Shown here: in pieces, positions 1-64,000 of the stretch
How positions within the stretch are numbered: the first letter of the stretch is position 1
How the letters are laid out: each line of letters starts with the position of its first letter
Program-made: the position numbers and the translations under genes
From: Bacilli bacterium
Lineage (GTDB): Bacteria; Bacillota_I; Bacilli_A; RF39; UBA660
NCBI GenBank assembly: GCA_017428495.1
Contig: JAFRQS010000010.1
Coordinates: forward strand, 1-64,000
Length of the DNA: 64,000 bases
Direction of reading: 5' to 3'
The notes under the pieces: model-generated
What the model saw: only the letters and a program-made list of their open reading frames with translations
What the model was told of the DNA's origin: nothing
Databases searched by the model: none

Positions 1-410
1 ATAATAATAATAATAATAACAATATATTTTTACAATTATTGTATAAAATGTGTTTTTTTCTGTATGAATGGTAAATTTATAATAAATAAAAATTAGTATT
101 ATATACTAATTTCAATCAACTTTTTTACATCTATTTTTTAATAATTTGATATATATATAATATGACCTGTTAGAATCATTGTAAAAATTATTAAACCTAT
201 ATATATTTATATTTATACTACCTTGTACCATTATAATTAATTTACCAATTTTTTCTACTTTTTATATTAAATTTGCAATATCACTTTTTCATTTACTATT
301 ATTTCTAGTTCCAATTTCATATGGTGAATCAATAATAATTAAATCCAATAGATTAATCTGGTATTTTTTTATTTCTTTAAAACAATCTTAATAATAAATC
401 TTATTTAATT
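1..410 (-). pseudogene. Gene-poor AT-rich stretch with remnant of a DNA adenine methyltransferase
   Basis: No intact gene is present. Bases 1-19 are an ATA-type trinucleotide run. On the minus strand, roughly 390 down to 200, one frame reads DCFKEIKKYQINLL, then DLIIIDSPYEIGTRNNSK, a TGA stop, KSDIANLI, a TAA stop, and KVEKIGKLIIMVQGSI. The IDSPY core resembles the DPPY catalytic motif of N6-adenine (or N4-cytosine) DNA methyltransferases with Pro changed to Ser, and the following text resembles the next strand of that fold. Two in-frame stops and no start show it is broken. Methyltransferases are common cargo of phage-like elements, which fits. The identification rests on one short motif. 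Confidence 0.4.
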
Positions 411-1169
411 TTACAAATTTTTCTCAAATTCATCATTAATAATTTCATCTAATAAGTTAAGTAAATAGTCATCATCCCAAAGACTTTCTATATCTAAATT
501 ACTTTTATTTAAATTGTTATCAATTGCAGATTTTAAATATGAATATTTATTTATGATTTTATTACCATACTCATCTTTAAAATTATTTTTAATAGCTTTA
601 GAACAAACATAATTAACTATAATTGCTAATTCTTTGTATGTTATTCCATTATTCAGGTAATCATTAAATAAATCATCATACTGAAATCTTTTTAAGTCAT
701 ATTCTTGAATATATTTATTATTAATTAAACTTAATGTAAGAGCATTATGTTTTTCTGGAATAAAAAAACAAGAAGATTGTTTATCTATTATATCTTCTTT
801 GTCTTTAGTATTTTGTATATTAGTATTTATTTGTATGTCCTTTCCCATATCTGCTTTATCCATATCTCCTTTTGGGCTATGTGGAATTTCATATATCAAA
901 TAATTATATTCAAATTGTCCAATTTCATTTTGTTTCTTTTCAATAACTAAGTATCCTAAATCTTTTAATTCTTGTAATATATTTCTAACAGCTTTAATAC
1001 CTTCTTTACTTAAAGATACTAATCCATTTAAAGAATAATCCCAATCTTCTGGTAATGACAACATAAATGATAATAAACCTTTTGCCTTATATGATAAATT
1101 TTTATCTCTCAAATGATAATTACTCATTATTGTATAATCTTTATTTTTTTCTATTTTAAATACTGACAT
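411..1169 (-). CDS. Helix-turn-helix replication-initiation-type protein of the element
   Basis: 252 residues. The N-terminal ~80 residues (FKIEKNKDYTIMSNYHLRD, then KAKGLLSFMLSLPEDWDYS and LSKEGIKAVRNILQELKDLGYL) have the layout of the winged-helix domain found at the N terminus of phage and plasmid replisome-organiser or DnaD-like proteins. The middle is low-complexity and polar; the C-terminal ~100 residues are helical and may be the helicase-loading or oligomerisation part. GGAGGT lies 6 bases before the ATG and fixes the start. It follows the polymerase/yolD pair but is separated from it by a hairpin terminator (1192-1215), so it probably has its own transcript. A role in replicating the excised element is inferred from the family. 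Confidence 0.6.
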   Translation of the reverse strand: MSVFKIEKNKDYTIMSNYHLRDKNLSYKAKGLLSFMLSLPEDWDYSLNGLVSLSKEGIKAVRNILQELKDLGYLVIEKKQNEIGQFEYNYLIYEIPHSPKGDMDKADMGKDIQINTNIQNTKDKEDIIDKQSSCFFIPEKHNALTLSLINNKYIQEYDLKRFQYDDLFNDYLNNGITYKELAIIVNYVCSKAIKNNFKDEYGNKIINKYSYLKSAIDNNLNKSNLDIESLWDDDYLLNLLDEIINDEFEKNL

Positions 1170-1191
1170 ATCTACCTCCTTTTATTAAAAA

Positions 1192-1215
1192 AATAGTAGA
1201 TACAAATCTACTATT
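1192..1215 (-). terminator. Rho-independent terminator after yolD
   Basis: A perfect 10-bp inverted repeat (AATAGTAGAT / ATCTACTATT) with a 4-base loop is followed on the minus strand by a run of seven T. It lies just after the yolD stop and before the HTH gene. Confidence 0.75.
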
Positions 1216-1217
1216 AG

Positions 1218-1637
1218 TTACATATATTCTTCAAAAATTTCACCTTTTATATCAATTATATTTTCTATTTTAATTTTTGTTTTATCCATAAAAATTATTA
1301 CTTTTTCTATATCATCTATTATTTTTACAATATTTGTATATTCTAAATAATTACCACCTGTTTTTCTTATATCTTTTTTAAAATATACAACTGTTATTTT
1401 TGGCTTCTCATTAATGTATTTTTTTATTATATGCAATTTACTATCAATATCATTTTTATTATCTTCAGATAATTCTTTTTTAGATTTTGTAAGTCTTGCT
1501 GTTTCTTTTACTATTTCCTTATATCCAGTTAAAGCATCATAAGCAGAAAATTGTGCAGCTCTATTATCTATTGACATTCTTTTATGATATTTTAATTCAT
1601 AATATGGTAAGTTAATTATACTATCATATTTACTCAT
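1218..1637 (-). CDS. YolD-like protein
   Basis: 139 residues. The N terminus (YDSIINLPYYELKYHKRMS, then DNRAAQFSAYDALTGYKEIVKETARLT) is the hallmark of the YolD-like family, small proteins encoded beside Y-family polymerases in phages and conjugative elements. The C-terminal half has several short beta strands. Its start overlaps the polymerase stop by four bases (ATGA), so the two are translationally coupled. YolD proteins are thought to modulate the partner UvrX-type polymerase during the damage response; no catalytic motif is visible. Confidence 0.85.
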   Translation of the reverse strand: MSKYDSIINLPYYELKYHKRMSIDNRAAQFSAYDALTGYKEIVKETARLTKSKKELSEDNKNDIDSKLHIIKKYINEKPKITVVYFKKDIRKTGGNYLEYTNIVKIIDDIEKVIIFMDKTKIKIENIIDIKGEIFEEYM

Positions 1638-3133
1638 CCTTTATGTCCTCCAACTTGCTTATTTCTATCTATTGTAGTAGCACCTTCCATTAGATTCATT
1701 CCTTTTAATATAGCATTTTTACCATATTTATTTTTTATATTTAAAATTGTTTTTTGAATCTTCCTTTCTTCTAATTCTTCATTTAATTCTTTTTCCTCAT
1801 CTATTAATTCTTTTTCATTATCAGAAAACAAATCAAATTGTTTATATATAGGTTTATTTACTGCATCAACCTCTTTAATTAAATTACTAAATAATATATT
1901 TATTCTTCTTGTAAGTAATATCGGATTAACTATTTCTTTAAATAGCTCTAGAACTTTTTCCATTATCAACTTTGTTGAAGAAGTTTTATGACTTATATTA
2001 ATTGTTCCATGAGCTGGTTTTGGCGCTAAGCGACCATAATAATCACTTTTTACTTCACCTATATATTTACTAAATATATCTATATTCTCTAAATTTGAAG
2101 AATCATAAGATATCGTTAATACTATTTGATCTGTTAAAAAACCTTTGTTTACTAAATCTAATGTTAATAATTCAGTCATTTCCATTACTATTAGTTTTGT
2201 TTTTTCATAACTATATGGTTCATGTAATACTTGACCAGAAGATATACTGGTATTTTTAGGTTTATATTTTTTAACATCACTTGTTGTACAAGGTTCATAT
2301 CCCCATGCATGATCTATTAATAATTCCGCGTTTACTCCAAATAACTTAAATAACTTATTTTCATTTTCTATTGAAGTAAGTGCAATATCTCCCATTGTAA
2401 AGATACCATTATCTTCTAGTTTCTTAGAAATTCCTTTTCCAATCCTCCAAAAATCAGTTAGTGGTTTATGTTCCCACAATAATTTTCTATATGCCATTTC
2501 ATCTAATGTAGCAATTCTTACACCTTGTTCATTAGCTTTTACATGCTTTGCAACTATATCCATTGCTACTTTTGCTAAATACATATTTGAACCTATACCA
2601 GCAGTTGCAGTAATTCCAGTTGTTTCATATACATCTTGAATCATTTTTGTTACAAGCTCTTTTGGTTTTAATTTATATAATTTTAAATAATTAGTAATAT
2701 CACAAAATACTTCATCAATCGAATAAACATATATATCTTCTTCTGATAAATATTTTAAATAAATATTATATATCTCTGCACTATATTTCATATAAAGATT
2801 CATTCTAGGTGGAGCAATAATATAATCTAATTCTAATTTAGGATTATCTTTTAATTCGTTATCATCGAATGATTTATCTATAAATTTAGATTTAATTTTA
2901 TTTCTTCTTTGTCTATTTATTTCATTTACCTTTTGAATAACTTCAAAAAGTCTTGATCTACCAGACAACCCATATTGTTTTAAAGAAGGCGTTACTGCAA
3001 GACAAATAGTCTTTTCAGTTCTTGATTCATCAGCAACAACTAAATTAGTTGTAAGTGGATTTAAATGTCTTTCTACACACTCTACTGAAGCATAAAAACT
3101 TTTCAAATCAATACACATATAAATCCTATTCAC
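1634..3133 (-). CDS. Y-family translesion DNA polymerase (UvrX/ImpB type)
   Basis: About 499 residues. The catalytic carboxylates of Y-family polymerases are present: the Asp in CIDLKSFYASVEC near the N terminus and the Asp-Glu pair in YSIDEVFCDI about 130 residues later. The steric and finger region (LAVTPSLKQYGLSGRSRLFEV), the helix-hairpin-helix part (WRIGKGISKKLEDNGI) and a little-finger domain with a long charged C-terminal helix follow. It copies past DNA lesions at low fidelity. A GTG at 3133 preceded by AAGGTG is preferred over the TTG at 3151, which lacks an upstream site. It is divergent from the recombinase and forms an operon with yolD. No LexA-like operator was identified with confidence. 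Confidence 0.9.
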   Translation of the reverse strand: MNRIYMCIDLKSFYASVECVERHLNPLTTNLVVADESRTEKTICLAVTPSLKQYGLSGRSRLFEVIQKVNEINRQRRNKIKSKFIDKSFDDNELKDNPKLELDYIIAPPRMNLYMKYSAEIYNIYLKYLSEEDIYVYSIDEVFCDITNYLKLYKLKPKELVTKMIQDVYETTGITATAGIGSNMYLAKVAMDIVAKHVKANEQGVRIATLDEMAYRKLLWEHKPLTDFWRIGKGISKKLEDNGIFTMGDIALTSIENENKLFKLFGVNAELLIDHAWGYEPCTTSDVKKYKPKNTSISSGQVLHEPYSYEKTKLIVMEMTELLTLDLVNKGFLTDQIVLTISYDSSNLENIDIFSKYIGEVKSDYYGRLAPKPAHGTINISHKTSSTKLIMEKVLELFKEIVNPILLTRRINILFSNLIKEVDAVNKPIYKQFDLFSDNEKELIDEEKELNEELEERKIQKTILNIKNKYGKNAILKGMNLMEGATTIDRNKQVGGHKG

Positions 3134-3288
3134 TCTCACACCTTCTTTCAAAAAGTATTATAACACAAATTTTTAAAATATGAACATTTGTTTGTATGTA
3201 ATTTGTTATTTGATTATTGCATTATATGGACTTTATGTGATATAGTTATTTTATAACACATATATAATTATTGGTTCATGGAGGGATT

Positions 3289-4965
3289 ATGGAAAAATCA
3301 AGAAAGCATATTATTTATAGTAGAAAATCTAAATATACTGGGAAAGGAGAAAGTGTTGAAAATCAAGTTGATCTATGTAAACAAAAAATACTTGCTAAAT
3401 ATCCAAATTTAACTGACGATGACATTAAAGTATTTACTGATGAAGGATTTACTGGTGCGAATACGAATAGACCTGCATTTCAAAAATTATTAAATGAAAT
3501 TAGAGACAATAAAGTTGAATCAGTTACATGCTATAGATTAGATAGAGTTAGTAGAAATGTTGGTGACTTTTGTAATTTAATAAACGAGTTAGAAAAATAT
3601 AATGTTGGATTTATATCTATAAGAGAAGATTTTGATACTACTTCACCTATGGGAAAAGCAATGATGTTAATTTGTTCTGTTTTTGCTCAGCTTGAAAGAG
3701 ATACAATTGCCGAGAGAATTAGAGATAATATGATGGAACTTGCTAAAACTGGTAGATGGCTTGGTGGAACTCCTCCTACTGGATTTAAATCTGTAGAAGT
3801 GCAAACTTTTAATCAAGATGGAAAAAAGAAAAAATTATTTAAACTTGAAGAAATATCTGATGAAAAAAATTTAATTATATTACTAAAAAATAAATATAAA
3901 GAAATTAAATCTCAAACTGGTCTTGAAACTTATACTATTCAAAATAATCTTCAAACTAAAAATGGCAAGAGATTTACTAGATGGGCTTTAGTTAATATTT
4001 TAACAAATCCTGTTTATTGTAAAGCTGATATAGATGCTTATAATTATTTTACTGAAAAAGGTGCATTAGTAATCGGCGAAAAAGAAGATTATGATGGTAA
4101 GTATGGACTTATGGTTTATAATAAAACAAATCAAATGACTGGTAAAAGTAAAAAAGATAATGATATAAGTGAATGGATTGTTGCAATTGGTAAACATAAA
4201 GGTTTTTGGTCTGGTAAAGAACATGTTGAAGTACAACAATTGCTAGAATTGGGTTCTAACAAAAGATTTAGAAAACCCAATATTAATAATGCTCTACTTT
4301 CTGGATTACTTCGTTGTAGTTATTGTAATAGTTTTATGAGACCTAAAGTAAGAAGTAATTCATCTGGTGATGAAGTTAAATTTACATATCTTTGTGAATT
4401 AAAAGACAAAAGTAGAAAAACAAAATGTGATCATAAAAATCTAAATGGTAATGAAGCAGATAGATTAGTTACTAATGTAATAAAAGAATTAACTGATACT
4501 AAGGGAGAATACTATACTTCATTAAGAAATCTTGCAAATGGCAAATTAAATATGTTTGATGAAAAATCTAGTGAATTATATACATTAACTAATGAAAAAA
4601 AGAAAAATGAAAAAGATATTGAATCTTTAATTGAGAAAATTAAAATTGTACCTGCTGATATAGTTGATGATTTAGCAAAAGAAATTCAAAAACTAAAAAA
4701 AGCAAATCTTGAAATAGATGATAAAATAAAATTACTTGATATAAATAAATCAACTATTATTGAAGATTCTGAAAATGCTAAACTAGTTTTAAATATATTA
4801 GACACTTATTGCAAAAAATTTGATGATTTAGATTTACTTCAAAAAAGAACTGTTATTAAATTATTAATATCATCTGCATATAGCGATGGTGAAAATCTAT
4901 TCTTAAATTTGACTGGTACAAGGGAGTCTTCTAAACTAACTAAGTTTCCATTAGGTGATAATTGA
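3289..4965 (+). CDS. Large serine recombinase, SpoIVCA-like
   Basis: 558 residues from the ATG at 3289, which has GGAGGG just upstream. Order of parts: N-terminal resolvase domain with the nucleophile Ser11 in IIYSRKSKYTG, arginines in CYRLDRVSRN, and the QLERDTIAERIRDNM helix; a recombinase domain around residues 160-320; a zinc ribbon with Cys pairs in LLRCSYCNSF and further Cys in YLCELKDKSRKTKCDHKN; and a C-terminal coiled coil. It catalyses cut-and-rotate recombination between two att sites. Its stop codon lies in the sigK junction, as expected for an element excised to rebuild sigK. It runs in the same direction as the sigK 3' half. A separate recombination directionality factor was not recognised. 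Confidence 0.95.
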   Translation: MEKSRKHIIYSRKSKYTGKGESVENQVDLCKQKILAKYPNLTDDDIKVFTDEGFTGANTNRPAFQKLLNEIRDNKVESVTCYRLDRVSRNVGDFCNLINELEKYNVGFISIREDFDTTSPMGKAMMLICSVFAQLERDTIAERIRDNMMELAKTGRWLGGTPPTGFKSVEVQTFNQDGKKKKLFKLEEISDEKNLIILLKNKYKEIKSQTGLETYTIQNNLQTKNGKRFTRWALVNILTNPVYCKADIDAYNYFTEKGALVIGEKEDYDGKYGLMVYNKTNQMTGKSKKDNDISEWIVAIGKHKGFWSGKEHVEVQQLLELGSNKRFRKPNINNALLSGLLRCSYCNSFMRPKVRSNSSGDEVKFTYLCELKDKSRKTKCDHKNLNGNEADRLVTNVIKELTDTKGEYYTSLRNLANGKLNMFDEKSSELYTLTNEKKKNEKDIESLIEKIKIVPADIVDDLAKEIQKLKKANLEIDDKIKLLDINKSTIIEDSENAKLVLNILDTYCKKFDDLDLLQKRTVIKLLISSAYSDGENLFLNLTGTRESSKLTKFPLGDN

Positions 4966-5335
4966 AAATGAAATACTAATGCATTATAGAAACAACAAAA
5001 AAAATAGTAAAAATATAAGTCTAGATGAATCAATTGGTTTTGATAAAGAAGGAAATGAAATAACAATAGTAGATATTATTAAAACTCCAGAACCTGATTT
5101 TATATCTGATATTACTACTAAAGATAATATTAAAAAATTAAATAAATATATAGACATATTAAATCCTAGAGAAAAAAACATAATAATAAAAAGGTATGGG
5201 TTATATAATGAAAAAGAAACTACACAAAAAGAAATTGCAAAAGAATTAAATATCAGTAGAAGCTATGTATCTAGAATAGAAAAAAGAGCTTTAACTAAGC
5301 TCTTAAGAGAATTTATCAGAAACAATAATAATTAA
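4955..5335 (+). CDS. sigK: C-terminal half of sporulation sigma factor K, split by the element
   Basis: 126 codons are open from the GTG at 4955, but this is a gene half, not a complete protein. It shows the end of sigma region 2 (IENEILMHYR), the sigma-K linker (SIGFDKEGNEI, then VDIIKTPEP), and region 4 with its helix-turn-helix (LNPREKNIIIKRYGL, then TTQKEIAKELNISRSYVSRIEKRAL). Regions 1 and most of 2 are missing. Sigma-K directs late mother-cell transcription during sporulation. Excision of the element would join this half to a 5' half left of the window. It converges with the ABC gene and overlaps its stop by four bases. Sigma-E was considered, but the DKEGNEI and ISRSYVSRIEKRAL strings are sigma-K-like. 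Confidence 0.88.
   Translation: MIIENEILMHYRNNKKNSKNISLDESIGFDKEGNEITIVDIIKTPEPDFISDITTKDNIKKLNKYIDILNPREKNIIIKRYGLYNEKETTQKEIAKELNISRSYVSRIEKRALTKLLREFIRNNNN
4958..4980 (+). other. Proposed right attachment site inside sigK
   Basis: Reading rightwards, sigma-K-like protein sequence begins here (IENEILMH, where sigma-K proteins typically read RCIENEILMH). Just to the left the frame stops matching sigma factors and belongs to the end of the recombinase gene. The pentamer AATGA occurs at 4967-4971; the B. subtilis skin element is reported to recombine within a short AATGA repeat at the equivalent codons. The exact crossover bases are inferred. Confidence 0.6.
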
Positions 5336-7125
5336 ATCTCCTTTAATATATTCTCATTATTTTCATTTACAAATATATAATTTCTAATTTTATATTTATT
5401 ACTAATATTATTTTTAAACCCATCTATATTTTGATGTGTAGAAATAATTATAATTCTCTTTTTATCTTTATTTGCATATTTAACTATATATTCTAAAATA
5501 TTTTCTGCATCTATACCAATATCATTCTTATCATCTAATCCTGAAGTAGGTTCATCTAATATTAATGCATCTATATCATCATCTAAAAAATATAACATTT
5601 TTGCAAGTATTAATCTTTGCCTTTGACCATTTGACAAAGAATGTTCAAATTGCTTCTCTTTAAAATATTTCCATACATCATGTGAATTTGACTCTATTTC
5701 AGTCCATAAATGTAAATTCTTTAGAATATCTTCCATCTTATTTAAATCCGGATTTTTATCACAGCAAAATAACTCATCAAACATATTTAAGCTTCCAAAT
5801 CTTAGCTTTTCATCATAAAATAAGAATCTAGTTGTAGATGGTATTTCTACGTTTTTCTCTAATTTAATTCTTTCTGTAATCATATTCATAAATGTAGATT
5901 TACCACTACCAGATGGTCCATAAAGTATTATTACTTCGCCACTATTTATATTTATAGTTTCTCTTGATTTTAATGTAAATGGTATATCATTTTTTGATTC
6001 TTCTTTATAACTTATAGTGAATGGTTTTACAATTATATTATCTACAATTTTAGGTTTTTCATTAGTTATAGAATGATATATATCCAATATTAATTTCATA
6101 TCTTCTTCTTCAGTATTAATTTTATTTATTCTTTCACTATTATAATCAAGAGCATATACAAATCTTCTAATATATCCCATTGCTGTTTCTATAATTACTA
6201 ATGTTGCTGTTATCTCAGTTATACTAGCTAATGTTAAATTAGACAATTTAATACTTGCTATATAAAATATTATTATTCCATAATTACATAATGTTTCTAC
6301 TAAACTTACAAAGAATCTAGATATATTCATTTTTTTATAAAAATTCTTAACGTTTTTATTACTATTTATTACAGTATCCTTAAATTTATTTATTCTCATA
6401 TCTAAATCTTTATTTACAATAGAAGGTACTCTAAGTAAATCATTTACTATTAATGATTGTTCATTATTATATTCTCTATGCTTTTTAAAAAATGTATTTC
6501 TATTTAAATTTATATATGCACTCGATAAGAATGATATAAAACTAAAGAATATTATTAAAGGTATAAATATTGTATTTGGTACAGTATTGTTAGTAAATAT
6601 TGCTGTAATAAGCATTAATATTACACTTAATATTTGTAATATATCAAATCTATGTTTAATTTCTTGTCTCCATAAATTATTTAAATAATTTTTAATTGTA
6701 TTTAATGATGATTCATTACTAAGTACTTTATATATTTTATTTTTATCATCATATTTTAAAACTTTATCCCTAGTTTTCCCTATTATATTACTACCTCTAT
6801 ATACTATCTCATCATCAAATATTAAATCAAATTTAGTTTTTTCACTATCTTCATATATATAAAATGCATCTCTTAATACATCTTCACCTTTATATAATAA
6901 GAAAAATATTACTCCAAGAAATAATAATCTCAATTCTATCATCATATTTGTAAGTTTAAGAGTAAATGCGAATATTAATGCTACTAATGTTGAAACAAAA
7001 CTAAAGATTTCTACTTTAGTACCCATTTTTTTTACATTTTTAGGTATTTTTACTACCTCATCATCTATTCCACAAGGTTTAATAAAATCAATTAATAAAT
7101 TTTTAATTTCACTTAACAACTTCAT
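5332..7125 (-). CDS. ABC exporter, fused membrane and ATPase domains
   Basis: About 597 residues. The N-terminal part has several hydrophobic segments (around residues 35-85, 160-205 and 265-320), consistent with a six-helix exporter membrane domain, though the loop between the first pair is long. The C-terminal ATPase has Walker A GPSGSGKST, signature LSNGQRQRLILAKML, Walker B DALILDEPTSGLD and the H-loop in IIIISTHQN. The start is set at the ATG at 7125, which has AGAGGT four bases upstream; a TTG at 7140 is less likely. It follows gmk by seven bases. The substrate is unknown. No signal-type peptidase domain is seen. Confidence 0.85.
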   Translation of the reverse strand: MKLLSEIKNLLIDFIKPCGIDDEVVKIPKNVKKMGTKVEIFSFVSTLVALIFAFTLKLTNMMIELRLLFLGVIFFLLYKGEDVLRDAFYIYEDSEKTKFDLIFDDEIVYRGSNIIGKTRDKVLKYDDKNKIYKVLSNESSLNTIKNYLNNLWRQEIKHRFDILQILSVILMLITAIFTNNTVPNTIFIPLIIFFSFISFLSSAYINLNRNTFFKKHREYNNEQSLIVNDLLRVPSIVNKDLDMRINKFKDTVINSNKNVKNFYKKMNISRFFVSLVETLCNYGIIIFYIASIKLSNLTLASITEITATLVIIETAMGYIRRFVYALDYNSERINKINTEEEDMKLILDIYHSITNEKPKIVDNIIVKPFTISYKEESKNDIPFTLKSRETININSGEVIILYGPSGSGKSTFMNMITERIKLEKNVEIPSTTRFLFYDEKLRFGSLNMFDELFCCDKNPDLNKMEDILKNLHLWTEIESNSHDVWKYFKEKQFEHSLSNGQRQRLILAKMLYFLDDDIDALILDEPTSGLDDKNDIGIDAENILEYIVKYANKDKKRIIIISTHQNIDGFKNNISNKYKIRNYIFVNENNENILKEI

Positions 7126-7132
7126 ACTACCT

Positions 7133-7771
7133 CTAATCAACTAAGAATTCATGAATAATTTCCTCTTCATTATCTAACTCTAAATCTTCTATTCTTTGTG
7201 CACTACATTTAGATGCTAATAAAATAGATTCTACTTTATGTACTGCATCACTTATATTATCATTTACAACTACATAATTATATTTATTAAATTCATTCAC
7301 CAATTTATAATCTTCTTTAAATCTTTTTAACATTTTTTCTCTTGGATCTCTATTTCTATCTATTATTCTTCTCATAAGTGTTTTTAAATCTGGTGGCATT
7401 ATAAATATAAATATTGCATCTTTAAACATTTTCTTTATGTTTAATGCCCCTGTAATATCTATTACTAATACTACATCTATTCCTTTTTCTAATCTTTTTA
7501 CTACTTCATCTTTAGGTGTACCATAATATTTATCATATACTTTTGCATATTCCAAAAAATTATCTTTTTTAATGTTATCTATAAATTTTTCCTCATCTAC
7601 AAAATAATAATCTACTCCATCTTTTTCTTTTTCTCTTCTATCTCTAGTAGTCATAGATATAGACAAATATATATTCTTATTTCTTTTTAATAATTCACTT
7701 ACTATTGTGTCTTTCCCTGCACCACTAGGACCAGAAACTACAATTAAATCTCCATCTTTTTTCTTTTTCAT
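7133..7771 (-). CDS. gmk: Guanylate kinase
   Basis: 212 residues, the usual length. It phosphorylates GMP (and dGMP) to GDP with ATP. The P-loop is GPSGAGKDT (residues 14-22), with Asp where many family members have Ser/Gly-Thr. The GMP-binding region is clear (SISMTTRDRREKEKDGVDYYFVD), as is the lid region with its conserved Arg residues (RRIIDRNRDPREKMLKRF). A C-terminal extension of about 25 acidic residues goes beyond the core. It sits between hemW (8 bases) and the ABC gene (7 bases), so the three are probably co-transcribed. Confidence 0.95.
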   Translation of the reverse strand: MKKKKDGDLIVVSGPSGAGKDTIVSELLKRNKNIYLSISMTTRDRREKEKDGVDYYFVDEEKFIDNIKKDNFLEYAKVYDKYYGTPKDEVVKRLEKGIDVVLVIDITGALNIKKMFKDAIFIFIMPPDLKTLMRRIIDRNRDPREKMLKRFKEDYKLVNEFNKYNYVVVNDNISDAVHKVESILLASKCSAQRIEDLELDNEEEIIHEFLVD

Positions 7772-7778
7772 AAGTCAC

Positions 7779-8861
7779 CTACACAAAATTAATTAATATT
7801 TCATTAGATTTATATATCCACTCATCACTTATAAATATATAATCTTCATCTTCATTCAACATTTTATTATCTAATAACTCTTTAATATTAAATACTTCAT
7901 ATATATTTTTACCAAATTTATCACTAAATTCCTTCTTGTTAATACCATGTATCTTTCTAAAACCTAATATAAGTTCATATTTTAATCTGTCATCTTCACT
8001 TACTTTCACAATATTATCTACATAATTATGTGCATTATATTTATTTAAATTCTTAGTATTATCATATCTATAGCCTTCTAAATACCCAGATGCAGATAGT
8101 CCAAAACCATAATAATAATTGTTATTCCAATATACTAAATTATGCTTAGATTCATAACCTATTTTAGAATAATTACTTATTTCATAATGATTATACTCTC
8201 TATTATTTAACCTTTTTTCTATATATCTATACATATCATAATCTAAATCTTCATCTATTGGTTTTATTTTGTCAATAAATAATTTAGTATTTGGTTCAAT
8301 CATTAAAGAATAACATGATATGTGTTCTACATTAAGCCTTAATATATTATCTACATCATATTCTAAATCCTCAATGGTTTCATTAGGTAAAGCATACATT
8401 AAATCTACATTTATATTATTAAATCCTATCATTTTAGCCATCTCTATTTTTTCAAATACTTCTTCTTTAGTATGATTTCTATTTAATAATTTTATATATT
8501 TATCATTAAAAGTTTGAACTCCTACACTTAATCTATTTATACCATTCTTTTTAAACAATATTAATTTCTCATTAGTTAAACTTTCTATATTACATTCTAT
8601 AGTAAACTCTTCTAATTCACTTAAATCAAATAAATTTATTATTTCAAATAATTTATTTAATTCATCTATATCAAGTACACTAGGAGTTCCTCCACCAATG
8701 TATAATGTTCTTACTTTTTCACCATTGTATTTATTTTTAATTTCATATTTTAGACTTTCTAAGTACTCATCTGCCCAATCTTTTTTATATTTCATTTTAC
8801 AAAAGTCACAATAGGAACAAATATCATGACAAAAAGGAATATGTATATAAACGCTCTTCAT
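7779..8861 (-). CDS. hemW: Radical SAM heme chaperone HemW (coproporphyrinogen oxidase-like)
   Basis: 360 residues. The N terminus carries the radical SAM cluster ligands Cys11, Cys15 and Cys18 plus the neighbouring Cys21 (IPFCHDICSYCDFC). The glycine-rich strand LYIGGGTPSVLD and the TIECNIESL, GVQTFND and NVDLMYALPNET segments are diagnostic for the HemW/HemN group. HemW proteins are thought to deliver heme to respiratory proteins rather than oxidise coproporphyrinogen. The start is fixed by GAGGTGAT before the ATG. It lies between lepA and gmk; a lepA-hemW pairing is common in Bacillota. Confidence 0.9.
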   Translation of the reverse strand: MKSVYIHIPFCHDICSYCDFCKMKYKKDWADEYLESLKYEIKNKYNGEKVRTLYIGGGTPSVLDIDELNKLFEIINLFDLSELEEFTIECNIESLTNEKLILFKKNGINRLSVGVQTFNDKYIKLLNRNHTKEEVFEKIEMAKMIGFNNINVDLMYALPNETIEDLEYDVDNILRLNVEHISCYSLMIEPNTKLFIDKIKPIDEDLDYDMYRYIEKRLNNREYNHYEISNYSKIGYESKHNLVYWNNNYYYGFGLSASGYLEGYRYDNTKNLNKYNAHNYVDNIVKVSEDDRLKYELILGFRKIHGINKKEFSDKFGKNIYEVFNIKELLDNKMLNEDEDYIFISDEWIYKSNEILINFV

Positions 8862-8887
8862 GATATCACCTCATAACAATTATAACA

Positions 8888-8914
8888 AAAAAGAATGTTA
8901 TTTTAAACACTCTT
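8888..8914 (-). terminator. Terminator after lepA
   Basis: An imperfect hairpin (AAAGAGTGTT / AACATTCTTT on the minus strand) with one mismatch is followed by a T run, just past the lepA stop. Confidence 0.55.
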
Positions 8915-8916
8915 TA

Positions 8917-10707
8917 CTAATTATTGTCACCTTTTTCATCAACCGAAAGTACAGATAAGAATGCTTCTTGTGGTATTTCAACTTTACCTACTACTTTCAT
9001 TCTCTTCTTACCTTCTTTTTGCTTTTCAAGTAATTTTCTTTTACGAGTAATATCTCCACCATAACATTTTGCAAGTACATTCTTTCTCATAGCTTTAATA
9101 TCACTTCTTGCAATTACTTTATTACCAATAGTAGCTTGTATTGGTACTTCAAACATTTGTCTCGGTATAATCTTCTTTAAATTTTCTACTATTACTTTAC
9201 CTCTTTTATATGCAAAATCTTTATGTACAATTATACTTAATGCATCTACACTTTCTCCATTAATTAATATATCCATTTTTACTAAATTACTAACTCTATT
9301 ACCAATGTAATCATAGTCAAAAGAAGCATATCCTTTTGTATAACTTTTTAACTTATCAAAAAAATCATATACTATTTCAGATAAAGGTATATCATAATGA
9401 ATATTTACTCTAGCCTGATCTATATATTCCATATTTATAAATGTGCCTCTTTTATCTTGACATAACTCCATAACAGAACCAACATATTCAGTAGGTACAA
9501 ATATACTTGTCTTAATATATGGTTCTTTTATTTCTTTAATTAAAGTTCTATCTGGTAACTTAGTAGGATTTTCTACACTTATTACATTACCATCAGTAAG
9601 TATTACCTCATACACAACAGATGGACTTGTAGCAATTAAATCAATATTAAATTCCCTTTCAATTCTTTCTTCAATTACATCCATATGAAGCATACCTAAA
9701 AAACCACATCTAAATCCAAAACCTAATGCTTTAGATGTTTCTGGTTCAAAAGAAAGTGATGCATCATTTAATTTTAATTTTTCTAACGCTTCTTTAAGTT
9801 CTAAATATTTTTTAGAATCTATTGGATATAATCCACAGAATACCATTGGTTTTACTTCTTTATATCCTTCCAAAGACCCAACATTACTATTTTCACTTAC
9901 TAAAGTGTCTCCTACTTTAACATCACTTATACTTTTAATAGATGCTGTAAGATATCCAACATCTCCAGCATTTAATGTTTTCTTCATAGGACTTGGTGTA
10001 TTAACTCCAACTTCTACCACTTCATAAATGGCACCTGTAGCATTCATCTTTATTTTATCTCCTACTTTAATACTACCATTTACTACTCTTGTATATATTA
10101 TTACACCTTTATAAGAATCAAATATACTATCGAATATTAAAGCTTGTAGTTCATCACTATCACTCTTAGGACTAGGAATTCTATCTACTATTGCATCTAA
10201 TAATTCATCTATTCCTATTCCATTTTTAGCACTTACTAAAAGTATTTCATCTTCCCTAAAACCAAGATTGTCTATTATTTCTTTTTTTGTCTTTTCTACA
10301 TCTGCATTAGGTAAATCTATTTTATTTATAACAGGAATAATAGTTAAATTATGAGATAATGCAAGATATAAATTAGCAATAGTTTGTGCTTCTATTCCTT
10401 GAGTTGCATCCACAACTAAAATAGCACCTTCACATGCTGCTAAACTTCTACTAACTTCATATGTAAAATCAACATGCCCAGGAGTATCTATTAAATGAAG
10501 TACATAATCTTTATACTTTAATTCTACTGCATTTAATTTAATAGTTATTCCTCTTTCTCTTTCTAAATCCATAGAATCTAAAAGTTGATCTTTCATATCT
10601 CTTTCATTAATCGCACCAGTCTTCTCTAATAATCTATCTGCAAGAGTACTCTTACCATGATCGATATGTGCAATAATGCTGAAATTTCTAATTTTACTAA
10701 TATCCAT
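8917..10707 (-). CDS. lepA: Elongation factor 4 (LepA)
   Basis: 596 residues, full length. It is a ribosome-associated translational GTPase that back-translocates or remodels stalled ribosomes. G motifs are intact: AHIDHGKS (13-20), DTPGH (from 74), NKID (128-131). The LepA-specific C-terminal domain is present ([30 protein letters not shown] in two stretches). It is cytoplasmic or membrane-associated. The start codon is preceded by TTAGGTGAA. It lies upstream of hemW but is separated from it by a terminator-like hairpin. Confidence 0.97.
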
Positions 10708-10764
10708 AAAATTTCACCTAAGAGTATTATAAAAGAAATTATATATAATTTCAATTAATAAAGT

Positions 10765-10795
10765 AAAAAGAACAAATAATTAATTTGTTCTTTTT
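10765..10795 (-). terminator. Terminator after the P-type ATPase gene
   Basis: A perfect 13-bp inverted repeat (AAAAAGAACAAAT / ATTTGTTCTTTTT) with a 5-base loop lies immediately beyond the ATPase stop. The arms supply T runs on both strands. Confidence 0.8.
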
Positions 10796-10796
10796 A

Positions 10797-13181
10797 TTAT
10801 ACTTCTTTTACTTTTTCTGCCTTATTTTTGATTGCATATATATTTGATTCAACTTCTATTGAATCATCAAGTTTATTAAATATGAATGTTATAAAATATG
10901 TTAATAATTTATATATATAGAATGAATTTATAGTAAGCACAAGAGTTATTATAAATATTGCTTCATCAAACGGTAATATATTAAAGAACTCTGGCATCAT
11001 AAATAATCCTAATATAAATCCTGTAAACATTACAAAGAATAATGCTCCCCTATATAAATTCAATGGATAACATATTCTAAATAAATTATATAAACCTACT
11101 ACTGTAGTTAATATTACACATATTGTACTTTGCACTTCATATGATAAAGTAAATACTCTTGCAAATACTGACACAACCATTATATTTAATACTACAGTTA
11201 ATGCAGTTGGTAAACTCTTTGATAATATTTTAAATAAGAAATTTCCTTTTACTAATTCATTGTTTGGTTCAAGTGCAAGTATAAATGATGGCGCACCTAT
11301 TGTAAATGCAGTAATAAATGTAAGCTGTATTGGTATGAAGAAATACTTTTGAAATGATGCAATACTATATATTATTAACATAATTGTATATAGTGTTTTA
11401 ACAAGCAATAATGAAGCACTTCTTTCAACGTTATTTATTGTTTGTCTTCCTTCAGCTACTACTCTAGGTAGTGAGTTAAAATCATCATTAAGAAGTATTA
11501 ATTGAGAAATATTTCTTGCTGCGTCACTTCCTGATTTAACAGATATAGCACAATCACTTTCTTTTAATGCAAGTACATCATTTGCTCCATCACCAGTCAT
11601 AGCAACAGTATGTCCTTTAGATTTTAAATATCTGACTATAGTTCTTTTTTGTTCAGGCTTAGCTCTTCCAAACACATCATATTCATCTATAGCGCTAATT
11701 AATTCTTCATCAGTTAAATTACCAATATCAATTCCTTTTATGTCCTTTAAACCAACTTTTCTAGCTATACACATAACTGTTTCTATATTATCACCAGATA
11801 TTATTTTTACTAACACATCATTATTTTTAAAATAATCTAACGTATCTTTTGCAGAAGGTCTTATTATATCTTCAATAAGTACATACCCCACCACTTTAAT
11901 ATCCTCTAAAGATTTTTCTATCTTACCACTTTTAATTCCAAGTGCAACTACACGATATTCTCTAATATACTCTTTTATTTTATCATCAAGTTTGCCTTTC
12001 ATTATTACTTCTGGTGCACCTAAATATAATGAATAATCATCAAATTCTATAGCAGAATATTTTCTACTTGATGAAAAAGAAAGTTTATCTTTAGCTTCTA
12101 ATTTATCTCCCTCATAATAATCTTTTAACGCATTCATAGTTTGATTAGTATCATCACTTGCTAAAGTATATTCTCTTAAATATTTATCTAATTCACTTCT
12201 AGTATATTTATCATTTGGCACAATACTCTTAACTTTCATATTACCATCTGTTAAAGTACCTGTTTTATCTAAGCATATAGTATCTACTCTTGCAAGTATT
12301 TCTATAGAATATAATTGTTGTACTAATACATCAACTCTATATAATTTAATTACACCCACAGCCATTACTGATGATGTTAAAAGTACTAATCCCTCTGGTA
12401 TCATTCCTATTAATGATGCTACTGTTGTAAATATACTTTCACCAAAATTACCTGTTACATTGTACTGACTAATAAGCATTATTATACCAATAGGTATTAT
12501 AGAAATAGACAATACTTTTAATACTTTAGTAAAGGATTCCATAACTATAGAAGTTACATCTTTCTTATACTTAGCTTCATTAGTTATCTTTGAAATATAA
12601 TTATCTTTACCTACATGTATTACTTGTGCAGTAGCATTTCCAGATGTTATAAAAGATCCAGATAATAATTCATCGCCTTTTCTTTTATATATAGCATCTG
12701 ATTCACCAGTTATTAAACATTCATTAACCTCTATTTCTCCATCTAATATTATGCAATCCGCAACAATTTGATGTCCTAATGATAGTTTAACTATATCATC
12801 CATTACTATTTCATCTAGTGGCAGTTCTATTATTGAATCATCTCTTAATACATTTACTTTTGATTCAGATACCATTGATAATTTATCTATAATTCTTTTT
12901 GATATAATTTCTTCTACTATACTTATTATTGTATTAGTCAATATTACTCCCATAAATAAGCAATTCTTAAGTCCATTTAGTATATTACCATTAATTATCC
13001 CGGCAATAATTACCATTGCACCCAATGCAAAGTTTAAATAATTAAAATATGTAAAAAAGTTATCTCTAATTATTTCTTTTATTGTCTTAGTTTTAGGTGC
13101 ATTATTATAATTATATAATCCTAATTTTTTTCTGTTTTCTACGTCTTTAGCACTTAATCCTTTTTTAATATCTACTTCCAT
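10797..13181 (-). CDS. Cation-translocating P-type ATPase
   Basis: 794 residues with the P2/P-type core: actuator motif TGES (around 158-161), phosphorylation motif DKTGTLT with Asp305, membrane motif IPEGL at about 261-265, and hinge TGDGANDVLALKESD. About eight to ten hydrophobic segments are visible, two before the actuator domain and six after the nucleotide-binding region. PEGL in helix M4 resembles Ca2+- or CtpE-type pumps, so calcium export is plausible, but the substrate is not proven by sequence. GGTGG precedes the ATG. It appears monocistronic, with a strong terminator downstream. Confidence 0.9.
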   Translation of the reverse strand: MEVDIKKGLSAKDVENRKKLGLYNYNNAPKTKTIKEIIRDNFFTYFNYLNFALGAMVIIAGIINGNILNGLKNCLFMGVILTNTIISIVEEIISKRIIDKLSMVSESKVNVLRDDSIIELPLDEIVMDDIVKLSLGHQIVADCIILDGEIEVNECLITGESDAIYKRKGDELLSGSFITSGNATAQVIHVGKDNYISKITNEAKYKKDVTSIVMESFTKVLKVLSISIIPIGIIMLISQYNVTGNFGESIFTTVASLIGMIPEGLVLLTSSVMAVGVIKLYRVDVLVQQLYSIEILARVDTICLDKTGTLTDGNMKVKSIVPNDKYTRSELDKYLREYTLASDDTNQTMNALKDYYEGDKLEAKDKLSFSSSRKYSAIEFDDYSLYLGAPEVIMKGKLDDKIKEYIREYRVVALGIKSGKIEKSLEDIKVVGYVLIEDIIRPSAKDTLDYFKNNDVLVKIISGDNIETVMCIARKVGLKDIKGIDIGNLTDEELISAIDEYDVFGRAKPEQKRTIVRYLKSKGHTVAMTGDGANDVLALKESDCAISVKSGSDAARNISQLILLNDDFNSLPRVVAEGRQTINNVERSASLLLVKTLYTIMLIIYSIASFQKYFFIPIQLTFITAFTIGAPSFILALEPNNELVKGNFLFKILSKSLPTALTVVLNIMVVSVFARVFTLSYEVQSTICVILTTVVGLYNLFRICYPLNLYRGALFFVMFTGFILGLFMMPEFFNILPFDEAIFIITLVLTINSFYIYKLLTYFITFIFNKLDDSIEVESNIYAIKNKAEKVKEV

Positions 13182-13249
13182 ATAGTACCACCAATTTAAA
13201 TTGTAATATATATTTTATATACTTTCAATACTCTGTACATTTGTTAACA

Positions 13250-13272
13250 AAAAAATCGATTTAAAATCGATT
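13250..13272 (-). terminator. Terminator of the tRNA operon
   Basis: On the minus strand an 8-bp stem (AATCGATT, three-base loop, AATCGATT) is followed by a T run. It lies nine bases beyond the CCA end of the last tRNA. Confidence 0.7.
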
Positions 13273-13280
13273 ACTTTTAT

Positions 13281-13356
13281 TGGTAGCCAGTATGGGACTT
13301 GAACCCATGTATGTCACCTTGAGAGGGTGATGTGTTAACCACTTCACCAACTGGCC
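13281..13356 (-). tRNA. tRNA-Glu (anticodon CTC)
   Basis: 76 nt with encoded CCA. The acceptor stem GGCCAGT pairs with ACTGGCT (one G-U pair). Anticodon stem TCACC/GGTGA encloses CTCTCAA, giving CTC. T-arm GGTTCAAGTCC is normal. It closely resembles the neighbouring tRNA-Glu(TTC) through the acceptor and D arm, suggesting duplication followed by an anticodon change. Confidence 0.93.
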
Positions 13357-13366
13357 ATAAAATAAA

Positions 13367-13381
13367 AACCCTTAATGGGTT
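13367..13381 (-). terminator. Weak hairpin between the two tRNA-Glu genes
   Basis: A 5-bp stem (AACCC/GGGTT) with a 5-base loop is followed on the minus strand by TTTTATTTT. It could attenuate transcription into the final tRNA-Glu(CTC) or be a processing hairpin. Confidence 0.4.
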
Positions 13382-13390
13382 ATAAACAAA

Positions 13391-13467
13391 TGGTGACCAG
13401 TACGAGATTCGAACTCGTGAATGCCGCCGTGAAAGGGCGGTGTGTTAAGCCACTTCACCAACTGGCC
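13391..13467 (-). tRNA. tRNA-Glu (anticodon TTC)
   Basis: 77 nt with encoded CCA. Acceptor GGCCAGT pairs with ACTGGTC (first pair imperfect). Anticodon stem CCGCC/GGCGG encloses CTTTCAC, giving TTC. This is the main Glu decoder for an AT-rich genome. Confidence 0.93.
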
Positions 13468-13474
13468 AAAAAAA

Positions 13475-13551
13475 TGGCGCCCCAACTAGGACTTGAACCT
13501 AGGACCCCTTGATTAACAGTCAAGTGCTCTAACCAACTGAGCTATTGAGGC
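13475..13551 (-). tRNA. tRNA-Asn (anticodon GTT)
   Basis: 77 nt with encoded CCA. Anticodon stem CTTGA/TCAAG encloses CTGTTAA, giving GTT. Acceptor GCCTCAA pairs with TTGGGGC with one G-U pair. Confidence 0.94.
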
Positions 13552-13558
13552 GTTTAAA

Positions 13559-13635
<77 letters not shown>

Positions 13636-13722
13636 ATTTCAAACCAAAATTTAACTGACTATTTCATTTTATATTAAAATATTAAAAAATGCAATACTTT
13701 TTTTAAAATTTAATATGTTTGT

Positions 13723-13751
13723 ATTATAGTATATATTCCTAATAATTTCAA
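13723..13751 (-). promoter_or_regulatory. Promoter of the Ile-Asn-Glu-Glu tRNA operon
   Basis: On the minus strand, TTGAAA (13746-13751) and a perfect TATAAT (13723-13728) are separated by 17 bases, about 90 bases before tRNA-Ile. This is a near-consensus vegetative sigma-A promoter, as expected for stable RNA. Confidence 0.8.
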
Positions 13752-13788
13752 CACTTTTTTACATTATATGAATAAAAGAACATAATAT

Positions 13789-14691
13789 TCACTTTATATT
13801 ATGTTCTTTAACTATATATTTTGGTCTATTATGTAATTCAATATGCATTTTAGATATATATATCCCAACTATACCAATAAATAGCATATTCATTCCACTT
13901 AAGAACAACATTAATGTAATAATTCCAAATAAAGAACTCTTTCCAAATAATAATACAATAAACATTACAAATGATATAAACATCAATAATATACCAATTA
14001 TTGCAGATATAACAAGTGGAAATGTAGAAAATCCCACTATACTATCTATTGAATATTTAAACAATTTGAAAAATGACCATTTTGTAGTACCTGCTACTCT
14101 TTCAACATTCTTATATTCCAAATACTTTACATTATATCCAACCCATGAAAATATACCTTTAGAATATCTATTATTTTCATGCAATCTTAATATTGAATCT
14201 ACCATTTGTCTAGTCATAAGTCTAAAATCTCTAGCACCATCTACAACTTTTACATCAGATATTTTATTAATTAATTTATAATAGCATCTTGCAAAAAAGC
14301 TTCTTATTACTGGTTCCCCTTTTCTAGAAGTTCTCCTTAATCCAACACAGTCATAACCCTCTTCCACTATGCCTTTATACATCTCTATTAAATATTCTGG
14401 TGGATCTTGTAAATCAGCATCCATTATTGCAATATAATCTCCTCTACATGCTTCAAGACCTGCTAACATTGCAGCTTCTTTACCAAAATTTCTAGAAAAA
14501 GATATATATTTTACTCTTTTATCATTTTTTGAAATATCTTTTAATAATTCTAATGTCCTATCTTTTGAACCATCATTTACAAATATAAGTTCAAATTTTT
14601 CATTCATCTTATCCATTACTTTATTCATCTCTTTTATAAAGTATGGTATTGATTCTTCTTCATTATAACAAGGTATTATTAAACTAATCAT
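13789..14691 (-). CDS. Family 2 glycosyltransferase, GtrB/DPM1-like
   Basis: 300 residues. The N-terminal GT-A domain shows LIIPCYNEEESI, FVNDGSKDRT, SRNFGKEAAM and the metal-binding MDADLQDPPE; GTTKWSFFKLFKYSIDSI follows, as in polyprenyl-phosphate sugar transferases. Two hydrophobic segments (about residues 225-250 and 258-282) anchor it in the membrane. It probably transfers a sugar from a nucleotide donor to undecaprenyl phosphate for modification of a cell-surface polymer. It is monocistronic, flanked by tRNA genes; the sugar cannot be told from sequence. Confidence 0.88.
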   Translation of the reverse strand: MISLIIPCYNEEESIPYFIKEMNKVMDKMNEKFELIFVNDGSKDRTLELLKDISKNDKRVKYISFSRNFGKEAAMLAGLEACRGDYIAIMDADLQDPPEYLIEMYKGIVEEGYDCVGLRRTSRKGEPVIRSFFARCYYKLINKISDVKVVDGARDFRLMTRQMVDSILRLHENNRYSKGIFSWVGYNVKYLEYKNVERVAGTTKWSFFKLFKYSIDSIVGFSTFPLVISAIIGILLMFISFVMFIVLLFGKSSLFGIITLMLFLSGMNMLFIGIVGIYISKMHIELHNRPKYIVKEHNIK

Positions 14692-14745
14692 TATTTCACC
14701 TCAAATTAATTTTATCATATATATTTAAAATATCAAAATTAATAA

Positions 14746-14768
14746 AAAAAACTCCTAAGAGTCAATAT
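14746..14768 (-). terminator. Weak terminator after tRNA-Lys
   Basis: A short hairpin (ACTC / GAGT, loop TTAG, on the minus strand) is followed by eight T, seven bases or so after the tRNA CCA end. Confidence 0.5.
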
Positions 14769-14775
14769 TTTATAA

Positions 14776-14851
14776 TGGTGGGGCGTTAGGGATTCGGACC
14801 CTAGACCCACTGATTAAGAGTCAGTTGCTCTACCAACTGAGCTAACGCCCC
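14776..14851 (-). tRNA. tRNA-Lys (anticodon CTT)
   Basis: 76 nt with encoded CCA. Acceptor GGGGCGT pairs perfectly with ACGCCCC. Anticodon stem ACTGA/TCAGT encloses CTCTTAA, giving CTT, which reads AAG. A TATAAT-like box lies at 14863-14868 on the minus strand with a poor -35, so it may have its own promoter after the sufS terminator. In so AT-rich a genome a second Lys isoacceptor with C34 is a luxury. Confidence 0.92.
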
Positions 14852-14887
14852 ATGCAAGAGAAATTATAGCATACTTTATTAAAAAAA

Positions 14888-14912
14888 TAAACTATTTTTT
14901 TAAAATAGTTAT
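14888..14912 (-). terminator. Terminator after sufS
   Basis: A perfect 9-bp stem (AACTATTTT / AAAATAGTT) with a 3-base loop and a T-rich tail lies four bases past the sufS stop. Confidence 0.7.
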
Positions 14913-14915
14913 TTT

Positions 14916-16106
14916 TTATAATAATGAATCTCTCAATATATCATTATTATCTAATACTTTTACTAAAGTATCTATATCTTCTTTTGTATTATAAAAGTAT
15001 AAACTAATTCTACAAGTATTAGTTACTCCTATTTCATCTTTTAATATCTTTGCACAATGATTACCTGCTCTTACACATATACCATTTTTATTTAAATATG
15101 TTGCTGTATCTTGACTATGTACTCCTTTTACATTAAAAATTATTGTACTTGATTTAATATCTTTGTTATATATGTCTATATTATTTAATTTAGATAATTC
15201 TTTTATTCCATAATTTCTTAAATCAGTAATATATTTTTCTATATTATCAATACCAATATTATTTATATAATCTATTGCTGCACCAAGTCCTATTACACCA
15301 GCAATATTTGGAGTACCTGCTTCTAATTTATATGGTATTTCTTTATACTTATATTTCTTATCACTCTCAAAATCATTATTCATTCCACCACCAACATTAT
15401 GAGGCTTTAAATTCTTTAACAAATCATATTTACCATATAAAACGCCTATACCTGTTGGTCCACACATTTTATGTCCTGAAAATCCCATAAAATCTACATC
15501 TAAATCTTGTACATCGACTTTTATATGTGGTACGCTTTGCGCTGCATCAAGCACTAGCAAAATATTATTATCATGCGCAAGTTTACTTATTTCTTTAATT
15601 GGTCTTTCATCCCCTATTACATTAGTAATATGTGCAAGTGATATTACTTTTGTATTAGGTGTTATTGCATTTTTTACATTATCTAATGTTACTAAATCAT
15701 TATCAAGATCAATATATTTTATTTTTATATCTTTATTAATATTAAACCAAGGAAGTATATTAGATGCATGTTCTGCTTTAGTAAGTAATACCTCATCACC
15801 ATCATTTAAATAATCTTTAAAAAATCCATCCACAATCATATTTAGTGATTCAGTTGTACCACTAGTAAATACTATTTCTTCTTTTCTTTTTGCATTTATA
15901 AAATCTTTTACCTTATCTCTAACCCCTTCATATTTAGTATCTACTTCATAACTAATATCATAGTCTCCTCTATGAGCATTAGCAGTATAATTTGTATAAT
16001 AATCTACAATACTATCTATAACACTATTAGGTTTAAAACTAGTAGCAGCACTATCAAAATAAATTATACTTTTATTAAGCATCTTAAAATCATCTTTGAT
16101 GTTCAT
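14916..16106 (-). CDS. sufS: Cysteine desulfurase SufS
   Basis: 396 residues. It is a PLP enzyme that takes sulfur from cysteine for iron-sulfur cluster assembly. The PLP lysine is Lys213 in GFSGHKMCGPTG; the catalytic Cys is Cys351 in RAGNHCAKIL. ALNM-type phosphate contacts (TSGTTESLNM) and LVLDAAQSVPH are in place. It is the last gene of sufC-sufD-sufS, three bases after sufD. No SufU sulfur acceptor is encoded nearby, so the acceptor is elsewhere or replaced. Confidence 0.95.
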   Translation of the reverse strand: MNIKDDFKMLNKSIIYFDSAATSFKPNSVIDSIVDYYTNYTANAHRGDYDISYEVDTKYEGVRDKVKDFINAKRKEEIVFTSGTTESLNMIVDGFFKDYLNDGDEVLLTKAEHASNILPWFNINKDIKIKYIDLDNDLVTLDNVKNAITPNTKVISLAHITNVIGDERPIKEISKLAHDNNILLVLDAAQSVPHIKVDVQDLDVDFMGFSGHKMCGPTGIGVLYGKYDLLKNLKPHNVGGGMNNDFESDKKYKYKEIPYKLEAGTPNIAGVIGLGAAIDYINNIGIDNIEKYITDLRNYGIKELSKLNNIDIYNKDIKSSTIIFNVKGVHSQDTATYLNKNGICVRAGNHCAKILKDEIGVTNTCRISLYFYNTKEDIDTLVKVLDNNDILRDSLL

Positions 16107-16109
16107 AAT

Positions 16110-16733
16110 TCACCTCCCTATATTTAAAAATCCATTTATAAGAAGTTTTATAGCTTCTTCTTTATTTATTCCTTTTGTCATCAAATAGAAAATATCTTCA
16201 CTACTAAATCTACCAATAGTAGCAGCATGTCTAGCATCAACATCATATTCATCAATAAATAAATTAGGTTTAATAATACTATTATTTTTAGATAATACTA
16301 TTATTTTACTTTCTTGATTTAATACTGATTTCTTATTACCTTTTAATACACTACTATTAACAATAAACTCCAATTTAGAGTCATTCATTACTACTCCATG
16401 ATTAATTATATTACTAATAGTAGAAATATTATTATGATTAACATTTATTGTATATTTTTGATTATCATAAACTAATGTACTAAAATTATAATCAACTCTA
16501 CTATTTACACCATTTAAATTAATAGTTATTTCTTCTTCATTCTCATTTAACTTATAATTTTTATTTATTATTAATTCACTATTATTTCCTAAATTAAATG
16601 TAGAACTATTTATACTATTATCTACATTAATAACTAACTTACAATTATCCTTTATATCATAAATACTATTATCTATATTATCCACTACTTCATCTTTATC
16701 TATTACTTTTTTATTCATTAATATTTTATTCAC
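16110..16733 (-). CDS. sufD: Short SufD-like scaffold protein
   Basis: 207 residues, about half the usual SufD or SufB length. The C-terminal block (PNLFIDEYDVDARHAATIGRF and DIFYLMTKGINKEEAIKLLINGFL) is the SufB/SufD signature including the Ala-Arg-His-Ala segment. Upstream the text is a run of short, Asn-rich beta strands, consistent with a shortened right-handed beta-helix core. The usual N-terminal helical domain is missing. It overlaps sufC by eight bases. It may act as the SufC partner in a minimal scaffold; SufB is not in the window. Confidence 0.8.
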   Translation of the reverse strand: MNKILMNKKVIDKDEVVDNIDNSIYDIKDNCKLVINVDNSINSSTFNLGNNSELIINKNYKLNENEEEITINLNGVNSRVDYNFSTLVYDNQKYTINVNHNNISTISNIINHGVVMNDSKLEFIVNSSVLKGNKKSVLNQESKIIVLSKNNSIIKPNLFIDEYDVDARHAATIGRFSSEDIFYLMTKGINKEEAIKLLINGFLNIGR

Positions 16734-17475
16734 AAGTATTATCTTCCTTCACAACACTTGCCTCATATCCATTTTCTAAAATAGATAATGCAAGATTATA
16801 ATCACCTGTTTTAACTATTTTACCATTATTCATTATATGAACATAATCTGGTTTTATATATTTTAAGATATGTGGATAATGAGTAATAATTAATAATGAA
16901 GCATTACTTTCCTTTTTATACTTTAAGATGTTTTTAGATATAATTTTTAAATTATCTACATCCACTCCCGAATCTATTTCATCTAATATTATTAAACTTG
17001 GTTTTAGCATTTTCATCCCAATTATTTCATTTTTCTTTCTTTCACCACCAGAAAAGCCCTCATTAATTGAAGAATGGATTGTGTTTTTATCAAAATTTAA
17101 TTCATCATATGCATTTTCAAGTTCATTTACAAATTTAAATAAGTTAATACTTTTACCTTCTCTTATGCTTAAAGCAGTACGAAGCATATCAGCATTGGAT
17201 ACCCCTTCAATTGATATAGGATATTGCATAGCCAAAAATATACCTAATCTAGCAACCTCATCAGTAGTCATTTTTAATATATCTTCACCATTATACTTAA
17301 CAATTCCATCTACGCTATAATTTTCATCTCTCATTATGACCTTAGATAAAGTACTTTTACCTGTCCCATTTGGGCCCATAATAGCATGAATTTCACCATC
17401 ATTTATTTCTAAATTTAATCCTTTTAATATTTTCTTATCTAAAACACTTACTTTTAAATTCTTAATTATAAGCAT
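16726..17475 (-). CDS. sufC: SufC ATPase
   Basis: 249 residues. It is the ABC-type ATPase that drives the SufBCD scaffold. Walker A is GPNGTGKS (34-41), signature FSGGERKKNEI, Walker B SLIILDEIDSGVD, H-loop LIITHY. The SufC-typical GIFLAMQYPISIEGVSN segment is present. GAGGTGATATT precedes the ATG. It is the first gene of the suf operon and divergent from the HIT gene; a 6-bp inverted repeat (ATCACA/TGTGAT) lies in the shared intergenic region near 17505-17530. Confidence 0.95.
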   Translation of the reverse strand: MLIIKNLKVSVLDKKILKGLNLEINDGEIHAIMGPNGTGKSTLSKVIMRDENYSVDGIVKYNGEDILKMTTDEVARLGIFLAMQYPISIEGVSNADMLRTALSIREGKSINLFKFVNELENAYDELNFDKNTIHSSINEGFSGGERKKNEIIGMKMLKPSLIILDEIDSGVDVDNLKIISKNILKYKKESNASLLIITHYPHILKYIKPDYVHIMNNGKIVKTGDYNLALSILENGYEASVVKEDNTCE

Positions 17476-17550
17476 AATATCACCTCAAAACACATATTAT
17501 TATATCACACATTATATTTTATTTGTGATAAAATGTATATGGAGGTATTT

Positions 17551-17937
17551 ATGGATTGTATATTTTGTAAAATTATTAAAGGAGAAATTAATTCATACAC
17601 TATTTATGAAGATGATATAGTTAAAGTTATATTAGATGTTAACCCTGTAACTAATGGTCATGCATTAGTATTGCCAAAAAAGCATTATGAAAATTTATTA
17701 GATATTGATGAAAAAACATTATCTCATATTCATAGAGTTGCAAGAGATTTATATAAAGTATATAAGGAAAAATTAGATTGTGATGGTTTTACTCTTACTC
17801 AAAATAATGGCTATGGGCAAGAAATCAAACATTATCATTTGCATTTAATACCTAGATATAAAAATGATAATATTGAATTTTCTCATCAAAAAAATCAAAT
17901 TAATATTGAAGATATATATATAAAAATAAACAGCTAA
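17551..17937 (+). CDS. HIT family nucleotide-binding hydrolase
   Basis: 128 residues from the ATG at 17551 (GGAGG five bases upstream; an earlier ATG at 17533 lacks a site). The histidine triad is KHYHLHLIPRY, the N-terminal CIFCKIIKGEI includes the zinc-type cysteines, and PVTNGHALVLPKKHY is typical of Hit/HinT proteins. It is expected to hydrolyse purine nucleotide phosphoramidates or dinucleotides in the cytoplasm. It is a single-gene unit with a strong terminator. Confidence 0.93.
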   Translation: MDCIFCKIIKGEINSYTIYEDDIVKVILDVNPVTNGHALVLPKKHYENLLDIDEKTLSHIHRVARDLYKVYKEKLDCDGFTLTQNNGYGQEIKHYHLHLIPRYKNDNIEFSHQKNQINIEDIYIKINS

Positions 17938-17948
17938 TGTTTATTTTT
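17922..17948 (+). terminator. Terminator of the HIT gene
   Basis: A perfect 10-bp stem (AAAAATAAAC / GTTTATTTTT) has a 7-base loop that contains the stop codon, followed by T residues. Confidence 0.75.
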
Positions 17949-17998
17949 TTATTGTGTAATATAACTAATAATATGTTACAATTAGAATAGGAGATAAT

Positions 17999-18499
17999 AT
18001 GAAAACAAAAACAAAAAAGATTTTAATTACAACTATAATTGTTTTATTGTTAATAACTATAGCATGTTTTGTTTCAGCCCAAATATATAGTAAAAAATTA
18101 GGGGAATTATTTATAACTAGCAAAATATATAATTCAATTTCTAGTGAAAGTACTCCTGGGGCTGGAGAATTTTTATTGATTGCTGGTACACTAGGATTAA
18201 TTACAGATTTTACATCAATTGTAACTTATTATTATTTATTAATTTTTTTACCAATTATTATTATTCTTTCATCAATAATAATTCAAATTATTGCTAGATT
18301 ATTTCAAATTGGAAATCCAAGTAAAACAAAGAATATTATAAGTAAATGCTTATTATGGCTATCTATAGCAATATTAATAATTTTATGTATATATTTCATT
18401 ATATTTGTTGTAGATTTCAAAATAATTTCACATCTTATACCATTATTAATATGCATTGCTGCAATTGTATTAAATATTAAAGAATTAATAAAAAAATAA
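17999..18499 (+). CDS. Small four-helix membrane protein of unknown function
   Basis: 166 residues, not recognised. Hydrophobic segments lie near residues 9-28, 75-98, 118-139 and 142-162; the first is preceded by KTKTKK and could be a signal anchor. A soluble stretch of about 45 residues (30-75) with STPGAGE lies between the first two helices, probably outside. The N-terminal Lys cluster and alternating charges suggest the N terminus inside. AGGAGAT precedes the ATG. It stands alone after the HIT terminator and converges with tRNA-Ala through a bidirectional terminator. Confidence 0.65.
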   Translation: MKTKTKKILITTIIVLLLITIACFVSAQIYSKKLGELFITSKIYNSISSESTPGAGEFLLIAGTLGLITDFTSIVTYYYLLIFLPIIIILSSIIIQIIARLFQIGNPSKTKNIISKCLLWLSIAILIILCIYFIIFVVDFKIISHLIPLLICIAAIVLNIKELIKK

Positions 18500-18526
18500 T
18501 CACAATTATTTCTATATAACAAAAAA

Positions 18527-18550
18527 AACGAACTTAATGTTCGTTATTTT
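18527..18550. terminator. Bidirectional terminator between membrane-protein gene and tRNA-Ala
   Basis: A perfect 7-bp stem (AACGAAC / GTTCGTT) with a 5-base loop has an A run on the left and a T-rich stretch on the right, so it works on both strands. Confidence 0.75.
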
Positions 18551-18555
18551 TCATC

Positions 18556-18632
18556 TGGTGGAGAATAAGGGACTCGAACCCTTGACCCTCTGCGTGCAAG
18601 GCAGATGCTCTAGCCAACTGAGCTAATTCCCC
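18556..18632 (-). tRNA. tRNA-Ala (anticodon TGC)
   Basis: 77 nt with encoded CCA. Acceptor GGGGAAT pairs with ATTCTCC (one G-U pair). Anticodon stem TCTGC/GCAGA encloses CTTGCAC, giving TGC. Confidence 0.95.
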
Positions 18633-18644
18633 AAGACAAGTAGA

Positions 18645-18673
18645 ATTATAACACAGTATAATTCTAGTGTCAA
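18645..18673 (-). promoter_or_regulatory. Consensus promoter of tRNA-Ala
   Basis: On the minus strand a perfect TTGACA (18668-18673) and a perfect TATAAT (18645-18650) are spaced 17 bases, with tRNA-Ala starting 12 bases after the -10 box. It lies directly behind the rbfA stop. Confidence 0.9.
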
Positions 18674-18679
18674 TTGTTT

Positions 18680-19015
18680 TTATTTTGTTTCTTCTATTAT
18701 TTTTTCTATTTTCATACCATATTCTATAGATTCATCATATACAAATTCTAATTCTGGTATTACTCTTAGTGGTAATTTTCTTTTACAAAGAATACTTTTA
18801 ATATAACCTTCTGCATTATTTAAATCATGAATTGCTTTATTTTTCTTTTCAGTATTAAATACTGAACAATATACTTTCGCATAACTTAAATCATCTGCAA
18901 GTTTAACATAAGTTGCTGTAGTTCCAACTATATCCTCATCTCTTATTTCATTATATAAAATATCATTTATTTCTTTTAGTAGTAGATTAGCATATCTTTC
19001 TGTTTTTACTTTCAT
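18680..19015 (-). CDS. rbfA: Ribosome-binding factor A
   Basis: 111 residues, single KH-like domain. It helps mature the 16S rRNA 5' end in the 30S subunit. Recognisable segments are RYANLLLKEINDILYNEI, DLSYAKVYCSVF and LPLRVIPELEFVYDESIEYGMKIEKII. It overlaps infB by four bases at its start, so it is translated by coupling. It is the last gene of the rimP-nusA-ylxR-infB-rbfA operon; the usual downstream truB is not here. Confidence 0.95.
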   Translation of the reverse strand: MKVKTERYANLLLKEINDILYNEIRDEDIVGTTATYVKLADDLSYAKVYCSVFNTEKKNKAIHDLNNAEGYIKSILCKRKLPLRVIPELEFVYDESIEYGMKIEKIIEETK

Positions 19016-21099
19016 CTTTTAATTTCCACCATTTCATAAGATTCAATAACATCTCCCTCTTTTATATCACTATAATCTACAAGAGTTATACCACATTCAA
19101 ATCCTTGTTTAACTTCTTTTACTGAATCTTTTTCTCTTTGTACAGAATTAATACTTCCATCATATACTACTACACCATCTCTAAGTAATCTTGCCTTACT
19201 ATTTGCTTTTATTACTCCATCTGTTACATAAGAACCCGCTATTATACCTACTTTAGAAAATTTAAATAATTTTCTTACTTCTGCTTCTCCTAATACTTTT
19301 TCTTCATATTCAGGATCTAGCATACCTTTCATAGCTTGCTCTAATTCTTCTACTACTTTATAAATAATATTATGAAGTCTTATATCTACATTATACTCTT
19401 TTGCTAATTCCTTAGTTTTAGAACTTGGTCTTACATTAAAACCAATTACTATAGCACTACTTGCATTAGCTAAAACTACATCACTTTCAGTAATAGTACC
19501 TGTTCCACTCCTTATTACATTGGTTTTAACACCTTTTACATCTATCTTTTCTAATGCGTTTTTAACAGCCTCTTCACTACCTTTAACATCAGCTTTTAAA
19601 ACTATATTAATTTCTTTAACACCACTTTCAATCTTAGAAAACAAATCATCAAGTGTTAATGAATTAGTATTCATATTTTGTTTTTGTTTAGCTTTCTCTT
19701 TTCTAGTATCAGCTATTTGTTTAGCTTGTTTTTCTGTCTCAAAAGCCATAAATTTATCTCCAGCACTTGGTATTTCATTAATACCTGTTACTTCTACTGG
19801 AGTACTAGGTAATGCTTCAACAAGATCCATTCCTAAATCATTTTTCAAAGTTCTTACTTTACCAAATGAAGTACCTACTACTATAGGATCTCCTAATCTT
19901 AATGTACCATTTTGAATAAGTAATGTAATTATTCCTCCTACATTTTTATCTAATTTAGCTTCAATTACAGTACCCATAGCATATCTATTAGGATTTGCTT
20001 TTAATTCGGCCATTTCTGCAGTTAAAATTATTGTTTCTAACAATTCATCAATGCCTTGTCCTGTCTTTGCAGAAATATTAACAAATGTAGTATCTCCACC
20101 CCAAGCTTCTGGAGTAAGACCTGCTTCTGTCATTTCTGTTAATACTTTTTCTATATTAGCATCTGGTTTATCAATCTTATTTACAGCTACAATTATAGGC
20201 ACTTTAGCAGCTTTAGCATGATCTATTGCTTCTTTTGTTTGAGGCATTACACCATCATCTGCTGCAACTATTATTATTACAACATCAGTTATAGCAGCAC
20301 CTCTTGCTCTCATTTCAGTAAATGCCGCATGACCTGGTGTATCTATAAATGTTATCTTCTTACCATTCTTTTCTACTTGATATGCACCTATATGTTGAGT
20401 TATACCTCCTGCTTCTCCACTTACTACACTAGTCTTTCTAATTGCATCAAGTAAACTTGTTTTACCATGATCAACATGACCCATAATAGTAACAACTGGT
20501 GGTCTAGGTAATAAATCTTCTTTAGCATCATTTATCTCTAATTTTTCAAAATTAGATGCATCCATTGTCTCTTCTTTTTTTAACTCTTTATTGTAATCTA
20601 TTACAACTAATTCAGCATCATCAAATGATACAGTACTATTTAAATTGGCCATAACTCCTAAAGACATAAACTTCTTTATTAAATTAATAGGATTTTCATT
20701 TAATTCTGAAGCTAACATTGAAAGAGTCATACCTTCTTTATATACAATCTTATTATCCTCTTTATTAGGTGCATTTGATATTAATTTTTCTTTATGCTTA
20801 TACATCTCTTTTTTCTTATTTTTAAAATCACTAGCACTTACTAATTCACTTTTCTTCTTTAATTTTTGTACCTTTACAGTATCAAATGAACTTTTCATAT
20901 TAGACACAATTTCTTCTGCTTTATCAATCAATTCTTCTTCTTCATAAGATTCATAATCAGCATTATCTAAATCTATTACTTGTTCTTCTGATAACATATC
21001 ATCTTTATTAGTAATATTAAATCCTAGTTCTTTACATTTACCTAATATAGCATCGATACTTCTATTTACATCAATTGCATATTCCTCTACTGTCATCAT
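19012..21099 (-). CDS. infB: Translation initiation factor IF-2
   Basis: About 695 residues, short because the N-terminal region is reduced to about 200 residues. It contains an IF2-N-like helix bundle at the very start (TVEEYAIDVNRSIDAILGKCKELG) and a second one (SMLASELNENPINLIKKFMSLG in two parts). The GTPase has GHVDHGKTS near residue 207, DTPGH and NKID, followed by domains II-IV. The ATG at 21099, eight bases after AAGG, is preferred over the GTG at 21108, which overlaps that site. ylxQ, normally between ylxR and infB, is absent. Confidence 0.96.
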   Translation of the reverse strand: MMTVEEYAIDVNRSIDAILGKCKELGFNITNKDDMLSEEQVIDLDNADYESYEEEELIDKAEEIVSNMKSSFDTVKVQKLKKKSELVSASDFKNKKKEMYKHKEKLISNAPNKEDNKIVYKEGMTLSMLASELNENPINLIKKFMSLGVMANLNSTVSFDDAELVVIDYNKELKKEETMDASNFEKLEINDAKEDLLPRPPVVTIMGHVDHGKTSLLDAIRKTSVVSGEAGGITQHIGAYQVEKNGKKITFIDTPGHAAFTEMRARGAAITDVVIIIVAADDGVMPQTKEAIDHAKAAKVPIIVAVNKIDKPDANIEKVLTEMTEAGLTPEAWGGDTTFVNISAKTGQGIDELLETIILTAEMAELKANPNRYAMGTVIEAKLDKNVGGIITLLIQNGTLRLGDPIVVGTSFGKVRTLKNDLGMDLVEALPSTPVEVTGINEIPSAGDKFMAFETEKQAKQIADTRKEKAKQKQNMNTNSLTLDDLFSKIESGVKEINIVLKADVKGSEEAVKNALEKIDVKGVKTNVIRSGTGTITESDVVLANASSAIVIGFNVRPSSKTKELAKEYNVDIRLHNIIYKVVEELEQAMKGMLDPEYEEKVLGEAEVRKLFKFSKVGIIAGSYVTDGVIKANSKARLLRDGVVVYDGSINSVQREKDSVKEVKQGFECGITLVDYSDIKEGDVIESYEMVEIKR

Positions 21100-21115
21100 A
21101 TTAAACACCTTCTTT

Positions 21116-21379
21116 CTAATTATTTATTATATTTTTTAACTCCTCATAAATAGTATTCGGAACTTCTACTTCCAAGTGTTTATCTAACACTTTAGTGTTT
21201 CTTGCTTTATCTACTACAACAATATCTCTCTTAATATATGCTCCTCTACCATTCTTCTTTCCAGTTAAATCAATTTCTACATTATTTTCTGGTGTTCTTA
21301 CAATTCTTATTAAATCTTTCTTTTCACACTTTTCTCTTGTAACAACACAACTTCTCATAGGTATTTTTTTCTGTTTCAT
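21116..21379 (-). CDS. ylxR: YlxR/RnpM RNA-binding protein
   Basis: 87 residues. The RSCVVTREKCEKKDLIRIVR start and GKKNGRGAYIKRD motif define the YlxR family. Recent work in Bacillus names it RnpM, a regulator of RNase P; that assignment is from family knowledge. It is basic and cytoplasmic. It lies seven bases after nusA and 16 bases before infB in the operon. Confidence 0.92.
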   Translation of the reverse strand: MKQKKIPMRSCVVTREKCEKKDLIRIVRTPENNVEIDLTGKKNGRGAYIKRDIVVVDKARNTKVLDKHLEVEVPNTIYEELKNIINN

Positions 21380-21386
21380 AAATCAC

Positions 21387-22469
21387 CTATTCAAATCCAA
21401 TATTAATACCAGATTCCCTTAACTCAGCACTTGTTTTAACATCTATTCTATATTTAGTTAATCTTGCTGCAAGACGTACATTTTGACCTTTCTTACCAAT
21501 AGCAAGAGATAATTGATCACCATCTGCAACTGCAAGTGCAACATTTTCTTTTGGATCCATAATTATAACATTAACTTCCTTAGCAGGGCTTAAAGCATTT
21601 TTAATAAATGTAACTGGGTCCTTATCATATAATACTATATCCAATTTTTCTCCATTTAATTCCTTCATTATTCTAGATATTCTAGAACTTTTTTCACCAA
21701 TACATGCTCCTATAGCATCTACTTTTGGATTATCTGAATATACTGCAACTTTACTTCTACTTCCTGGATCTCTTGCAACACTATATAACTTAACTATACC
21801 TTCAGCAAGTTCTGGTACTTCAAGTTCAAGTAATCTTTTAACAAATCCATAATGAGCACGAGATAATAGTATTAATGGTCCTTTACCTGTATCTTCTATT
21901 TTAGTAGCATATACCTTAATAGATGAACCCATCTCTATCTTTTCTCCAGGTATTAATTCTTTCTTAGCTAATATACCATGAGCTCTACCTAAATCAATAT
22001 AATAATTTAGAGCATCCTCTCTCGAAACTTGACCAACTAATAATTCATCTTGTTTACCCTCAAACTCACTCATTATACTATTTCTTTCAGCTTCTCTTAT
22101 CTTTTGAGTAACTACTTGTTTTGCAGTACTTGTAGCAACTCTACCAAAATCTTTTGGTGTAACCTCAGTTTCAATAGTTTCACCTATAGTAATTCCAGGT
22201 ACCATTTTAACTGCATCAGGAAGTAATATCTTGCTATCTTTTTCTTCATCTTCTTCATTTATTTCATCAACAACATGAAGAACACTAAATACTTTAATTT
22301 CACCAGTATCCTTATTAATATCTACTCTTACATTAGTCTTAGAATCAAAATTCTTTTTATAAGCACTAGTAAGAGCAAGTTCCATAGCATCAAATATCAA
22401 ATCCTTTTCAATACCTTTTTCCTTAGCAACTATATCAACTGCTTTAATAAATTCTTCCTTATTCATCAT
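21387..22469 (-). CDS. nusA: Transcription termination/antitermination factor NusA
   Basis: 360 residues, the short Bacillota form without C-terminal acidic repeats. Order: N-terminal RNA polymerase-binding domain (FDAMELALTSAYKKNFD), S1 domain (around 135-200, DELLVGQVSREDA), KH1 (IGACIGEKSSRISRIMKELNGE) and KH2 (LSLAIGKKGQNVRLAARLT). It binds the RNA exit region of RNA polymerase and promotes pausing and termination. It overlaps the rimP end by about ten bases. Confidence 0.96.
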   Translation of the reverse strand: MMNKEEFIKAVDIVAKEKGIEKDLIFDAMELALTSAYKKNFDSKTNVRVDINKDTGEIKVFSVLHVVDEINEEDEEKDSKILLPDAVKMVPGITIGETIETEVTPKDFGRVATSTAKQVVTQKIREAERNSIMSEFEGKQDELLVGQVSREDALNYYIDLGRAHGILAKKELIPGEKIEMGSSIKVYATKIEDTGKGPLILLSRAHYGFVKRLLELEVPELAEGIVKLYSVARDPGSRSKVAVYSDNPKVDAIGACIGEKSSRISRIMKELNGEKLDIVLYDKDPVTFIKNALSPAKEVNVIIMDPKENVALAVADGDQLSLAIGKKGQNVRLAARLTKYRIDVKTSAELRESGINIGFE

Positions 22470-22719
22470 TTCCTCCCTTTTCTATTGAAGATATATCTAG
22501 TATATAAGATTCATCAATAAAATCTTTTTCATCCAATATAGGATTAACTATATTAGTAACCTCTACACAATCATCAATATTTATAAATGGTTCTTTATCT
22601 ATAAATATCCTTAAAAATAATGTGCCATTCTCTTTCTCTAATTTTATTTCTTTAATTTCAATACCCAAATCATTAATAGGTTTTGAAATAGCATCTTTAA
22701 CTTTACTTTCTATACTCAT
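22459..22719 (-). CDS. rimP: RimP-like protein, N-terminal domain only
   Basis: 86 residues from the ATG at 22719 with GGAGGT upstream; a longer frame to 22788 lacks a site and runs through a leader hairpin. The text matches the RimP N-terminal domain (PINDLGIEIKEIKLEKENG, LFLRIFID, IDDCVEVTNIVNPILDE, ILDISS). Family members continue after ISS with PGxxRPL and an SH3-like C-terminal domain of about 70 residues; here the gene ends at once and nusA starts. RimP assists 30S assembly. The truncation is real in this sequence unless there is an assembly error. Confidence 0.85.
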   Translation of the reverse strand: MSIESKVKDAISKPINDLGIEIKEIKLEKENGTLFLRIFIDKEPFINIDDCVEVTNIVNPILDEKDFIDESYILDISSIEKGGNDE

Positions 22720-22735
22720 ATAACCTCCAATTAAT

Positions 22736-22764
22736 AGAAAGAGCAGGACTTTGTCCCACTCTTC
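22736..22764 (-). promoter_or_regulatory. Leader hairpin upstream of rimP
   Basis: The transcript start region contains a strong GC-rich stem in an AT-rich setting: AAGAGTGGGAC / GTCCTGCTCTT with a 3-base loop and one mismatched step. It is not followed by a T run, so it is not a standard terminator. Similar AAGAGTGGG hairpins precede rimP in other Bacillota (recollection). A role in NusA autoregulation or mRNA stability is possible. Confidence 0.55.
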
Positions 22765-22776
22765 GTTGCTACTTGT

Positions 22777-22804
22777 ATTATAACACATAATATTTAAAAT
22801 ACAA
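22777..22804 (-). promoter_or_regulatory. Promoter of the rimP-nusA-ylxR-infB-rbfA operon
   Basis: TTGTAT (22799-22804) and TATAAT (22777-22782) on the minus strand, 16 bases apart, place the start just ahead of the leader hairpin. Confidence 0.6.
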
Positions 22805-22808
22805 TAAA

Positions 22809-22833
22809 AAAAGAATAAGTTATTTACTTATTC
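22809..22833 (-). terminator. Terminator of yebC
   Basis: A perfect 8-bp stem (GAATAAGT / ACTTATTC) with a 5-base loop and a T run on the minus strand. The yebC stop codon lies within it. Confidence 0.7.
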
Positions 22834-23544
22834 CCCTAATTCTACATTATGATATACGTTTTGAACATCTTCTACGTCATCTAATAGTTTTAATAGTTTC
22901 TTAAATATTTCTAAATCTTCACCAACTAATGTTACTTTTTCTTTAGGTAATGTAGTTATTTCATCCACATCAAATGTTATATCTTTTTTATAATCTGTTA
23001 TTGCATTTTTTATTTTAAATAAATCTTGTGGATTACCATATAAAGTTATAGTATCATCTTCTACTTCTATTTCTGCATCTACTTCACCATTAATAAGTGC
23101 TTCTAATGTTTCATCTTCAGTAAGTCCTTTAAAACTTAATACGCATAGATTATCATACATATAAGATACGGATCCAGATACTCCTAATTTACAATGTGCT
23201 TTTGAAAATGCCGCTCTTACATCACTAACTGCTCTATTTACATTATCTGTTAAGCAATCTATAAGTAATGTTGAAGAACCAGGTCCAAATCCTTCATATC
23301 TTAAACTATCATATGATTCATCTACACCACTATTTACTTTATCTATCGCTCTATTTATTATATCACTTGGTACTTGTTCTTTCTTTGCTTTTTCTATTAA
23401 TCTTTTTAATGTTGGATTAGCATCTGGATCAGTACTCTTTTTAGCAGCACTATATATTTCTTTTGCATACATTGCATATATTTTACCTCTTGCTGCTCCT
23501 GTTTTTTGAATTGATGCCTTTCTTACTTCATAAGCTCTACCCAT
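22828..23544 (-). CDS. yebC: YebC/PmpR family protein
   Basis: 238 residues, full length. The N terminus is typical (GRAYEVRKASIQKTGAARGK), followed by DANPTLKRLIEKAKKEQVPSDIINRAI and YEGFGPGSSTLLIDCLTDN. YebC proteins bind DNA or act as translation factors at difficult proline stretches, depending on the member; the role here is not determined. GAGGTGATATT precedes the ATG. Single gene with its own terminator. Confidence 0.93.
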   Translation of the reverse strand: MGRAYEVRKASIQKTGAARGKIYAMYAKEIYSAAKKSTDPDANPTLKRLIEKAKKEQVPSDIINRAIDKVNSGVDESYDSLRYEGFGPGSSTLLIDCLTDNVNRAVSDVRAAFSKAHCKLGVSGSVSYMYDNLCVLSFKGLTEDETLEALINGEVDAEIEVEDDTITLYGNPQDLFKIKNAITDYKKDITFDVDEITTLPKEKVTLVGEDLEIFKKLLKLLDDVEDVQNVYHNVELGE

Positions 23545-23562
23545 AATATCACCTCAAACCAG

Positions 23563-24138
23563 TTATATTTTACACTTTTTTATAATCCTTTTCAACTGCT
23601 TTTTCATTCTAAATTCATATAGTGCATATAATATTGCTACTACTATTAATAGTAATACTATCCATATGCTTAGATTATTATTCTCTACTTTTTCATTATT
23701 CCAAATACCAAGTTGTGAAGATTGTGCTTTCTTTTCATGAACTTGTAATATATCTACATACTTATATTTAGCATATAAATACGCTACTTTACCATATCCA
23801 TTCTTTATTAATTCATCATTTAATAATTCATCATCTACATATACCCATGCTAATACTCTTCCATATTTATCCGTTTCACTACTTTTTGAATCATATTCTA
23901 ATTCTATTTTTTTTGCTTTTTTTATTAAATTGCATGTATAATTACTAGCTTCTTTTGCATAATATTCTTTCTTATTTACTTCTGGAGTATCTACTGCAAG
24001 TAATCGTACAGTTATTTCTTCCTTTTTTCTAATTACTTTAATTGTATCTCCATCTACACATCCACTATATTTTACAACTTCTTTTGCAGATACAAAAAAA
24101 GGAAATATAAGTAATAATACTAATATTAACTTTTTCAT
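23563..24138 (-). CDS. Secreted, membrane-anchored thermonuclease-like protein
   Basis: 191 residues. A signal peptide (KKLILVLLLIFPFFVSA) is followed by a staphylococcal-nuclease fold: YSGCVDGDTIKV, VRLLAVDTPEV, the Arg in DKYGRVLAWVYVDD, and KNGYGKVAYLYAKYKYV. A C-terminal transmembrane segment (about 155-173) is followed by a very basic tail, so the nuclease domain faces outside and is held at the membrane. It may degrade external nucleic acid for nutrition or DNA uptake. It starts four bases after the HerA-type gene stop, so the two are co-transcribed. Confidence 0.88.
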   Translation of the reverse strand: MKKLILVLLLIFPFFVSAKEVVKYSGCVDGDTIKVIRKKEEITVRLLAVDTPEVNKKEYYAKEASNYTCNLIKKAKKIELEYDSKSSETDKYGRVLAWVYVDDELLNDELIKNGYGKVAYLYAKYKYVDILQVHEKKAQSSQLGIWNNEKVENNNLSIWIVLLLIVVAILYALYEFRMKKQLKRIIKKCKI

Positions 24139-24141
24139 ACT

Positions 24142-25887
24142 CTAATACCAAGAAGTACTTACATCTATACTTTGTGAAAGTGGTGTTGGATTTGGCATAT
24201 CTAGTTTAATTTGTAATGGTAATTTAAATGCTACTCCAAATGCCATACAATTTCCTGGTTGTAATACTTTAAATCTATCTACTATTTCTTCAGTAACATT
24301 TGGCACCATCTCTTTTATATATGCTAAATCTTTAGGATGCTGCATTCTAAATACCATAAAATTTGTACACTGACTTATTGCTGTTTCACTTATTTCTGAT
24401 GGTCTTTGGCTTATCATCCCAAGTATTACACCATATTTTCTTCCTTCTTTAGTGATTCTTTCAAATATATTATATCCAAGTATTTCTATATCTGAATCAT
24501 TTTGTACATATCTATGTGCTTCTTCTAAAAGTATATGTACTGGGAATGATGCTCTATTCTCTAATTCTAATGAGAATTCAAATAATTGCTTTGATAAAAT
24601 TTTTACTAACACTTTAGCAAATCTATCATCTACATAACTTATATTAAACGCTATTACTTGTATTTTTTCGCCTAATCTTGTATGTACTAAGCTTTGAATA
24701 AATTGTTCTTTAGTAATATACGTATCAAGATTAAAATATTCACTATAACTTCCATTTATTAATGACTCTAATCTTACTTTTAATACATGATTATCATCAT
24801 ATACCTTATTACTCTTTAATAATCCTTCTGATATAAATGCAAAATCAAATGCTTGACTCAAATGTTGTAATGTATAAGGGTAAGTCCCATCTGGTAATGA
24901 CAACTCTAACCCATCTTTTATGAATGAACTAAAGAATTGGCCTACTAATTGCATTTCAGGTAATTTTCCATCTTTATCAATTATTAAACATTGTCTTAAT
25001 GGTCTAGTCCAACCTGGTACTACAACCTTACTATCTAAGTTCAAATCTTTTGTATTAAATTGAGTTAATACAGCAAATATTTGATCTCTTATTTGTGAAG
25101 GAGTTCCTCCACTATACAATAGTTCATTTAATGCTCTTGCAATTATATCATTTTTGTAAGTAATTACTTCTGCTTCATCTCTTGCAAAAATGCTTACCAA
25201 TTTTAAAGCCTTTTCAATTATTGGTAACTGAGTAGATTTAGTTGCGCCAAGTAATAATGCATAATCATCTACATCTAATAACCATAAAGGTATTTTTAGC
25301 AACTCAGTACCTGCTTCTTGAAACTCTTCTGTCTTTGTTGTATAAACTTTTAATACATTCTTATTTTCCATAGCAAATGCTTTATTGTATTCACCATATG
25401 CATCAAATAAGAAGAAATTAGAATTCTTTGGGAATTCATTTTGCATTAATAAATTTTGTATCAATCTAGTTAATCCATGAGATTTACCACTACCTGTATT
25501 ACCTAGTATTGCAAAATGATTACTAAATAAATCATTCACTTTTGCATATACTTTATAATTTCCATATTGAGGAAGTGTTCCAATATATACACTTCTTTCA
25601 TTAGTATTGCCAATTATTATTGGCAATTCTTCATTCTTTATTATTCGACATATTGCATTATAAAAAGGTTTCCTAGAAATTCCCGGCACAAATCTATTAT
25701 TTACTATTTCACCTACTAATGATACCTTAGCAAAGCTTTTATCTATCGAAGATATCTCACCTATTATTATCTTATCATTTGTATCGAAGGCAACATGGAA
25801 ATTTATTATATCTTTCTTTATATTATCATCTATAGTTAATTCAACAGTTACTGTTGTTTTTCCTATCTCTATTACTTTACCTATCAT
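24142..25887 (-). CDS. HerA-type hexameric ATPase (DUF87)
   Basis: 581 residues from the ATG at 25887 with AAGGG upstream; a longer ATG at 25917 lies across the preceding gene. A HAS-barrel-like N-terminal domain (residues 1-65) precedes the RecA-like motor with Walker A GNTGSGKS (129-136), the strand NFFLFDAYGEYNKAF, Walker B HILLEEAHRYV and ITKEGRKYGVILGMISQRPSEIS with an arginine finger region. HerA proteins pump DNA and work with nucleases such as NurA, or with effector nucleases in some defence systems. No NurA is adjacent. Context is a DUF2207-like membrane protein and a secreted nuclease. Confidence 0.85.
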   Translation of the reverse strand: MIGKVIEIGKTTVTVELTIDDNIKKDIINFHVAFDTNDKIIIGEISSIDKSFAKVSLVGEIVNNRFVPGISRKPFYNAICRIIKNEELPIIIGNTNERSVYIGTLPQYGNYKVYAKVNDLFSNHFAILGNTGSGKSHGLTRLIQNLLMQNEFPKNSNFFLFDAYGEYNKAFAMENKNVLKVYTTKTEEFQEAGTELLKIPLWLLDVDDYALLLGATKSTQLPIIEKALKLVSIFARDEAEVITYKNDIIARALNELLYSGGTPSQIRDQIFAVLTQFNTKDLNLDSKVVVPGWTRPLRQCLIIDKDGKLPEMQLVGQFFSSFIKDGLELSLPDGTYPYTLQHLSQAFDFAFISEGLLKSNKVYDDNHVLKVRLESLINGSYSEYFNLDTYITKEQFIQSLVHTRLGEKIQVIAFNISYVDDRFAKVLVKILSKQLFEFSLELENRASFPVHILLEEAHRYVQNDSDIEILGYNIFERITKEGRKYGVILGMISQRPSEISETAISQCTNFMVFRMQHPKDLAYIKEMVPNVTEEIVDRFKVLQPGNCMAFGVAFKLPLQIKLDMPNPTPLSQSIDVSTSWY

Positions 25888-25888
25888 T

Positions 25889-26887
25889 TTACACCCTTCT
25901 TCCATTATTTTTTGCATATATACAACTTTTTATATTAACACTATTGATACTTTTACGTATTATCTTTTCTATATCATCAAATATAGATGCATTCATTATA
26001 GAAAGTATCATATTATTTGCAAATACATTATTATCTAATAAATATTTTTCCATTAATACTTTTTTAAATGGATAATATGAATCTAATACATATGCATATA
26101 AAGAAAATAATTCTAATGTATTATTATCTAACATATTCAAATCATTAGATTTATCTATATAATTCTTAAATTCTAACCATTCCTTATATTCTTCAATCGA
26201 TTCTTCACTAATTTTCTTTAAATTATTTGTAATTACACTTACTATAGCAGCAATTAAAAATATAACTATTGCTATAAATATATGTTTTGTAAATACCACA
26301 TTATAAAATGCTATAATAAATGATATTACCAAATAAAATAAATAATCCTCCAATATATTCTTTATTGATTTAAAATACTTATCTTTTATACATTCATATT
26401 CACATGTCATCTTCCATTCTTTTATTACAGATGACATATATCCTATATTCTTTTTACAACATTTTTTAATCGATGATAATGATACATTTTCTTTATTACC
26501 AATATCCATAAAAAGTATCTTTTTTACATTATTTTGATTATTTGTTAATTCTTCATCCTTTATCTTATTATCAATAAAATAATATTCTTCATTACTTCTT
26601 TTTAAAGAAATAGAATTCTTTAATATAAGTTCAAAAATAGTACACACAAATGTCTTGGCATCAATTTTTCTTTTATATAAATATCTTATATGTGATGGAT
26701 AATTATCATTAGGAAGATGATTTAATACTTTTTTTGAAACTATCTTTTTATCTTTAATTTTTAATAATTTTATAATTTGATATATTGTATACAATGCCCA
26801 AAAAATTGTTAAAATCAATGTCATATAATTTCTTATTTCTTTTATACATGCCATTGATAAAGTTAAAATAATTACTATAACTTTCAT
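25889..26887 (-). CDS. DUF2207-like membrane protein, lacking the N-terminal domain
   Basis: 332 residues. The segment HLPNDNYPSHIRYLYKRKIDAKTF with a following winged-helix-like stretch (ELILKNSISLKRSNEEYYFI) and EYKEWLEFKNYIDKSNDLNML plus LELFSLYAYVLD are typical of the cytoplasmic part of DUF2207/YciQ-type proteins. Hydrophobic segments lie near 1-37 and 185-228. The large extracellular N-terminal domain of full-length members is missing. It ends two bases before the HerA-type start and so forms an operon with it. Function unknown. Confidence 0.6.
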   Translation of the reverse strand: MKVIVIILTLSMACIKEIRNYMTLILTIFWALYTIYQIIKLLKIKDKKIVSKKVLNHLPNDNYPSHIRYLYKRKIDAKTFVCTIFELILKNSISLKRSNEEYYFIDNKIKDEELTNNQNNVKKILFMDIGNKENVSLSSIKKCCKKNIGYMSSVIKEWKMTCEYECIKDKYFKSIKNILEDYLFYLVISFIIAFYNVVFTKHIFIAIVIFLIAAIVSVITNNLKKISEESIEEYKEWLEFKNYIDKSNDLNMLDNNTLELFSLYAYVLDSYYPFKKVLMEKYLLDNNVFANNMILSIMNASIFDDIEKIIRKSINSVNIKSCIYAKNNGRRV

Positions 26888-26894
26888 GTATTAC

Positions 26895-27302
26895 CTACAA
26901 ACTTTGATACATAGAAGATGTACAAAAATCCCTATCTGTTTTATATTCGCTACATATAATACATGGATCCAAATTATAATTATCTCCATCCTTTGATATT
27001 TTTACAAAAGCGGGGCATTCTTCACCAGAAGAATTATCTAAAATTTTATTTATATAATTTTTGGATATAAGAGACTGTATAGTCAAGTATTTTACAGGTG
27101 CCTCATTAGTTGGAGCTACAAACTCTTCATCATATTCAATATAATCTTCTGCTGCACGCAATAATTCTTTTTCTTTAAGTTTATATACCCTTAAATTATT
27201 TGATTTTAATATACTTATAACATTTGGTACTAACAAAACAACCAACATTCCTAATATTATTATTACTGCTAATAATTCTACTAACGTAAAACCCTTTTTC
27301 AT
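26895..27302 (-). CDS. Type IV prepilin-like (pseudopilin) protein
   Basis: 135 residues. The N terminus KKGFTLVELLAVIIILGMLVVLLVP is a class III signal: cleavage after Gly4, methylation of Phe5 and Glu at +5, then a long hydrophobic helix. The C-terminal part has four or five Cys that could form disulfides outside (EECPAF, PCIIC, FCTSS). It sits seven bases ahead of the DUF2207-like gene. No prepilin peptidase, pilus ATPase or platform protein is in the window. Confidence 0.88.
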   Translation of the reverse strand: MKKGFTLVELLAVIIILGMLVVLLVPNVISILKSNNLRVYKLKEKELLRAAEDYIEYDEEFVAPTNEAPVKYLTIQSLISKNYINKILDNSSGEECPAFVKISKDGDNYNLDPCIICSEYKTDRDFCTSSMYQSL

Positions 27303-27422
27303 ATATCATCACCTATTATGATATAAGTATACCATATTTTTTTACTTAATAACACAAAATAATTAAAATAATATTATTTGTTAATCATATATTTTTAATG
27401 TATAATATTTAAGGTGATATAT

Positions 27423-27986
27423 ATGCTTTTATATAAATTAGTAAGACCAATTTTATATATAATAATAAAATTATATAAGCCTAAATATATTGGATTAGAA
27501 AACATTCCTAAAGATGGTGCTTTTATACTAGCAGGAAATCATACTAGTTACTTAGATCCCTTATTAGTTGCAAGTTCAACTAAAAGATGCGTACATTTCT
27601 TTGCAAAAGATAGTTTATATAAAGGTATTAAAAAACCAATATTTAAGGGTTTAGGAATTATACCAGTTAATAGAGCTATTAAAGATAAAAATTCTTTAAT
27701 TAATGGCATTAAATATTTAAAAAATAATCACGTTATTGGAATATTTCCAGAAGGTACTATAAATAAAACAAATAATTTAATTATGAGCTTTAAATATGGT
27801 GCAGTTAAGATGAGTTATGAAACAAATACAAAAATAATACCATTTGCTATTAAAAATAAATATAAATTTTTAAGGAAAAGTGTTACAATATTATTTGATA
27901 CACCAATTATAGCAAAAGATAATTTGGAAAAAAGTAATATGTATTTAGAAAAAAAAGTTAAGAATTTATTAATTAAGGATGTGTAA
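27423..27986 (+). CDS. 1-acyl-glycerol-3-phosphate acyltransferase-like (PlsC) protein
   Basis: 187 residues from the ATG at 27423 with AAGG eight bases upstream. The acyltransferase motifs are NHTSYLD (His40, Asp45), a GIIPVNR block and FPEGT (108-112). A hydrophobic N-terminal segment anchors it to the membrane. It probably acylates lysophosphatidate or another glycerolipid. It overlaps the next gene's upstream region and starts a three-gene plus-strand operon. A TTGTTA-17-TATAAT pair (27378-27406) lies so close to the start that the transcript would be nearly leaderless. Confidence 0.85.
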   Translation: MLLYKLVRPILYIIIKLYKPKYIGLENIPKDGAFILAGNHTSYLDPLLVASSTKRCVHFFAKDSLYKGIKKPIFKGLGIIPVNRAIKDKNSLINGIKYLKNNHVIGIFPEGTINKTNNLIMSFKYGAVKMSYETNTKIIPFAIKNKYKFLRKSVTILFDTPIIAKDNLEKSNMYLEKKVKNLLIKDV

Positions 27987-27987
27987 T

Positions 27988-29727
27988 ATGAATTTTTTAT
28001 TTGATAGAATTGATGATTTAATAAATATTTTTAAGAGAGATGATGATAAACCTTGGTATGATTTTTATGGGAATAATATTCCTCACACTCTAGATTATCC
28101 TGAAGGTTCAATATATGATGCTTTTCATGATACAGCTAAAAAATATCCATTATATAGAGCATATTCATATTACGGGAAATCAAGAAGATATATGGAGCTA
28201 GATCATCAAATAATAGAAATTGCAAAAAGTTTAAAAAATATTGGAGTAAAAAAAGAAGATAGAGTTACTATCTGTATGCCTAATACACCTGATGCAATTA
28301 TAATGTTTTATGCTATTAATTTAGTGGGTGCTATATCTAATATGATTCACCCATTATCTAGTGAAAAAGAAATAGAATTTTATTTAAATAAAAGCAAAAG
28401 TAAATATTTATTATGTTTAGATATGCTATATCCAAAAGTAGAAAAAATTATAGAAAATACTAGAGTTAAGAAAGTTATAATCTCTAAAATTACTAATGGA
28501 ATGCCTTGGTATTTAAGAACAATGTATAAACTTACTAATAAACAAACAAAGATTGAATATAATAACAAGGTTATAACATTCAAAGAATTTAAAAAAGCTG
28601 GTAATAAGTATTCTGGTGAATATAAAGAAAGAGTTAGAAAATATGATGAAGCAGTAATATTATATAGTGGTGGTACTACAGGTGATCCTAAAGGTGTAGT
28701 TTTATCAAATATGAACTTTAATGCAAGCGCTACTCAATGCTTTAAAATGGTAGATCCAGCTAAAGCTGGTGATTCTATGCTAACTATTATGCCTATATTT
28801 CATGGTTTTGGACTTGGAGTATGTGTTCATACAGAACTTATTTCTGGAATGAATATAATATTAATACCTAGATTTAATTCTAAAGAATTTGCAAAATTAA
28901 TTAAAAAATATAAACCAAAATTCTTAGCAGGAGTTCCTACTATGTATGAAGCATTAGCAAACTCTAATATTAAATCTAAGACATACTTAAAATGTGTTGT
29001 AAATGCTATATGTGGTGGAGATATACTAAATGAAGCTTTAAGAGAAAGAGTTGATACTTACTTAAAAGAACATGGTTCAAAAGCGAATGTAAGAGTTGGA
29101 TATGGACTTACCGAAAGTGTAGCAGCTTCTTGTGTAACTCCAAGATATTACTACAAAGAAGGTGGTATTGGTACTCCATTCCCTGATATGACATATAAAA
29201 TAATTAAAATTGGTACTAAAGAAGAAGCTGAAGTTGGGGAAGATGGAGAAATATGTATATCTGGTCCTACTGTAATGAAAAGATATTTAGATGATATTGA
29301 AGAAACAAAAAAAGTATTAAAAAGACATGAAGATGGAAAATTATGGTTACATACAGGTGATGTTGGATATATGAATAAAGATGGTTTAATATTCTTTAAA
29401 TCTCGTCTTAAAAGAATGATTGTATCTAGTGGTTACAATATATATCCTCAATATATTGAAAAAATATTAATGAGTCATCCAGCAGTAGAAACATGCACAG
29501 TAATTGGTATACCCCATCCATATAAACAACAAGTACCTAAAGCATATATTGTTTTAAGAGAAAATTTTGATGACAATCAAAATTTAAGAGATGATATAGT
29601 TGAATATTGCAAAAAATCAATATCTAAATACTCACTACCTTATGAATATGAATATGTTAAAGAAATACCTAAAACTAAAGTTGGTAAAGTTGCATTTAAC
29701 AAGTTAGGAAATAAAAATGAAAAATAA
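27988..29727 (+). CDS. AMP-forming acyl-activating enzyme (acyl-CoA/acyl-ACP synthetase-like)
   Basis: 579 residues from the ATG at 27988 with AAGGATG upstream. ANL superfamily motifs are in order: YSGGTTGDPKGV near residue 226, IFHGFGLG, GGDILNEALRERV, VGYGLTE, LWLHTGDVGYM, FKSRLKRMIVSSGYNIYP, and the C-terminal catalytic lysine in PKTKVGKV. It adenylates a carboxylic acid, most likely a fatty acid. Lying between two PlsC-type acyltransferases, it probably activates the acyl chains they use. The specific acid and acceptor (CoA or carrier protein) are unknown. Confidence 0.9.
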   Translation: MNFLFDRIDDLINIFKRDDDKPWYDFYGNNIPHTLDYPEGSIYDAFHDTAKKYPLYRAYSYYGKSRRYMELDHQIIEIAKSLKNIGVKKEDRVTICMPNTPDAIIMFYAINLVGAISNMIHPLSSEKEIEFYLNKSKSKYLLCLDMLYPKVEKIIENTRVKKVIISKITNGMPWYLRTMYKLTNKQTKIEYNNKVITFKEFKKAGNKYSGEYKERVRKYDEAVILYSGGTTGDPKGVVLSNMNFNASATQCFKMVDPAKAGDSMLTIMPIFHGFGLGVCVHTELISGMNIILIPRFNSKEFAKLIKKYKPKFLAGVPTMYEALANSNIKSKTYLKCVVNAICGGDILNEALRERVDTYLKEHGSKANVRVGYGLTESVAASCVTPRYYYKEGGIGTPFPDMTYKIIKIGTKEEAEVGEDGEICISGPTVMKRYLDDIEETKKVLKRHEDGKLWLHTGDVGYMNKDGLIFFKSRLKRMIVSSGYNIYPQYIEKILMSHPAVETCTVIGIPHPYKQQVPKAYIVLRENFDDNQNLRDDIVEYCKKSISKYSLPYEYEYVKEIPKTKVGKVAFNKLGNKNEK

Positions 29728-30304
29728 AATATTATATAACATATATAAGTATATTTTATCTATACCATTTCTCATTTACTACAGACCAAAATTTGTAAAT
29801 AAGCATTATATTCCAAAAGAAGGTCCAATAATTATATGTGGTAATCATAAGCATTTATATGATCAATGCTTACCTATCATATGTACAAATAGAATGATTC
29901 ACTATATGGCAAAAAAAGAATATTTTGATAATAAAAAAATTGCATGGTTTTTTAAATCAAGTGGATGCATAAGTGTAGATAGACAAAACAAAGAAGAAGC
30001 ACATAAAGCTAAAGAAGAAGCAGTCAAATTATTAAAAGAAAATGAAGCAATTGGAATATTTCCAGAAGGTACTAGAAATAAAACAAATGATATATTATTA
30101 CCATTTAAGATGGGAGCAGTTAAAATGGCACAAGAAACAAATGCTACCATAGTACCATTTGCTATAACAGGTGAATATAAATTTTTAAAAAATAAACTTA
30201 CAATTACTTTCCTAAAACCATTTAAAGTTAAAAATATGGATTTAGAACAAGCCAATGAAAAATTAAGAAATATGATATTAAAACAAATAAAAGATACTAA
30301 ATAA
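29717..30304 (+). CDS. Second PlsC-like acyltransferase
   Basis: 195 residues. Motifs: NHKHLYD (His44, Asp49), SSGCISVDR, FPEGTR (115-120). It overlaps the end of the acyl-activating gene by 11 bases. It resembles the first acyltransferase of the operon over the core (KMGAVKMAQETNATIVPFAI against KYGAVKMSYETNTKIIPFAI) but differs in the N-terminal part, so the two may use different acceptors or positions. The operon ends at a bidirectional terminator. Confidence 0.87.
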   Translation: MKNKILYNIYKYILSIPFLIYYRPKFVNKHYIPKEGPIIICGNHKHLYDQCLPIICTNRMIHYMAKKEYFDNKKIAWFFKSSGCISVDRQNKEEAHKAKEEAVKLLKENEAIGIFPEGTRNKTNDILLPFKMGAVKMAQETNATIVPFAITGEYKFLKNKLTITFLKPFKVKNMDLEQANEKLRNMILKQIKDTK

Positions 30305-30316
30305 ACAGTATCTTTT
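30289..30316. terminator. Bidirectional terminator between plsC-like gene and ymcA
   Basis: A perfect 10-bp stem (AAAAGATACT / AGTATCTTTT) with an 8-base loop contains the stop codon of the plus-strand gene and abuts the stop of the minus-strand gene. Confidence 0.75.
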
Positions 30317-30641
30317 AATTTATTAATAATTCTTTAACAAAACTATCCATCTTATTTTTTATTACTAATAATAAGTTATTTAATTCATCTAACTTTTCTT
30401 TATATTCACTATATAATGGTATATCATTTAATTCTTTCATTTTTAATTTTAATTCATTTTCCAAATCAATAGATGGAGTTTTTACTAACCTTTTATTTAA
30501 TGTTCTTATATCTCCAATTAATAATTTGATATCTTCATTTTTACTTATTTTTAACTCTAAATCTTTATATTCTTTATATATATTACTGTCTTTAATAGAA
30601 TTAATTAAATTATTAATTTCATCTATTACATTATTGTTCAT
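30315..30641 (-). CDS. ymcA: YlbF/YmcA family protein (RicA-like)
   Basis: 108 residues from the ATG at 30641; GGAGA lies seven bases upstream inside the end of miaB. It is all helical: NLINSIKDSNIYKEYKDLELKI, LLIGDIRTLNKRLV, PLYSEYKEKLDELNNLL. YlbF and YmcA with YaaT form the Ric complex that assists RNase Y mRNA processing and affects competence, biofilm and sporulation in B. subtilis. Its place directly after miaB is the B. subtilis position of ymcA, which decides the name. Cys residues that bind iron-sulfur clusters in some members are absent. Confidence 0.75.
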   Translation of the reverse strand: MNNNVIDEINNLINSIKDSNIYKEYKDLELKISKNEDIKLLIGDIRTLNKRLVKTPSIDLENELKLKMKELNDIPLYSEYKEKLDELNNLLLVIKNKMDSFVKELLIN

Positions 30642-32049
30642 GTAATTCTCCATCTAAACTCCAAGTTTTTACTGATGTGATTTTTACATTTACTATTTTA
30701 CCAATTAAACTCTTATCTGCTTTTACATTTACTAATTTATTAGTAGTAGTATATCCTGATAGCATACCTTCTTTTTCACTTTTAGAATCTAATAACACAC
30801 TTACTATCTTATTATCTAATCTTTCATTAGATTTTCTCGAATAATAATTTACTAAATCATTTAACTCTTGTAACCTTTTTTCCTTAGTTTCTAGTGATAT
30901 ATTATCTTCCATCTTAGCAGCAGGAGTACCTACTCTAGGTGAATATATAAATGTATATGCTGAATCATATTCACATTCTCTTACTATACTTAATGTATCA
31001 TTAAAATCATCATCTGTTTCATTAGGAAATCCTACTATTATATCTGTAGTTAAACATATATTAGGGATATTTTCCTTCAACTTATGTACAAGTTCTAAAT
31101 AAGATTCCCTTGTATATTTTCTACCCATTAATTTTAATATTCTATTACTACCACTTTGAACTGGTAAATGAATATATGGAAGTACATTTGGATTGTCTCT
31201 TATAACACTTATCATATCATCAGTAAAATCCCATGGATGACTAGTTACAAATTTAATTCTCTCAATACCAGTTTTTGCTACATCACTAAGTAAGTTAGCC
31301 ATATTATAATTATAACCTTCTATATCTTTACCATATGCATTTACATTCTGACCTAATAATGTAACCTCTTTATAACCATCATTAACTAACTCTTCTACTT
31401 CCCTTAGTATATCTTCTTTTAGTCTACTTCTTTGTTTACCGCGGGTATAAGGAACTATACAATAAGTACAAAACTTATCACATCCATACATTATATTGAC
31501 CCATGCTTTATATTTATTTTCTCTTTTTATAGGAATATCTTCAACAATATCCCCTTCTTTGCTCCATACTTCTACTTCTTGTTTATTATTATCAATTGCT
31601 CTACCTAATATATTAGGAAGTTCATGTATATTATGTGTACCAAATACAAAATCTACATATTTATGTCTAGACATTATTTCATCTACTACAACTTCTTCCT
31701 GTGCCATACATCCACATAAACCAATTAATAATGGTCTTGATTCCTTTATATGCTTTAATCTACCTAACATACCAAATACCTTATTATGCGCATTTTCTCT
31801 TATTGCACATGTATTTAAAAGCACCAAATCAGCATCTTCAATATCAATACCTCTAATAAATCCCATCTCTTCTAATATTGCACATATATTTTCAGAATCT
31901 CTTTCATTCATTTGACATCCATATGTTTTAACAACATACTTTTTATTCTTACCAATGTTTTTTAAATCAGAATCTACTTTAAAATTCCTTATTATATTAA
32001 CTCTATCGCAATTTCTTTTCCTTGCATCAACTAAATTAGGTGTTTTCAT
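30631..32049 (-). CDS. miaB: tRNA methylthiotransferase MiaB
   Basis: 472 residues from the ATG at 32049 with GGAAGTGAT upstream; an earlier start at 32097 has none. It adds the 2-methylthio group to i6A37 of tRNAs. The N-terminal cluster cysteines are in KTYGCQMNERDSEN (Cys45), LLNTCAIRENAHNK (Cys81) and GLCGCMAQ (Cys114); the radical SAM cysteines are in MYGCDKFCTYCIVPYTRG. A TRAM domain closes the protein. Its 3' end overlaps ymcA by 11 bases. Confidence 0.95.
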   Translation of the reverse strand: MKTPNLVDARKRNCDRVNIIRNFKVDSDLKNIGKNKKYVVKTYGCQMNERDSENICAILEEMGFIRGIDIEDADLVLLNTCAIRENAHNKVFGMLGRLKHIKESRPLLIGLCGCMAQEEVVVDEIMSRHKYVDFVFGTHNIHELPNILGRAIDNNKQEVEVWSKEGDIVEDIPIKRENKYKAWVNIMYGCDKFCTYCIVPYTRGKQRSRLKEDILREVEELVNDGYKEVTLLGQNVNAYGKDIEGYNYNMANLLSDVAKTGIERIKFVTSHPWDFTDDMISVIRDNPNVLPYIHLPVQSGSNRILKLMGRKYTRESYLELVHKLKENIPNICLTTDIIVGFPNETDDDFNDTLSIVRECEYDSAYTFIYSPRVGTPAAKMEDNISLETKEKRLQELNDLVNYYSRKSNERLDNKIVSVLLDSKSEKEGMLSGYTTTNKLVNVKADKSLIGKIVNVKITSVKTWSLDGELHEQ

Positions 32050-32089
32050 AACATCACTTCCATAGCGTATTTTATCAAAATATAGAAAA

Positions 32090-32110
32090 AAAAACAACTA
32101 AGTTGTTTAT
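32090..32110 (-). terminator. Terminator after the short prepilin gene
   Basis: A near-palindromic AAACAACT/AGTTGTTT stem is followed on the minus strand by nine T; the prepilin stop codon lies in it. Confidence 0.6.
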
Positions 32111-32475
32111 GGTAATGTGCATGTTTCAGTTTTAGATGATGAAACTTCTGTTTCACTATAAGTTTTTATAACACACCAATCACCAAACAAAATAGCTATT
32201 TTAGTATCACCATTTGAATTTGTTTGGACTGTCCCACTAGTTGGTTTTTCTCCATCATAACTCAATCTAGAATCTAACACATTAATCGGTTCATAATAAT
32301 TATTATCAAGTGAATACATAGAACTAGCCCTTATTATTGCATATGCAGTAGCCTCAGCCGTTCCTTTTTTAGCATTACCTAATACTTTATTAATACTTGT
32401 TTGTGTAATTGTAAGAACTATAGCAAGAACAACAATTACTGCTAATAATTCCACTAACGTAAATCCTTTCTTCAT
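32107..32475 (-). CDS. Type IV prepilin-like protein, short
   Basis: 122 residues. N terminus KKGFTLVELLAVIVVLAIVLTI: class III signal cleaved after Gly4, Glu at +5. The exported part is small, with a single potential disulfide (GDWCVIKTY and ETCTLP) and a polar TETE/SSSK region. It is tandem with the larger prepilin at 32573-33775, about 100 bases downstream of it. It may be a minor pilin or competence pseudopilin; the secretion machinery is not visible here. Confidence 0.87.
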   Translation of the reverse strand: MKKGFTLVELLAVIVVLAIVLTITQTSINKVLGNAKKGTAEATAYAIIRASSMYSLDNNYYEPINVLDSRLSYDGEKPTSGTVQTNSNGDTKIAILFGDWCVIKTYSETEVSSSKTETCTLP

Positions 32476-32572
32476 ATATCTTACCTACCTTACTACATTA
32501 TTATACAACATTAAATAATCATAATCAATTACAATTAAAAGAAACCATATGCATGGTTTCTTAATAATCTAA

Positions 32573-33775
32573 TTACTTAGTAAATACATATGGATCAGAT
32601 TCTGTTCCAGAACCACTTATACTTACACCTGGAATCAAGTATAAGGAAGGGCGAGCTTGGTAAGCAGTCCCTGCCGCACCAGCTGTATATGTATATCCAC
32701 CACTTGATGTATATATAACACTGACAGCATCACTAGAAAGTGCATCTAATGTTAACCCTGGTGCAAGCCAACTATTACATTGCATATAATCACGCAAGAA
32801 ATTTTGACAAGAGCCAGCCCACGTGTCTATGATCTTAGAAGCATACCTAGCGTCACTGCCATAAATCAAAGCAATTTTTCCTCTCCAAGTATTTGTCCTT
32901 GTTACGCCATCACTTGGATTTTCTATATGAGTTGTTCCTCTTTCATCATTATACATATTCATCAAAGAGGTTTCAGCATCTCTAACACCTCCCAAATACC
33001 AAGTGGCATCACCTATTAGACTTTTAGCAGTTGATGTTAATCCATTATAATAAGTTCCATTTAGTCTTGTTTTTAAACTTGATTGGCTCCATTCATTTAC
33101 CCCATTAGTATCCCATGCAATTTGTCCTATTGAATCAACTTTTACTAATTTAATTCTTTTTACACCATCCACATCAAATAATCCTATTATTCTCCAACCT
33201 GCTACTTCATCATTAAATGTTACATAGTTATTTATTTCAGCACTACTATTTCCCTGATATCTCAAATCACCATGATCATCTTGTATTAAACCACCTGTAC
33301 CAACTTTAGCTAAAAAATAGTCTTCAACAGCACTAGCAGCGCATCTACCTTCTGATAATTCCGACACAATTAATGAACCATCAAAATCTTTTGTTACGCA
33401 AAATTCATCATTTTGTAATGTTACTCTTGTATCACCATTTGCATCAACAATAATCTTGCCATCCATATCACTTATACCTGAAGATAAATCTATATCTACA
33501 TTATTTTGAGTTATTTTATTATTTTCTACTACATAAGTAACTGGTGTAGAATTTAACTTACCACTAAAATTTTGTTGATAATGCATCTTTGCCATTTTAA
33601 CTGCCTGCTCTGCATTTAATTTAAATACCTTTTCTTCTGATGAAGTTAATGTATCACCAATCATAGGAGCTACAATAACTAATATTACTGCTAATATCAC
33701 TATTACTGCTAATAATTCCACTAAAGTAAATGCTTTTTTACCTTGTTTTTTCACTTGTTTTTTCTTCATAATCAT
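32573..33775 (-). CDS. Large prepilin-like surface protein with C-terminal domain of foreign composition
   Basis: 400 residues. The N terminus has a basic leader (KKKQVKKQGKK) and AFTLVELLAVIVILAVILVIVAPM, a class III signal with Ala at -1. Residues 40-150 are pilin-like with Cys pair (DEFCVTK, EGRCAAS). Residues 160-400 form a separate globular domain (NYVTFNDEVAGWRIIGLFDVDG, then KTRLNGTYYNGL, and the ending GSGTESDPYVFTK) seen in many surface proteins of gut Bacillota. Bases 32600-33300 are visibly richer in G+C than the flanks. AAGG precedes the ATG. Probably a displayed surface protein. Confidence 0.8.
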   Translation of the reverse strand: MIMKKKQVKKQGKKAFTLVELLAVIVILAVILVIVAPMIGDTLTSSEEKVFKLNAEQAVKMAKMHYQQNFSGKLNSTPVTYVVENNKITQNNVDIDLSSGISDMDGKIIVDANGDTRVTLQNDEFCVTKDFDGSLIVSELSEGRCAASAVEDYFLAKVGTGGLIQDDHGDLRYQGNSSAEINNYVTFNDEVAGWRIIGLFDVDGVKRIKLVKVDSIGQIAWDTNGVNEWSQSSLKTRLNGTYYNGLTSTAKSLIGDATWYLGGVRDAETSLMNMYNDERGTTHIENPSDGVTRTNTWRGKIALIYGSDARYASKIIDTWAGSCQNFLRDYMQCNSWLAPGLTLDALSSDAVSVIYTSSGGYTYTAGAAGTAYQARPSLYLIPGVSISGSGTESDPYVFTK

Positions 33776-33830
33776 ACCTACCTTACTACTTTAGTATACA
33801 TCATAAAAATTATATAATCAATTATTAATA

Positions 33831-33860
33831 AAAAAATCTACATAACTATGCAGATTTTTT
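33831..33860 (-). terminator. Terminator of parE
   Basis: A long stem (AAAAAATCTaCATA / TATGcAGATTTTTT, one mismatch, 2-base tip) overlaps the parE stop and ends in a T run. Confidence 0.7.
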
Positions 33861-35753
33861 TATTCTATAACTATCTTCTAATGTAAATTCCACATTTTCA
33901 TCTATCCATTCTTTTCTTGGCTCAACTGCATCTCCCATAAGAATACTTACTCTTTTTTCTGCTAATACTCCATCAATTATATTTACTTTAATTAAACTTC
34001 TCTTATTAGGATCCATAGTAGTATCCCATAATTGATCAGCATTCATTTCACCAAGACCTTTATATCTTTGAATATTAGTATATCCGGATTTTTCTTTTAA
34101 TTCCTCATTTGTCCATATATACTCGCTTTTACCTTTAGAATAATCTAATTTGTATAGTGGAGGCATAGCAATATATAGTTTACCAGCTTCTATTAATGGT
34201 TTCATATATCTATAAAAGAATGTTAAAAGAAGTACTTGAATATGTGCACCATCATCATCAGCATCGGTCATAATTATTACTTTATCATAATTACAATCTT
34301 TTATATTAAAATCATTACCTACACCTGCACCAATTGTATATATCATAGTATTAATTTCTTCATTCTTAAATATATCTTCTAATTTAGCTTTTTCTGTATT
34401 TATTACCTTACCTCTTAAAGGTAATATAGCTTGGAATGTTCTATCTCTTCCTTGTTTAGCTGATCCTCCTGCAGAATCACCCTCTACTAAGAATAATTCA
34501 TTCTTATTAGGATTCTTAGTTTGAGCAGGAGTTAATTTACCACTTAATATTCTTTCCTTTTTTGTACCACTTGCTTTTCTTGCTTCATCTCTAGCTTTTC
34601 TTGCAGCTTCTCTAGCACTTTTACCCTTTAATGCTTTATTTACTATATTAGTAGCTATTTCTTTATTTTCTTCTAGATAGAATTCTAATTTTTCACTAAC
34701 AATACTTTCTACTACATTTCTAGCAATAGGAGTACCTAATTTACCTTTTGTTTGACCTTCAAATTGTAATAAATCTTCTGGTATTTTTAAACTTATTACA
34801 GCTGTTAATCCTTCTCTAACATCAGTGCCTTCAAATGTCTTATCTTTTGCTTTTAGAAAATTATTACTCTTTGCATAATCATTAAATACACGTGTTAAAG
34901 CAGTCTTAAATCCAACCTCATGACTACCACCATCTATTGTTTTAACGTTATTAACAAATGATACAATATTTTCAGAATAACTATCAGTATATTGCATTGC
35001 TATTTCTACTTCTATTCTATCTTTTACACCATTAAAATTTATTACTTTATGTAATGTCTTTTTATCTTCATTTATATATTCTACAAATGATTCTATACCA
35101 TTATCATAATGGAATTTTTCTTGCTTTTTATCTTCTTCATCTATTACTTCAATTGTTAATCCTTTCAACAAAAAAGCACTTTCTTGCATCCTTTCACATA
35201 TTGTAGTAAATGAAAAAGTAGTAGATGAAAATATCTCTGGATCTGGCATAAATCTAACAGTAGTACCTGTTCTATTAGTATTTCCTACTTTTTTTACAGG
35301 TGTTGCTACATGTCCACCATTTTCAAATCTAATAAAGTATTCTCCGCCATCTCTTTTACTAGTTACTTCCATCCAAGTAGATAATGCATTGACAACAGAT
35401 GCACCTACACCATGAAGTCCACCAGATACTTTATATCCACCTTCTTGAAACTTACCTCCAGCATGAAGTATAGTATAAATTACTTCCATAGTATTTTTAC
35501 CACTTTCATGCATTCCTACAGGTACACCTCTTCCTTCATCAGATACACTAATACTTTTATCACTATGAATTATTATTTTTATATAGTTACCATAACCATT
35601 AATTACTTCATCCATTGAGTTATCTACTATTTCCCATACAAGATGATGTAATCCTCTTTTATCAGTAGAGCCAATATACATACCCGGACGTTTTCTAACT
35701 GCTTCTAAACCTTCTAATATTTTTATTGAACTCTCATCATATTTTGCTGCCAT
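33846..35753 (-). CDS. parE: DNA topoisomerase IV subunit B
   Basis: 635 residues. GHKL ATPase: EIVDNSMDE (Asn45), DEGRGVPVG, GGLHGVGASVVNALS; transducer with FEGQTKGKLG; TOPRIM with LVEGDSAGGSAKQGRD and MTDADDDGAHI; C-terminal QRYKGLGEMNADQLWDTTMDP. The strings SFVNNVKTIDGGSHE and REAARKARDEARK favour ParE over GyrB. With ParC it decatenates daughter chromosomes. parC, normally next, is missing; a prepilin gene follows. AAAGGAG precedes the ATG. Confidence 0.92.
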   Translation of the reverse strand: MAAKYDESSIKILEGLEAVRKRPGMYIGSTDKRGLHHLVWEIVDNSMDEVINGYGNYIKIIIHSDKSISVSDEGRGVPVGMHESGKNTMEVIYTILHAGGKFQEGGYKVSGGLHGVGASVVNALSTWMEVTSKRDGGEYFIRFENGGHVATPVKKVGNTNRTGTTVRFMPDPEIFSSTTFSFTTICERMQESAFLLKGLTIEVIDEEDKKQEKFHYDNGIESFVEYINEDKKTLHKVINFNGVKDRIEVEIAMQYTDSYSENIVSFVNNVKTIDGGSHEVGFKTALTRVFNDYAKSNNFLKAKDKTFEGTDVREGLTAVISLKIPEDLLQFEGQTKGKLGTPIARNVVESIVSEKLEFYLEENKEIATNIVNKALKGKSAREAARKARDEARKASGTKKERILSGKLTPAQTKNPNKNELFLVEGDSAGGSAKQGRDRTFQAILPLRGKVINTEKAKLEDIFKNEEINTMIYTIGAGVGNDFNIKDCNYDKVIIMTDADDDGAHIQVLLLTFFYRYMKPLIEAGKLYIAMPPLYKLDYSKGKSEYIWTNEELKEKSGYTNIQRYKGLGEMNADQLWDTTMDPNKRSLIKVNIIDGVLAEKRVSILMGDAVEPRKEWIDENVEFTLEDSYRIKKSA

Positions 35754-35782
35754 AACTATTCTCCTTTAATACAATCATTTAT

Positions 35783-35811
35783 ATTTTACATTAAAAATTA
35801 TTTTTTTTCAA
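35783..35811 (-). promoter_or_regulatory. Promoter of parE
   Basis: TTGAAA (35806-35811) and TAAAAT (35783-35788) on the minus strand, 17 bases apart, about 30 bases before the ATG. Confidence 0.6.
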
Positions 35812-35824
35812 ATTTTTAATAAAA

Positions 35825-35845
35825 AAGAGTTAATATTTAACTCTT
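35825..35845 (-). terminator. Terminator after the U32 gene pair
   Basis: A perfect 9-bp stem (AAGAGTTAA / TTAACTCTT) with a 3-base loop and T run overlaps the stop of the U32 gene. Confidence 0.75.
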
Positions 35846-37026
35846 ATAATATCATTTTTATATACTTTTTTATCACAAGGTATTCTTACTATTTCTTGAG
35901 GATGCCTTGCAACATTTATTACATTACCATCTTTATCTTTAATATAATCTATTTTCAAATCAAAATCTTCAATAGAAGGTCCGAAAATAGTAACAGTATC
36001 ACCTTTTTCAAAATAATTCCTTTGCTCTAAAATTATTTCTTGTTCTTTTTCATCATAATCTAGTACTATACCTAAAAAATCCTTATTAGATACTTCATCC
36101 CTATTTGCATAATACTGTTCTTCTACGCCTGGTTTTTTATCAAAGAATTGTACTACACTATCTCTATTTGCACATCTAAATAATTCATATGTTAATTTAT
36201 CAATATTTTCTATTTTGTGAGTTTTATAATACTCATCTATTGCTTTTCTATATACATGTAATACTGTTGCAACATAGTATATTGAACGCATTCTACCCTC
36301 TATTTTTAAACTAGTAATACCCATATCAATTAATTCTCCAATATGAGGTATTAATGTTAAATCCTTAACAGTAATTGCAAAATCATTATCAGTAGATAAT
36401 TTATTCTTATATTCATCATATAAATCAAAATTCCATCTACATATTTGACTACATCCACCTCTATTAGAATCTCTATTAGTAAAATAATTAGAAAGTACAC
36501 ATCTACCACTATAACTTACACACATAGCACCTTGTATAAATACTTCTATATCAACTGGGGATTTTTTTAGTATTAACTCCATATCTTTCTTAGATGTTTC
36601 TCTACCTAGTACTACTCTTTTAGCACCTTCTTCATACCAAAAATTACATACTTCATAATTCAAACTATTTTGTTGAGTACTTATATGTATTTCTAAATTT
36701 GGTACAACTTCTTTAATTAATGTAATAACTAATGGATCAGATACTATTACAGCATCTACACCTATTTCATATAATTTTATTAAATATTCTTTTAAACCAT
36801 CTATATCTTCATTATGAAAAACTATATTTACTGTTACATATACTTTTTTATTTAATTTATGAGCATAAAGGCATGCTTCTTTTATTTCATCAACACTTAA
36901 ATTAGTAGCATTAGCTCTTAAACTATAATCTCTACCACCTAAATATACGGCATCCGCACCATACATAAATGCCCATTTAACTTTTTCTAAATTCCCTGCT
37001 GGTGCAAGTAATTCAATTCTTTTCAT
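35830..37026 (-). CDS. U32 family protein (TrhP/YrrO-like)
   Basis: 398 residues. The N-terminal ELLAPAGNLEKVKWAFMYGADAVYLGG and the U32 signature EVFIQGAMCVSYSGRCVLSNY with Cys-rich continuation (GGCSQICRW) define the family. The C-terminal beta domain ends with the KKVYKNDIIRV-type strand. Members once called collagenases are now linked to tRNA hydroxylation (5-hydroxyuridine at U34, TrhP) in bacteria. It overlaps the smaller partner by four bases; the pair matches B. subtilis yrrN-yrrO near alaS. Confidence 0.9.
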   Translation of the reverse strand: MKRIELLAPAGNLEKVKWAFMYGADAVYLGGRDYSLRANATNLSVDEIKEACLYAHKLNKKVYVTVNIVFHNEDIDGLKEYLIKLYEIGVDAVIVSDPLVITLIKEVVPNLEIHISTQQNSLNYEVCNFWYEEGAKRVVLGRETSKKDMELILKKSPVDIEVFIQGAMCVSYSGRCVLSNYFTNRDSNRGGCSQICRWNFDLYDEYKNKLSTDNDFAITVKDLTLIPHIGELIDMGITSLKIEGRMRSIYYVATVLHVYRKAIDEYYKTHKIENIDKLTYELFRCANRDSVVQFFDKKPGVEEQYYANRDEVSNKDFLGIVLDYDEKEQEIILEQRNYFEKGDTVTIFGPSIEDFDLKIDYIKDKDGNVINVARHPQEIVRIPCDKKVYKNDIIRVKY

Positions 37027-37850
37027 TCTTTCACCTTAAATATACTTTCCTTAAATAAAAATCCAGTAAATACATCTTTCTTATTAAAAATTTTACCATC
37101 TAATGCTTCAATATATTCATCTACTACATTATTAAAAGTATCTTTTTCATGCATTAAACTATTTAATACTATATAATCTATATCTTTTAACTTATTAACT
37201 ACATTTATACCATTTAATATATCCTCAGTAATAAACGTATTACCATACTCTTCATATATTGGATAATATCTATCTCTTTCTTTTTCATACATAAAATACT
37301 TATTGCTATTACATTCTTTATTAATATGTTTTAAATAATTAGTTATAAGTGTTCTAGAAGATTCAAATATAGGAATATATCCATAAAGATATACAAATAT
37401 ATTCATATTAGTATTCTTCTTTATATCTATAAAATCACTAACCATTAATTCAGTTGATAAAAGTGCCCCACTACAACCTTTTTTATTCCAATAATTACAA
37501 CTATAAGTATTTGTAGGCAAATGATTAGACGCCCAAATAAGATTTAAATTTAATTTTAAATCTTTATTTAATTTATAAATAGCTATATCTTCAAATAATA
37601 CTCCACTTATATTCATTTTAGATAACGATATTAATATATCTTTAACACTATCTAACTCATTATTATGAATTGGTTTATTAATAAATACATATAACTCTTT
37701 ATTAGTATTAATATTCTTAATATCATCTACATCTAATTTTAAACTTTGAAATATAGAAAAACCCTCTATACCAACTATAAATCCACCAATATCTTTTTTA
37801 TCTAATTCATATAAATGATTTAAACTTAATGGTTCAACTAATATTTTCAT
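37023..37850 (-). CDS. Small U32-type protein (YrrN-like)
   Basis: 275 residues from the ATG at 37850 with AAAGGA nine bases upstream. It looks like a degenerate U32 barrel: MKILVEPLSLNHLYEL, GFIVGIEGFS, SGVLFEDIAIYKL, LIWASNHLPTNTYSCNYWNKKG, VYLYGYIPIFESSRTLITNYL. The catalytic-type cysteine cluster of the larger partner is replaced by few Cys, so it is probably the non-catalytic half of a heteromer with the downstream gene, as proposed for the YrrN/YrrO pair that makes 5-hydroxyuridine in tRNA. The order small-then-large is the B. subtilis order. Confidence 0.75.
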   Translation of the reverse strand: MKILVEPLSLNHLYELDKKDIGGFIVGIEGFSIFQSLKLDVDDIKNINTNKELYVFINKPIHNNELDSVKDILISLSKMNISGVLFEDIAIYKLNKDLKLNLNLIWASNHLPTNTYSCNYWNKKGCSGALLSTELMVSDFIDIKKNTNMNIFVYLYGYIPIFESSRTLITNYLKHINKECNSNKYFMYEKERDRYYPIYEEYGNTFITEDILNGINVVNKLKDIDYIVLNSLMHEKDTFNNVVDEYIEALDGKIFNKKDVFTGFLFKESIFKVKE

Positions 37851-37908
37851 ATAGATATTTCCTTTCAAGTACTGATTATATCACAAATTAAAAAAAATAG
37901 AAATTAAT

Positions 37909-38196
37909 CTATTTAAATAAGTCGCTATGACTACCTGTTTCAACAAGTAACAATATTAAATCACCATTAATAATTTGATATATTAATAACCAATCTGGTT
38001 CTATATGACATTCTCTACAATTAATATACCTTTTGCTATTTATTAATTGATGATCTTTATAAGTAAGTGGGATTTCTTGACCATTTGCTAAAATATATAA
38101 TAATTTTTCCAATTTTTTCATATCCCTACCACGCTTTTTAGCTGTTTTAAAACTTTTCTTAAACGCAGTAGTTTCTTTTACTATATATTTAGTCAT
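37909..38196 (-). CDS. YafQ-type mRNA interferase toxin
   Basis: 95 residues of the RelE/YafQ fold. Residues matching the YafQ active site are His49 (YKDHQL), His64 and Asp67 (CHIEPDWLLIY) and His90 (TGSHSDLF). It is expected to cut mRNA on the ribosome when freed from the antitoxin. It starts eight bases inside the end of the antitoxin gene. The catalytic residues look intact, so the toxin should be active. Confidence 0.9.
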   Translation of the reverse strand: MTKYIVKETTAFKKSFKTAKKRGRDMKKLEKLLYILANGQEIPLTYKDHQLINSKRYINCRECHIEPDWLLIYQIINGDLILLLVETGSHSDLFK

Positions 38197-38470
38197 CTTC
38201 CATTACTTTCATAAACTCACTAATATCAGTATACCCCTTAGTTTTAATTTCACCATTTGAAATTTTTCTTGCTTCTTCTAAAGCTTGTAAAAGTCTACTA
38301 TTTGGTACTTCTGTTGTTACAGTAAATGGTATAGATTGTTCCCTTACACATTGTGCTAAAAACATATTTAACGCTACGCTTGTATTTAAACCCAATTCTT
38401 TAAATAACTGATCTGCCTTTTTCTTTAAATCTTTATCTACTCTAAAACTCATATTTACTGAATTGTTCAT
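38189..38470 (-). CDS. RelB/DinJ family antitoxin
   Basis: 93 residues. The N-terminal ribbon-helix-helix (NMSFRVDKDLKKKADQLFKELGL, in a DinJ pattern) binds DNA and the C-terminal tail (ISNGEIKTKGYTDISEFMKVMEDD) wraps the toxin. It is co-transcribed with the toxin. AGAGGTGAT precedes the ATG. It probably represses its own promoter through the TATTGTCAATA palindrome upstream. Confidence 0.92.
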   Translation of the reverse strand: MNNSVNMSFRVDKDLKKKADQLFKELGLNTSVALNMFLAQCVREQSIPFTVTTEVPNSRLLQALEEARKISNGEIKTKGYTDISEFMKVMEDD

Positions 38471-38488
38471 ACTATCACCTCTATCAAA

Positions 38489-38520
38489 AATATAATATAT
38501 TTTATATGTATTGTCAATAT
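38489..38520 (-). promoter_or_regulatory. Toxin-antitoxin promoter with overlapping operator
   Basis: On the minus strand a perfect TTGACA (38512-38517) and TATATT (38489-38494) are 17 bases apart. A perfect 11-base palindrome TATTGTCAATA (about 38509-38519) covers the -35 box, in the right place for antitoxin autorepression. Confidence 0.7.
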
Positions 38521-38521
38521 A

Positions 38522-38998
38522 TTATATATCTATTTTATTTATCATAGTAATCATTCTAGTATGATATCCATTATTCAAATAAAACTTAATACCATTATCA
38601 TTATAATTAAATACATCTACAATTACATATTCACAATCTTTATCTTTAAAATATTCATGTATCTTAGAAATAAGTAATTTACCTATTCCTTTACCTCTAA
38701 CTTTATTAGTAACAATTAATTCGGTTATTATACCCATTTTAGGACATCTATAATCCAAATAATCAACTTCATCATACTTTCTTATTTTACCAATTATAAG
38801 ACCTATTGCTTTATTATTATCAACAGCTATATAACAAATATCACTATTAGATAAATCATACTCAAACATTTTATCCCTATAATCACTAGAAACTATATCT
38901 AGATTATCCTTATCAATAGATACAATATATTCTTCTAATTCTACCAATAAATCTTTAACATCTTCAATATATTTATTATCATATTCAATTATATTCAC
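38522..38998 (-). CDS. GNAT family N-acetyltransferase
   Basis: 158 residues. Acetyl-CoA-binding motif A is VTNKVRGKGIGKLLISKIHEYF, followed by EYVIVDVFNYNDNGIKFYLNNGY. The family acetylates small amines, aminoglycosides or proteins; the substrate here is not determinable. It lies nine bases after the HD-domain gene. No membrane segment. Confidence 0.85.
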   Translation of the reverse strand: MNIIEYDNKYIEDVKDLLVELEEYIVSIDKDNLDIVSSDYRDKMFEYDLSNSDICYIAVDNNKAIGLIIGKIRKYDEVDYLDYRCPKMGIITELIVTNKVRGKGIGKLLISKIHEYFKDKDCEYVIVDVFNYNDNGIKFYLNNGYHTRMITMINKIDI

Positions 38999-39007
38999 TT
39001 TATCACC

Positions 39008-39442
39008 TTATCTAAATACATATTTAAGCATTTCTTTAGATGCACAGTACTTATCCATACCAGTAAGTATAAATCCTTCTATACTTTTAGGAGGAATTAT
39101 TGTAAGTGGCCACATATGTTTTTTTATCATATCCATTTCTTTTTCATTTAAATCAAATAATTTAGATGCATTATCACATGCGCATTTACCATGAGTAAAC
39201 GCATGTAATCCTTTCCTATCACCTTTAATACGCCAATCATACAAAAACAAATCATGTAGCATAGCAGCTCTAGTTATAGAAACATAATCTAATTTTAATT
39301 TCTTAGCAGCTTTATAGCAATTATAAGCAACATCATAGCAATGATTAAAACAATCTGTACTAAAATGTTGCCTATACTTTTTCATTTCCAATACAGTTTT
39401 ATTATTTATAATATCATTAATAATTGTTTCAAATTCATTCAT
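39008..39442 (-). CDS. HD-domain phosphohydrolase-like protein
   Basis: 144 residues. HD motif residues are His34 (CFNHCYDVAY), His63-Asp64 (AAMLHDLF) and a further His in KKHMWPLTIIPP. The KKHMWP and MDKYCASKE strings are typical of a small HD family in Bacillota without a defined substrate. It probably hydrolyses a nucleotide or phosphoester. It is co-directional with GNAT and the TA pair, after the yrzB terminator. Confidence 0.8.
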   Translation of the reverse strand: MNEFETIINDIINNKTVLEMKKYRQHFSTDCFNHCYDVAYNCYKAAKKLKLDYVSITRAAMLHDLFLYDWRIKGDRKGLHAFTHGKCACDNASKLFDLNEKEMDMIKKHMWPLTIIPPKSIEGFILTGMDKYCASKEMLKYVFR

Positions 39443-39476
39443 GTTATCCCTTCTTATGTTAATATTTTATCACAAA

Positions 39477-39503
39477 ACAAAGTGACATCATTTGTCACTT
39501 TGT
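39477..39503 (-). terminator. Terminator of the alaS-ruvX-yrzB group
   Basis: A perfect 11-bp stem (ACAAAGTGACA / TGTCACTTTGT) with a 5-base loop overlaps the yrzB end and is followed by TTTTGTG on the minus strand. Confidence 0.7.
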
Positions 39504-39760
39504 AATTTATTTAATATATCTTCTATTATATTCCATTCTTTTTCTGTTTCTATAGGTCCAAGGATAGGATTTTCTTCTGTTGGATCAAATGTAGATGCAT
39601 ATACTTTTTTATTTCCTTCTTCATCAATTGTATTATCAGTATAAACTATGTAATTTTTACCTGTTTCATCTGATTCAAAAGTAAATAAAGCATTACATGT
39701 TATTTTTTCACCTTTATCATTAAATATTTCAAATTCATTATTAATTTTCTTTTCTTCCAT
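39488..39760 (-). CDS. yrzB: DUF1292 protein (YrzB-like)
   Basis: 90 residues. FEIFNDKGEKITCNALFTFES, GKNYIVYTD and KKVYASTFDP are the DUF1292 pattern. The protein is acidic and cytoplasmic with no known activity. It overlaps ruvX by 20 bases and is the third gene after alaS, matching B. subtilis alaS-yrzL-yrrK-yrzB with yrzL missing. Confidence 0.88.
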   Translation of the reverse strand: MEEKKINNEFEIFNDKGEKITCNALFTFESDETGKNYIVYTDNTIDEEGNKKVYASTFDPTEENPILGPIETEKEWNIIEDILNKLQSDK

Positions 39761-40169
39761 TATATCCTCCTCTATCTAAATAACTTTGCAATATTACATT
39801 GGCAGCCATTTTATCAATAACTTGTTTTCTTTTTTTTCTACTTACATCAGCATTTATTAAAATACTTTCTGCTACTTTAGTAGTAAGTCTTTCATCTTCA
39901 AGTACAATTGGTAAGTTAAATACTTCTAATTTTTCTTTAAAATCTAGAATCATTTGTCCTCTTTCTCCAATTGTATTATTCATATTTTTAGGAAGTCCTA
40001 ATACTAATACATCTATCTTTTTTTCTTTAATTATTTTATCTAATTCTTCTATTAAATAATCAAAATTATTATCATGTCTTAGTATTGTAAGCGCATTTGC
40101 AATTATTCCTGTTTCACTAATAGATATACCAAGTGTTTTAGTACCTAAATCAAGTCCCAAATATTTCAT
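39741..40169 (-). CDS. ruvX: Holliday junction resolvase-like RuvX (YqgF)
   Basis: 142 residues. RNase H fold: LGLDLGTKTLGIS with the first catalytic Asp (residue 6), LVLGLPKNMNNTIGERGQ, EDERLTTKVAE with acidic residues, and a final Asp in VIDKMAANVILQ. It is thought to process 16S pre-rRNA (5' end) or resolve junctions. It overlaps alaS by four bases. Confidence 0.95.
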   Translation of the reverse strand: MKYLGLDLGTKTLGISISETGIIANALTILRHDNNFDYLIEELDKIIKEKKIDVLVLGLPKNMNNTIGERGQMILDFKEKLEVFNLPIVLEDERLTTKVAESILINADVSRKKRKQVIDKMAANVILQSYLDRGGYNGRKEN

Positions 40170-42838
40170 AATTGTTTTCTTACACTTTCTAGGATTTCAT
40201 CTACTTTAGATGAATCAGTTCCTCCACCTTGGCCAAATACACTAGATCCTCCTCCATTACCATTACTTCTAGCTGCAGCTGCTCTTATTAACGAACCTGC
40301 ATCTAATGTATTAGATTTACATATAAAGTTAACATTATTACCTTTTACATTAGCTATAAATACTAATCCAGAATCAATCTTATTAAATGCATTATCTACT
40401 AATGTTTTAAGTACATTCATATCATAATCTTCTACTTTTTTAATTATTACTTCTTTACCATTAATTCTTTCTATATTATCAAATTCACTATTATTACTTA
40501 CTAATTTTTCTTGTTTCTTAGTATTAAATAATTTATCTAGTTCTTTTACTTTATCTCTTACCATTTGCACTTCTTGTTTATTATAAAGTATATCTTTATA
40601 ATTTAATGGATTTGAATTATCTATATGTACATCAAAATCAAGATTAATTCCTAATTCTTTTGCTTCATCTATTATAGATTTTGCCTTAGTAAGAAGTTTA
40701 ATCATTTCATCATTATATGGTTTAATTACTTTAAATAATTCTCTTTCTATATTTGTATCTGTAGTAGCTTCTATTCTATATACATTTGCACCTTTAGATT
40801 CAATAGATATAATTGCAAATGATTTAATATCTCCAACATTTCTTACATGAGTACCACCACATAATTCAACTGAATTATAAAGAGTCACAACTCTAACCAT
40901 ATCATCATATTTTTCATCAAACATATGAACTGCGCCACTCTTTTTAGCATCTTCTAATTTCATTATTTCAGTATGAGCATCTACATTAGTTTTAATTTTT
41001 TCATTTACTAACTCTTCTGCCATAATAACTTCATTATCAGTTATCTTGTTTGGATATGTGAAATCGAATCTTAAAGTGGTTTCTGATACTCTTGATCCAG
41101 CTTGCGTTACTTCATAATCTAATGCTTCTTTTAATGCTTGATTTAATAAATGTGTTGCAGAGTGATTTTTAGCTATTGCTTCTCTTCTTTTTACATTTAT
41201 TCTTGCTGTTACTTTATCATGAACTTTAATAGTACCTTCTTCAATATTTACTATATGTACATGCTGTTTATTAGGAGATACTATAACATCTACTACTTCA
41301 GCTTTTAACTTTTCATTATATATATATCCTGTATCTGATACTTGTCCACCTTTTTCTGCATAAAATGGTGTTTCTTTTAATATAACATATCCTTCACCTG
41401 TTAATTCTTTTACCAATTTATCTTCTTTAATAAGTGCTATTACTTCTGTATCAGTTTGATAATCTTCATAGCCTGTAAATACACTTTCATCTTTAAATTT
41501 TAATAAAGCCTCATTTTGTACATTCATGCTTGCTTCATCTCTTCTTGCATTCCTAGCCATTTCTTTTTGATTTTTCATGCATTCATCAAATTCATCTTTA
41601 TCTACTTCATATCCTTTTTCTTCTAAATACTCTAATGTAAGTTCAAAAGGAAATCCATATGTGTCATATAATTTAAATGCATCCGCACCAGATAATTTAT
41701 TATTAGTAGAATGCTCAATCATTTCATTAAGTTTCTTCTCACCACTCAATAAAGTTTTTTCAAATAAAGTTTCTTCTTTACTAATTACTTCTTTAATATA
41801 TTCCTCTTTATCAATTAGTTCAGGATAATAACTACTCATAGTCTGTACTACTGAATGAACTAACTTATCCATAAATTTACCTTTTATACCAATATTATGA
41901 CCAAATCTTACTGCACGTCTTAGTAATCTTCTTATTACGTATCCTCTACCTTCATTAGAGAATACTGCACCATCACATATTGCAAAAGTAAGTGTACGTA
42001 TATGATCTGCTATTATTCTAAATTCTCTTTGATCTTCATATTTTTTATGACTTAAATTTTCTATTTCACCAATTATTATATTAAATAAATCTGTATCATA
42101 ACTTGATTCAACTCCTTGAAGTATACATGTCATTCTTTCTAAACCCATACCAGTATCTATATTCTTACTAGGTAGTTCTTTATAATCTTTTCTTTCTACT
42201 CCCTCTTTTGAATTAAATTGACTAAATACATTATTCCATATTTCTACATAACGCGAATTATCTATTTCTTCTTGTAATAATTTTATTCCTAATTTATCTG
42301 GATCATATTCTTCTCCTCTATCATAGAATATCTCTGAATCTGGTCCACATGGTCCTTCTCCTATTTCCCAAAAGTTAGTAGCAAGTCTTACTATATGAGT
42401 AGGATCTACACCTTCCTTAACCCATAAGTTATATGCATCATCATCATCTTTATACACAGTGAAATACAACTTTTCTATAGGGAACCCAAAATACTTTTCA
42501 TCAGTGAGTAACTCATAAGCCATATGTATTGCTTCTTCTTTAAAATAATCTCCTATTGAAAAGTTACCTAACATTTCAAAGAAAGTATGATGAGTATTAT
42601 CTCCTACACTTTCAATATCATTTGTTCTTATGCACTTTTGTGAACTAGTCATTCTTTTATTTACTGGCATCATAGAACCATCAAAATATTTCTTTAATGG
42701 TGTTACTCCCGCATTATTCCAAAGCAATGTTGGATCATTAAGTATTAGAAGTGATGCACTTGGCATTATAGTATGTCCATGATCTTTAAAATATTCTAAA
42801 TAAGTATCTCTTATTTCATTACTTGTCATATATTTCAT
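40166..42838 (-). CDS. alaS: Alanyl-tRNA synthetase
   Basis: 890 residues, full length. Class II core (NAGVTPLKKYFDGS, GEGPCGPDSEIFYDRG, NTGMGLERM), editing domain with HSATHLLNQAL and CGGTHVRNVGD, and the C-terminal domain ending in a Gly-rich GGGSSVFGQGGG. It charges tRNA-Ala. The start overlaps xseB by one base, so no room exists for a T-box leader. Confidence 0.97.
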   Translation of the reverse strand: MKYMTSNEIRDTYLEYFKDHGHTIMPSASLLILNDPTLLWNNAGVTPLKKYFDGSMMPVNKRMTSSQKCIRTNDIESVGDNTHHTFFEMLGNFSIGDYFKEEAIHMAYELLTDEKYFGFPIEKLYFTVYKDDDDAYNLWVKEGVDPTHIVRLATNFWEIGEGPCGPDSEIFYDRGEEYDPDKLGIKLLQEEIDNSRYVEIWNNVFSQFNSKEGVERKDYKELPSKNIDTGMGLERMTCILQGVESSYDTDLFNIIIGEIENLSHKKYEDQREFRIIADHIRTLTFAICDGAVFSNEGRGYVIRRLLRRAVRFGHNIGIKGKFMDKLVHSVVQTMSSYYPELIDKEEYIKEVISKEETLFEKTLLSGEKKLNEMIEHSTNNKLSGADAFKLYDTYGFPFELTLEYLEEKGYEVDKDEFDECMKNQKEMARNARRDEASMNVQNEALLKFKDESVFTGYEDYQTDTEVIALIKEDKLVKELTGEGYVILKETPFYAEKGGQVSDTGYIYNEKLKAEVVDVIVSPNKQHVHIVNIEEGTIKVHDKVTARINVKRREAIAKNHSATHLLNQALKEALDYEVTQAGSRVSETTLRFDFTYPNKITDNEVIMAEELVNEKIKTNVDAHTEIMKLEDAKKSGAVHMFDEKYDDMVRVVTLYNSVELCGGTHVRNVGDIKSFAIISIESKGANVYRIEATTDTNIERELFKVIKPYNDEMIKLLTKAKSIIDEAKELGINLDFDVHIDNSNPLNYKDILYNKQEVQMVRDKVKELDKLFNTKKQEKLVSNNSEFDNIERINGKEVIIKKVEDYDMNVLKTLVDNAFNKIDSGLVFIANVKGNNVNFICKSNTLDAGSLIRAAAARSNGNGGGSSVFGQGGGTDSSKVDEILESVRKQL

Positions 42839-43056
42839 TATTCATTCACCTCAAAATCTTCTACTCCACTATCTTTTACTATCTTTGTTACTAATTCTTC
42901 TGCACTTTTAATTTTATCTTCACAAACTTTAACCAATTTCATTGCTTCACTATATTTATTAATTGCATCATCAAGATTAACATTTCCACTTTCTAATTCT
43001 TTTACTATTGATTCTAATTGTTCCAAATTTTCTTCAAATGATTTTACTTTACTCAT
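42838..43056 (-). CDS. xseB: Exodeoxyribonuclease VII small subunit
   Basis: 72 residues: SFEENLEQLESIVKELESGNV and LDDAINKYSEAMKLVKVCEDKI, a two-helix hairpin. It binds XseA to make the single-strand exonuclease. The start overlaps the xseA stop by four bases. Confidence 0.95.
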   Translation of the reverse strand: MSKVKSFEENLEQLESIVKELESGNVNLDDAINKYSEAMKLVKVCEDKIKSAEELVTKIVKDSGVEDFEVNE

Positions 43057-44330
43057 ACTTCCTCCTTATCAGTAACTTTTGCATTAATATTTCCATCTTT
43101 CAAACTAATACTTATTTTATCATTAATTTCAATATTTGTAATATTTTCTATACATTTATTATCTTTTTTTACTATTCCATATCCTCTTTTTAATGCATTT
43201 AATGGATTTAACAATTCTAATTTATTAATATTATTATTAATTTCAGCAATATACTTTTCATATAATAATTTTGGATTAGTAATTATATAGCTATTTTTTA
43301 ATTTAAACAAACTAATAGATTTATTAGTTAACAATTCATTAAATGTATTATTGAGCTTCAATTTATCCATATTTAACATTTGCATTTTCACATTATACAT
43401 ATTAATTGGATTTATTAATATATTACTAGTCTTTATTTTATTTAATAACACTTTGTAATTATCAATAATACTCAATATAACATTTGTACATCTATTTTGA
43501 ATAGAATCTATATTTTGAGATATATCTAATATATTAGGTACTGCAATTTCTGCTGCTGCTGTAGGAGTCGCTGCTCTTTTATCTGCAACATAATCTGCTA
43601 TAGTAAAATCTATTTCATGGCCAACTGCGCTTATTACTGGTATCTTTGAATTATATATTGCTCTTGCAACTACCTCTTCATTATAAGCCCATAAATCCTC
43701 AATAGATCCACCACCTCTACCTACAATTAATGTATCAATATTACCATATTCATTAGCCATTCCTATCTTTTTTGCAATATCATCTTTTGCACCTACTCCT
43801 TGTACAAGTGATGGGAATAATACTATCTCACATAATGGATATCTCCTTTTAATAGTAGTAATTATATCTCTTATTGCTGCACCTGTACTTGCAGTTACTA
43901 CACCTATTCTATTTGGAAATTTAGGAATAGCTTTTTTCTTATCCAAATCAAACAACCCTTCTTTAAACAATTTATCTTTAAGTTCTAAAAACTTTTTATA
44001 TAAATCACCACTACCAGAAAGTTCCATAGATTCGATATATATTTGATAAGATCCACTTGCTTCATAAACACTTATTTTACCAATAGCATTTACCATATCT
44101 CCATCTTTAAAATTATTACCTACTTTTAAAGCAGTCCCTTTAAACATAACAGCAGATATTCTACTATTTTCATCTTTAATAGTAAAATAGCAATGTCCAC
44201 TAGGCATTTGTACTTTAAAATTAGATATCTCACCTTTTATAAATACTTTATTAAAGAATGAACTTGCATCAAATTTCATTTTAATAATTCTATTTAATTC
44301 ACTTATAGATAAATACTTAATATCATCCAT
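43053..44330 (-). CDS. xseA: Exodeoxyribonuclease VII large subunit
   Basis: 425 residues from the ATG at 44330 (GGTGAT upstream). N-terminal OB fold (FIKGEISNFKVQMPSGHCYFTIKDENS in two parts), catalytic domain with RIGVVTASTGAAIRDI, GRGGGSIEDLWAYNEE, SAVGHEIDFTIADYVADKRAATPTAAAE, then a coiled coil. It degrades single-stranded DNA in both directions. A TATAAT at 44347-44352 gives a plausible -10 whose -35 region lies in the preceding terminator. Confidence 0.96.
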   Translation of the reverse strand: MDDIKYLSISELNRIIKMKFDASSFFNKVFIKGEISNFKVQMPSGHCYFTIKDENSRISAVMFKGTALKVGNNFKDGDMVNAIGKISVYEASGSYQIYIESMELSGSGDLYKKFLELKDKLFKEGLFDLDKKKAIPKFPNRIGVVTASTGAAIRDIITTIKRRYPLCEIVLFPSLVQGVGAKDDIAKKIGMANEYGNIDTLIVGRGGGSIEDLWAYNEEVVARAIYNSKIPVISAVGHEIDFTIADYVADKRAATPTAAAEIAVPNILDISQNIDSIQNRCTNVILSIIDNYKVLLNKIKTSNILINPINMYNVKMQMLNMDKLKLNNTFNELLTNKSISLFKLKNSYIITNPKLLYEKYIAEINNNINKLELLNPLNALKRGYGIVKKDNKCIENITNIEINDKISISLKDGNINAKVTDKEEV

Positions 44331-44357
44331 AATTATCACCAAAGATATTATACCATA

Positions 44358-44386
44358 AAAAAGTTAAGTTTTAACTTAACTATTAC
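44358..44386 (-). terminator. Terminator after the YibE/F gene pair
   Basis: A stem AGTTAAGTT / AACTTAACT is followed on the minus strand by six T, between the YibF-like stop and xseA. Confidence 0.65.
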
Positions 44387-44421
44387 GCTTTTTATTAATA
44401 CATATTCATATAAACAATTAT

Positions 44422-45171
44422 TTACTTTTGTTTATCACTATTTATCAATTTATTTGAACATATATATGATGTAATTGGAATTATAAGTATTGATGCTATA
44501 AAACATAGTAATAATTCTATCACATCTTGTGCAAATACCTTATAATTTATAATGTATTCTATTGATTCGGCTCTATGCCATATAAAAAATGCTATAAATG
44601 ATGCTATAAGTGCAAAATATAAAGTATTTATTGTCGTTGCAAGTATATCTCTTCCTATATTCATTGCAGATTCAAACAATTCATTTTGAGATAACTTTCT
44701 ATTATTTTCATATATTTCATTTATCGATGATGATATAGATATAGACGTATCTATTATTGTACCTATAGTACATACTAAATACATTCCAATTATAACATCT
44801 GTCATATTATAATTTATGTCAAACATAAATATTCCTATACTTTCAATAGATTCATAAGAAAATCCTTGTATATTTGCATGTTTTCCAATTAAAAATATTA
44901 TGATAAACATAATTATAAGTACTATAGTTATAGACATAAATGATGCTTTTGTCTTTATATTATAACCATTTAATAAGAATAACGATATCAATGATTCAAT
45001 CACACATATTATTAAAGAAACAATTATAGCATTAAATCCATATCCCATAAATACAATATATATAATTAATAAAAAGTAACTTAGATAAAAACATATAAAT
45101 GTTTTTAAACCTTGTTTCTTGCCTACTAATAAAAGAAGTAAAAATAATATCAAAGATAATATCTTAATCAT
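44422..45171 (-). CDS. YibE/F family membrane protein (second of pair)
   Basis: 249 residues, about seven hydrophobic segments covering most of the protein. GMYLVCTIGTIIDTSISISSSINEI resembles the conserved helix of the YibE/F family (compare the partner's LCGLGAIMDIAITMASSIKELI). It overlaps the first gene of the pair by eight bases. Members in Bacillota are encoded as a pair (YibE then YibF) and may form a transporter; the substrate is unknown. Confidence 0.8.
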   Translation of the reverse strand: MIKILSLILFLLLLLVGKKQGLKTFICFYLSYFLLIIYIVFMGYGFNAIIVSLIICVIESLISLFLLNGYNIKTKASFMSITIVLIIMFIIIFLIGKHANIQGFSYESIESIGIFMFDINYNMTDVIIGMYLVCTIGTIIDTSISISSSINEIYENNRKLSQNELFESAMNIGRDILATTINTLYFALIASFIAFFIWHRAESIEYIINYKVFAQDVIELLLCFIASILIIPITSYICSNKLINSDKQK

Positions 45172-46252
45172 GTTTCCACCTCTTTAATATATATACAGAT
45201 ACATATAATGATATTGGTACACAAAGAACTATTGATATAGAACTTGTAAGTACTCTAATCATTTCCAATTGTCCATACATATGGATTGTATTTGCTATTG
45301 TCATTCTGTTTTTTAGTGCTAATAAAAACATAGGTATAACTGCTGTATAACATGTAAAAAGCATTACATTAGTCATTGTGCCTGTTATATCTTTTGATAT
45401 TTCTTTACCTGATTTTAAAAGAGAATCTAATGTGATATTACTATCTTTTTCAATCAACTCTTTTATAGATGATGCCATAGTTATTGCAATATCCATTATT
45501 GCGCCTAAACCACATAACAATATATTTACATAATATAAATTTTTATAATCAGTAATTATTTCTATATATTCCATATTCCAATAAGGTATTGTATTATTAT
45601 ATAATTTTAATATTATTATCGATAATGAAAATGAAATAAATAATGAAATAATACTTGATATAATTGCTGCTAAAGTCTTTTTATTTTTACCATTTGTTAT
45701 AAATAAAGATAATACTATAAACATTACTGATATAGGTAGAAATAAAAACAATATATTAATATCATTGTAATGATTTTGATACCAAAATATAACTATACTA
45801 GAAACAATTACATTCACTAATAAACTAAGTAATATTCTAATGCTTTTACTTTTACCTACTAATATAATCAAATCTATAAATAATACAATTAATATTACTA
45901 TATATTTATCCCTTTTTATTCCAATTATAGATATTTTGTCATTACTTATATCCAAAAACAACTCACTATTTTTATTTATTTGTTCATCATATACACCAGA
46001 TTTAGATGTAATATTTTCCAATTCATAAACTTCATTTTTATGTTTACCATTTAATATAATACCTGTTATCTTTTGTTCATATATTATTTCTTTATTTCTA
46101 TCATTTGCTTTCTCTTTTGTTTCTATTTTTGTTATTTTTAGTATTGGTGTTTTATATAAATAATAATCATTATATACAAAAACTAATATCAAAATTGATA
46201 CTATAAGTAATATAGATAATAAAATTTTATTTTTTAATATTACATTCTTCAT
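45164..46252 (-). CDS. YibE/F family membrane protein (first of pair)
   Basis: 362 residues. One N-terminal helix (about 10-26) is followed by an extracytoplasmic region of about 95 residues with a KHKNEVYELENITSKSGVYDEQI segment, then seven or so helices. The family motif is CGLGAIMDIAITMASSIKELIEKD, then GTMTNVMLFTCYTAVIPMFL. Start at the ATG at 46252 preceded by GGAGAGTAT. Function unproven; it may move a small molecule or act in cell-envelope homeostasis. Confidence 0.82.
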   Translation of the reverse strand: MKNVILKNKILLSILLIVSILILVFVYNDYYLYKTPILKITKIETKEKANDRNKEIIYEQKITGIILNGKHKNEVYELENITSKSGVYDEQINKNSELFLDISNDKISIIGIKRDKYIVILIVLFIDLIILVGKSKSIRILLSLLVNVIVSSIVIFWYQNHYNDINILFLFLPISVMFIVLSLFITNGKNKKTLAAIISSIISLFISFSLSIIILKLYNNTIPYWNMEYIEIITDYKNLYYVNILLCGLGAIMDIAITMASSIKELIEKDSNITLDSLLKSGKEISKDITGTMTNVMLFTCYTAVIPMFLLALKNRMTIANTIHMYGQLEMIRVLTSSISIVLCVPISLYVSVYILKRWKHD

Positions 46253-46285
46253 ATACTCTCCTATCTAAGTATTATATCACAAATA

Positions 46286-46310
46286 AAAAGATAAGTTATT
46301 CCTTATCTTT
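46286..46310 (-). terminator. Terminator of nusB
   Basis: A 9-bp stem (AAAGATAAG / CTTATCTTT) with a 6-base loop overlaps the nusB stop and is followed by a T-rich stretch. Confidence 0.65.
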
Positions 46311-46700
46311 CATCACACCATCTAATACCGCATTAATCATATTCTTCACTTTATCATCAGAATATTCTTTAGCAAGCTCAACAGCCTCATTTATGCATAC
46401 AACATCTGGAGTATCAGTATATAAAAGTTCATATATGCCCATCCTAAGTATTGCTTGATCTGTTTTACCTAATCTATCAATAGTCCAACCTTTCAAATAT
46501 TTATTTGCAACTTCATCTAATTCTTTAATGTTATCTTCAACACCAAATACAATTGTATTAACAAAATCATTTTCTACTTCTTGCAATTCTTTTATTACTT
46601 TTTTTGTTTCATATTTTATTTTATTAGACTTATATACACTTATTTGATACAAACAAGTCATAATAATTTTTCTCAATTCACTTCTATTAATTTCAGCCAT
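46296..46700 (-). CDS. nusB: Transcription antitermination protein NusB
   Basis: 134 residues, all helical. RSELRKIIMTCLYQISVY, NTIVFGVEDNIKELDEVANKYLKGW, RLGKTDQAILRMGIYELLY and INEAVELAKEYSDDKVKNMINAVLD match NusB. With NusE it binds boxA RNA of rRNA transcripts. It lies in the familiar nusB/xseA/xseB neighbourhood, here interrupted by the YibE/F pair; folD is absent. Confidence 0.95.
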   Translation of the reverse strand: MAEINRSELRKIIMTCLYQISVYKSNKIKYETKKVIKELQEVENDFVNTIVFGVEDNIKELDEVANKYLKGWTIDRLGKTDQAILRMGIYELLYTDTPDVVCINEAVELAKEYSDDKVKNMINAVLDGVMKDKE

Positions 46701-46752
46701 AATATCACCACACTTAAAAAATTATAACACATTAATTGGTTGTTTACTAGTA

Positions 46753-49290
46753 CTAATCTTTTAAACTATTCTTTAATTCATAAATAGTATTTAAAGCTTC
46801 AATTGGTGTCATTTCCAATGGATTTAATTCCTTTATCTTATTTTCTATCTCACTTTCTTTTGGTTCAACAAGTTCAAAAGACATTTGATTCTTTACTTCA
46901 ATATTCTTATTCTCATAACCACTTAATATTTCATTAGCTCTATTTATTAATGAATCTGGCAAATTCGCAAGTTTTGCAACATGTATACCATAACTTTTAT
47001 CAATAGAACCATCTTTTATTTTATGTAAGAATGTAATTTTACCATTCTCTTCTAATGCACTTACATGTACATTTTTTATTCTTTTAAAATGACTTTCTAA
47101 TTTAGTAAGTTCATGATAATGAGTAGAAAATAATGTCTTACATTTTATATTGTTATGTATATATTCTATTATTGATTGTGCAAGACTAAGTCCATCATAT
47201 GTAGCAGTACCTCTTCCAAGTTCATCAAATATAATCAATGAATTTTTAGTAGCATTAGATATAGCAGCATTAGCTTCTTTCATTTCAACCATAAATGTAG
47301 AATCCCCACTTACTAAATCATCAGACGCTCCAATACGCGTAAATATCTTATCAAATATAGGTAGTGTACAACTAGTTGCAGGTACAAAAGATCCTATTTG
47401 AGCCATAATAACAGTTATTACAAGTTCTCTCATATATGTAGATTTACCAGCCATATTTGGCCCAGTTATTATTAATATATCTGTATCTTTATTCATAACT
47501 ATGTCATTAGGTACAAATGTAGTTTCTAATACTTTCTCTACTACTGGATGTCTATTATCTTTTATATCAATTATTCTTTCATCAGTAATAGTAGGTCTTA
47601 CATAATTATTTTCTTCTGCAACAGTAGATAAAGATTGTAATACATCTATTTCAGCAATTATTTTAGCAATATTTTGAATTCTACTAATATAAGTTTTAAC
47701 TATATCTCTTATTTCAACAAATAGATTATATTCTAAATTAATAATCCTTTCTTCAGCACCTAATATAAGTGCTTCTTTTTCTTTTAATAAAGGTGTTACA
47801 TATCTTTCACAATTAGCAAGAGTTTGTTTCCTTTCATAATTATATTCATCTTTAATTAAAGATATATTGCCCTTAGATACTTCAATATAATATCCAAAAA
47901 CTTTATTATAACCAACTTTTAAATTCTTAATACCTGTTCTTTCTTTTTCCTCATTCTCCATCTTTAATATAAAATCTTTACCAGACGTTTTAGCAAGTTT
48001 TAATTCATCCAATTCTTTACTATAACCAGTCTTAATTATGCCACCTTCTTTAATTGTAATAGGTGCATCTAAATCAATACTTCTTTCTAATAAATCATAC
48101 AAATCAGGTAATGTTTCTAAATCAGAATGAAAATTTAATTTAGTTAAAATATTCTTTATATCTGGCAATACTTTTAATGAATTTTTTAGTTGTAATAAAT
48201 CTCTACCATTTGTATTACCATATGATATTCTTCCAGATAATCTTTCTAAGTCATATACTTCAAATAATAATCCTTTTAAATCTTCTTTTAATATAAATTC
48301 TTCTAATAACTTTTCAACAATATCATATCTTTTATTTATTTCTTTTTTATCTATTAATGGGCTTTCAATATAACTTTTTAATAACCTACTACCCATAGCA
48401 GTCTTAGTTTTATCAAGTAACCATAATAGTGAATAATTTCTAGATTTTAATCTTAAACTTTCTGTTAATTCAAGATTCCTTTTAGTATAAATATCCATCT
48501 TTAAATATTCATTACTTTTCTTTATAACAACTTTTTGTAAATGACTTAAACTCCTTTTTTGAGTATTTAATAAATATGATAATAAATGAGTAATAGCTAT
48601 TTTATATCTTTCATCATTAACATCTTCATAAATATAACTATAATCATCTACATTTTCCTCTTCATCAAATATACTTATATTTAATTTATATTTATTTTTT
48701 AATATACTTACTATATTTTTATTAAAATCACTTTTTAATACTATTTCATTAAGACCTAAAGAAAGAACTTCAGATACTAATCTATCTTCATCTTCTTCTA
48801 TCATTAAAGCATTGAATTCGCCAGTAGATATATCAGTATAACTAATTACATAAGCATGATTTAAATCAATAATATTACCTATATAATTATTACTCTTTTC
48901 ATCTAAAAATTCACTATTCATCATAGTACCTTTAGATACAATTTGAAGGACTTCCCTTTTTACTACTCCTTTAGCATATTTAGGATCTTCCATTTGTTCA
49001 CAAATAGCTACTTTATATCCTTTATCTATTAACTTTTCTAAATATATATTAACAGCATGATGAGGCACTCCACACATTGGTACCCTCTCATCAAGTCCTG
49101 CATTTTTACTTGTTAAAGTAAGTTCAAGTTCCCTTGAAGCAGTATAAGCATCTTCAAAAAACATTTCATAAAAATCTCCAAGCCTAAAGAACAAAATTAC
49201 ATCCATATTTTGTTCTTTAATATTAACATATTGTAACATGCCTGGTGATAATTTACTCTTATCTACTTCACTTAACTTCATACTGCTCAC
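46753..49290 (-). CDS. mutS: DNA mismatch repair protein MutS
   Basis: 845 residues. Mismatch-binding domain with FFRLGDFYEMFFEDA, connector, lever and clamp, then ATPase with ITGPNMAGKSTYMRE, GDSTFMVEMKEANAA, DELGRGTATYDGLSLA and STHYHELTKL. A GTG at 49290 overlaps the upstream stop by four bases (GTGA); an ATG at 49281 is an alternative. mutL is not adjacent. Co-translation with the ORF6N gene is unusual. Confidence 0.96.
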   Translation of the reverse strand: MSSMKLSEVDKSKLSPGMLQYVNIKEQNMDVILFFRLGDFYEMFFEDAYTASRELELTLTSKNAGLDERVPMCGVPHHAVNIYLEKLIDKGYKVAICEQMEDPKYAKGVVKREVLQIVSKGTMMNSEFLDEKSNNYIGNIIDLNHAYVISYTDISTGEFNALMIEEDEDRLVSEVLSLGLNEIVLKSDFNKNIVSILKNKYKLNISIFDEEENVDDYSYIYEDVNDERYKIAITHLLSYLLNTQKRSLSHLQKVVIKKSNEYLKMDIYTKRNLELTESLRLKSRNYSLLWLLDKTKTAMGSRLLKSYIESPLIDKKEINKRYDIVEKLLEEFILKEDLKGLLFEVYDLERLSGRISYGNTNGRDLLQLKNSLKVLPDIKNILTKLNFHSDLETLPDLYDLLERSIDLDAPITIKEGGIIKTGYSKELDELKLAKTSGKDFILKMENEEKERTGIKNLKVGYNKVFGYYIEVSKGNISLIKDEYNYERKQTLANCERYVTPLLKEKEALILGAEERIINLEYNLFVEIRDIVKTYISRIQNIAKIIAEIDVLQSLSTVAEENNYVRPTITDERIIDIKDNRHPVVEKVLETTFVPNDIVMNKDTDILIITGPNMAGKSTYMRELVITVIMAQIGSFVPATSCTLPIFDKIFTRIGASDDLVSGDSTFMVEMKEANAAISNATKNSLIIFDELGRGTATYDGLSLAQSIIEYIHNNIKCKTLFSTHYHELTKLESHFKRIKNVHVSALEENGKITFLHKIKDGSIDKSYGIHVAKLANLPDSLINRANEILSGYENKNIEVKNQMSFELVEPKESEIENKIKELNPLEMTPIEALNTIYELKNSLKD

Positions 49291-50168
49291 TCATCCTTAT
49301 TTATAATTTTGTTTACTTTACCTACTAACAATTTAATTATATCATCATCATTAATTAAAGTAATAGAAAAAGTTTTATAACCAATTCTATTAATACTTGT
49401 TCCACAATGATAAACAATATCTCCGTCTAATATAAAATATCTATCATGAAAAGTATTATCATACATAACTCTTAAATTAGAATATTGTTTATTATATTTT
49501 TCTATATCTTGCTTACTTAATAAACCATTTTCTTTTGTAATAATTATTACATTAATATTTAATCTTCTTATTATATTTAATGTAGTATTGTCACTATATG
49601 AATCTATAATAATCAAATGCTTTTTAGCATTACTAAATATATCCAATATTTTGGAATATGCATCATATATTTGCCCGTTAAAATATATTTCGCTATTTAC
49701 TTTATTTTCTTCAAACTTATTAAAAGAATTTTCTAATGCATCAATTCTATCATGATCTTCCAAAACTAATTTATTTATATATTTTTGCTCAATTAAATCT
49801 GAGGATATATAACGTCTCATCATTACAAATGCTTTTATTATCTTTTTGCTCATTTTTATAGCAACTTCACTATGTAATATGCTGGCAAGTGTAGTAACTC
49901 CAAGTTCAGTAAATACATATGGTAATGTTCTTCTACCGCCATAATTATTTGAGGTGCCAATTTGGCACTTCAAGTTTTGATATTCTATATTAGTCAATTG
50001 AAACATAAAATCTTTATCAAATCTTTCTATATTTCTTTTTACTTGGCGATTAAGTTGTTTTGTTTCAACTTCATATAATTTTGCCAAATCTGAATCCAAC
50101 ATAACTTGAACTCCACGAATTTTATAAATTAAATCTTCAATATCATTTTTTATAACTACATCATTCAT
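49287..50168 (-). CDS. ORF6N-domain protein with phospholipase-D-like C-terminal domain
   Basis: 293 residues. Residues 1-120 are the ORF6N domain (KIRGVQVMLDSDLAKLYEVETKQLNRQVKRN, FMFQLTNIEYQNL, GGRRTLPYVFTELGVTTLASILHSE), a phage-type DNA-binding module. Residues 155-293 look PLD-like: LDIFSNAKKHLIIIDSY and a single HxK-like motif HDRYFILDGD, where His and the following pattern match one half of the PLD dyad, with GTSINRIG. GGAGGT lies upstream. The activity is unknown; a regulatory or defence role is inferred from the domains. Confidence 0.8.
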   Translation of the reverse strand: MNDVVIKNDIEDLIYKIRGVQVMLDSDLAKLYEVETKQLNRQVKRNIERFDKDFMFQLTNIEYQNLKCQIGTSNNYGGRRTLPYVFTELGVTTLASILHSEVAIKMSKKIIKAFVMMRRYISSDLIEQKYINKLVLEDHDRIDALENSFNKFEENKVNSEIYFNGQIYDAYSKILDIFSNAKKHLIIIDSYSDNTTLNIIRRLNINVIIITKENGLLSKQDIEKYNKQYSNLRVMYDNTFHDRYFILDGDIVYHCGTSINRIGYKTFSITLINDDDIIKLLVGKVNKIINKDE

Positions 50169-50225
50169 TTTATACCTCCTTTCATACTAATATCAGATAT
50201 GCACATTACTGATTATTATAACAAA

Positions 50226-50253
50226 AAATAAGATATATTTCTATATCTTATTT
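50226..50253 (-). terminator. Terminator of the pentapeptide-188aa-mtaB transcript
   Basis: A perfect 12-bp stem (AAATAAGATATA / TATATCTTATTT) with a 4-base loop and T tail overlaps the mtaB stop. Confidence 0.75.
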
Positions 50254-51519
50254 CATGTTTGGATAATCTATTTCACTTACTTTTACAGTGATTATTTTAT
50301 TTATATCACTTTCTTTTCCCTCTGCTTTAACACATATATAATTTGATGTATGACCTGTTATTATTCCATCTTCATATGTTTCTACAAGTACTTCTACTTC
50401 TGTATTAATAAACTTTTTCATATAACCCATTTCTAAATTCTTAGATAGTTCAAGTATTTTCCTTACTCTTAATTTCTTAATAGATTCATCTATTTGATTA
50501 GGCATTAAATCAGCAGGAGTACCTTTTCTTCTTGAATATGGGAATACATGTACTTTAGTAAAATTAACTTTTTTAATAAATTCATATGTATCATTAAAGT
50601 CATTATCAGTTTCATTAGGAAATCCTACTATCAAGTCTGTTGTAATAGATATATCAGGTCGTATACTTCTTATCTTTTCTATTTTATTATAAAAGTACTC
50701 TGTATTATATTTCCTATTCATTAATTTTAATATCTTATCACAACCAGATTGAAGTGGTATATGTATATGATCTACTATCTTCTTATTTTCTAATACTTTC
50801 ATAAATTTATCATCTAATTCTGTTATTTCAATAGATGATATTCGTATTCTTAATAATCCATCTATTTTACATAATTCATTAAGTAAATCACTAAAATCAT
50901 AGTCATATTTATCTTTACCATAATGACCCGTATGAATACCAGTAAGCACTACTTCTTTATAACCATTATTTACTAAACAAGTAATTTCTTTTATTACATC
51001 TTCTTTTTCTTTACTTCTTATTCCACCTCTTGAATATGGAATTATACAATAAGAACAAAAGTTATTACAACCATCTTGTATTTTTACAAATGCCCTTGTT
51101 TTAGTTTCAAAACTATCTAATTCCATAGGTTCAAAAGGAATCTTCATTATATTTTCAATTATGGTCTTACTCTTTTTATCATTTATATATTCTTCTACTA
51201 AATCTACTACTCTAGATTTATTACTATTTCCTATTATTATATCTACACCAGGAATACTTTTTATATCTTCGCTTCTTACTTGACTATAACAACCCATTAC
51301 AACAATTATACTATTAGGATTATTTCTTACTGCTTGTCTTATAATATTTCTACTCTTTTTATCACTAGTATTAGTAACAGTACAAGTATTAATTATAACT
51401 ATATCTGATTTATCATTAAAGTCTACTATTTCATATCCCCTATTTTTAAACATATTCATAATTACTTCAGATTCATATAAATTAACTTTACATCCTAAAG
51501 TATAAAATGATACTTTCAC
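50248..51519 (-). CDS. mtaB: tRNA t6A37 methylthiotransferase MtaB
   Basis: 423 residues. YTLGCKVNLYESE, NTCTVTNTSDKKSRN and MGCYSQ hold the first cluster cysteines; DGCNNFCSYCIIPYSRGG holds the radical SAM cluster. The TRAM domain is at the end. It makes ms2t6A37 in lysine tRNAs. GTG start with AAGGTGG. It is 11 bases after the 188-residue gene and is probably on the pentapeptide transcript. Confidence 0.93.
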   Translation of the reverse strand: MKVSFYTLGCKVNLYESEVIMNMFKNRGYEIVDFNDKSDIVIINTCTVTNTSDKKSRNIIRQAVRNNPNSIIVVMGCYSQVRSEDIKSIPGVDIIIGNSNKSRVVDLVEEYINDKKSKTIIENIMKIPFEPMELDSFETKTRAFVKIQDGCNNFCSYCIIPYSRGGIRSKEKEDVIKEITCLVNNGYKEVVLTGIHTGHYGKDKYDYDFSDLLNELCKIDGLLRIRISSIEITELDDKFMKVLENKKIVDHIHIPLQSGCDKILKLMNRKYNTEYFYNKIEKIRSIRPDISITTDLIVGFPNETDNDFNDTYEFIKKVNFTKVHVFPYSRRKGTPADLMPNQIDESIKKLRVRKILELSKNLEMGYMKKFINTEVEVLVETYEDGIITGHTSNYICVKAEGKESDINKIITVKVSEIDYPNMK

Positions 51520-51530
51520 ACTACCACCTT

Positions 51531-52097
51531 CTATTTCTTTTTCTTGTTTTTCATTTTTTCTCTATGCTTATTATCTAACCTACTTAATACTATGGAGTCA
51601 TATCTTTCGGCATCTTCACCCTTTACAAGTTCAATTAGTCTTTCATCTAATGATGGAGCATAGTTTTTATGAGTAGATCCAAACATCTTATACATAAAAG
51701 ACTGATATTTATCAAATAAATCACTATTTATTAATTCTTCATAAAATCGTATTATCTCATCACTACTTCTAAAAACTAATTTGCTATCTATACGTAATAG
51801 GCACATTAAACTTGACTGAACACCATAAAATTTAGCAATTCCATCTTCTGCTTTTTTAGGAGGCACAAACATTTCATATCTATAATGATTAAATGGATGT
51901 CCAGAAACAAGTTCATAAAGTCCATGACTAGTACTACTATATTTTTTATTATATACCATTACTATTTTTTGAAATTTTTCTGGTATTTCATATTTATCTG
52001 CTAATGCTTTTAAATCAGCTTCCTCTTTCATTGGATTTAACATATGTATATCACTTAAGTCTACATAAAAATAATTTTTATTATATTTATTTGCCAT
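51531..52097 (-). CDS. Unknown 188-residue cytoplasmic protein
   Basis: Not recognised. No signal peptide or membrane segment. Notable strings: NKNYFYVDLSDIHMLNPM at the N terminus, VSGHPFNHYRYEMFVPPKK in the middle, SSDEIIRFYEELINSDLFDKY, and a very basic end (KHREKMKNKKKK). The middle is rich in aromatic residues. It starts 26 bases after the last pentapeptide-like gene with GGAGGT, and mtaB follows by 11 bases, so it is co-transcribed with both. Confidence 0.6.
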   Translation of the reverse strand: MANKYNKNYFYVDLSDIHMLNPMKEEADLKALADKYEIPEKFQKIVMVYNKKYSSTSHGLYELVSGHPFNHYRYEMFVPPKKAEDGIAKFYGVQSSLMCLLRIDSKLVFRSSDEIIRFYEELINSDLFDKYQSFMYKMFGSTHKNYAPSLDERLIELVKGEDAERYDSIVLSRLDNKHREKMKNKKKK

Positions 52098-52123
52098 AAT
52101 ACCTCCTATTTAATTATAACATA

Positions 52124-53662
52124 TTATTTAATTTTTTCTTTTGGATCTACTTCACATTCAGAAAAATCTGCACCTTCTATATTTACTCCTGTAAAATCAT
52201 CAAAGAATTTAATATTAGATGTATCAAATATACTATTACTTAAATCTTTTTTATAAACAGTTTGTGGATTTATTCTTGCTCCACTTCCTCTAAAGTCTAA
52301 ACCACTTACTTTTACATTGCTAAAATCTATCATAGATAAATTTAAGAATCTTAAATAATTAACAAAGTTTCTATTTATTTCATAATGGTCATCAATTTGT
52401 ACAAATAATTCTTCTCTACCTATTGGTATAGAACAATATAAATTTTTTGGATCTACTCCTAACCTTTCTGTAGTTTCTACTAATCTTAGTAATTCACTAA
52501 TCTTTTCTTGTACTTTTCTTTTATTTTCTTCTATCAATCTTTTTCTTGCTTCTTCTAAATTTTTCTTTGTTACTAATTTATTTTCACTTCTTATACCTAG
52601 AAATTTATTTATCTTATCTTCTAATGGTTTACATGGTTTGCCATCTTCTGATACTATCATTTCTTTGCCATCATATCCAATTACTTCTTCCACATCAGTA
52701 AAATCAACTGATGGAATATATAAAGAATATTGACTTCTTAAATCTATTACAGCTCCCTTGCTTCCTTTAAAACTTGTATTAACTAGTTTACATTTATCAA
52801 GTGGATTTGTAAAATGAACACCATTAAAGTTTGTACCAGCAAAATCTCTATCTTTTAAATCATTTGGATTAAGTATAACATAATCTAACGTTCTATTTAA
52901 TACCTTACTTTTTGCACCTTCAAAATTTGCAAATGTAACACATGCATCAATTTTATCCACTAATGTTGCACCATTCAATATGCAACCAAATAGCCCACCA
53001 TCAAGATATTGTGTATATATCTCTGCACCAGTACTTCCTGTAAAATCTGCTTTAGTTATATCATAAATTGTATAACTAATATAACAATTTTCCCCATCAA
53101 GTCCTAAATTTAAGAATCTACGCTTTATTGGAGATGTAAATGTAACACCACTAAATTTGCAACTACGCATATATATTGTTTTACCATTTTCTTTTGATCC
53201 TACGCCATATAATTTTGATGGATTTATAACTGCATTTTTGCTTCCTGTAAAATCACTATGATCAATCTCAGCTCCATCAAAAGACCCAGTAAAATTAACT
53301 CCTTTAAAAATAGCATGCGTTAATGATTTATTATATACAGTTTGTGGATTTAAATTTACTCCATATAAAGGGCTGAAATCATAATTATCTACTAAAAAGC
53401 CTGCAAAATCTATATTAGAAAAATCTATTTTCTTTAAAATATTTAATGGAAGAGCAAATGTTTTAGGTTTTTGTCTATTCCCATATTCATCTACAATTGG
53501 TTTGCAATCAGTATTAGTTTCTGAATATGGATACATAGCGCACCAAAATATAATTAATTCTAGTATTTCTGGATCATAATCTAATTTAACATGTACACCA
53601 TCTTCTATACTACTTAATTTTTTTATAAAATCATCTCTTAACTCTTTTATTTTTTCTTCCAT
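52124..53662 (-). CDS. Pentapeptide-repeat-like paralogue 5 (array 3' end)
   Basis: 512 residues, soluble, no signal. Three parts: an N-terminal head (EEKIKELRDDFIKKLSS to FALPLNILKKIDF), a middle of degenerate repeats of the type DFTGSxxAxI/CKFSGVTFTS, and the shared C-terminal block (KRKVQEKISELLRLVETTERLG and LDFRGSGARINPQTVYKKDL). The repeats should build a pentapeptide beta-helix. It carries a distinct insert with NCYISYTIYDITKADFTGSTG. AAGGTGG precedes the ATG. It ends the five-gene array. Confidence 0.75.
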   Translation of the reverse strand: MEEKIKELRDDFIKKLSSIEDGVHVKLDYDPEILELIIFWCAMYPYSETNTDCKPIVDEYGNRQKPKTFALPLNILKKIDFSNIDFAGFLVDNYDFSPLYGVNLNPQTVYNKSLTHAIFKGVNFTGSFDGAEIDHSDFTGSKNAVINPSKLYGVGSKENGKTIYMRSCKFSGVTFTSPIKRRFLNLGLDGENCYISYTIYDITKADFTGSTGAEIYTQYLDGGLFGCILNGATLVDKIDACVTFANFEGAKSKVLNRTLDYVILNPNDLKDRDFAGTNFNGVHFTNPLDKCKLVNTSFKGSKGAVIDLRSQYSLYIPSVDFTDVEEVIGYDGKEMIVSEDGKPCKPLEDKINKFLGIRSENKLVTKKNLEEARKRLIEENKRKVQEKISELLRLVETTERLGVDPKNLYCSIPIGREELFVQIDDHYEINRNFVNYLRFLNLSMIDFSNVKVSGLDFRGSGARINPQTVYKKDLSNSIFDTSNIKFFDDFTGVNIEGADFSECEVDPKEKIK

Positions 53663-53671
53663 ATAACCACC

Positions 53672-55678
53672 TTATTTAATTTTTTCTTTTGGATCTACTT
53701 CACATTCAGTAAAGTCTGCACCTTCTATATTTACTCCTGTAAAATCATCAAAGAATTTAATATTAGATGCATCAAATATACTATTACTTAAATCTTTTTT
53801 ATAAACAGTTTGTGGATTTATTCTTGCAGCACTTCCTCTAAAGTCTATTCCACTTACTTTTACATTATCAAAATCTATCATTGATAAATTTAAGAATCTT
53901 AGATATTCAACAAAGTTTCTATTTATTTCATAATGGTCATCTATTTGTACAAGTAATTCTTCTTTTCCTATCGGAATAGAACAATATAAATTCTTTGGAT
54001 CTACTCCTAACTTTTCAGTACTTTCTACTAATCTTAGTAATTCACTAATCTTTTCTTGTACTTTTCTCCTATTTATTTCTATCAATTTAGCTCTAGCGCT
54101 TTCTAATTCTTGTTTACCAATCAATACATTTTGATGCTCTAATCCAAGGATTTCATCAATCATGCTATCTAATTTGTTTGTAGGCCTTCCATCTTCTGAT
54201 ATGACCATATATTCCCCATCTAAACCTATTACTTTTGCATCAGTAAAGTTTGTACCTTCATAAAAACTAGGTTCTAAATCTTTTAAATTTATAATAGCAT
54301 TCTTACTTCCTGTAAAGTCTGAATTATGTATATCTTTTTTAATTGGTCTAGTAAAATACACTCCTTCAAATTTACAATCACTCATACCTTCTTTTACTTT
54401 GTCAGGATTAATTAATATCATTTTTTCATATTCATCATAACCATATAATCTATTAGTAAAAGTATCTGGTAATAACACTTTTGCTCCTCTAAAATCTACT
54501 CCTTCTATATCAAATCCATAATATTTAAATATATCTCCTTCTATAGTAGCATCCTTTAATACACATCTTTTTAGCCCAGTACCAGCATATATTGAGTCTG
54601 CATGTATTATTGCACCTACACTTCCTGTAAAATCTGAATCTTTTATATCAAATGCTCTATATATAATACTTTCCTTAATATCATCTATATACATTCCTGT
54701 AACTTCACTAAGCTTTTCTGTTCTACTTAATTTAGTACTTCTAAATTCATCTGTAAATGTAACTCCATTAAACTTACATCCATATAGTCCTATAGGTATT
54801 TGACGTATAACTTTCCTTCCTACCCTTTTTAAATGTTTTGCGTAAGTATTAATATAGCAAAGTTCATTTGGATTAATTTGCGCACCCACGCTTCCTGTAA
54901 AGTCTGTAGATTGAATTCTTACGTCTTTAAATGGTCCAATAAACTCTACTCCATTTAATTTAGATGCAAATAAATCTTTTTTATAAATTGTTTGTGGATT
55001 TATCTTTACTCCATATAATTCTGTAAAATCATATTCACTAGCTTTGAAATCTTTAAAATCTACATTAGAAAAATCTATTTTCTTTAAGTACTTTTTAGGT
55101 AACGCAAATTCTTTATAGGTGCCCTTATCTTCATATTTAAAAAGTATATAATCAATTAACATTGGATTATATTGAAGAGTTATATGCATACCATCTTCTA
55201 ACCTACTAAGTTCATCCATCAATTTTTTTCTCATTAATATTAATTTTAATTTACTTTCTTCAATTGTAGCATTACTTATATCAACATTTGCAAGGTCTAC
55301 TTCACTAAAATCACCAAAAAGGTCTACTCCACTTAAATTTGAATTAGATAAATCTTTATTATAAACTTTTTCAACATCAATATTTACATTATGTAATTTA
55401 CTAAAATCATATCCACTAGCTTTAAAACCTTCAAAATCAATATCAGTAAAATCAATTTTTTCTAATATATCAATTGGTAATGCAAACTCTTTATAACCAT
55501 CAGGATGATTAAATAATACTTCTTCTGTAAATTTAGCACAAGCACTACTTGTTTTATAATCTTGTATATTAAATTTTTTAGATAAAAAATTCCCTAAATC
55601 AATTAATTCCCCATTATGAGAAGAACAATAAGTTCTAATATCATTCACAATCCAGTTTCTTTTTTCTTCTATACTCAT
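53672..55678 (-). CDS. Pentapeptide-repeat-like paralogue 4, with duplicated head module
   Basis: 668 residues. The head module occurs twice: residues 1-145 (ALPIDILEKIDFTDIDFEGFKASGYDF) and again from about 147 (RKKLMDELSRLEDGMHITLQYN, then ALPKKYLKKIDFSNVDFKDFKASEYDF). The middle has repeats such as DFTGSVGAQINPNEL and DFTGSVGAIIHADSI. The C-terminal block is nearly identical to the other paralogues. Soluble, no catalytic motif. AAAGGAAAGG precedes the ATG. Confidence 0.75.
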   Translation of the reverse strand: MSIEEKRNWIVNDIRTYCSSHNGELIDLGNFLSKKFNIQDYKTSSACAKFTEEVLFNHPDGYKEFALPIDILEKIDFTDIDFEGFKASGYDFSKLHNVNIDVEKVYNKDLSNSNLSGVDLFGDFSEVDLANVDISNATIEESKLKLILMRKKLMDELSRLEDGMHITLQYNPMLIDYILFKYEDKGTYKEFALPKKYLKKIDFSNVDFKDFKASEYDFTELYGVKINPQTIYKKDLFASKLNGVEFIGPFKDVRIQSTDFTGSVGAQINPNELCYINTYAKHLKRVGRKVIRQIPIGLYGCKFNGVTFTDEFRSTKLSRTEKLSEVTGMYIDDIKESIIYRAFDIKDSDFTGSVGAIIHADSIYAGTGLKRCVLKDATIEGDIFKYYGFDIEGVDFRGAKVLLPDTFTNRLYGYDEYEKMILINPDKVKEGMSDCKFEGVYFTRPIKKDIHNSDFTGSKNAIINLKDLEPSFYEGTNFTDAKVIGLDGEYMVISEDGRPTNKLDSMIDEILGLEHQNVLIGKQELESARAKLIEINRRKVQEKISELLRLVESTEKLGVDPKNLYCSIPIGKEELLVQIDDHYEINRNFVEYLRFLNLSMIDFDNVKVSGIDFRGSAARINPQTVYKKDLSNSIFDASNIKFFDDFTGVNIEGADFTECEVDPKEKIK

Positions 55679-55679
55679 A

Positions 55680-57191
55680 TTAGTATTCCTTTCCTTTTAC
55701 CTTTGGATCTACTTCACATTCAGAAAAATCTGCACCTTCAATATTTACTCCTGTAAAATCATCAAAGAATTTAATATTAGATGTATCAAATATACTATTA
55801 CTTAAATCTTTTTTATAAACAGTTTGTGGATTTATTCTTGCAGCACTTCCTCTAAAATCTAATCCACTTACTTTTACATTATCAAAATCTATCATCGATA
55901 AATTTAAGAATCTTAGATAATTAATAAAATTTCTATTTATTTCATAATGATCATCAATTGTTACAAATAATTCTTCTCTACCAATTGGAATAGAGCAATA
56001 TAAATTTTTTGGATCTACTCCTAACCTTTCTGTAGTTTCTACTAATCTTAATAATTCACTAATCTTTTCTTGTACTTTTCTTTTATTTTCTTCTAAAAGT
56101 TTCTTTCTGGTAGCCTCTAGTTCTTTTTTAGTAAACATTTCAGTTTCATGCTCTATTCCTAATAGTTTATCAACCATGCTTTCTAAATCTGTTCCTAATT
56201 TACCATCACTACTTATAGCCATTACTTCATTATCATATCCAATTACTGTAGTATCAGTAAAGTTAACATCATCATAATTATGTTCTTTATCTATTCTATT
56301 TAAATCTATTGTAGCATTAACGCTTCCTGTAAAATCTGATCCTGCTATTATTGCTCCATCAAATGATCCTGTAAATTTAACTCCATTAAATTTACAACTT
56401 TTCATACTTCTATCATACAATTTTTGAGGATTAATTGAGACTTTAGTCTCAATCCCTAAGGTATTTTGCCCTCTACTACCTGTAAAATCTGTATTTCCTA
56501 TTCTACAACTAACTTCTCCAATAATAGTTGTATCAGTAAGTGTACATCCAACCAAACTCATATCATATTTATTCATATAATCCATATATATAATAGCATT
56601 TCTACTTCCTGTAAAATCTGATCCTTTTATATTTGGTAACGCCACTTTCTTTACTATGTAACTACTATAATAACTATAATGTCTTACACGACCTATATTA
56701 AGAGATTTTATTGATGATGTAAAAGTTACTCCATTAAATTTGCAATTAGTCATATTAATTTCATTCTCATCATCTTCATCTCCGAAATATAATTTAGTTG
56801 GGTCAATATATGCTCCTGTACTTCCTGTGAAATCAGTGCATTGAATACTCACATCATCGAATGGTCCAATAAAAGTTACACCATTTAATATACTACAATT
56901 CAAATTCTTATCATATATGGTTTGTGGATTTAACTTTATACCATATAAACCAGTAAAATCAAAATTAGTAGCATAAAAATCATCAAAATTAACATTTGAA
57001 AAATCTATCTTTTCTAATGCCTCTTTTGGTAATGCAAATTGTTTATATTGTTTTTTAATTAAAATAGTTTTTTTAAATAGTACCATTTCTAAAAGTCTTG
57101 GATCATAATCTAACATTATATGACTACCATCTTCCAATTTTTTTAATTGCTCTATCAACTTTTTTCTTAATTCTTTTATTTTTTCTTCCAT
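55680..57191 (-). CDS. Pentapeptide-repeat-like paralogue 3
   Basis: 503 residues, single head. Middle repeats include TDFTGSTGAYIDPTKLY, CKFNGVTFTSSIKSLNIG, SDFTGSRNAIIYMDY and SDFTGSVNATIDL. The linker (SDGKLGTDLESMVDKLLGIEHE) and C-terminal block match the family. The final residues (KVKGKEY) differ from the usual KEKIK, so the repeated block ends slightly differently. Start by GGGTGG; two bases before the next gene. Confidence 0.75.
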   Translation of the reverse strand: MEEKIKELRKKLIEQLKKLEDGSHIMLDYDPRLLEMVLFKKTILIKKQYKQFALPKEALEKIDFSNVNFDDFYATNFDFTGLYGIKLNPQTIYDKNLNCSILNGVTFIGPFDDVSIQCTDFTGSTGAYIDPTKLYFGDEDDENEINMTNCKFNGVTFTSSIKSLNIGRVRHYSYYSSYIVKKVALPNIKGSDFTGSRNAIIYMDYMNKYDMSLVGCTLTDTTIIGEVSCRIGNTDFTGSRGQNTLGIETKVSINPQKLYDRSMKSCKFNGVKFTGSFDGAIIAGSDFTGSVNATIDLNRIDKEHNYDDVNFTDTTVIGYDNEVMAISSDGKLGTDLESMVDKLLGIEHETEMFTKKELEATRKKLLEENKRKVQEKISELLRLVETTERLGVDPKNLYCSIPIGREELFVTIDDHYEINRNFINYLRFLNLSMIDFDNVKVSGLDFRGSAARINPQTVYKKDLSNSIFDTSNIKFFDDFTGVNIEGADFSECEVDPKVKGKEY

Positions 57192-57200
57192 ATAACCACC

Positions 57201-59153
57201 CTATTTTATCTTTTCTTTTGGATCTACTTCACATTCAGTAAAGTCTGCACCTTCTATATTTACACCTGTAAAATCATCAAAGAATTTAATATTAGATGCA
57301 TCAAATATTCCATTACTTAAATCTTTCTTATAGACAGTTTGCGGATTTATTCTTGCTCCACTTCCTCTAAAGTCTAAACCACTCACTTTTACATTACTAA
57401 AATCTATCATTGATAAATTTAAAAATCTCAACAAAGATAAATCAACTAAACTTCTATTTATTTCATAATGATCATCTATTGGCACTAAAAATACATCTTT
57501 TTCTATAGGAATAGAACAATATAAATGCTTTGGATCTACTCCTAATTTTTCTGATGCTTCTACTAATTTTAGTAGTTCATTTAATTTTTCTTGAAATTTT
57601 TTTCTATTTTCTTCTATTAATCTAATTCTAGCTTCTTCTAATGCTTTTTTATCTAAGACTTCATCATCATTTATTCCTAATAATTCACTCATCATGAGTG
57701 ATATATCTGTACCTAATTTACCATCTTCTGAAACATACATTTCTTTTCCATTTGTACCTATCACTTTAGTATCACTAAAGTTAGTACTTTCATAGTCACC
57801 TTCAATAGTTCTTAAATCTATAACTGCTCCCTTACTTCCTGTAAAATCTGCTCCATTAATATTAGATTTTTCAAATGTACCTACAAATTCTACTCCACTA
57901 AATATAGAATTAGATAAATCTTTATCTAGTGCACATTGAGGATTTATTTTTATATATCTTGAAAATAATTTACCATTCTTTGCACCGGTAAAGTTTACTT
58001 GTTTTAAATTAAAATCTTCACTAAATTCGCCATATATAGTTGCACCATTTAATACGCAATTTCTAAATCCACTATATGGATCTATACCAGATAAATCGAT
58101 TTTTGCATCCTTACTTCCTGTAAAATCACAAAAATCCATTTTCAATTTATATTTACTGTCTTTTCCAAGAGTACCAATAAAGTGTACATCTGTAAATTTG
58201 CAAGAATTAATATCAATTACTTCTTCATGATTCCAATCACGCTCATGATGTAATTGCATAGGTCCAATGTATGCTCCACTACTACCTGTAAAATCACTAT
58301 GATCAATCTTAGCTCCGTGAAAAGGTCCTATAAAAGTTACTCCATTAAATTTGCAATATATTAAATCCTTATCATAGACAGTTTGTGGATTTATTTTTAC
58401 TCCATAAAATTCTCTAAAATCAAAATGTCTAGCATTAAAATTATCGAAATCTATGCCTGTATAATCAATTTTAGATGCTAATTCAAGAGGAATTGCAAAA
58501 GATTTACGCGTACCCTTATCTCTTGTTTCATAATCAAATAATAAAGCATCAATTATACGTGAATCATACTTTAATTTAACATATACTCCAGGTTCAACTT
58601 TTGATAGTTCACTTACTAATTTTTGCCTTAATAATATTTTTTTGTATTCTTCTTTATCAGCTACTATAGCTCCTGTTAAATCAGCATGTACTATATTTAC
58701 TGACGTAAATGATCCTGTTATTTCAACACCATTTAATTTAGCACCACTTAAATCTCTTAAATAAATTTCTTGAGGATTTAATTTGACATTATGTAGTCCT
58801 GTAAAATCAAAATCATTAGCTTTAAAACGTTCAAAAGAAATATTTGAAAAATCTATCTTTTCTAAAACACTTCTTGGCAATGCAAAGGTACGAAATCCTT
58901 TAATATAATCATCATAAAATAGTATTTCTTCCATGTTTACATATCCATATTTTAAATTATAAATCCCATCAGAATTAACACCATAAATACGTTCATATTC
59001 ATTTTGAAAACTACGATTATATAAAAAGAATTTTTTTAAATCGACTAATCCTGATTCTGATTCTCTTTGTATCCTATCTATGTTTGCAATTAAATACCCT
59101 CTTACATTTCTAATAACTGTATCGCTTATATGAACTTCATTTTCTTTATCCAT
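57201..59153 (-). CDS. Pentapeptide-repeat-like paralogue 2, with duplicated head module
   Basis: 650 residues. After an unusual N-terminal 80 residues (EVHISDTVIRNVRGYLIANIDRIQ), a first head (ALPRSVLEKIDFSNISFERF) is followed by a second (RQKLVSELSKVEPGVYVKLKY, then AIPLELASKIDYTGIDFDNF). The middle repeats are of the SDFTGSSGAYIGP type. The C-terminal block is the most divergent of the five at its start (RKKFQEKLNELLKLVEASEKLG; SIPIEKDVFLVPIDDHYEINR) but identical from FLNLSMIDFSNVKVSGLDFRG on. Start by AGAGGT. Confidence 0.75.
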   Translation of the reverse strand: MDKENEVHISDTVIRNVRGYLIANIDRIQRESESGLVDLKKFFLYNRSFQNEYERIYGVNSDGIYNLKYGYVNMEEILFYDDYIKGFRTFALPRSVLEKIDFSNISFERFKANDFDFTGLHNVKLNPQEIYLRDLSGAKLNGVEITGSFTSVNIVHADLTGAIVADKEEYKKILLRQKLVSELSKVEPGVYVKLKYDSRIIDALLFDYETRDKGTRKSFAIPLELASKIDYTGIDFDNFNARHFDFREFYGVKINPQTVYDKDLIYCKFNGVTFIGPFHGAKIDHSDFTGSSGAYIGPMQLHHERDWNHEEVIDINSCKFTDVHFIGTLGKDSKYKLKMDFCDFTGSKDAKIDLSGIDPYSGFRNCVLNGATIYGEFSEDFNLKQVNFTGAKNGKLFSRYIKINPQCALDKDLSNSIFSGVEFVGTFEKSNINGADFTGSKGAVIDLRTIEGDYESTNFSDTKVIGTNGKEMYVSEDGKLGTDISLMMSELLGINDDEVLDKKALEEARIRLIEENRKKFQEKLNELLKLVEASEKLGVDPKHLYCSIPIEKDVFLVPIDDHYEINRSLVDLSLLRFLNLSMIDFSNVKVSGLDFRGSGARINPQTVYKKDLSNGIFDASNIKFFDDFTGVNIEGADFTECEVDPKEKIK

Positions 59154-59156
59154 ACT

Positions 59157-60674
59157 TTACCTCTTTTCTTTTAATTTTGGATCTACTTCACATTCAGAAA
59201 AATCTGCACCTTCTATATTTACTCCTGTAAAGTCATCAAAAAACTTAATATTTAATGCATCAAATACTCCATTACTTAAATCTTTTTTATAAACAAGTTG
59301 TGGATTAATTCTTGCTCCACTATGTCTAAAATCTATACCACTTACTTTTACATTATCAAAATCTATCATCGATAAATTTAAAAATCTTAGATATTCAACA
59401 AAATTTCTATTTATTTCATAATGATCATCTATTTGTACAAGTAATTCTTCTTTTCCTATTGGAATAGAACAATATAAATTTTTTGGATCTACTCCTAACT
59501 TTTCTGTAGTTTCTACTAATCTTAATAATTCACTAATCTTTTCTTGTACTTTTCTTTTATTTTCTTCTAATAATTGTTGTTTTGCTTCTTCTAACTTTCT
59601 CTTACTTAATACTACAGATTCTTTTTCTCTACCAAGTAATTTATCAATCATACTTTCAAGGTCTTTACCAATTCTTCCATCTTCTGATATAGACATTTTA
59701 GAACCATCATACCCGATAACTCTAGCATTTGAAAAATTAACTTTTTCTTTATTTTTTAATTTCTTAATTGTTTCAAGGTTTATTACTGCTCCTATACTTC
59801 CTGTAAAATCTGATTTCTCTATTTCAGCACCATCGAATGGGCCAGTAAATTGCACCCCTTCAAAAACACAATTAGATACATCTTTGTCTGCTATTTTTTG
59901 AGGATTTATCATAATCCTAGATTTACTACCAAAATTTATACCTGTAGCTCCTTTAAAATTAGCTCCTTTAATTTCAACATCTTTTACTTCACCAACTATT
60001 AATGTATCTTTCAATATAGTATCATTTAAATCAATTGATTCTGGATATATAACTGCTCCTGTACTTCCTGTAAAATCCGACCCACTTATTTTGGGAATTG
60101 CTGTTAAATATATTCGATCACCAAGACTCACATAACTTCCCAACTTAAAAGATTTAATTTTTTTTATAAAGGAAACTCCATAAAATTTACAATCATTCAT
60201 ATTAATTCTATAACATTTATGTACATGATGATAACTTATTTCATCCCAATAATAATTATACTCTCCAATATATAATTTTCTTGGATTTATAACTGCTCCT
60301 GTACTTCCTGTAAAATCTGTATGATTCAATCTTACATTATCAAATGGTCCAATAAAAGTTACCCCATTTAATATAGAACTAGATAAGTCATTATCATGAA
60401 TAGTTTGTGGATTTAATTTGACATTATGTAAACCTTTAAAATCATATTCACTGGCTTTGAATTTATCAAATGATACATCTGAAAAATCTATATGTTTTAA
60501 TACTCTTTTTGGTAATCCAAATACCTTATATACAGATGAATCAGTTTTAATAGTATCAAATATTATTAATTCAATAACTCTAGGTTCAAAATCTAAACTT
60601 ATATGTACTCCATCTTCTAATCCATCAAGTTCATGTATAATTTTATTTCTTAACTCTTCAATTTTTTCTTCCAT
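59157..60674 (-). CDS. Pentapeptide-repeat-like paralogue 1 (array 5' end)
   Basis: 505 residues from the ATG at 60674. An ATG-open frame continues to 60716, but the -10 box at 60700-60705 lies inside it, so that start cannot be used from this promoter. Head EEKIEELRNKIIHELDGLEDGVHISL; middle DFTGSTGAVINPRKLY and SDFTGSTGAVIYPESI; linker SEDGRIGKDLESMIDKLLGRE; constant C-terminal block with DFRHSGARINPQLVYKKDL (His for the usual Gly). Pentapeptide beta-helices can mimic DNA or act as scaffolds; no role is shown here. Confidence 0.75.
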   Translation of the reverse strand: MEEKIEELRNKIIHELDGLEDGVHISLDFEPRVIELIIFDTIKTDSSVYKVFGLPKRVLKHIDFSDVSFDKFKASEYDFKGLHNVKLNPQTIHDNDLSSSILNGVTFIGPFDNVRLNHTDFTGSTGAVINPRKLYIGEYNYYWDEISYHHVHKCYRINMNDCKFYGVSFIKKIKSFKLGSYVSLGDRIYLTAIPKISGSDFTGSTGAVIYPESIDLNDTILKDTLIVGEVKDVEIKGANFKGATGINFGSKSRIMINPQKIADKDVSNCVFEGVQFTGPFDGAEIEKSDFTGSIGAVINLETIKKLKNKEKVNFSNARVIGYDGSKMSISEDGRIGKDLESMIDKLLGREKESVVLSKRKLEEAKQQLLEENKRKVQEKISELLRLVETTEKLGVDPKNLYCSIPIGKEELLVQIDDHYEINRNFVEYLRFLNLSMIDFDNVKVSGIDFRHSGARINPQLVYKKDLSNGVFDALNIKFFDDFTGVNIEGADFSECEVDPKLKEKR

Positions 60675-60676
60675 AA

Positions 60677-60695
60677 CCAAAATCCCTCTTTGGGG
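60677..60695 (-). promoter_or_regulatory. Possible RBS-sequestering hairpin before the array
   Basis: The short predicted leader reads CTCCCCAAAGAGGGAT, in which TCCC can pair with the GGGA of the ribosome-binding GAGGGA (loop CAAAGA). It is a small hairpin, so regulation is only suggested. Confidence 0.3.
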
Positions 60696-60699
60696 AGTT

Positions 60700-60728
60700 A
60701 TTATATCATAAATCATAAAAAAAACAAC
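60700..60728 (-). promoter_or_regulatory. Promoter of the pentapeptide-like array
   Basis: On the minus strand TTGTTT and a perfect TATAAT (60700-60705) are 16 bases apart. The -35 lies in the descending arm and T run of the terminator of the upstream gene, so the two signals share bases. Confidence 0.6.
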
Positions 60729-60742
60729 CTTATAGGTTGTTT
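60722..60742 (-). terminator. Terminator of the anchored acidic protein gene
   Basis: A perfect 8-bp stem (AAACAACC / GGTTGTTT) with a 5-base loop containing the stop codon and eight T after it on the minus strand. Confidence 0.75.
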
Positions 60743-61320
60743 CTAAACCTCTTTAAAGAATTTAAATATTCTTCATTAGCTTCTCTTTTATTTTCTTTTA
60801 CAATAGGTATTCTACCAGTTTGGTATTCTACTTCATCTATTACTAAGAAATCATCATCAATTGCTTGTTGTTCTTTTTTTGGTTCAACATATTTTACTGG
60901 TTCTTCTCTTTTTGCATATGTAACTGGTTGATTAGTTTTCAATAGCTCTTCAACACTTATTATTGCTGTATCTTCTTGCTCATCCTCATACTGTTGAATT
61001 TTATCCATAGCACTAGCATTATTTTTACTTTCAATATGTTTTAGTTCATCAACAATAGATTTTAAATTACGAGTTCTATCATTTTCCAAATTTATGTCGC
61101 TTACACTTACATTGTTTATATCTTTCATCTTTTCTTCAAATGCATTTTCTCGATCCGTTACTTCACTTTCACCATATATCTTTTTTACTTTATTCTTTTC
61201 TGGTTTAAGTACTACAATTAATAAAATTATAAATGTAATTACTAATAAAACACCCACTATAAATAGAGCGCGTCCAGCATCATTCAAATTTGTAAAATAA
61301 TTAGTAATATTTGCTATCAT
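60730..61320 (-). CDS. Membrane-anchored acidic protein, unknown
   Basis: 196 residues, not recognised. One transmembrane helix (residues 18-40, ALFIVGVLLVITFIILLIVV) is followed by a basic stop-transfer (KPEKNKVKK) and a long, charged, probably disordered or coiled-coil cytoplasmic tail with many Glu/Asp (EDEQEDTAI, QQAIDDDFLVIDEVEYQTGR). The short N-terminal part would lie outside. It starts five bases after rsmE and is probably co-transcribed with it. It could be an adaptor at the division site or envelope, but nothing specific supports this. Confidence 0.6.
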   Translation of the reverse strand: MIANITNYFTNLNDAGRALFIVGVLLVITFIILLIVVLKPEKNKVKKIYGESEVTDRENAFEEKMKDINNVSVSDINLENDRTRNLKSIVDELKHIESKNNASAMDKIQQYEDEQEDTAIISVEELLKTNQPVTYAKREEPVKYVEPKKEQQAIDDDFLVIDEVEYQTGRIPIVKENKREANEEYLNSLKRFRNNL

Positions 61321-61324
61321 AAGT

Positions 61325-62020
61325 TCACCTCATATATTCATAATTTATTATACTCAATAAATATAATGGTACAGTTTCTGCTCTCAATATATTATCTCCA
61401 AGAGTTACACTTACAAAACCATTTTTTGTCAAAAACTCAACCTCATTATCACTAAATCCACCCTCTGGACCTATTGCTATTAGTATTGTATCACTTTTTT
61501 TATTATCTTGTAACACTTTTTTGATATTTTTCGACATTTCCATAGTATTACAAATCATTTTTAAATCAGCACTATAATTTACTATGTCTTTAAGTTTTAT
61601 TATTTCATGCATTATAGGCATACATGATCTATGAGATTGTTCACTTGATTCTTTTAATATTTTAACCCATCTATCTTTTTTACTATTTACTTTTATCACA
61701 GTTCTTTCTGAAATAATTGGTATTATTTCATCTACACCCAATTCAGTTGCTTTTTGTAACAAATAATCCATTTTTTGTTCTTTGATTAAACTAGTAGCTA
61801 ATATAACTTTATATTTTCTATTATCAATAAGTTTTTCATGATTAATTACTGTATATTCAACATCTTTTTTTGTAATATTAGTTATTTTACAAGTATATAG
61901 TGTTTTATCATAAACAATATTAAAACAATCACCTATATTCATTCTCATTACATTTATAATATGTCTTTTATCATCATCATCTATTTTTAAATCTTTATTA
62001 TTCACCATATACCACTGCAT
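61325..62020 (-). CDS. rsmE: 16S rRNA m3U1498 methyltransferase RsmE
   Basis: 231 residues from the ATG at 62020 (GGGTGAT upstream, MQWYMVNN start as in the family). SPOUT fold with C-terminal knot: VILATSLIKEQKMDYLLQKATELGVDEIIP, SEQSHRSCMP, IAIGPEGGFSDNEVEFL and LGDNILRAETVPLYLLSI. It methylates U1498 of 16S rRNA in the assembled 30S subunit. It is divergent from the AAA gene. Confidence 0.93.
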   Translation of the reverse strand: MQWYMVNNKDLKIDDDDKRHIINVMRMNIGDCFNIVYDKTLYTCKITNITKKDVEYTVINHEKLIDNRKYKVILATSLIKEQKMDYLLQKATELGVDEIIPIISERTVIKVNSKKDRWVKILKESSEQSHRSCMPIMHEIIKLKDIVNYSADLKMICNTMEMSKNIKKVLQDNKKSDTILIAIGPEGGFSDNEVEFLTKNGFVSVTLGDNILRAETVPLYLLSIINYEYMR

Positions 62021-62052
62021 AACATCACCCACTTAATTATATCATTCAATTA

Positions 62053-62081
62053 TTGAATAAGATAGATATTTTTGTTATAAT
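62053..62081 (+). promoter_or_regulatory. Promoter of the single-ring AAA gene
   Basis: TTGAAT (62053-62058) and TATAAT (62076-62081), 17 bases apart, upstream of a cluster of ATG codons at 62092-62100. Confidence 0.65.
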
Positions 62082-62097
62082 GTTTGTGGTGATGATG

Positions 62098-63039
62098 ATG
62101 AATGAAATGGTCGATGTAAGCAAAGATTACAACGTATCTTTAATAAAAAAGTATGCAGAAGATTTAACAAAGAAAGTATATTATACTGATCCATCCATTG
62201 CAAGAGAAAAAGAACTTAAAAAAATAATATTAACATTATTTACTCCAGAAAAATCTCCAATATTAGTTGGTAAACCTGGTATTGGTAAAACTGCTATAGT
62301 TGAAGGACTTGCGTGGAGAATACAAAATGGAATGGTTCCAGATGCATTAAAAGATTATACTATTTTAAAAATAGATACTGCTGCTTTAGTTGGAAATATA
62401 AGTAATGATGAAGGTACTTCTGATATGAAACTTCAAGTATTAGTTAAAGAATTAGAAAGTTTAAATAAAGTAATACTATTTATTGATGAAACTCATACAT
62501 TAATTGGTAATAAAGCTGAGGGTGGACTGGATTTTGCTAATATATTAAAACCTGCTTTAGCAAGGGGAAATATTAAAATGATTGGTGCAACTACATCCGA
62601 TGAATATGATTATTATATTGTTAAAGATAAAGCTTTTTTAAGAAGATTGGAAAAAATTGAAGTCGCAGAACCAGATAAAGATGCTACTATTCAAATATTA
62701 GTTGGTACTATACCTAAAATAGAAAAACAAACTGGTGTAAAATTTAATTATTCAAACTTTGTTAAAGAAAGCATAATGAGTTTTATAGTTGATATGACTG
62801 TAGAATATAATAGAGTTTTTGAATCTGCTTCTAGATATCCTGATGTTTGTTTAGGAATTGTTACTAAAGCATTTAGTTATGCAATATTTGATAATACTGG
62901 ATTTGTATCCATTAAACATTTTTGGGATGCTATTAGTACAACAGAAGCAGTATATCCAGATGTAATTAAAAAATTTAAACCTTTATTTAAGGAAAAGTTT
63001 AAAGATTTAATTGAAAGAGAAAATGCAATTTTAGAGTAA
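62098..63039 (+). CDS. ClpB-D1-like single-domain AAA+ protein
   Basis: About 313 residues if it starts at the ATG at 62098; 62092 and 62107 are alternatives, while anything before 62082 lies in the promoter. It reads like the first ATPase ring of ClpA/ClpB: EKELKKIILTL, Walker A GKPGIGKTAIVEGLAWRIQ, IDTAALVGN, Walker B ILFIDETHTLIGN, sensor IGATTSDEYDYYI and arginine fingers FLRRLEKIEV. The Clp N domain, M domain and second ring are missing, and the pore Tyr loop reads VGNISNDEG rather than AGAKYRG. It may be an unfoldase or AAA adaptor; role unknown. Confidence 0.75.
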   Translation: MNEMVDVSKDYNVSLIKKYAEDLTKKVYYTDPSIAREKELKKIILTLFTPEKSPILVGKPGIGKTAIVEGLAWRIQNGMVPDALKDYTILKIDTAALVGNISNDEGTSDMKLQVLVKELESLNKVILFIDETHTLIGNKAEGGLDFANILKPALARGNIKMIGATTSDEYDYYIVKDKAFLRRLEKIEVAEPDKDATIQILVGTIPKIEKQTGVKFNYSNFVKESIMSFIVDMTVEYNRVFESASRYPDVCLGIVTKAFSYAIFDNTGFVSIKHFWDAISTTEAVYPDVIKKFKPLFKEKFKDLIERENAILE

Positions 63040-63121
63040 TTGCATTTTTATTTGATAAAATGATTGATTTTTTAATATATATTTGTTAAAATTGATTTGT
63101 TTAAATGACGGAGGTGAAAGT

Positions 63122-63364
63122 ATGCCAAACATTAAAAGTGCTAAGAAACGTGTTAATGTAATAAAAAGACAATCAGAAGAAAATGTTCCAGTAAGAGGAA
63201 GTATGAGAACTGCAGTAAAAAAAGCTACTAAAGATAAAGAAAATAAAAGTTTATTAAACGATGCAGTTAAAAAGATTGATACTGCAGTAAGTAAAGGTGT
63301 TATTACTAAAAATGCTGCTGCTAGAAAAAAATCACGTCTAATGAAAAAAGTAAATTCGAAGTAA
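63122..63364 (+). CDS. rpsT: 30S ribosomal protein S20
   Basis: 80 residues from the ATG at 63122, with GGAGGTGA upstream. PNIKSAKKRVNVIKRQ, RGSMRTAVKKATKD and GVITKNAAARKKSRLMKKV are S20. It is very basic, binds 16S rRNA helix 9/44. An earlier open frame to 63083 has no start signal. Confidence 0.96.
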   Translation: MPNIKSAKKRVNVIKRQSEENVPVRGSMRTAVKKATKDKENKSLLNDAVKKIDTAVSKGVITKNAAARKKSRLMKKVNSK

Positions 63365-63383
63365 AGTTTTACTTCTTTTTTTA
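63358..63383 (+). terminator. Terminator of rpsT
   Basis: An 8-bp stem (GAAGTAAA / TTTACTTC) with a tight loop, overlapping the stop, followed by a run of T. Confidence 0.75.
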
Positions 63384-63423
63384 TTTTTATTATTTTTTAT
63401 AGTATAATATGATTGGTGATTGT

Positions 63424-64000
63424 ATGAAATTTTTAAAATTTTTAGTAGTATTACTAACTATATTTGCATCATTCACTTTTGCGTATGGATATTTAAGTGA
63501 TAAAGAAGTTATAAGTACAATAATACAATTTTATGATAGAACTCCATCAAAAGTAGTTAATAATGAATATGTAAAAGATTTAGATGTTGGGATAGTAAAA
63601 CCAACCAATAATTTTATACCTACTAATAGAAGCGAGCTATTAAACATATACTATACAATAATATCTTCTGGAATGAAAGAATTTACATTTTATTGTAGTA
63701 ATCAATATATAAATTGTATAAATGATATGATAGAAATTAATGATAATGCAGATTTGTTATCACAAATAAATAGTTTAGTAAGTGTATATAATAGTTTTAA
63801 GAGTATAAAAACTTCTTATACTAGCAATGGTAAAATCACTTTATATATAAGTAGAGTTTATAGTGATTATGATATAAAAATGATTAATGAAAAATTAGAT
63901 GATATTGAAAAAGATATTATAGATAGAAATAAAAGTGACAAAGATAATATATTGGCAATACATGATTATATAATAAATAATACTAAATATAATGATGATG
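63424..64000 (+). CDS. Exported transglutaminase-like protein, N-terminal part (runs off the window)
   Basis: 192 codons are open to the window end with no stop, so the gene is partial. Signal peptide KFLKFLVVLLTIFASFTFA is followed by a folded domain of about 140 residues. The last residues, DNILAIHDYIINNTKYND, resemble the start of the transglutaminase-like (cysteine-protease-fold) core, where NILAIHDYIVNNTKYD-type text precedes the catalytic Cys-His-Asp. GGTGAT lies before the ATG. Two Cys (FYCSNQYINC) could be disulfide-bonded outside. The catalytic part would be right of the window. Confidence 0.6.
   Translation, partial: MKFLKFLVVLLTIFASFTFAYGYLSDKEVISTIIQFYDRTPSKVVNNEYVKDLDVGIVKPTNNFIPTNRSELLNIYYTIISSGMKEFTFYCSNQYINCINDMIEINDNADLLSQINSLVSVYNSFKSIKTSYTSNGKITLYISRVYSDYDIKMINEKLDDIEKDIIDRNKSDKDNILAIHDYIINNTKYNDD

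Follow-up and report, generated by a model that had tools for sequence, protein, structure and literature searches.

The window, a stretch of 64,000 nucleotides, belongs to a 1.24 Mb draft genome of 33 contigs (G000) and carries at positions 52124-60674 five tandem open reading frames (ORFs), all of them intact and, like the other window features located below, on the minus strand. Numbered by rising coordinate, they are g1 (52124..53662, 512 aa), g2 (53672..55678, 668 aa), g3 (55680..57191, 503 aa), g4 (57201..59153, 650 aa) and g5 (59157..60674, 505 aa), transcription running from g5 to g1 and the gene lengths alternating short-long-short-long-short along the transcript. The five proteins score 36.6, 39, 23.6, 39.6 and 29.2 bits with the Pfam Pentapeptide model PF00805, above its gathering threshold of 20.2, confirming the five-gene tandem array of pentapeptide-repeat proteins (PRPs) of the original prediction. 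The start of g5, the first gene of the operon, is best set at 60674, with an AGAGGG Shine-Dalgarno-like sequence just before it.

While g1 and g3 have a single head, g2 and g4 have a second, divergent one, in agreement with the doubled head claimed for two of the five genes: the first, outer and divergent head (55274..55519 in g2, 58662..58970 in g4) is followed by the inner head (54878..55246 and 58269..58643, respectively). Regarding the junctions, those from g4 to g3 and from g2 to g1 have in common a stretch of ~30 bp with one mismatch, covering the gap between the genes and the start codon of the following one, which is not common to the other two junctions of the array, suggesting that a two-gene unit, one long gene plus one short, was duplicated.

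Architecture of the proteins

Strict contiguous pentapeptides form runs of at most 3-5 in the window proteins, as counted by a strict regular expression (a looser definition could give more), and an NPQ loop breaks the pentapeptide series at intervals of about 42 residues. In related arrays, the 42-residue repeat units have the form DFTGSxGAxINPQxxxxKxL. Another contig of the window genome (L040:5922-8020, contig C25) also encodes two tandem PRPs of ~350 aa, which have regular repeats of 42 residues and lack the constant tail, and other genera of the family have tandem arrays of 2-6 tailless proteins made of a head plus 42-residue repeats, the repeat number differing between proteins (L108, L109, L110, L115, L120 and L157).

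The AlphaFold2 model of g3 has a pLDDT of 86.6, with more than 90 over most of the body, which is predicted as a β-solenoid of regular short strands, as expected from the β-helical middle proposed earlier. In this model, the head (56799..57191) is composed of two helices and a β-hairpin capping the solenoid, followed by a low-confidence linker and the constant tail (55683..56090), predicted as a long helix, a β-hairpin and a small pentapeptide solenoid. Besides their similarities to known PRPs (HetL, MfpA, Qnr and AlbG), namely the PF00805 match in all five, the capping helices and a β-solenoid that is predicted to be right-handed and may be a quadrilateral β-helix, there are differences, as the window repeats are interrupted, a second small solenoid serves as the constant tail and the genes form a mosaic tandem array.

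It is highly improbable that these proteins protect or modulate gyrase in the manner of Qnr, MfpA and AlbG, which are DNA mimics. The best PDB matches of the g3 model in Foldseek, which would fit such a role, are HetL, a designed pentapeptide-type solenoid and MfpA, with AlbG also among the weak best matches, and both the whole proteins (pI 5.1-5.7) and the tails (pI 4.7-4.9) are acidic. However, these matches reach an E of about 1e-4 with a TM-score of only 0.13-0.17, the curated NCBIfam Qnr/MfpA models score 13-20 bits against cut-offs of 240-460, the window proteins have two to three times the length and 42-residue repeats that are interrupted, and the tail also occurs on scaffolds other than PRPs, as described further on.

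Constant tails and diverged bodies

All five genes end in a C-terminal block of ~135 residues, located at 52127..52537 in g1, 53675..54085 in g2, 57204..57620 in g4 and 59160..59573 in g5, whose identity to the g3 block is 78-96% in protein and 79-96% in DNA. Among codons for the same amino acid, the mismatch is 0.28-0.38 in the head plus middle (saturation 0.36) versus 0.08-0.24 in the tail, and across the tail boundary the pS is 0.46-0.53 in the body versus 0.16-0.39 in the tail. A single change-point in polymorphism density falls at g3 residue ~366 (LLR 120), with 0.67 of the columns being polymorphic before it and 0.22 after it, a step well outside what chance would give. The heads share only ~60% identity and have reached synonymous saturation (pS 0.41-0.60, pN 0.26-0.38), essentially like the middles (pS 0.42-0.57, pN 0.33-0.46).

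The original prediction described constant ends and suggested repeated duplication with gene conversion of the ends. Duplication is upheld. The substitution counts along the genes are uneven with a sharp step at ~366, and homogenisation with a synonymous step is seen at the C-terminal end; the heads, however, are as diverged as the middles, so the constancy and its conversion concern one end rather than both. The sameness of the tails exceeds protein conservation, because purifying selection on the protein alone would leave the synonymous divergence unlowered. Mosaic tracts are also found in the tails, where the longest identical runs of the pairs g3-g5, g1-g4, g2-g3 and g2-g5 have permutation p values of 0.002-0.02, uncorrected, and where the first half of the g4 tail is distinctly diverged and the second half close to the other tails. 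As the genome is a draft assembly, small chimeric joins inside the tails are possible.

Homogenised tails occur as three independent cases among the seven genomes having two or more tail proteins. Besides the window, three proteins of G089 have bodies of WG repeats with a pS of 0.42-0.46 and tails of 0.07-0.14, the last ~50-codon windows being at 0.00, and in the metagenome-assembled genome (MAG) CANRJN the bodies are at 0.27-0.36 and the tails at 0.04-0.16. The other four multi-copy genomes (G215, G127, G253 and G164) lack this pattern, so homogenisation is not obligatory. In one of them, G215, six consecutive genes for proteins of 614-715 aa (L102:4806-17020) have the tail in four of the six, with WG repeats in two of the tail-bearing genes scanned.

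These patterns have to be weighed against an ordinary birth-and-death of the PRP family, where an already diverse array was acquired and one tail sequence spread recently, by duplication or conversion, just through the adjacency of the copies, with no repertoire function. This explanation, in particular birth-and-death in which a short neighbouring tract was converted incidentally, is a serious alternative, although rather unlikely as a whole. Tailless tandem PRP arrays are common in the family (G070, G130, G247 and G206), which makes tandem expansion a widespread habit there, the four multi-copy genomes above do without homogenisation, and the body dN/dS is below 1, a ratio from which positive selection on the bodies is not demonstrable because dS is saturated. 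On the other hand, three independent lineages homogenise the tail but not the adjoining body, and the tail persists on scaffolds of unrelated kinds, which speaks for a constant role under constraint.

Insertion in the mtaB leader

The array and ORF188, an orphan of 188 aa on the mtaB side (51531..52097), sit between ORF196 and mtaB. In two relatives, this site is empty, as ORF196 and mtaB are adjacent on one contig of G001, and the end of ORF196 and mtaB lie 75 bp apart on contig C83 of G002; G003 was left out of this comparison for having a different gene upstream of mtaB. The presence of the array varies between related genomes, which supports the original prediction in this respect. A terminator-like hairpin after ORF196 (60720..60744), kept in both G001 and G002, marks the upstream boundary of the unit, followed by an extended -10 element TGATATAAT upstream of g5 (60700..60705). 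As seen by the leader alignment, the hairpin and TGATATAAT are common to the window and the empty-site leader of G002, and g1-g5 come after TGATATAAT. A second -10 element, TGTTATAAT, precedes ORF188 (52113..52118) and is also found in the G002 leader about 20 bp further on, although this match is short and only suggestive. It may point to two separate insertions in the mtaB leader, one of the array and one of ORF188. ORF188 is absent from the congeners and lacks a Pfam match, and a search of 291 family genomes gave no relative of it.

Judged from these leaders, the array is a lineage-specific insertion, and its GC and GC3 are native. Between G000 and G002, 17% of the same-residue codons of mtaB differ; the tails lie mostly at or below this level of synonymous difference, and the bodies far above it. 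The divergence of the bodies would then be older than the insertion, and the array was probably diverse when it arrived. With the site empty in both congeners, its entry most likely followed the split of G000 and G002, the tails being subsequently homogenised or kept alike.

The lineage-specific insertion, the diversity of the bodies and the constant tail could also suit a defence or counter-defence repertoire, with the bodies serving as sensors of or baits for phage components and the tail putting together a common response. This is very unlikely, however, as the matches to PADLOC defence models are marginal (best E 5e-4, partial, no system), no effector domain is present and no defence neighbours were recognised. 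The five proteins have no enzyme, toxin or defence domain according to Pfam, NCBIfam and PADLOC; tblastn against phage and plasmid collections gave no match, and none was confirmed in viral contigs, leaving the array without relatives in mobile-element, phage, plasmid and defence libraries. An alignment spanning the tail (A3) matched genome contigs and none of the viral contigs, while a whole-gene alignment search of genome and viral contigs gave no match with the chosen peptides, which were too specific. Together with the NCBIfam scores far below their cut-offs, these searches agree with the earlier statement that no known system is recognised here, and no account of constant-tail arrays, of pentapeptide together with WG repeats or of pentapeptide repeats in RF39 was found in the literature searched.

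The tail as a separate domain and its possible roles

As seen by profile searches, the tail is a separate recurrent domain. A relative with 41% identity ends a 795-aa protein with LRV repeats in G002, of the same genus, and the tail model matches at E <= 0.001 in 54 of 386 genomes from the same family, which consists of small-genome gut Bacilli, some of these being cross-matches to ordinary pentapeptide coils; strong, near-full-length matches are found in about 17 of these genomes, from many genera. In a class-wide sample, two marginal matches apart, the tail essentially stays within this family. The named carriers among the matches listed are uncultured Bacilli, Erysipelotrichaceae and Tenericutes MAGs, and isolate names such as RUG and Lapin suggest the rumen and the rabbit gut. 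A 24,457-aa frame with a tail on contig C1 of G242 was rejected as a giant protein, being a run of masked N in which the real ORF has 454 aa.

Outside the window, tail proteins possess WG repeats (G178, G089, G215, G253, G127 and L131) or an N-terminus that matches no Pfam family, and tails together with pentapeptide heads were seen only in the window among the sampled cases. The predicted structure of one WG protein (L123) has a pLDDT of 69.9, the tail being mostly at 79-89, and after the WG part a long helix, a hairpin and a small solenoid are predicted in the same order as in the g3 tail. Proteins of the family with WG repeats (PF14903) or LRV repeats (PF01816) have the same C-terminal tail domain as the window proteins but differ in their N-terminal scaffold, which is unrelated to pentapeptide repeats. 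In a maximum-likelihood tree of head-like segments, the five window heads share a clade with the bodies (96/94), whereas the one window tail included groups with tails from other genomes (96/84). As heads and tail fall in separate clades, the window genes are chimeras of the local PRP family and the tail family.

A protein in another genome carries an HTH_3 domain placed after the tail (L137:5280-6827), hinting at a cytosolic, possibly regulatory, use of the tail. A cytosolic location is argued for by this fusion and by the apparent absence of signal peptides, none being obvious by eye. Folds of the WG, LRV and PRP kinds often serve as binding scaffolds, and a single C-terminal domain carried by many unrelated repeat scaffolds of this kind is what a sorting tail usually looks like, so that the tail could instead direct export or anchoring, in which case the bodies would act at the surface or as secreted proteins, be it as adhesins, decoys or effectors. 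This is quite unlikely, as neither a signal peptide nor a membrane anchor was seen by eye, the HTH domain of L137 follows the tail, and the operon context is housekeeping, with no secretion genes recognised nearby.

The preferred, although still tentative, reading is that of a small repertoire of binding proteins in the cytosol, with solenoids set on a shared docking or oligomerising tail that recombination keeps alike. It builds on the architecture, the separate recurrent tail, the homogenisation of tails, the unit duplication and the lineage-specific insertion, to which it would add the cytosolic location, a docking or oligomerising function and recognition by the body. Against it weigh the four multi-copy genomes whose tails are not homogenised, the joining of the tail to pentapeptide heads in the window alone among the sampled cases, and the surroundings of the tail genes, where no partner, enzyme domain or conserved neighbour was found. 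Each protein would consist of an N-terminal cap, a body formed by a loop-bearing pentapeptide β-solenoid, different in each gene, then a flexible linker and the common C-terminal module. The body would be the recognition surface, binding a variable partner, while the role of the tail would be the same in every protein: to oligomerise it or to dock it to a single shared component of the cell. In the C-terminal helix lies the dimer interface of MfpA, AlbG and PENT (PMC8145042), and by analogy oligomerisation through the window tail is a fair guess, as it also opens with a long helix. The recurrence of one acidic tail on unrelated scaffolds of protein-binding type suggests variable fronts set on a common dock or oligomeriser. 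The tail DNA may also be a recombination handle, where unequal exchange and gene conversion would duplicate units and keep the tails alike, the bodies thereby becoming interchangeable fronts on one dock.

Tandem families with one constant and one variable end include the clustered protocadherins and the bacterial variable-lipoprotein and silent-cassette arrays. The window is similar in having tandem paralogues with one homogenised and one divergent end, but no splicing, phase switching, inverted repeats or recombinase were seen there, the proteins look cytosolic and all five ORFs are intact. The broader version of the preferred reading, in which the tail, largely confined to one family, is a universal dock for PRP, WG and LRV scaffolds, with recombination keeping the docks identical while it swaps and diversifies the recognition fronts, is unlikely; if true, a dock domain with interchangeable fronts would constitute a bacterial intracellular repertoire system.

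PRPs are abundant and their function is mostly undescribed. The results point to an undescribed tail domain of unassigned function, common to PRP, WG and LRV proteins of one gut family. With a variable solenoid set apart from a constant domain in several genomes and on three scaffold types, they provide a natural experiment, and the constant domain offers one bait for a shared partner of uncharacterised repeat proteins in uncultured gut bacteria. Regarding the surroundings of the tail genes, no conserved neighbour was found around 29 loci, neighbours recurring only in related loci. At L126, L127 and L133, the tail genes lie at an orthologous site between glycosyltransferase-like and TsaD-like genes, where the copy number varies, two of the genomes having a single tail protein there and the third a pair.
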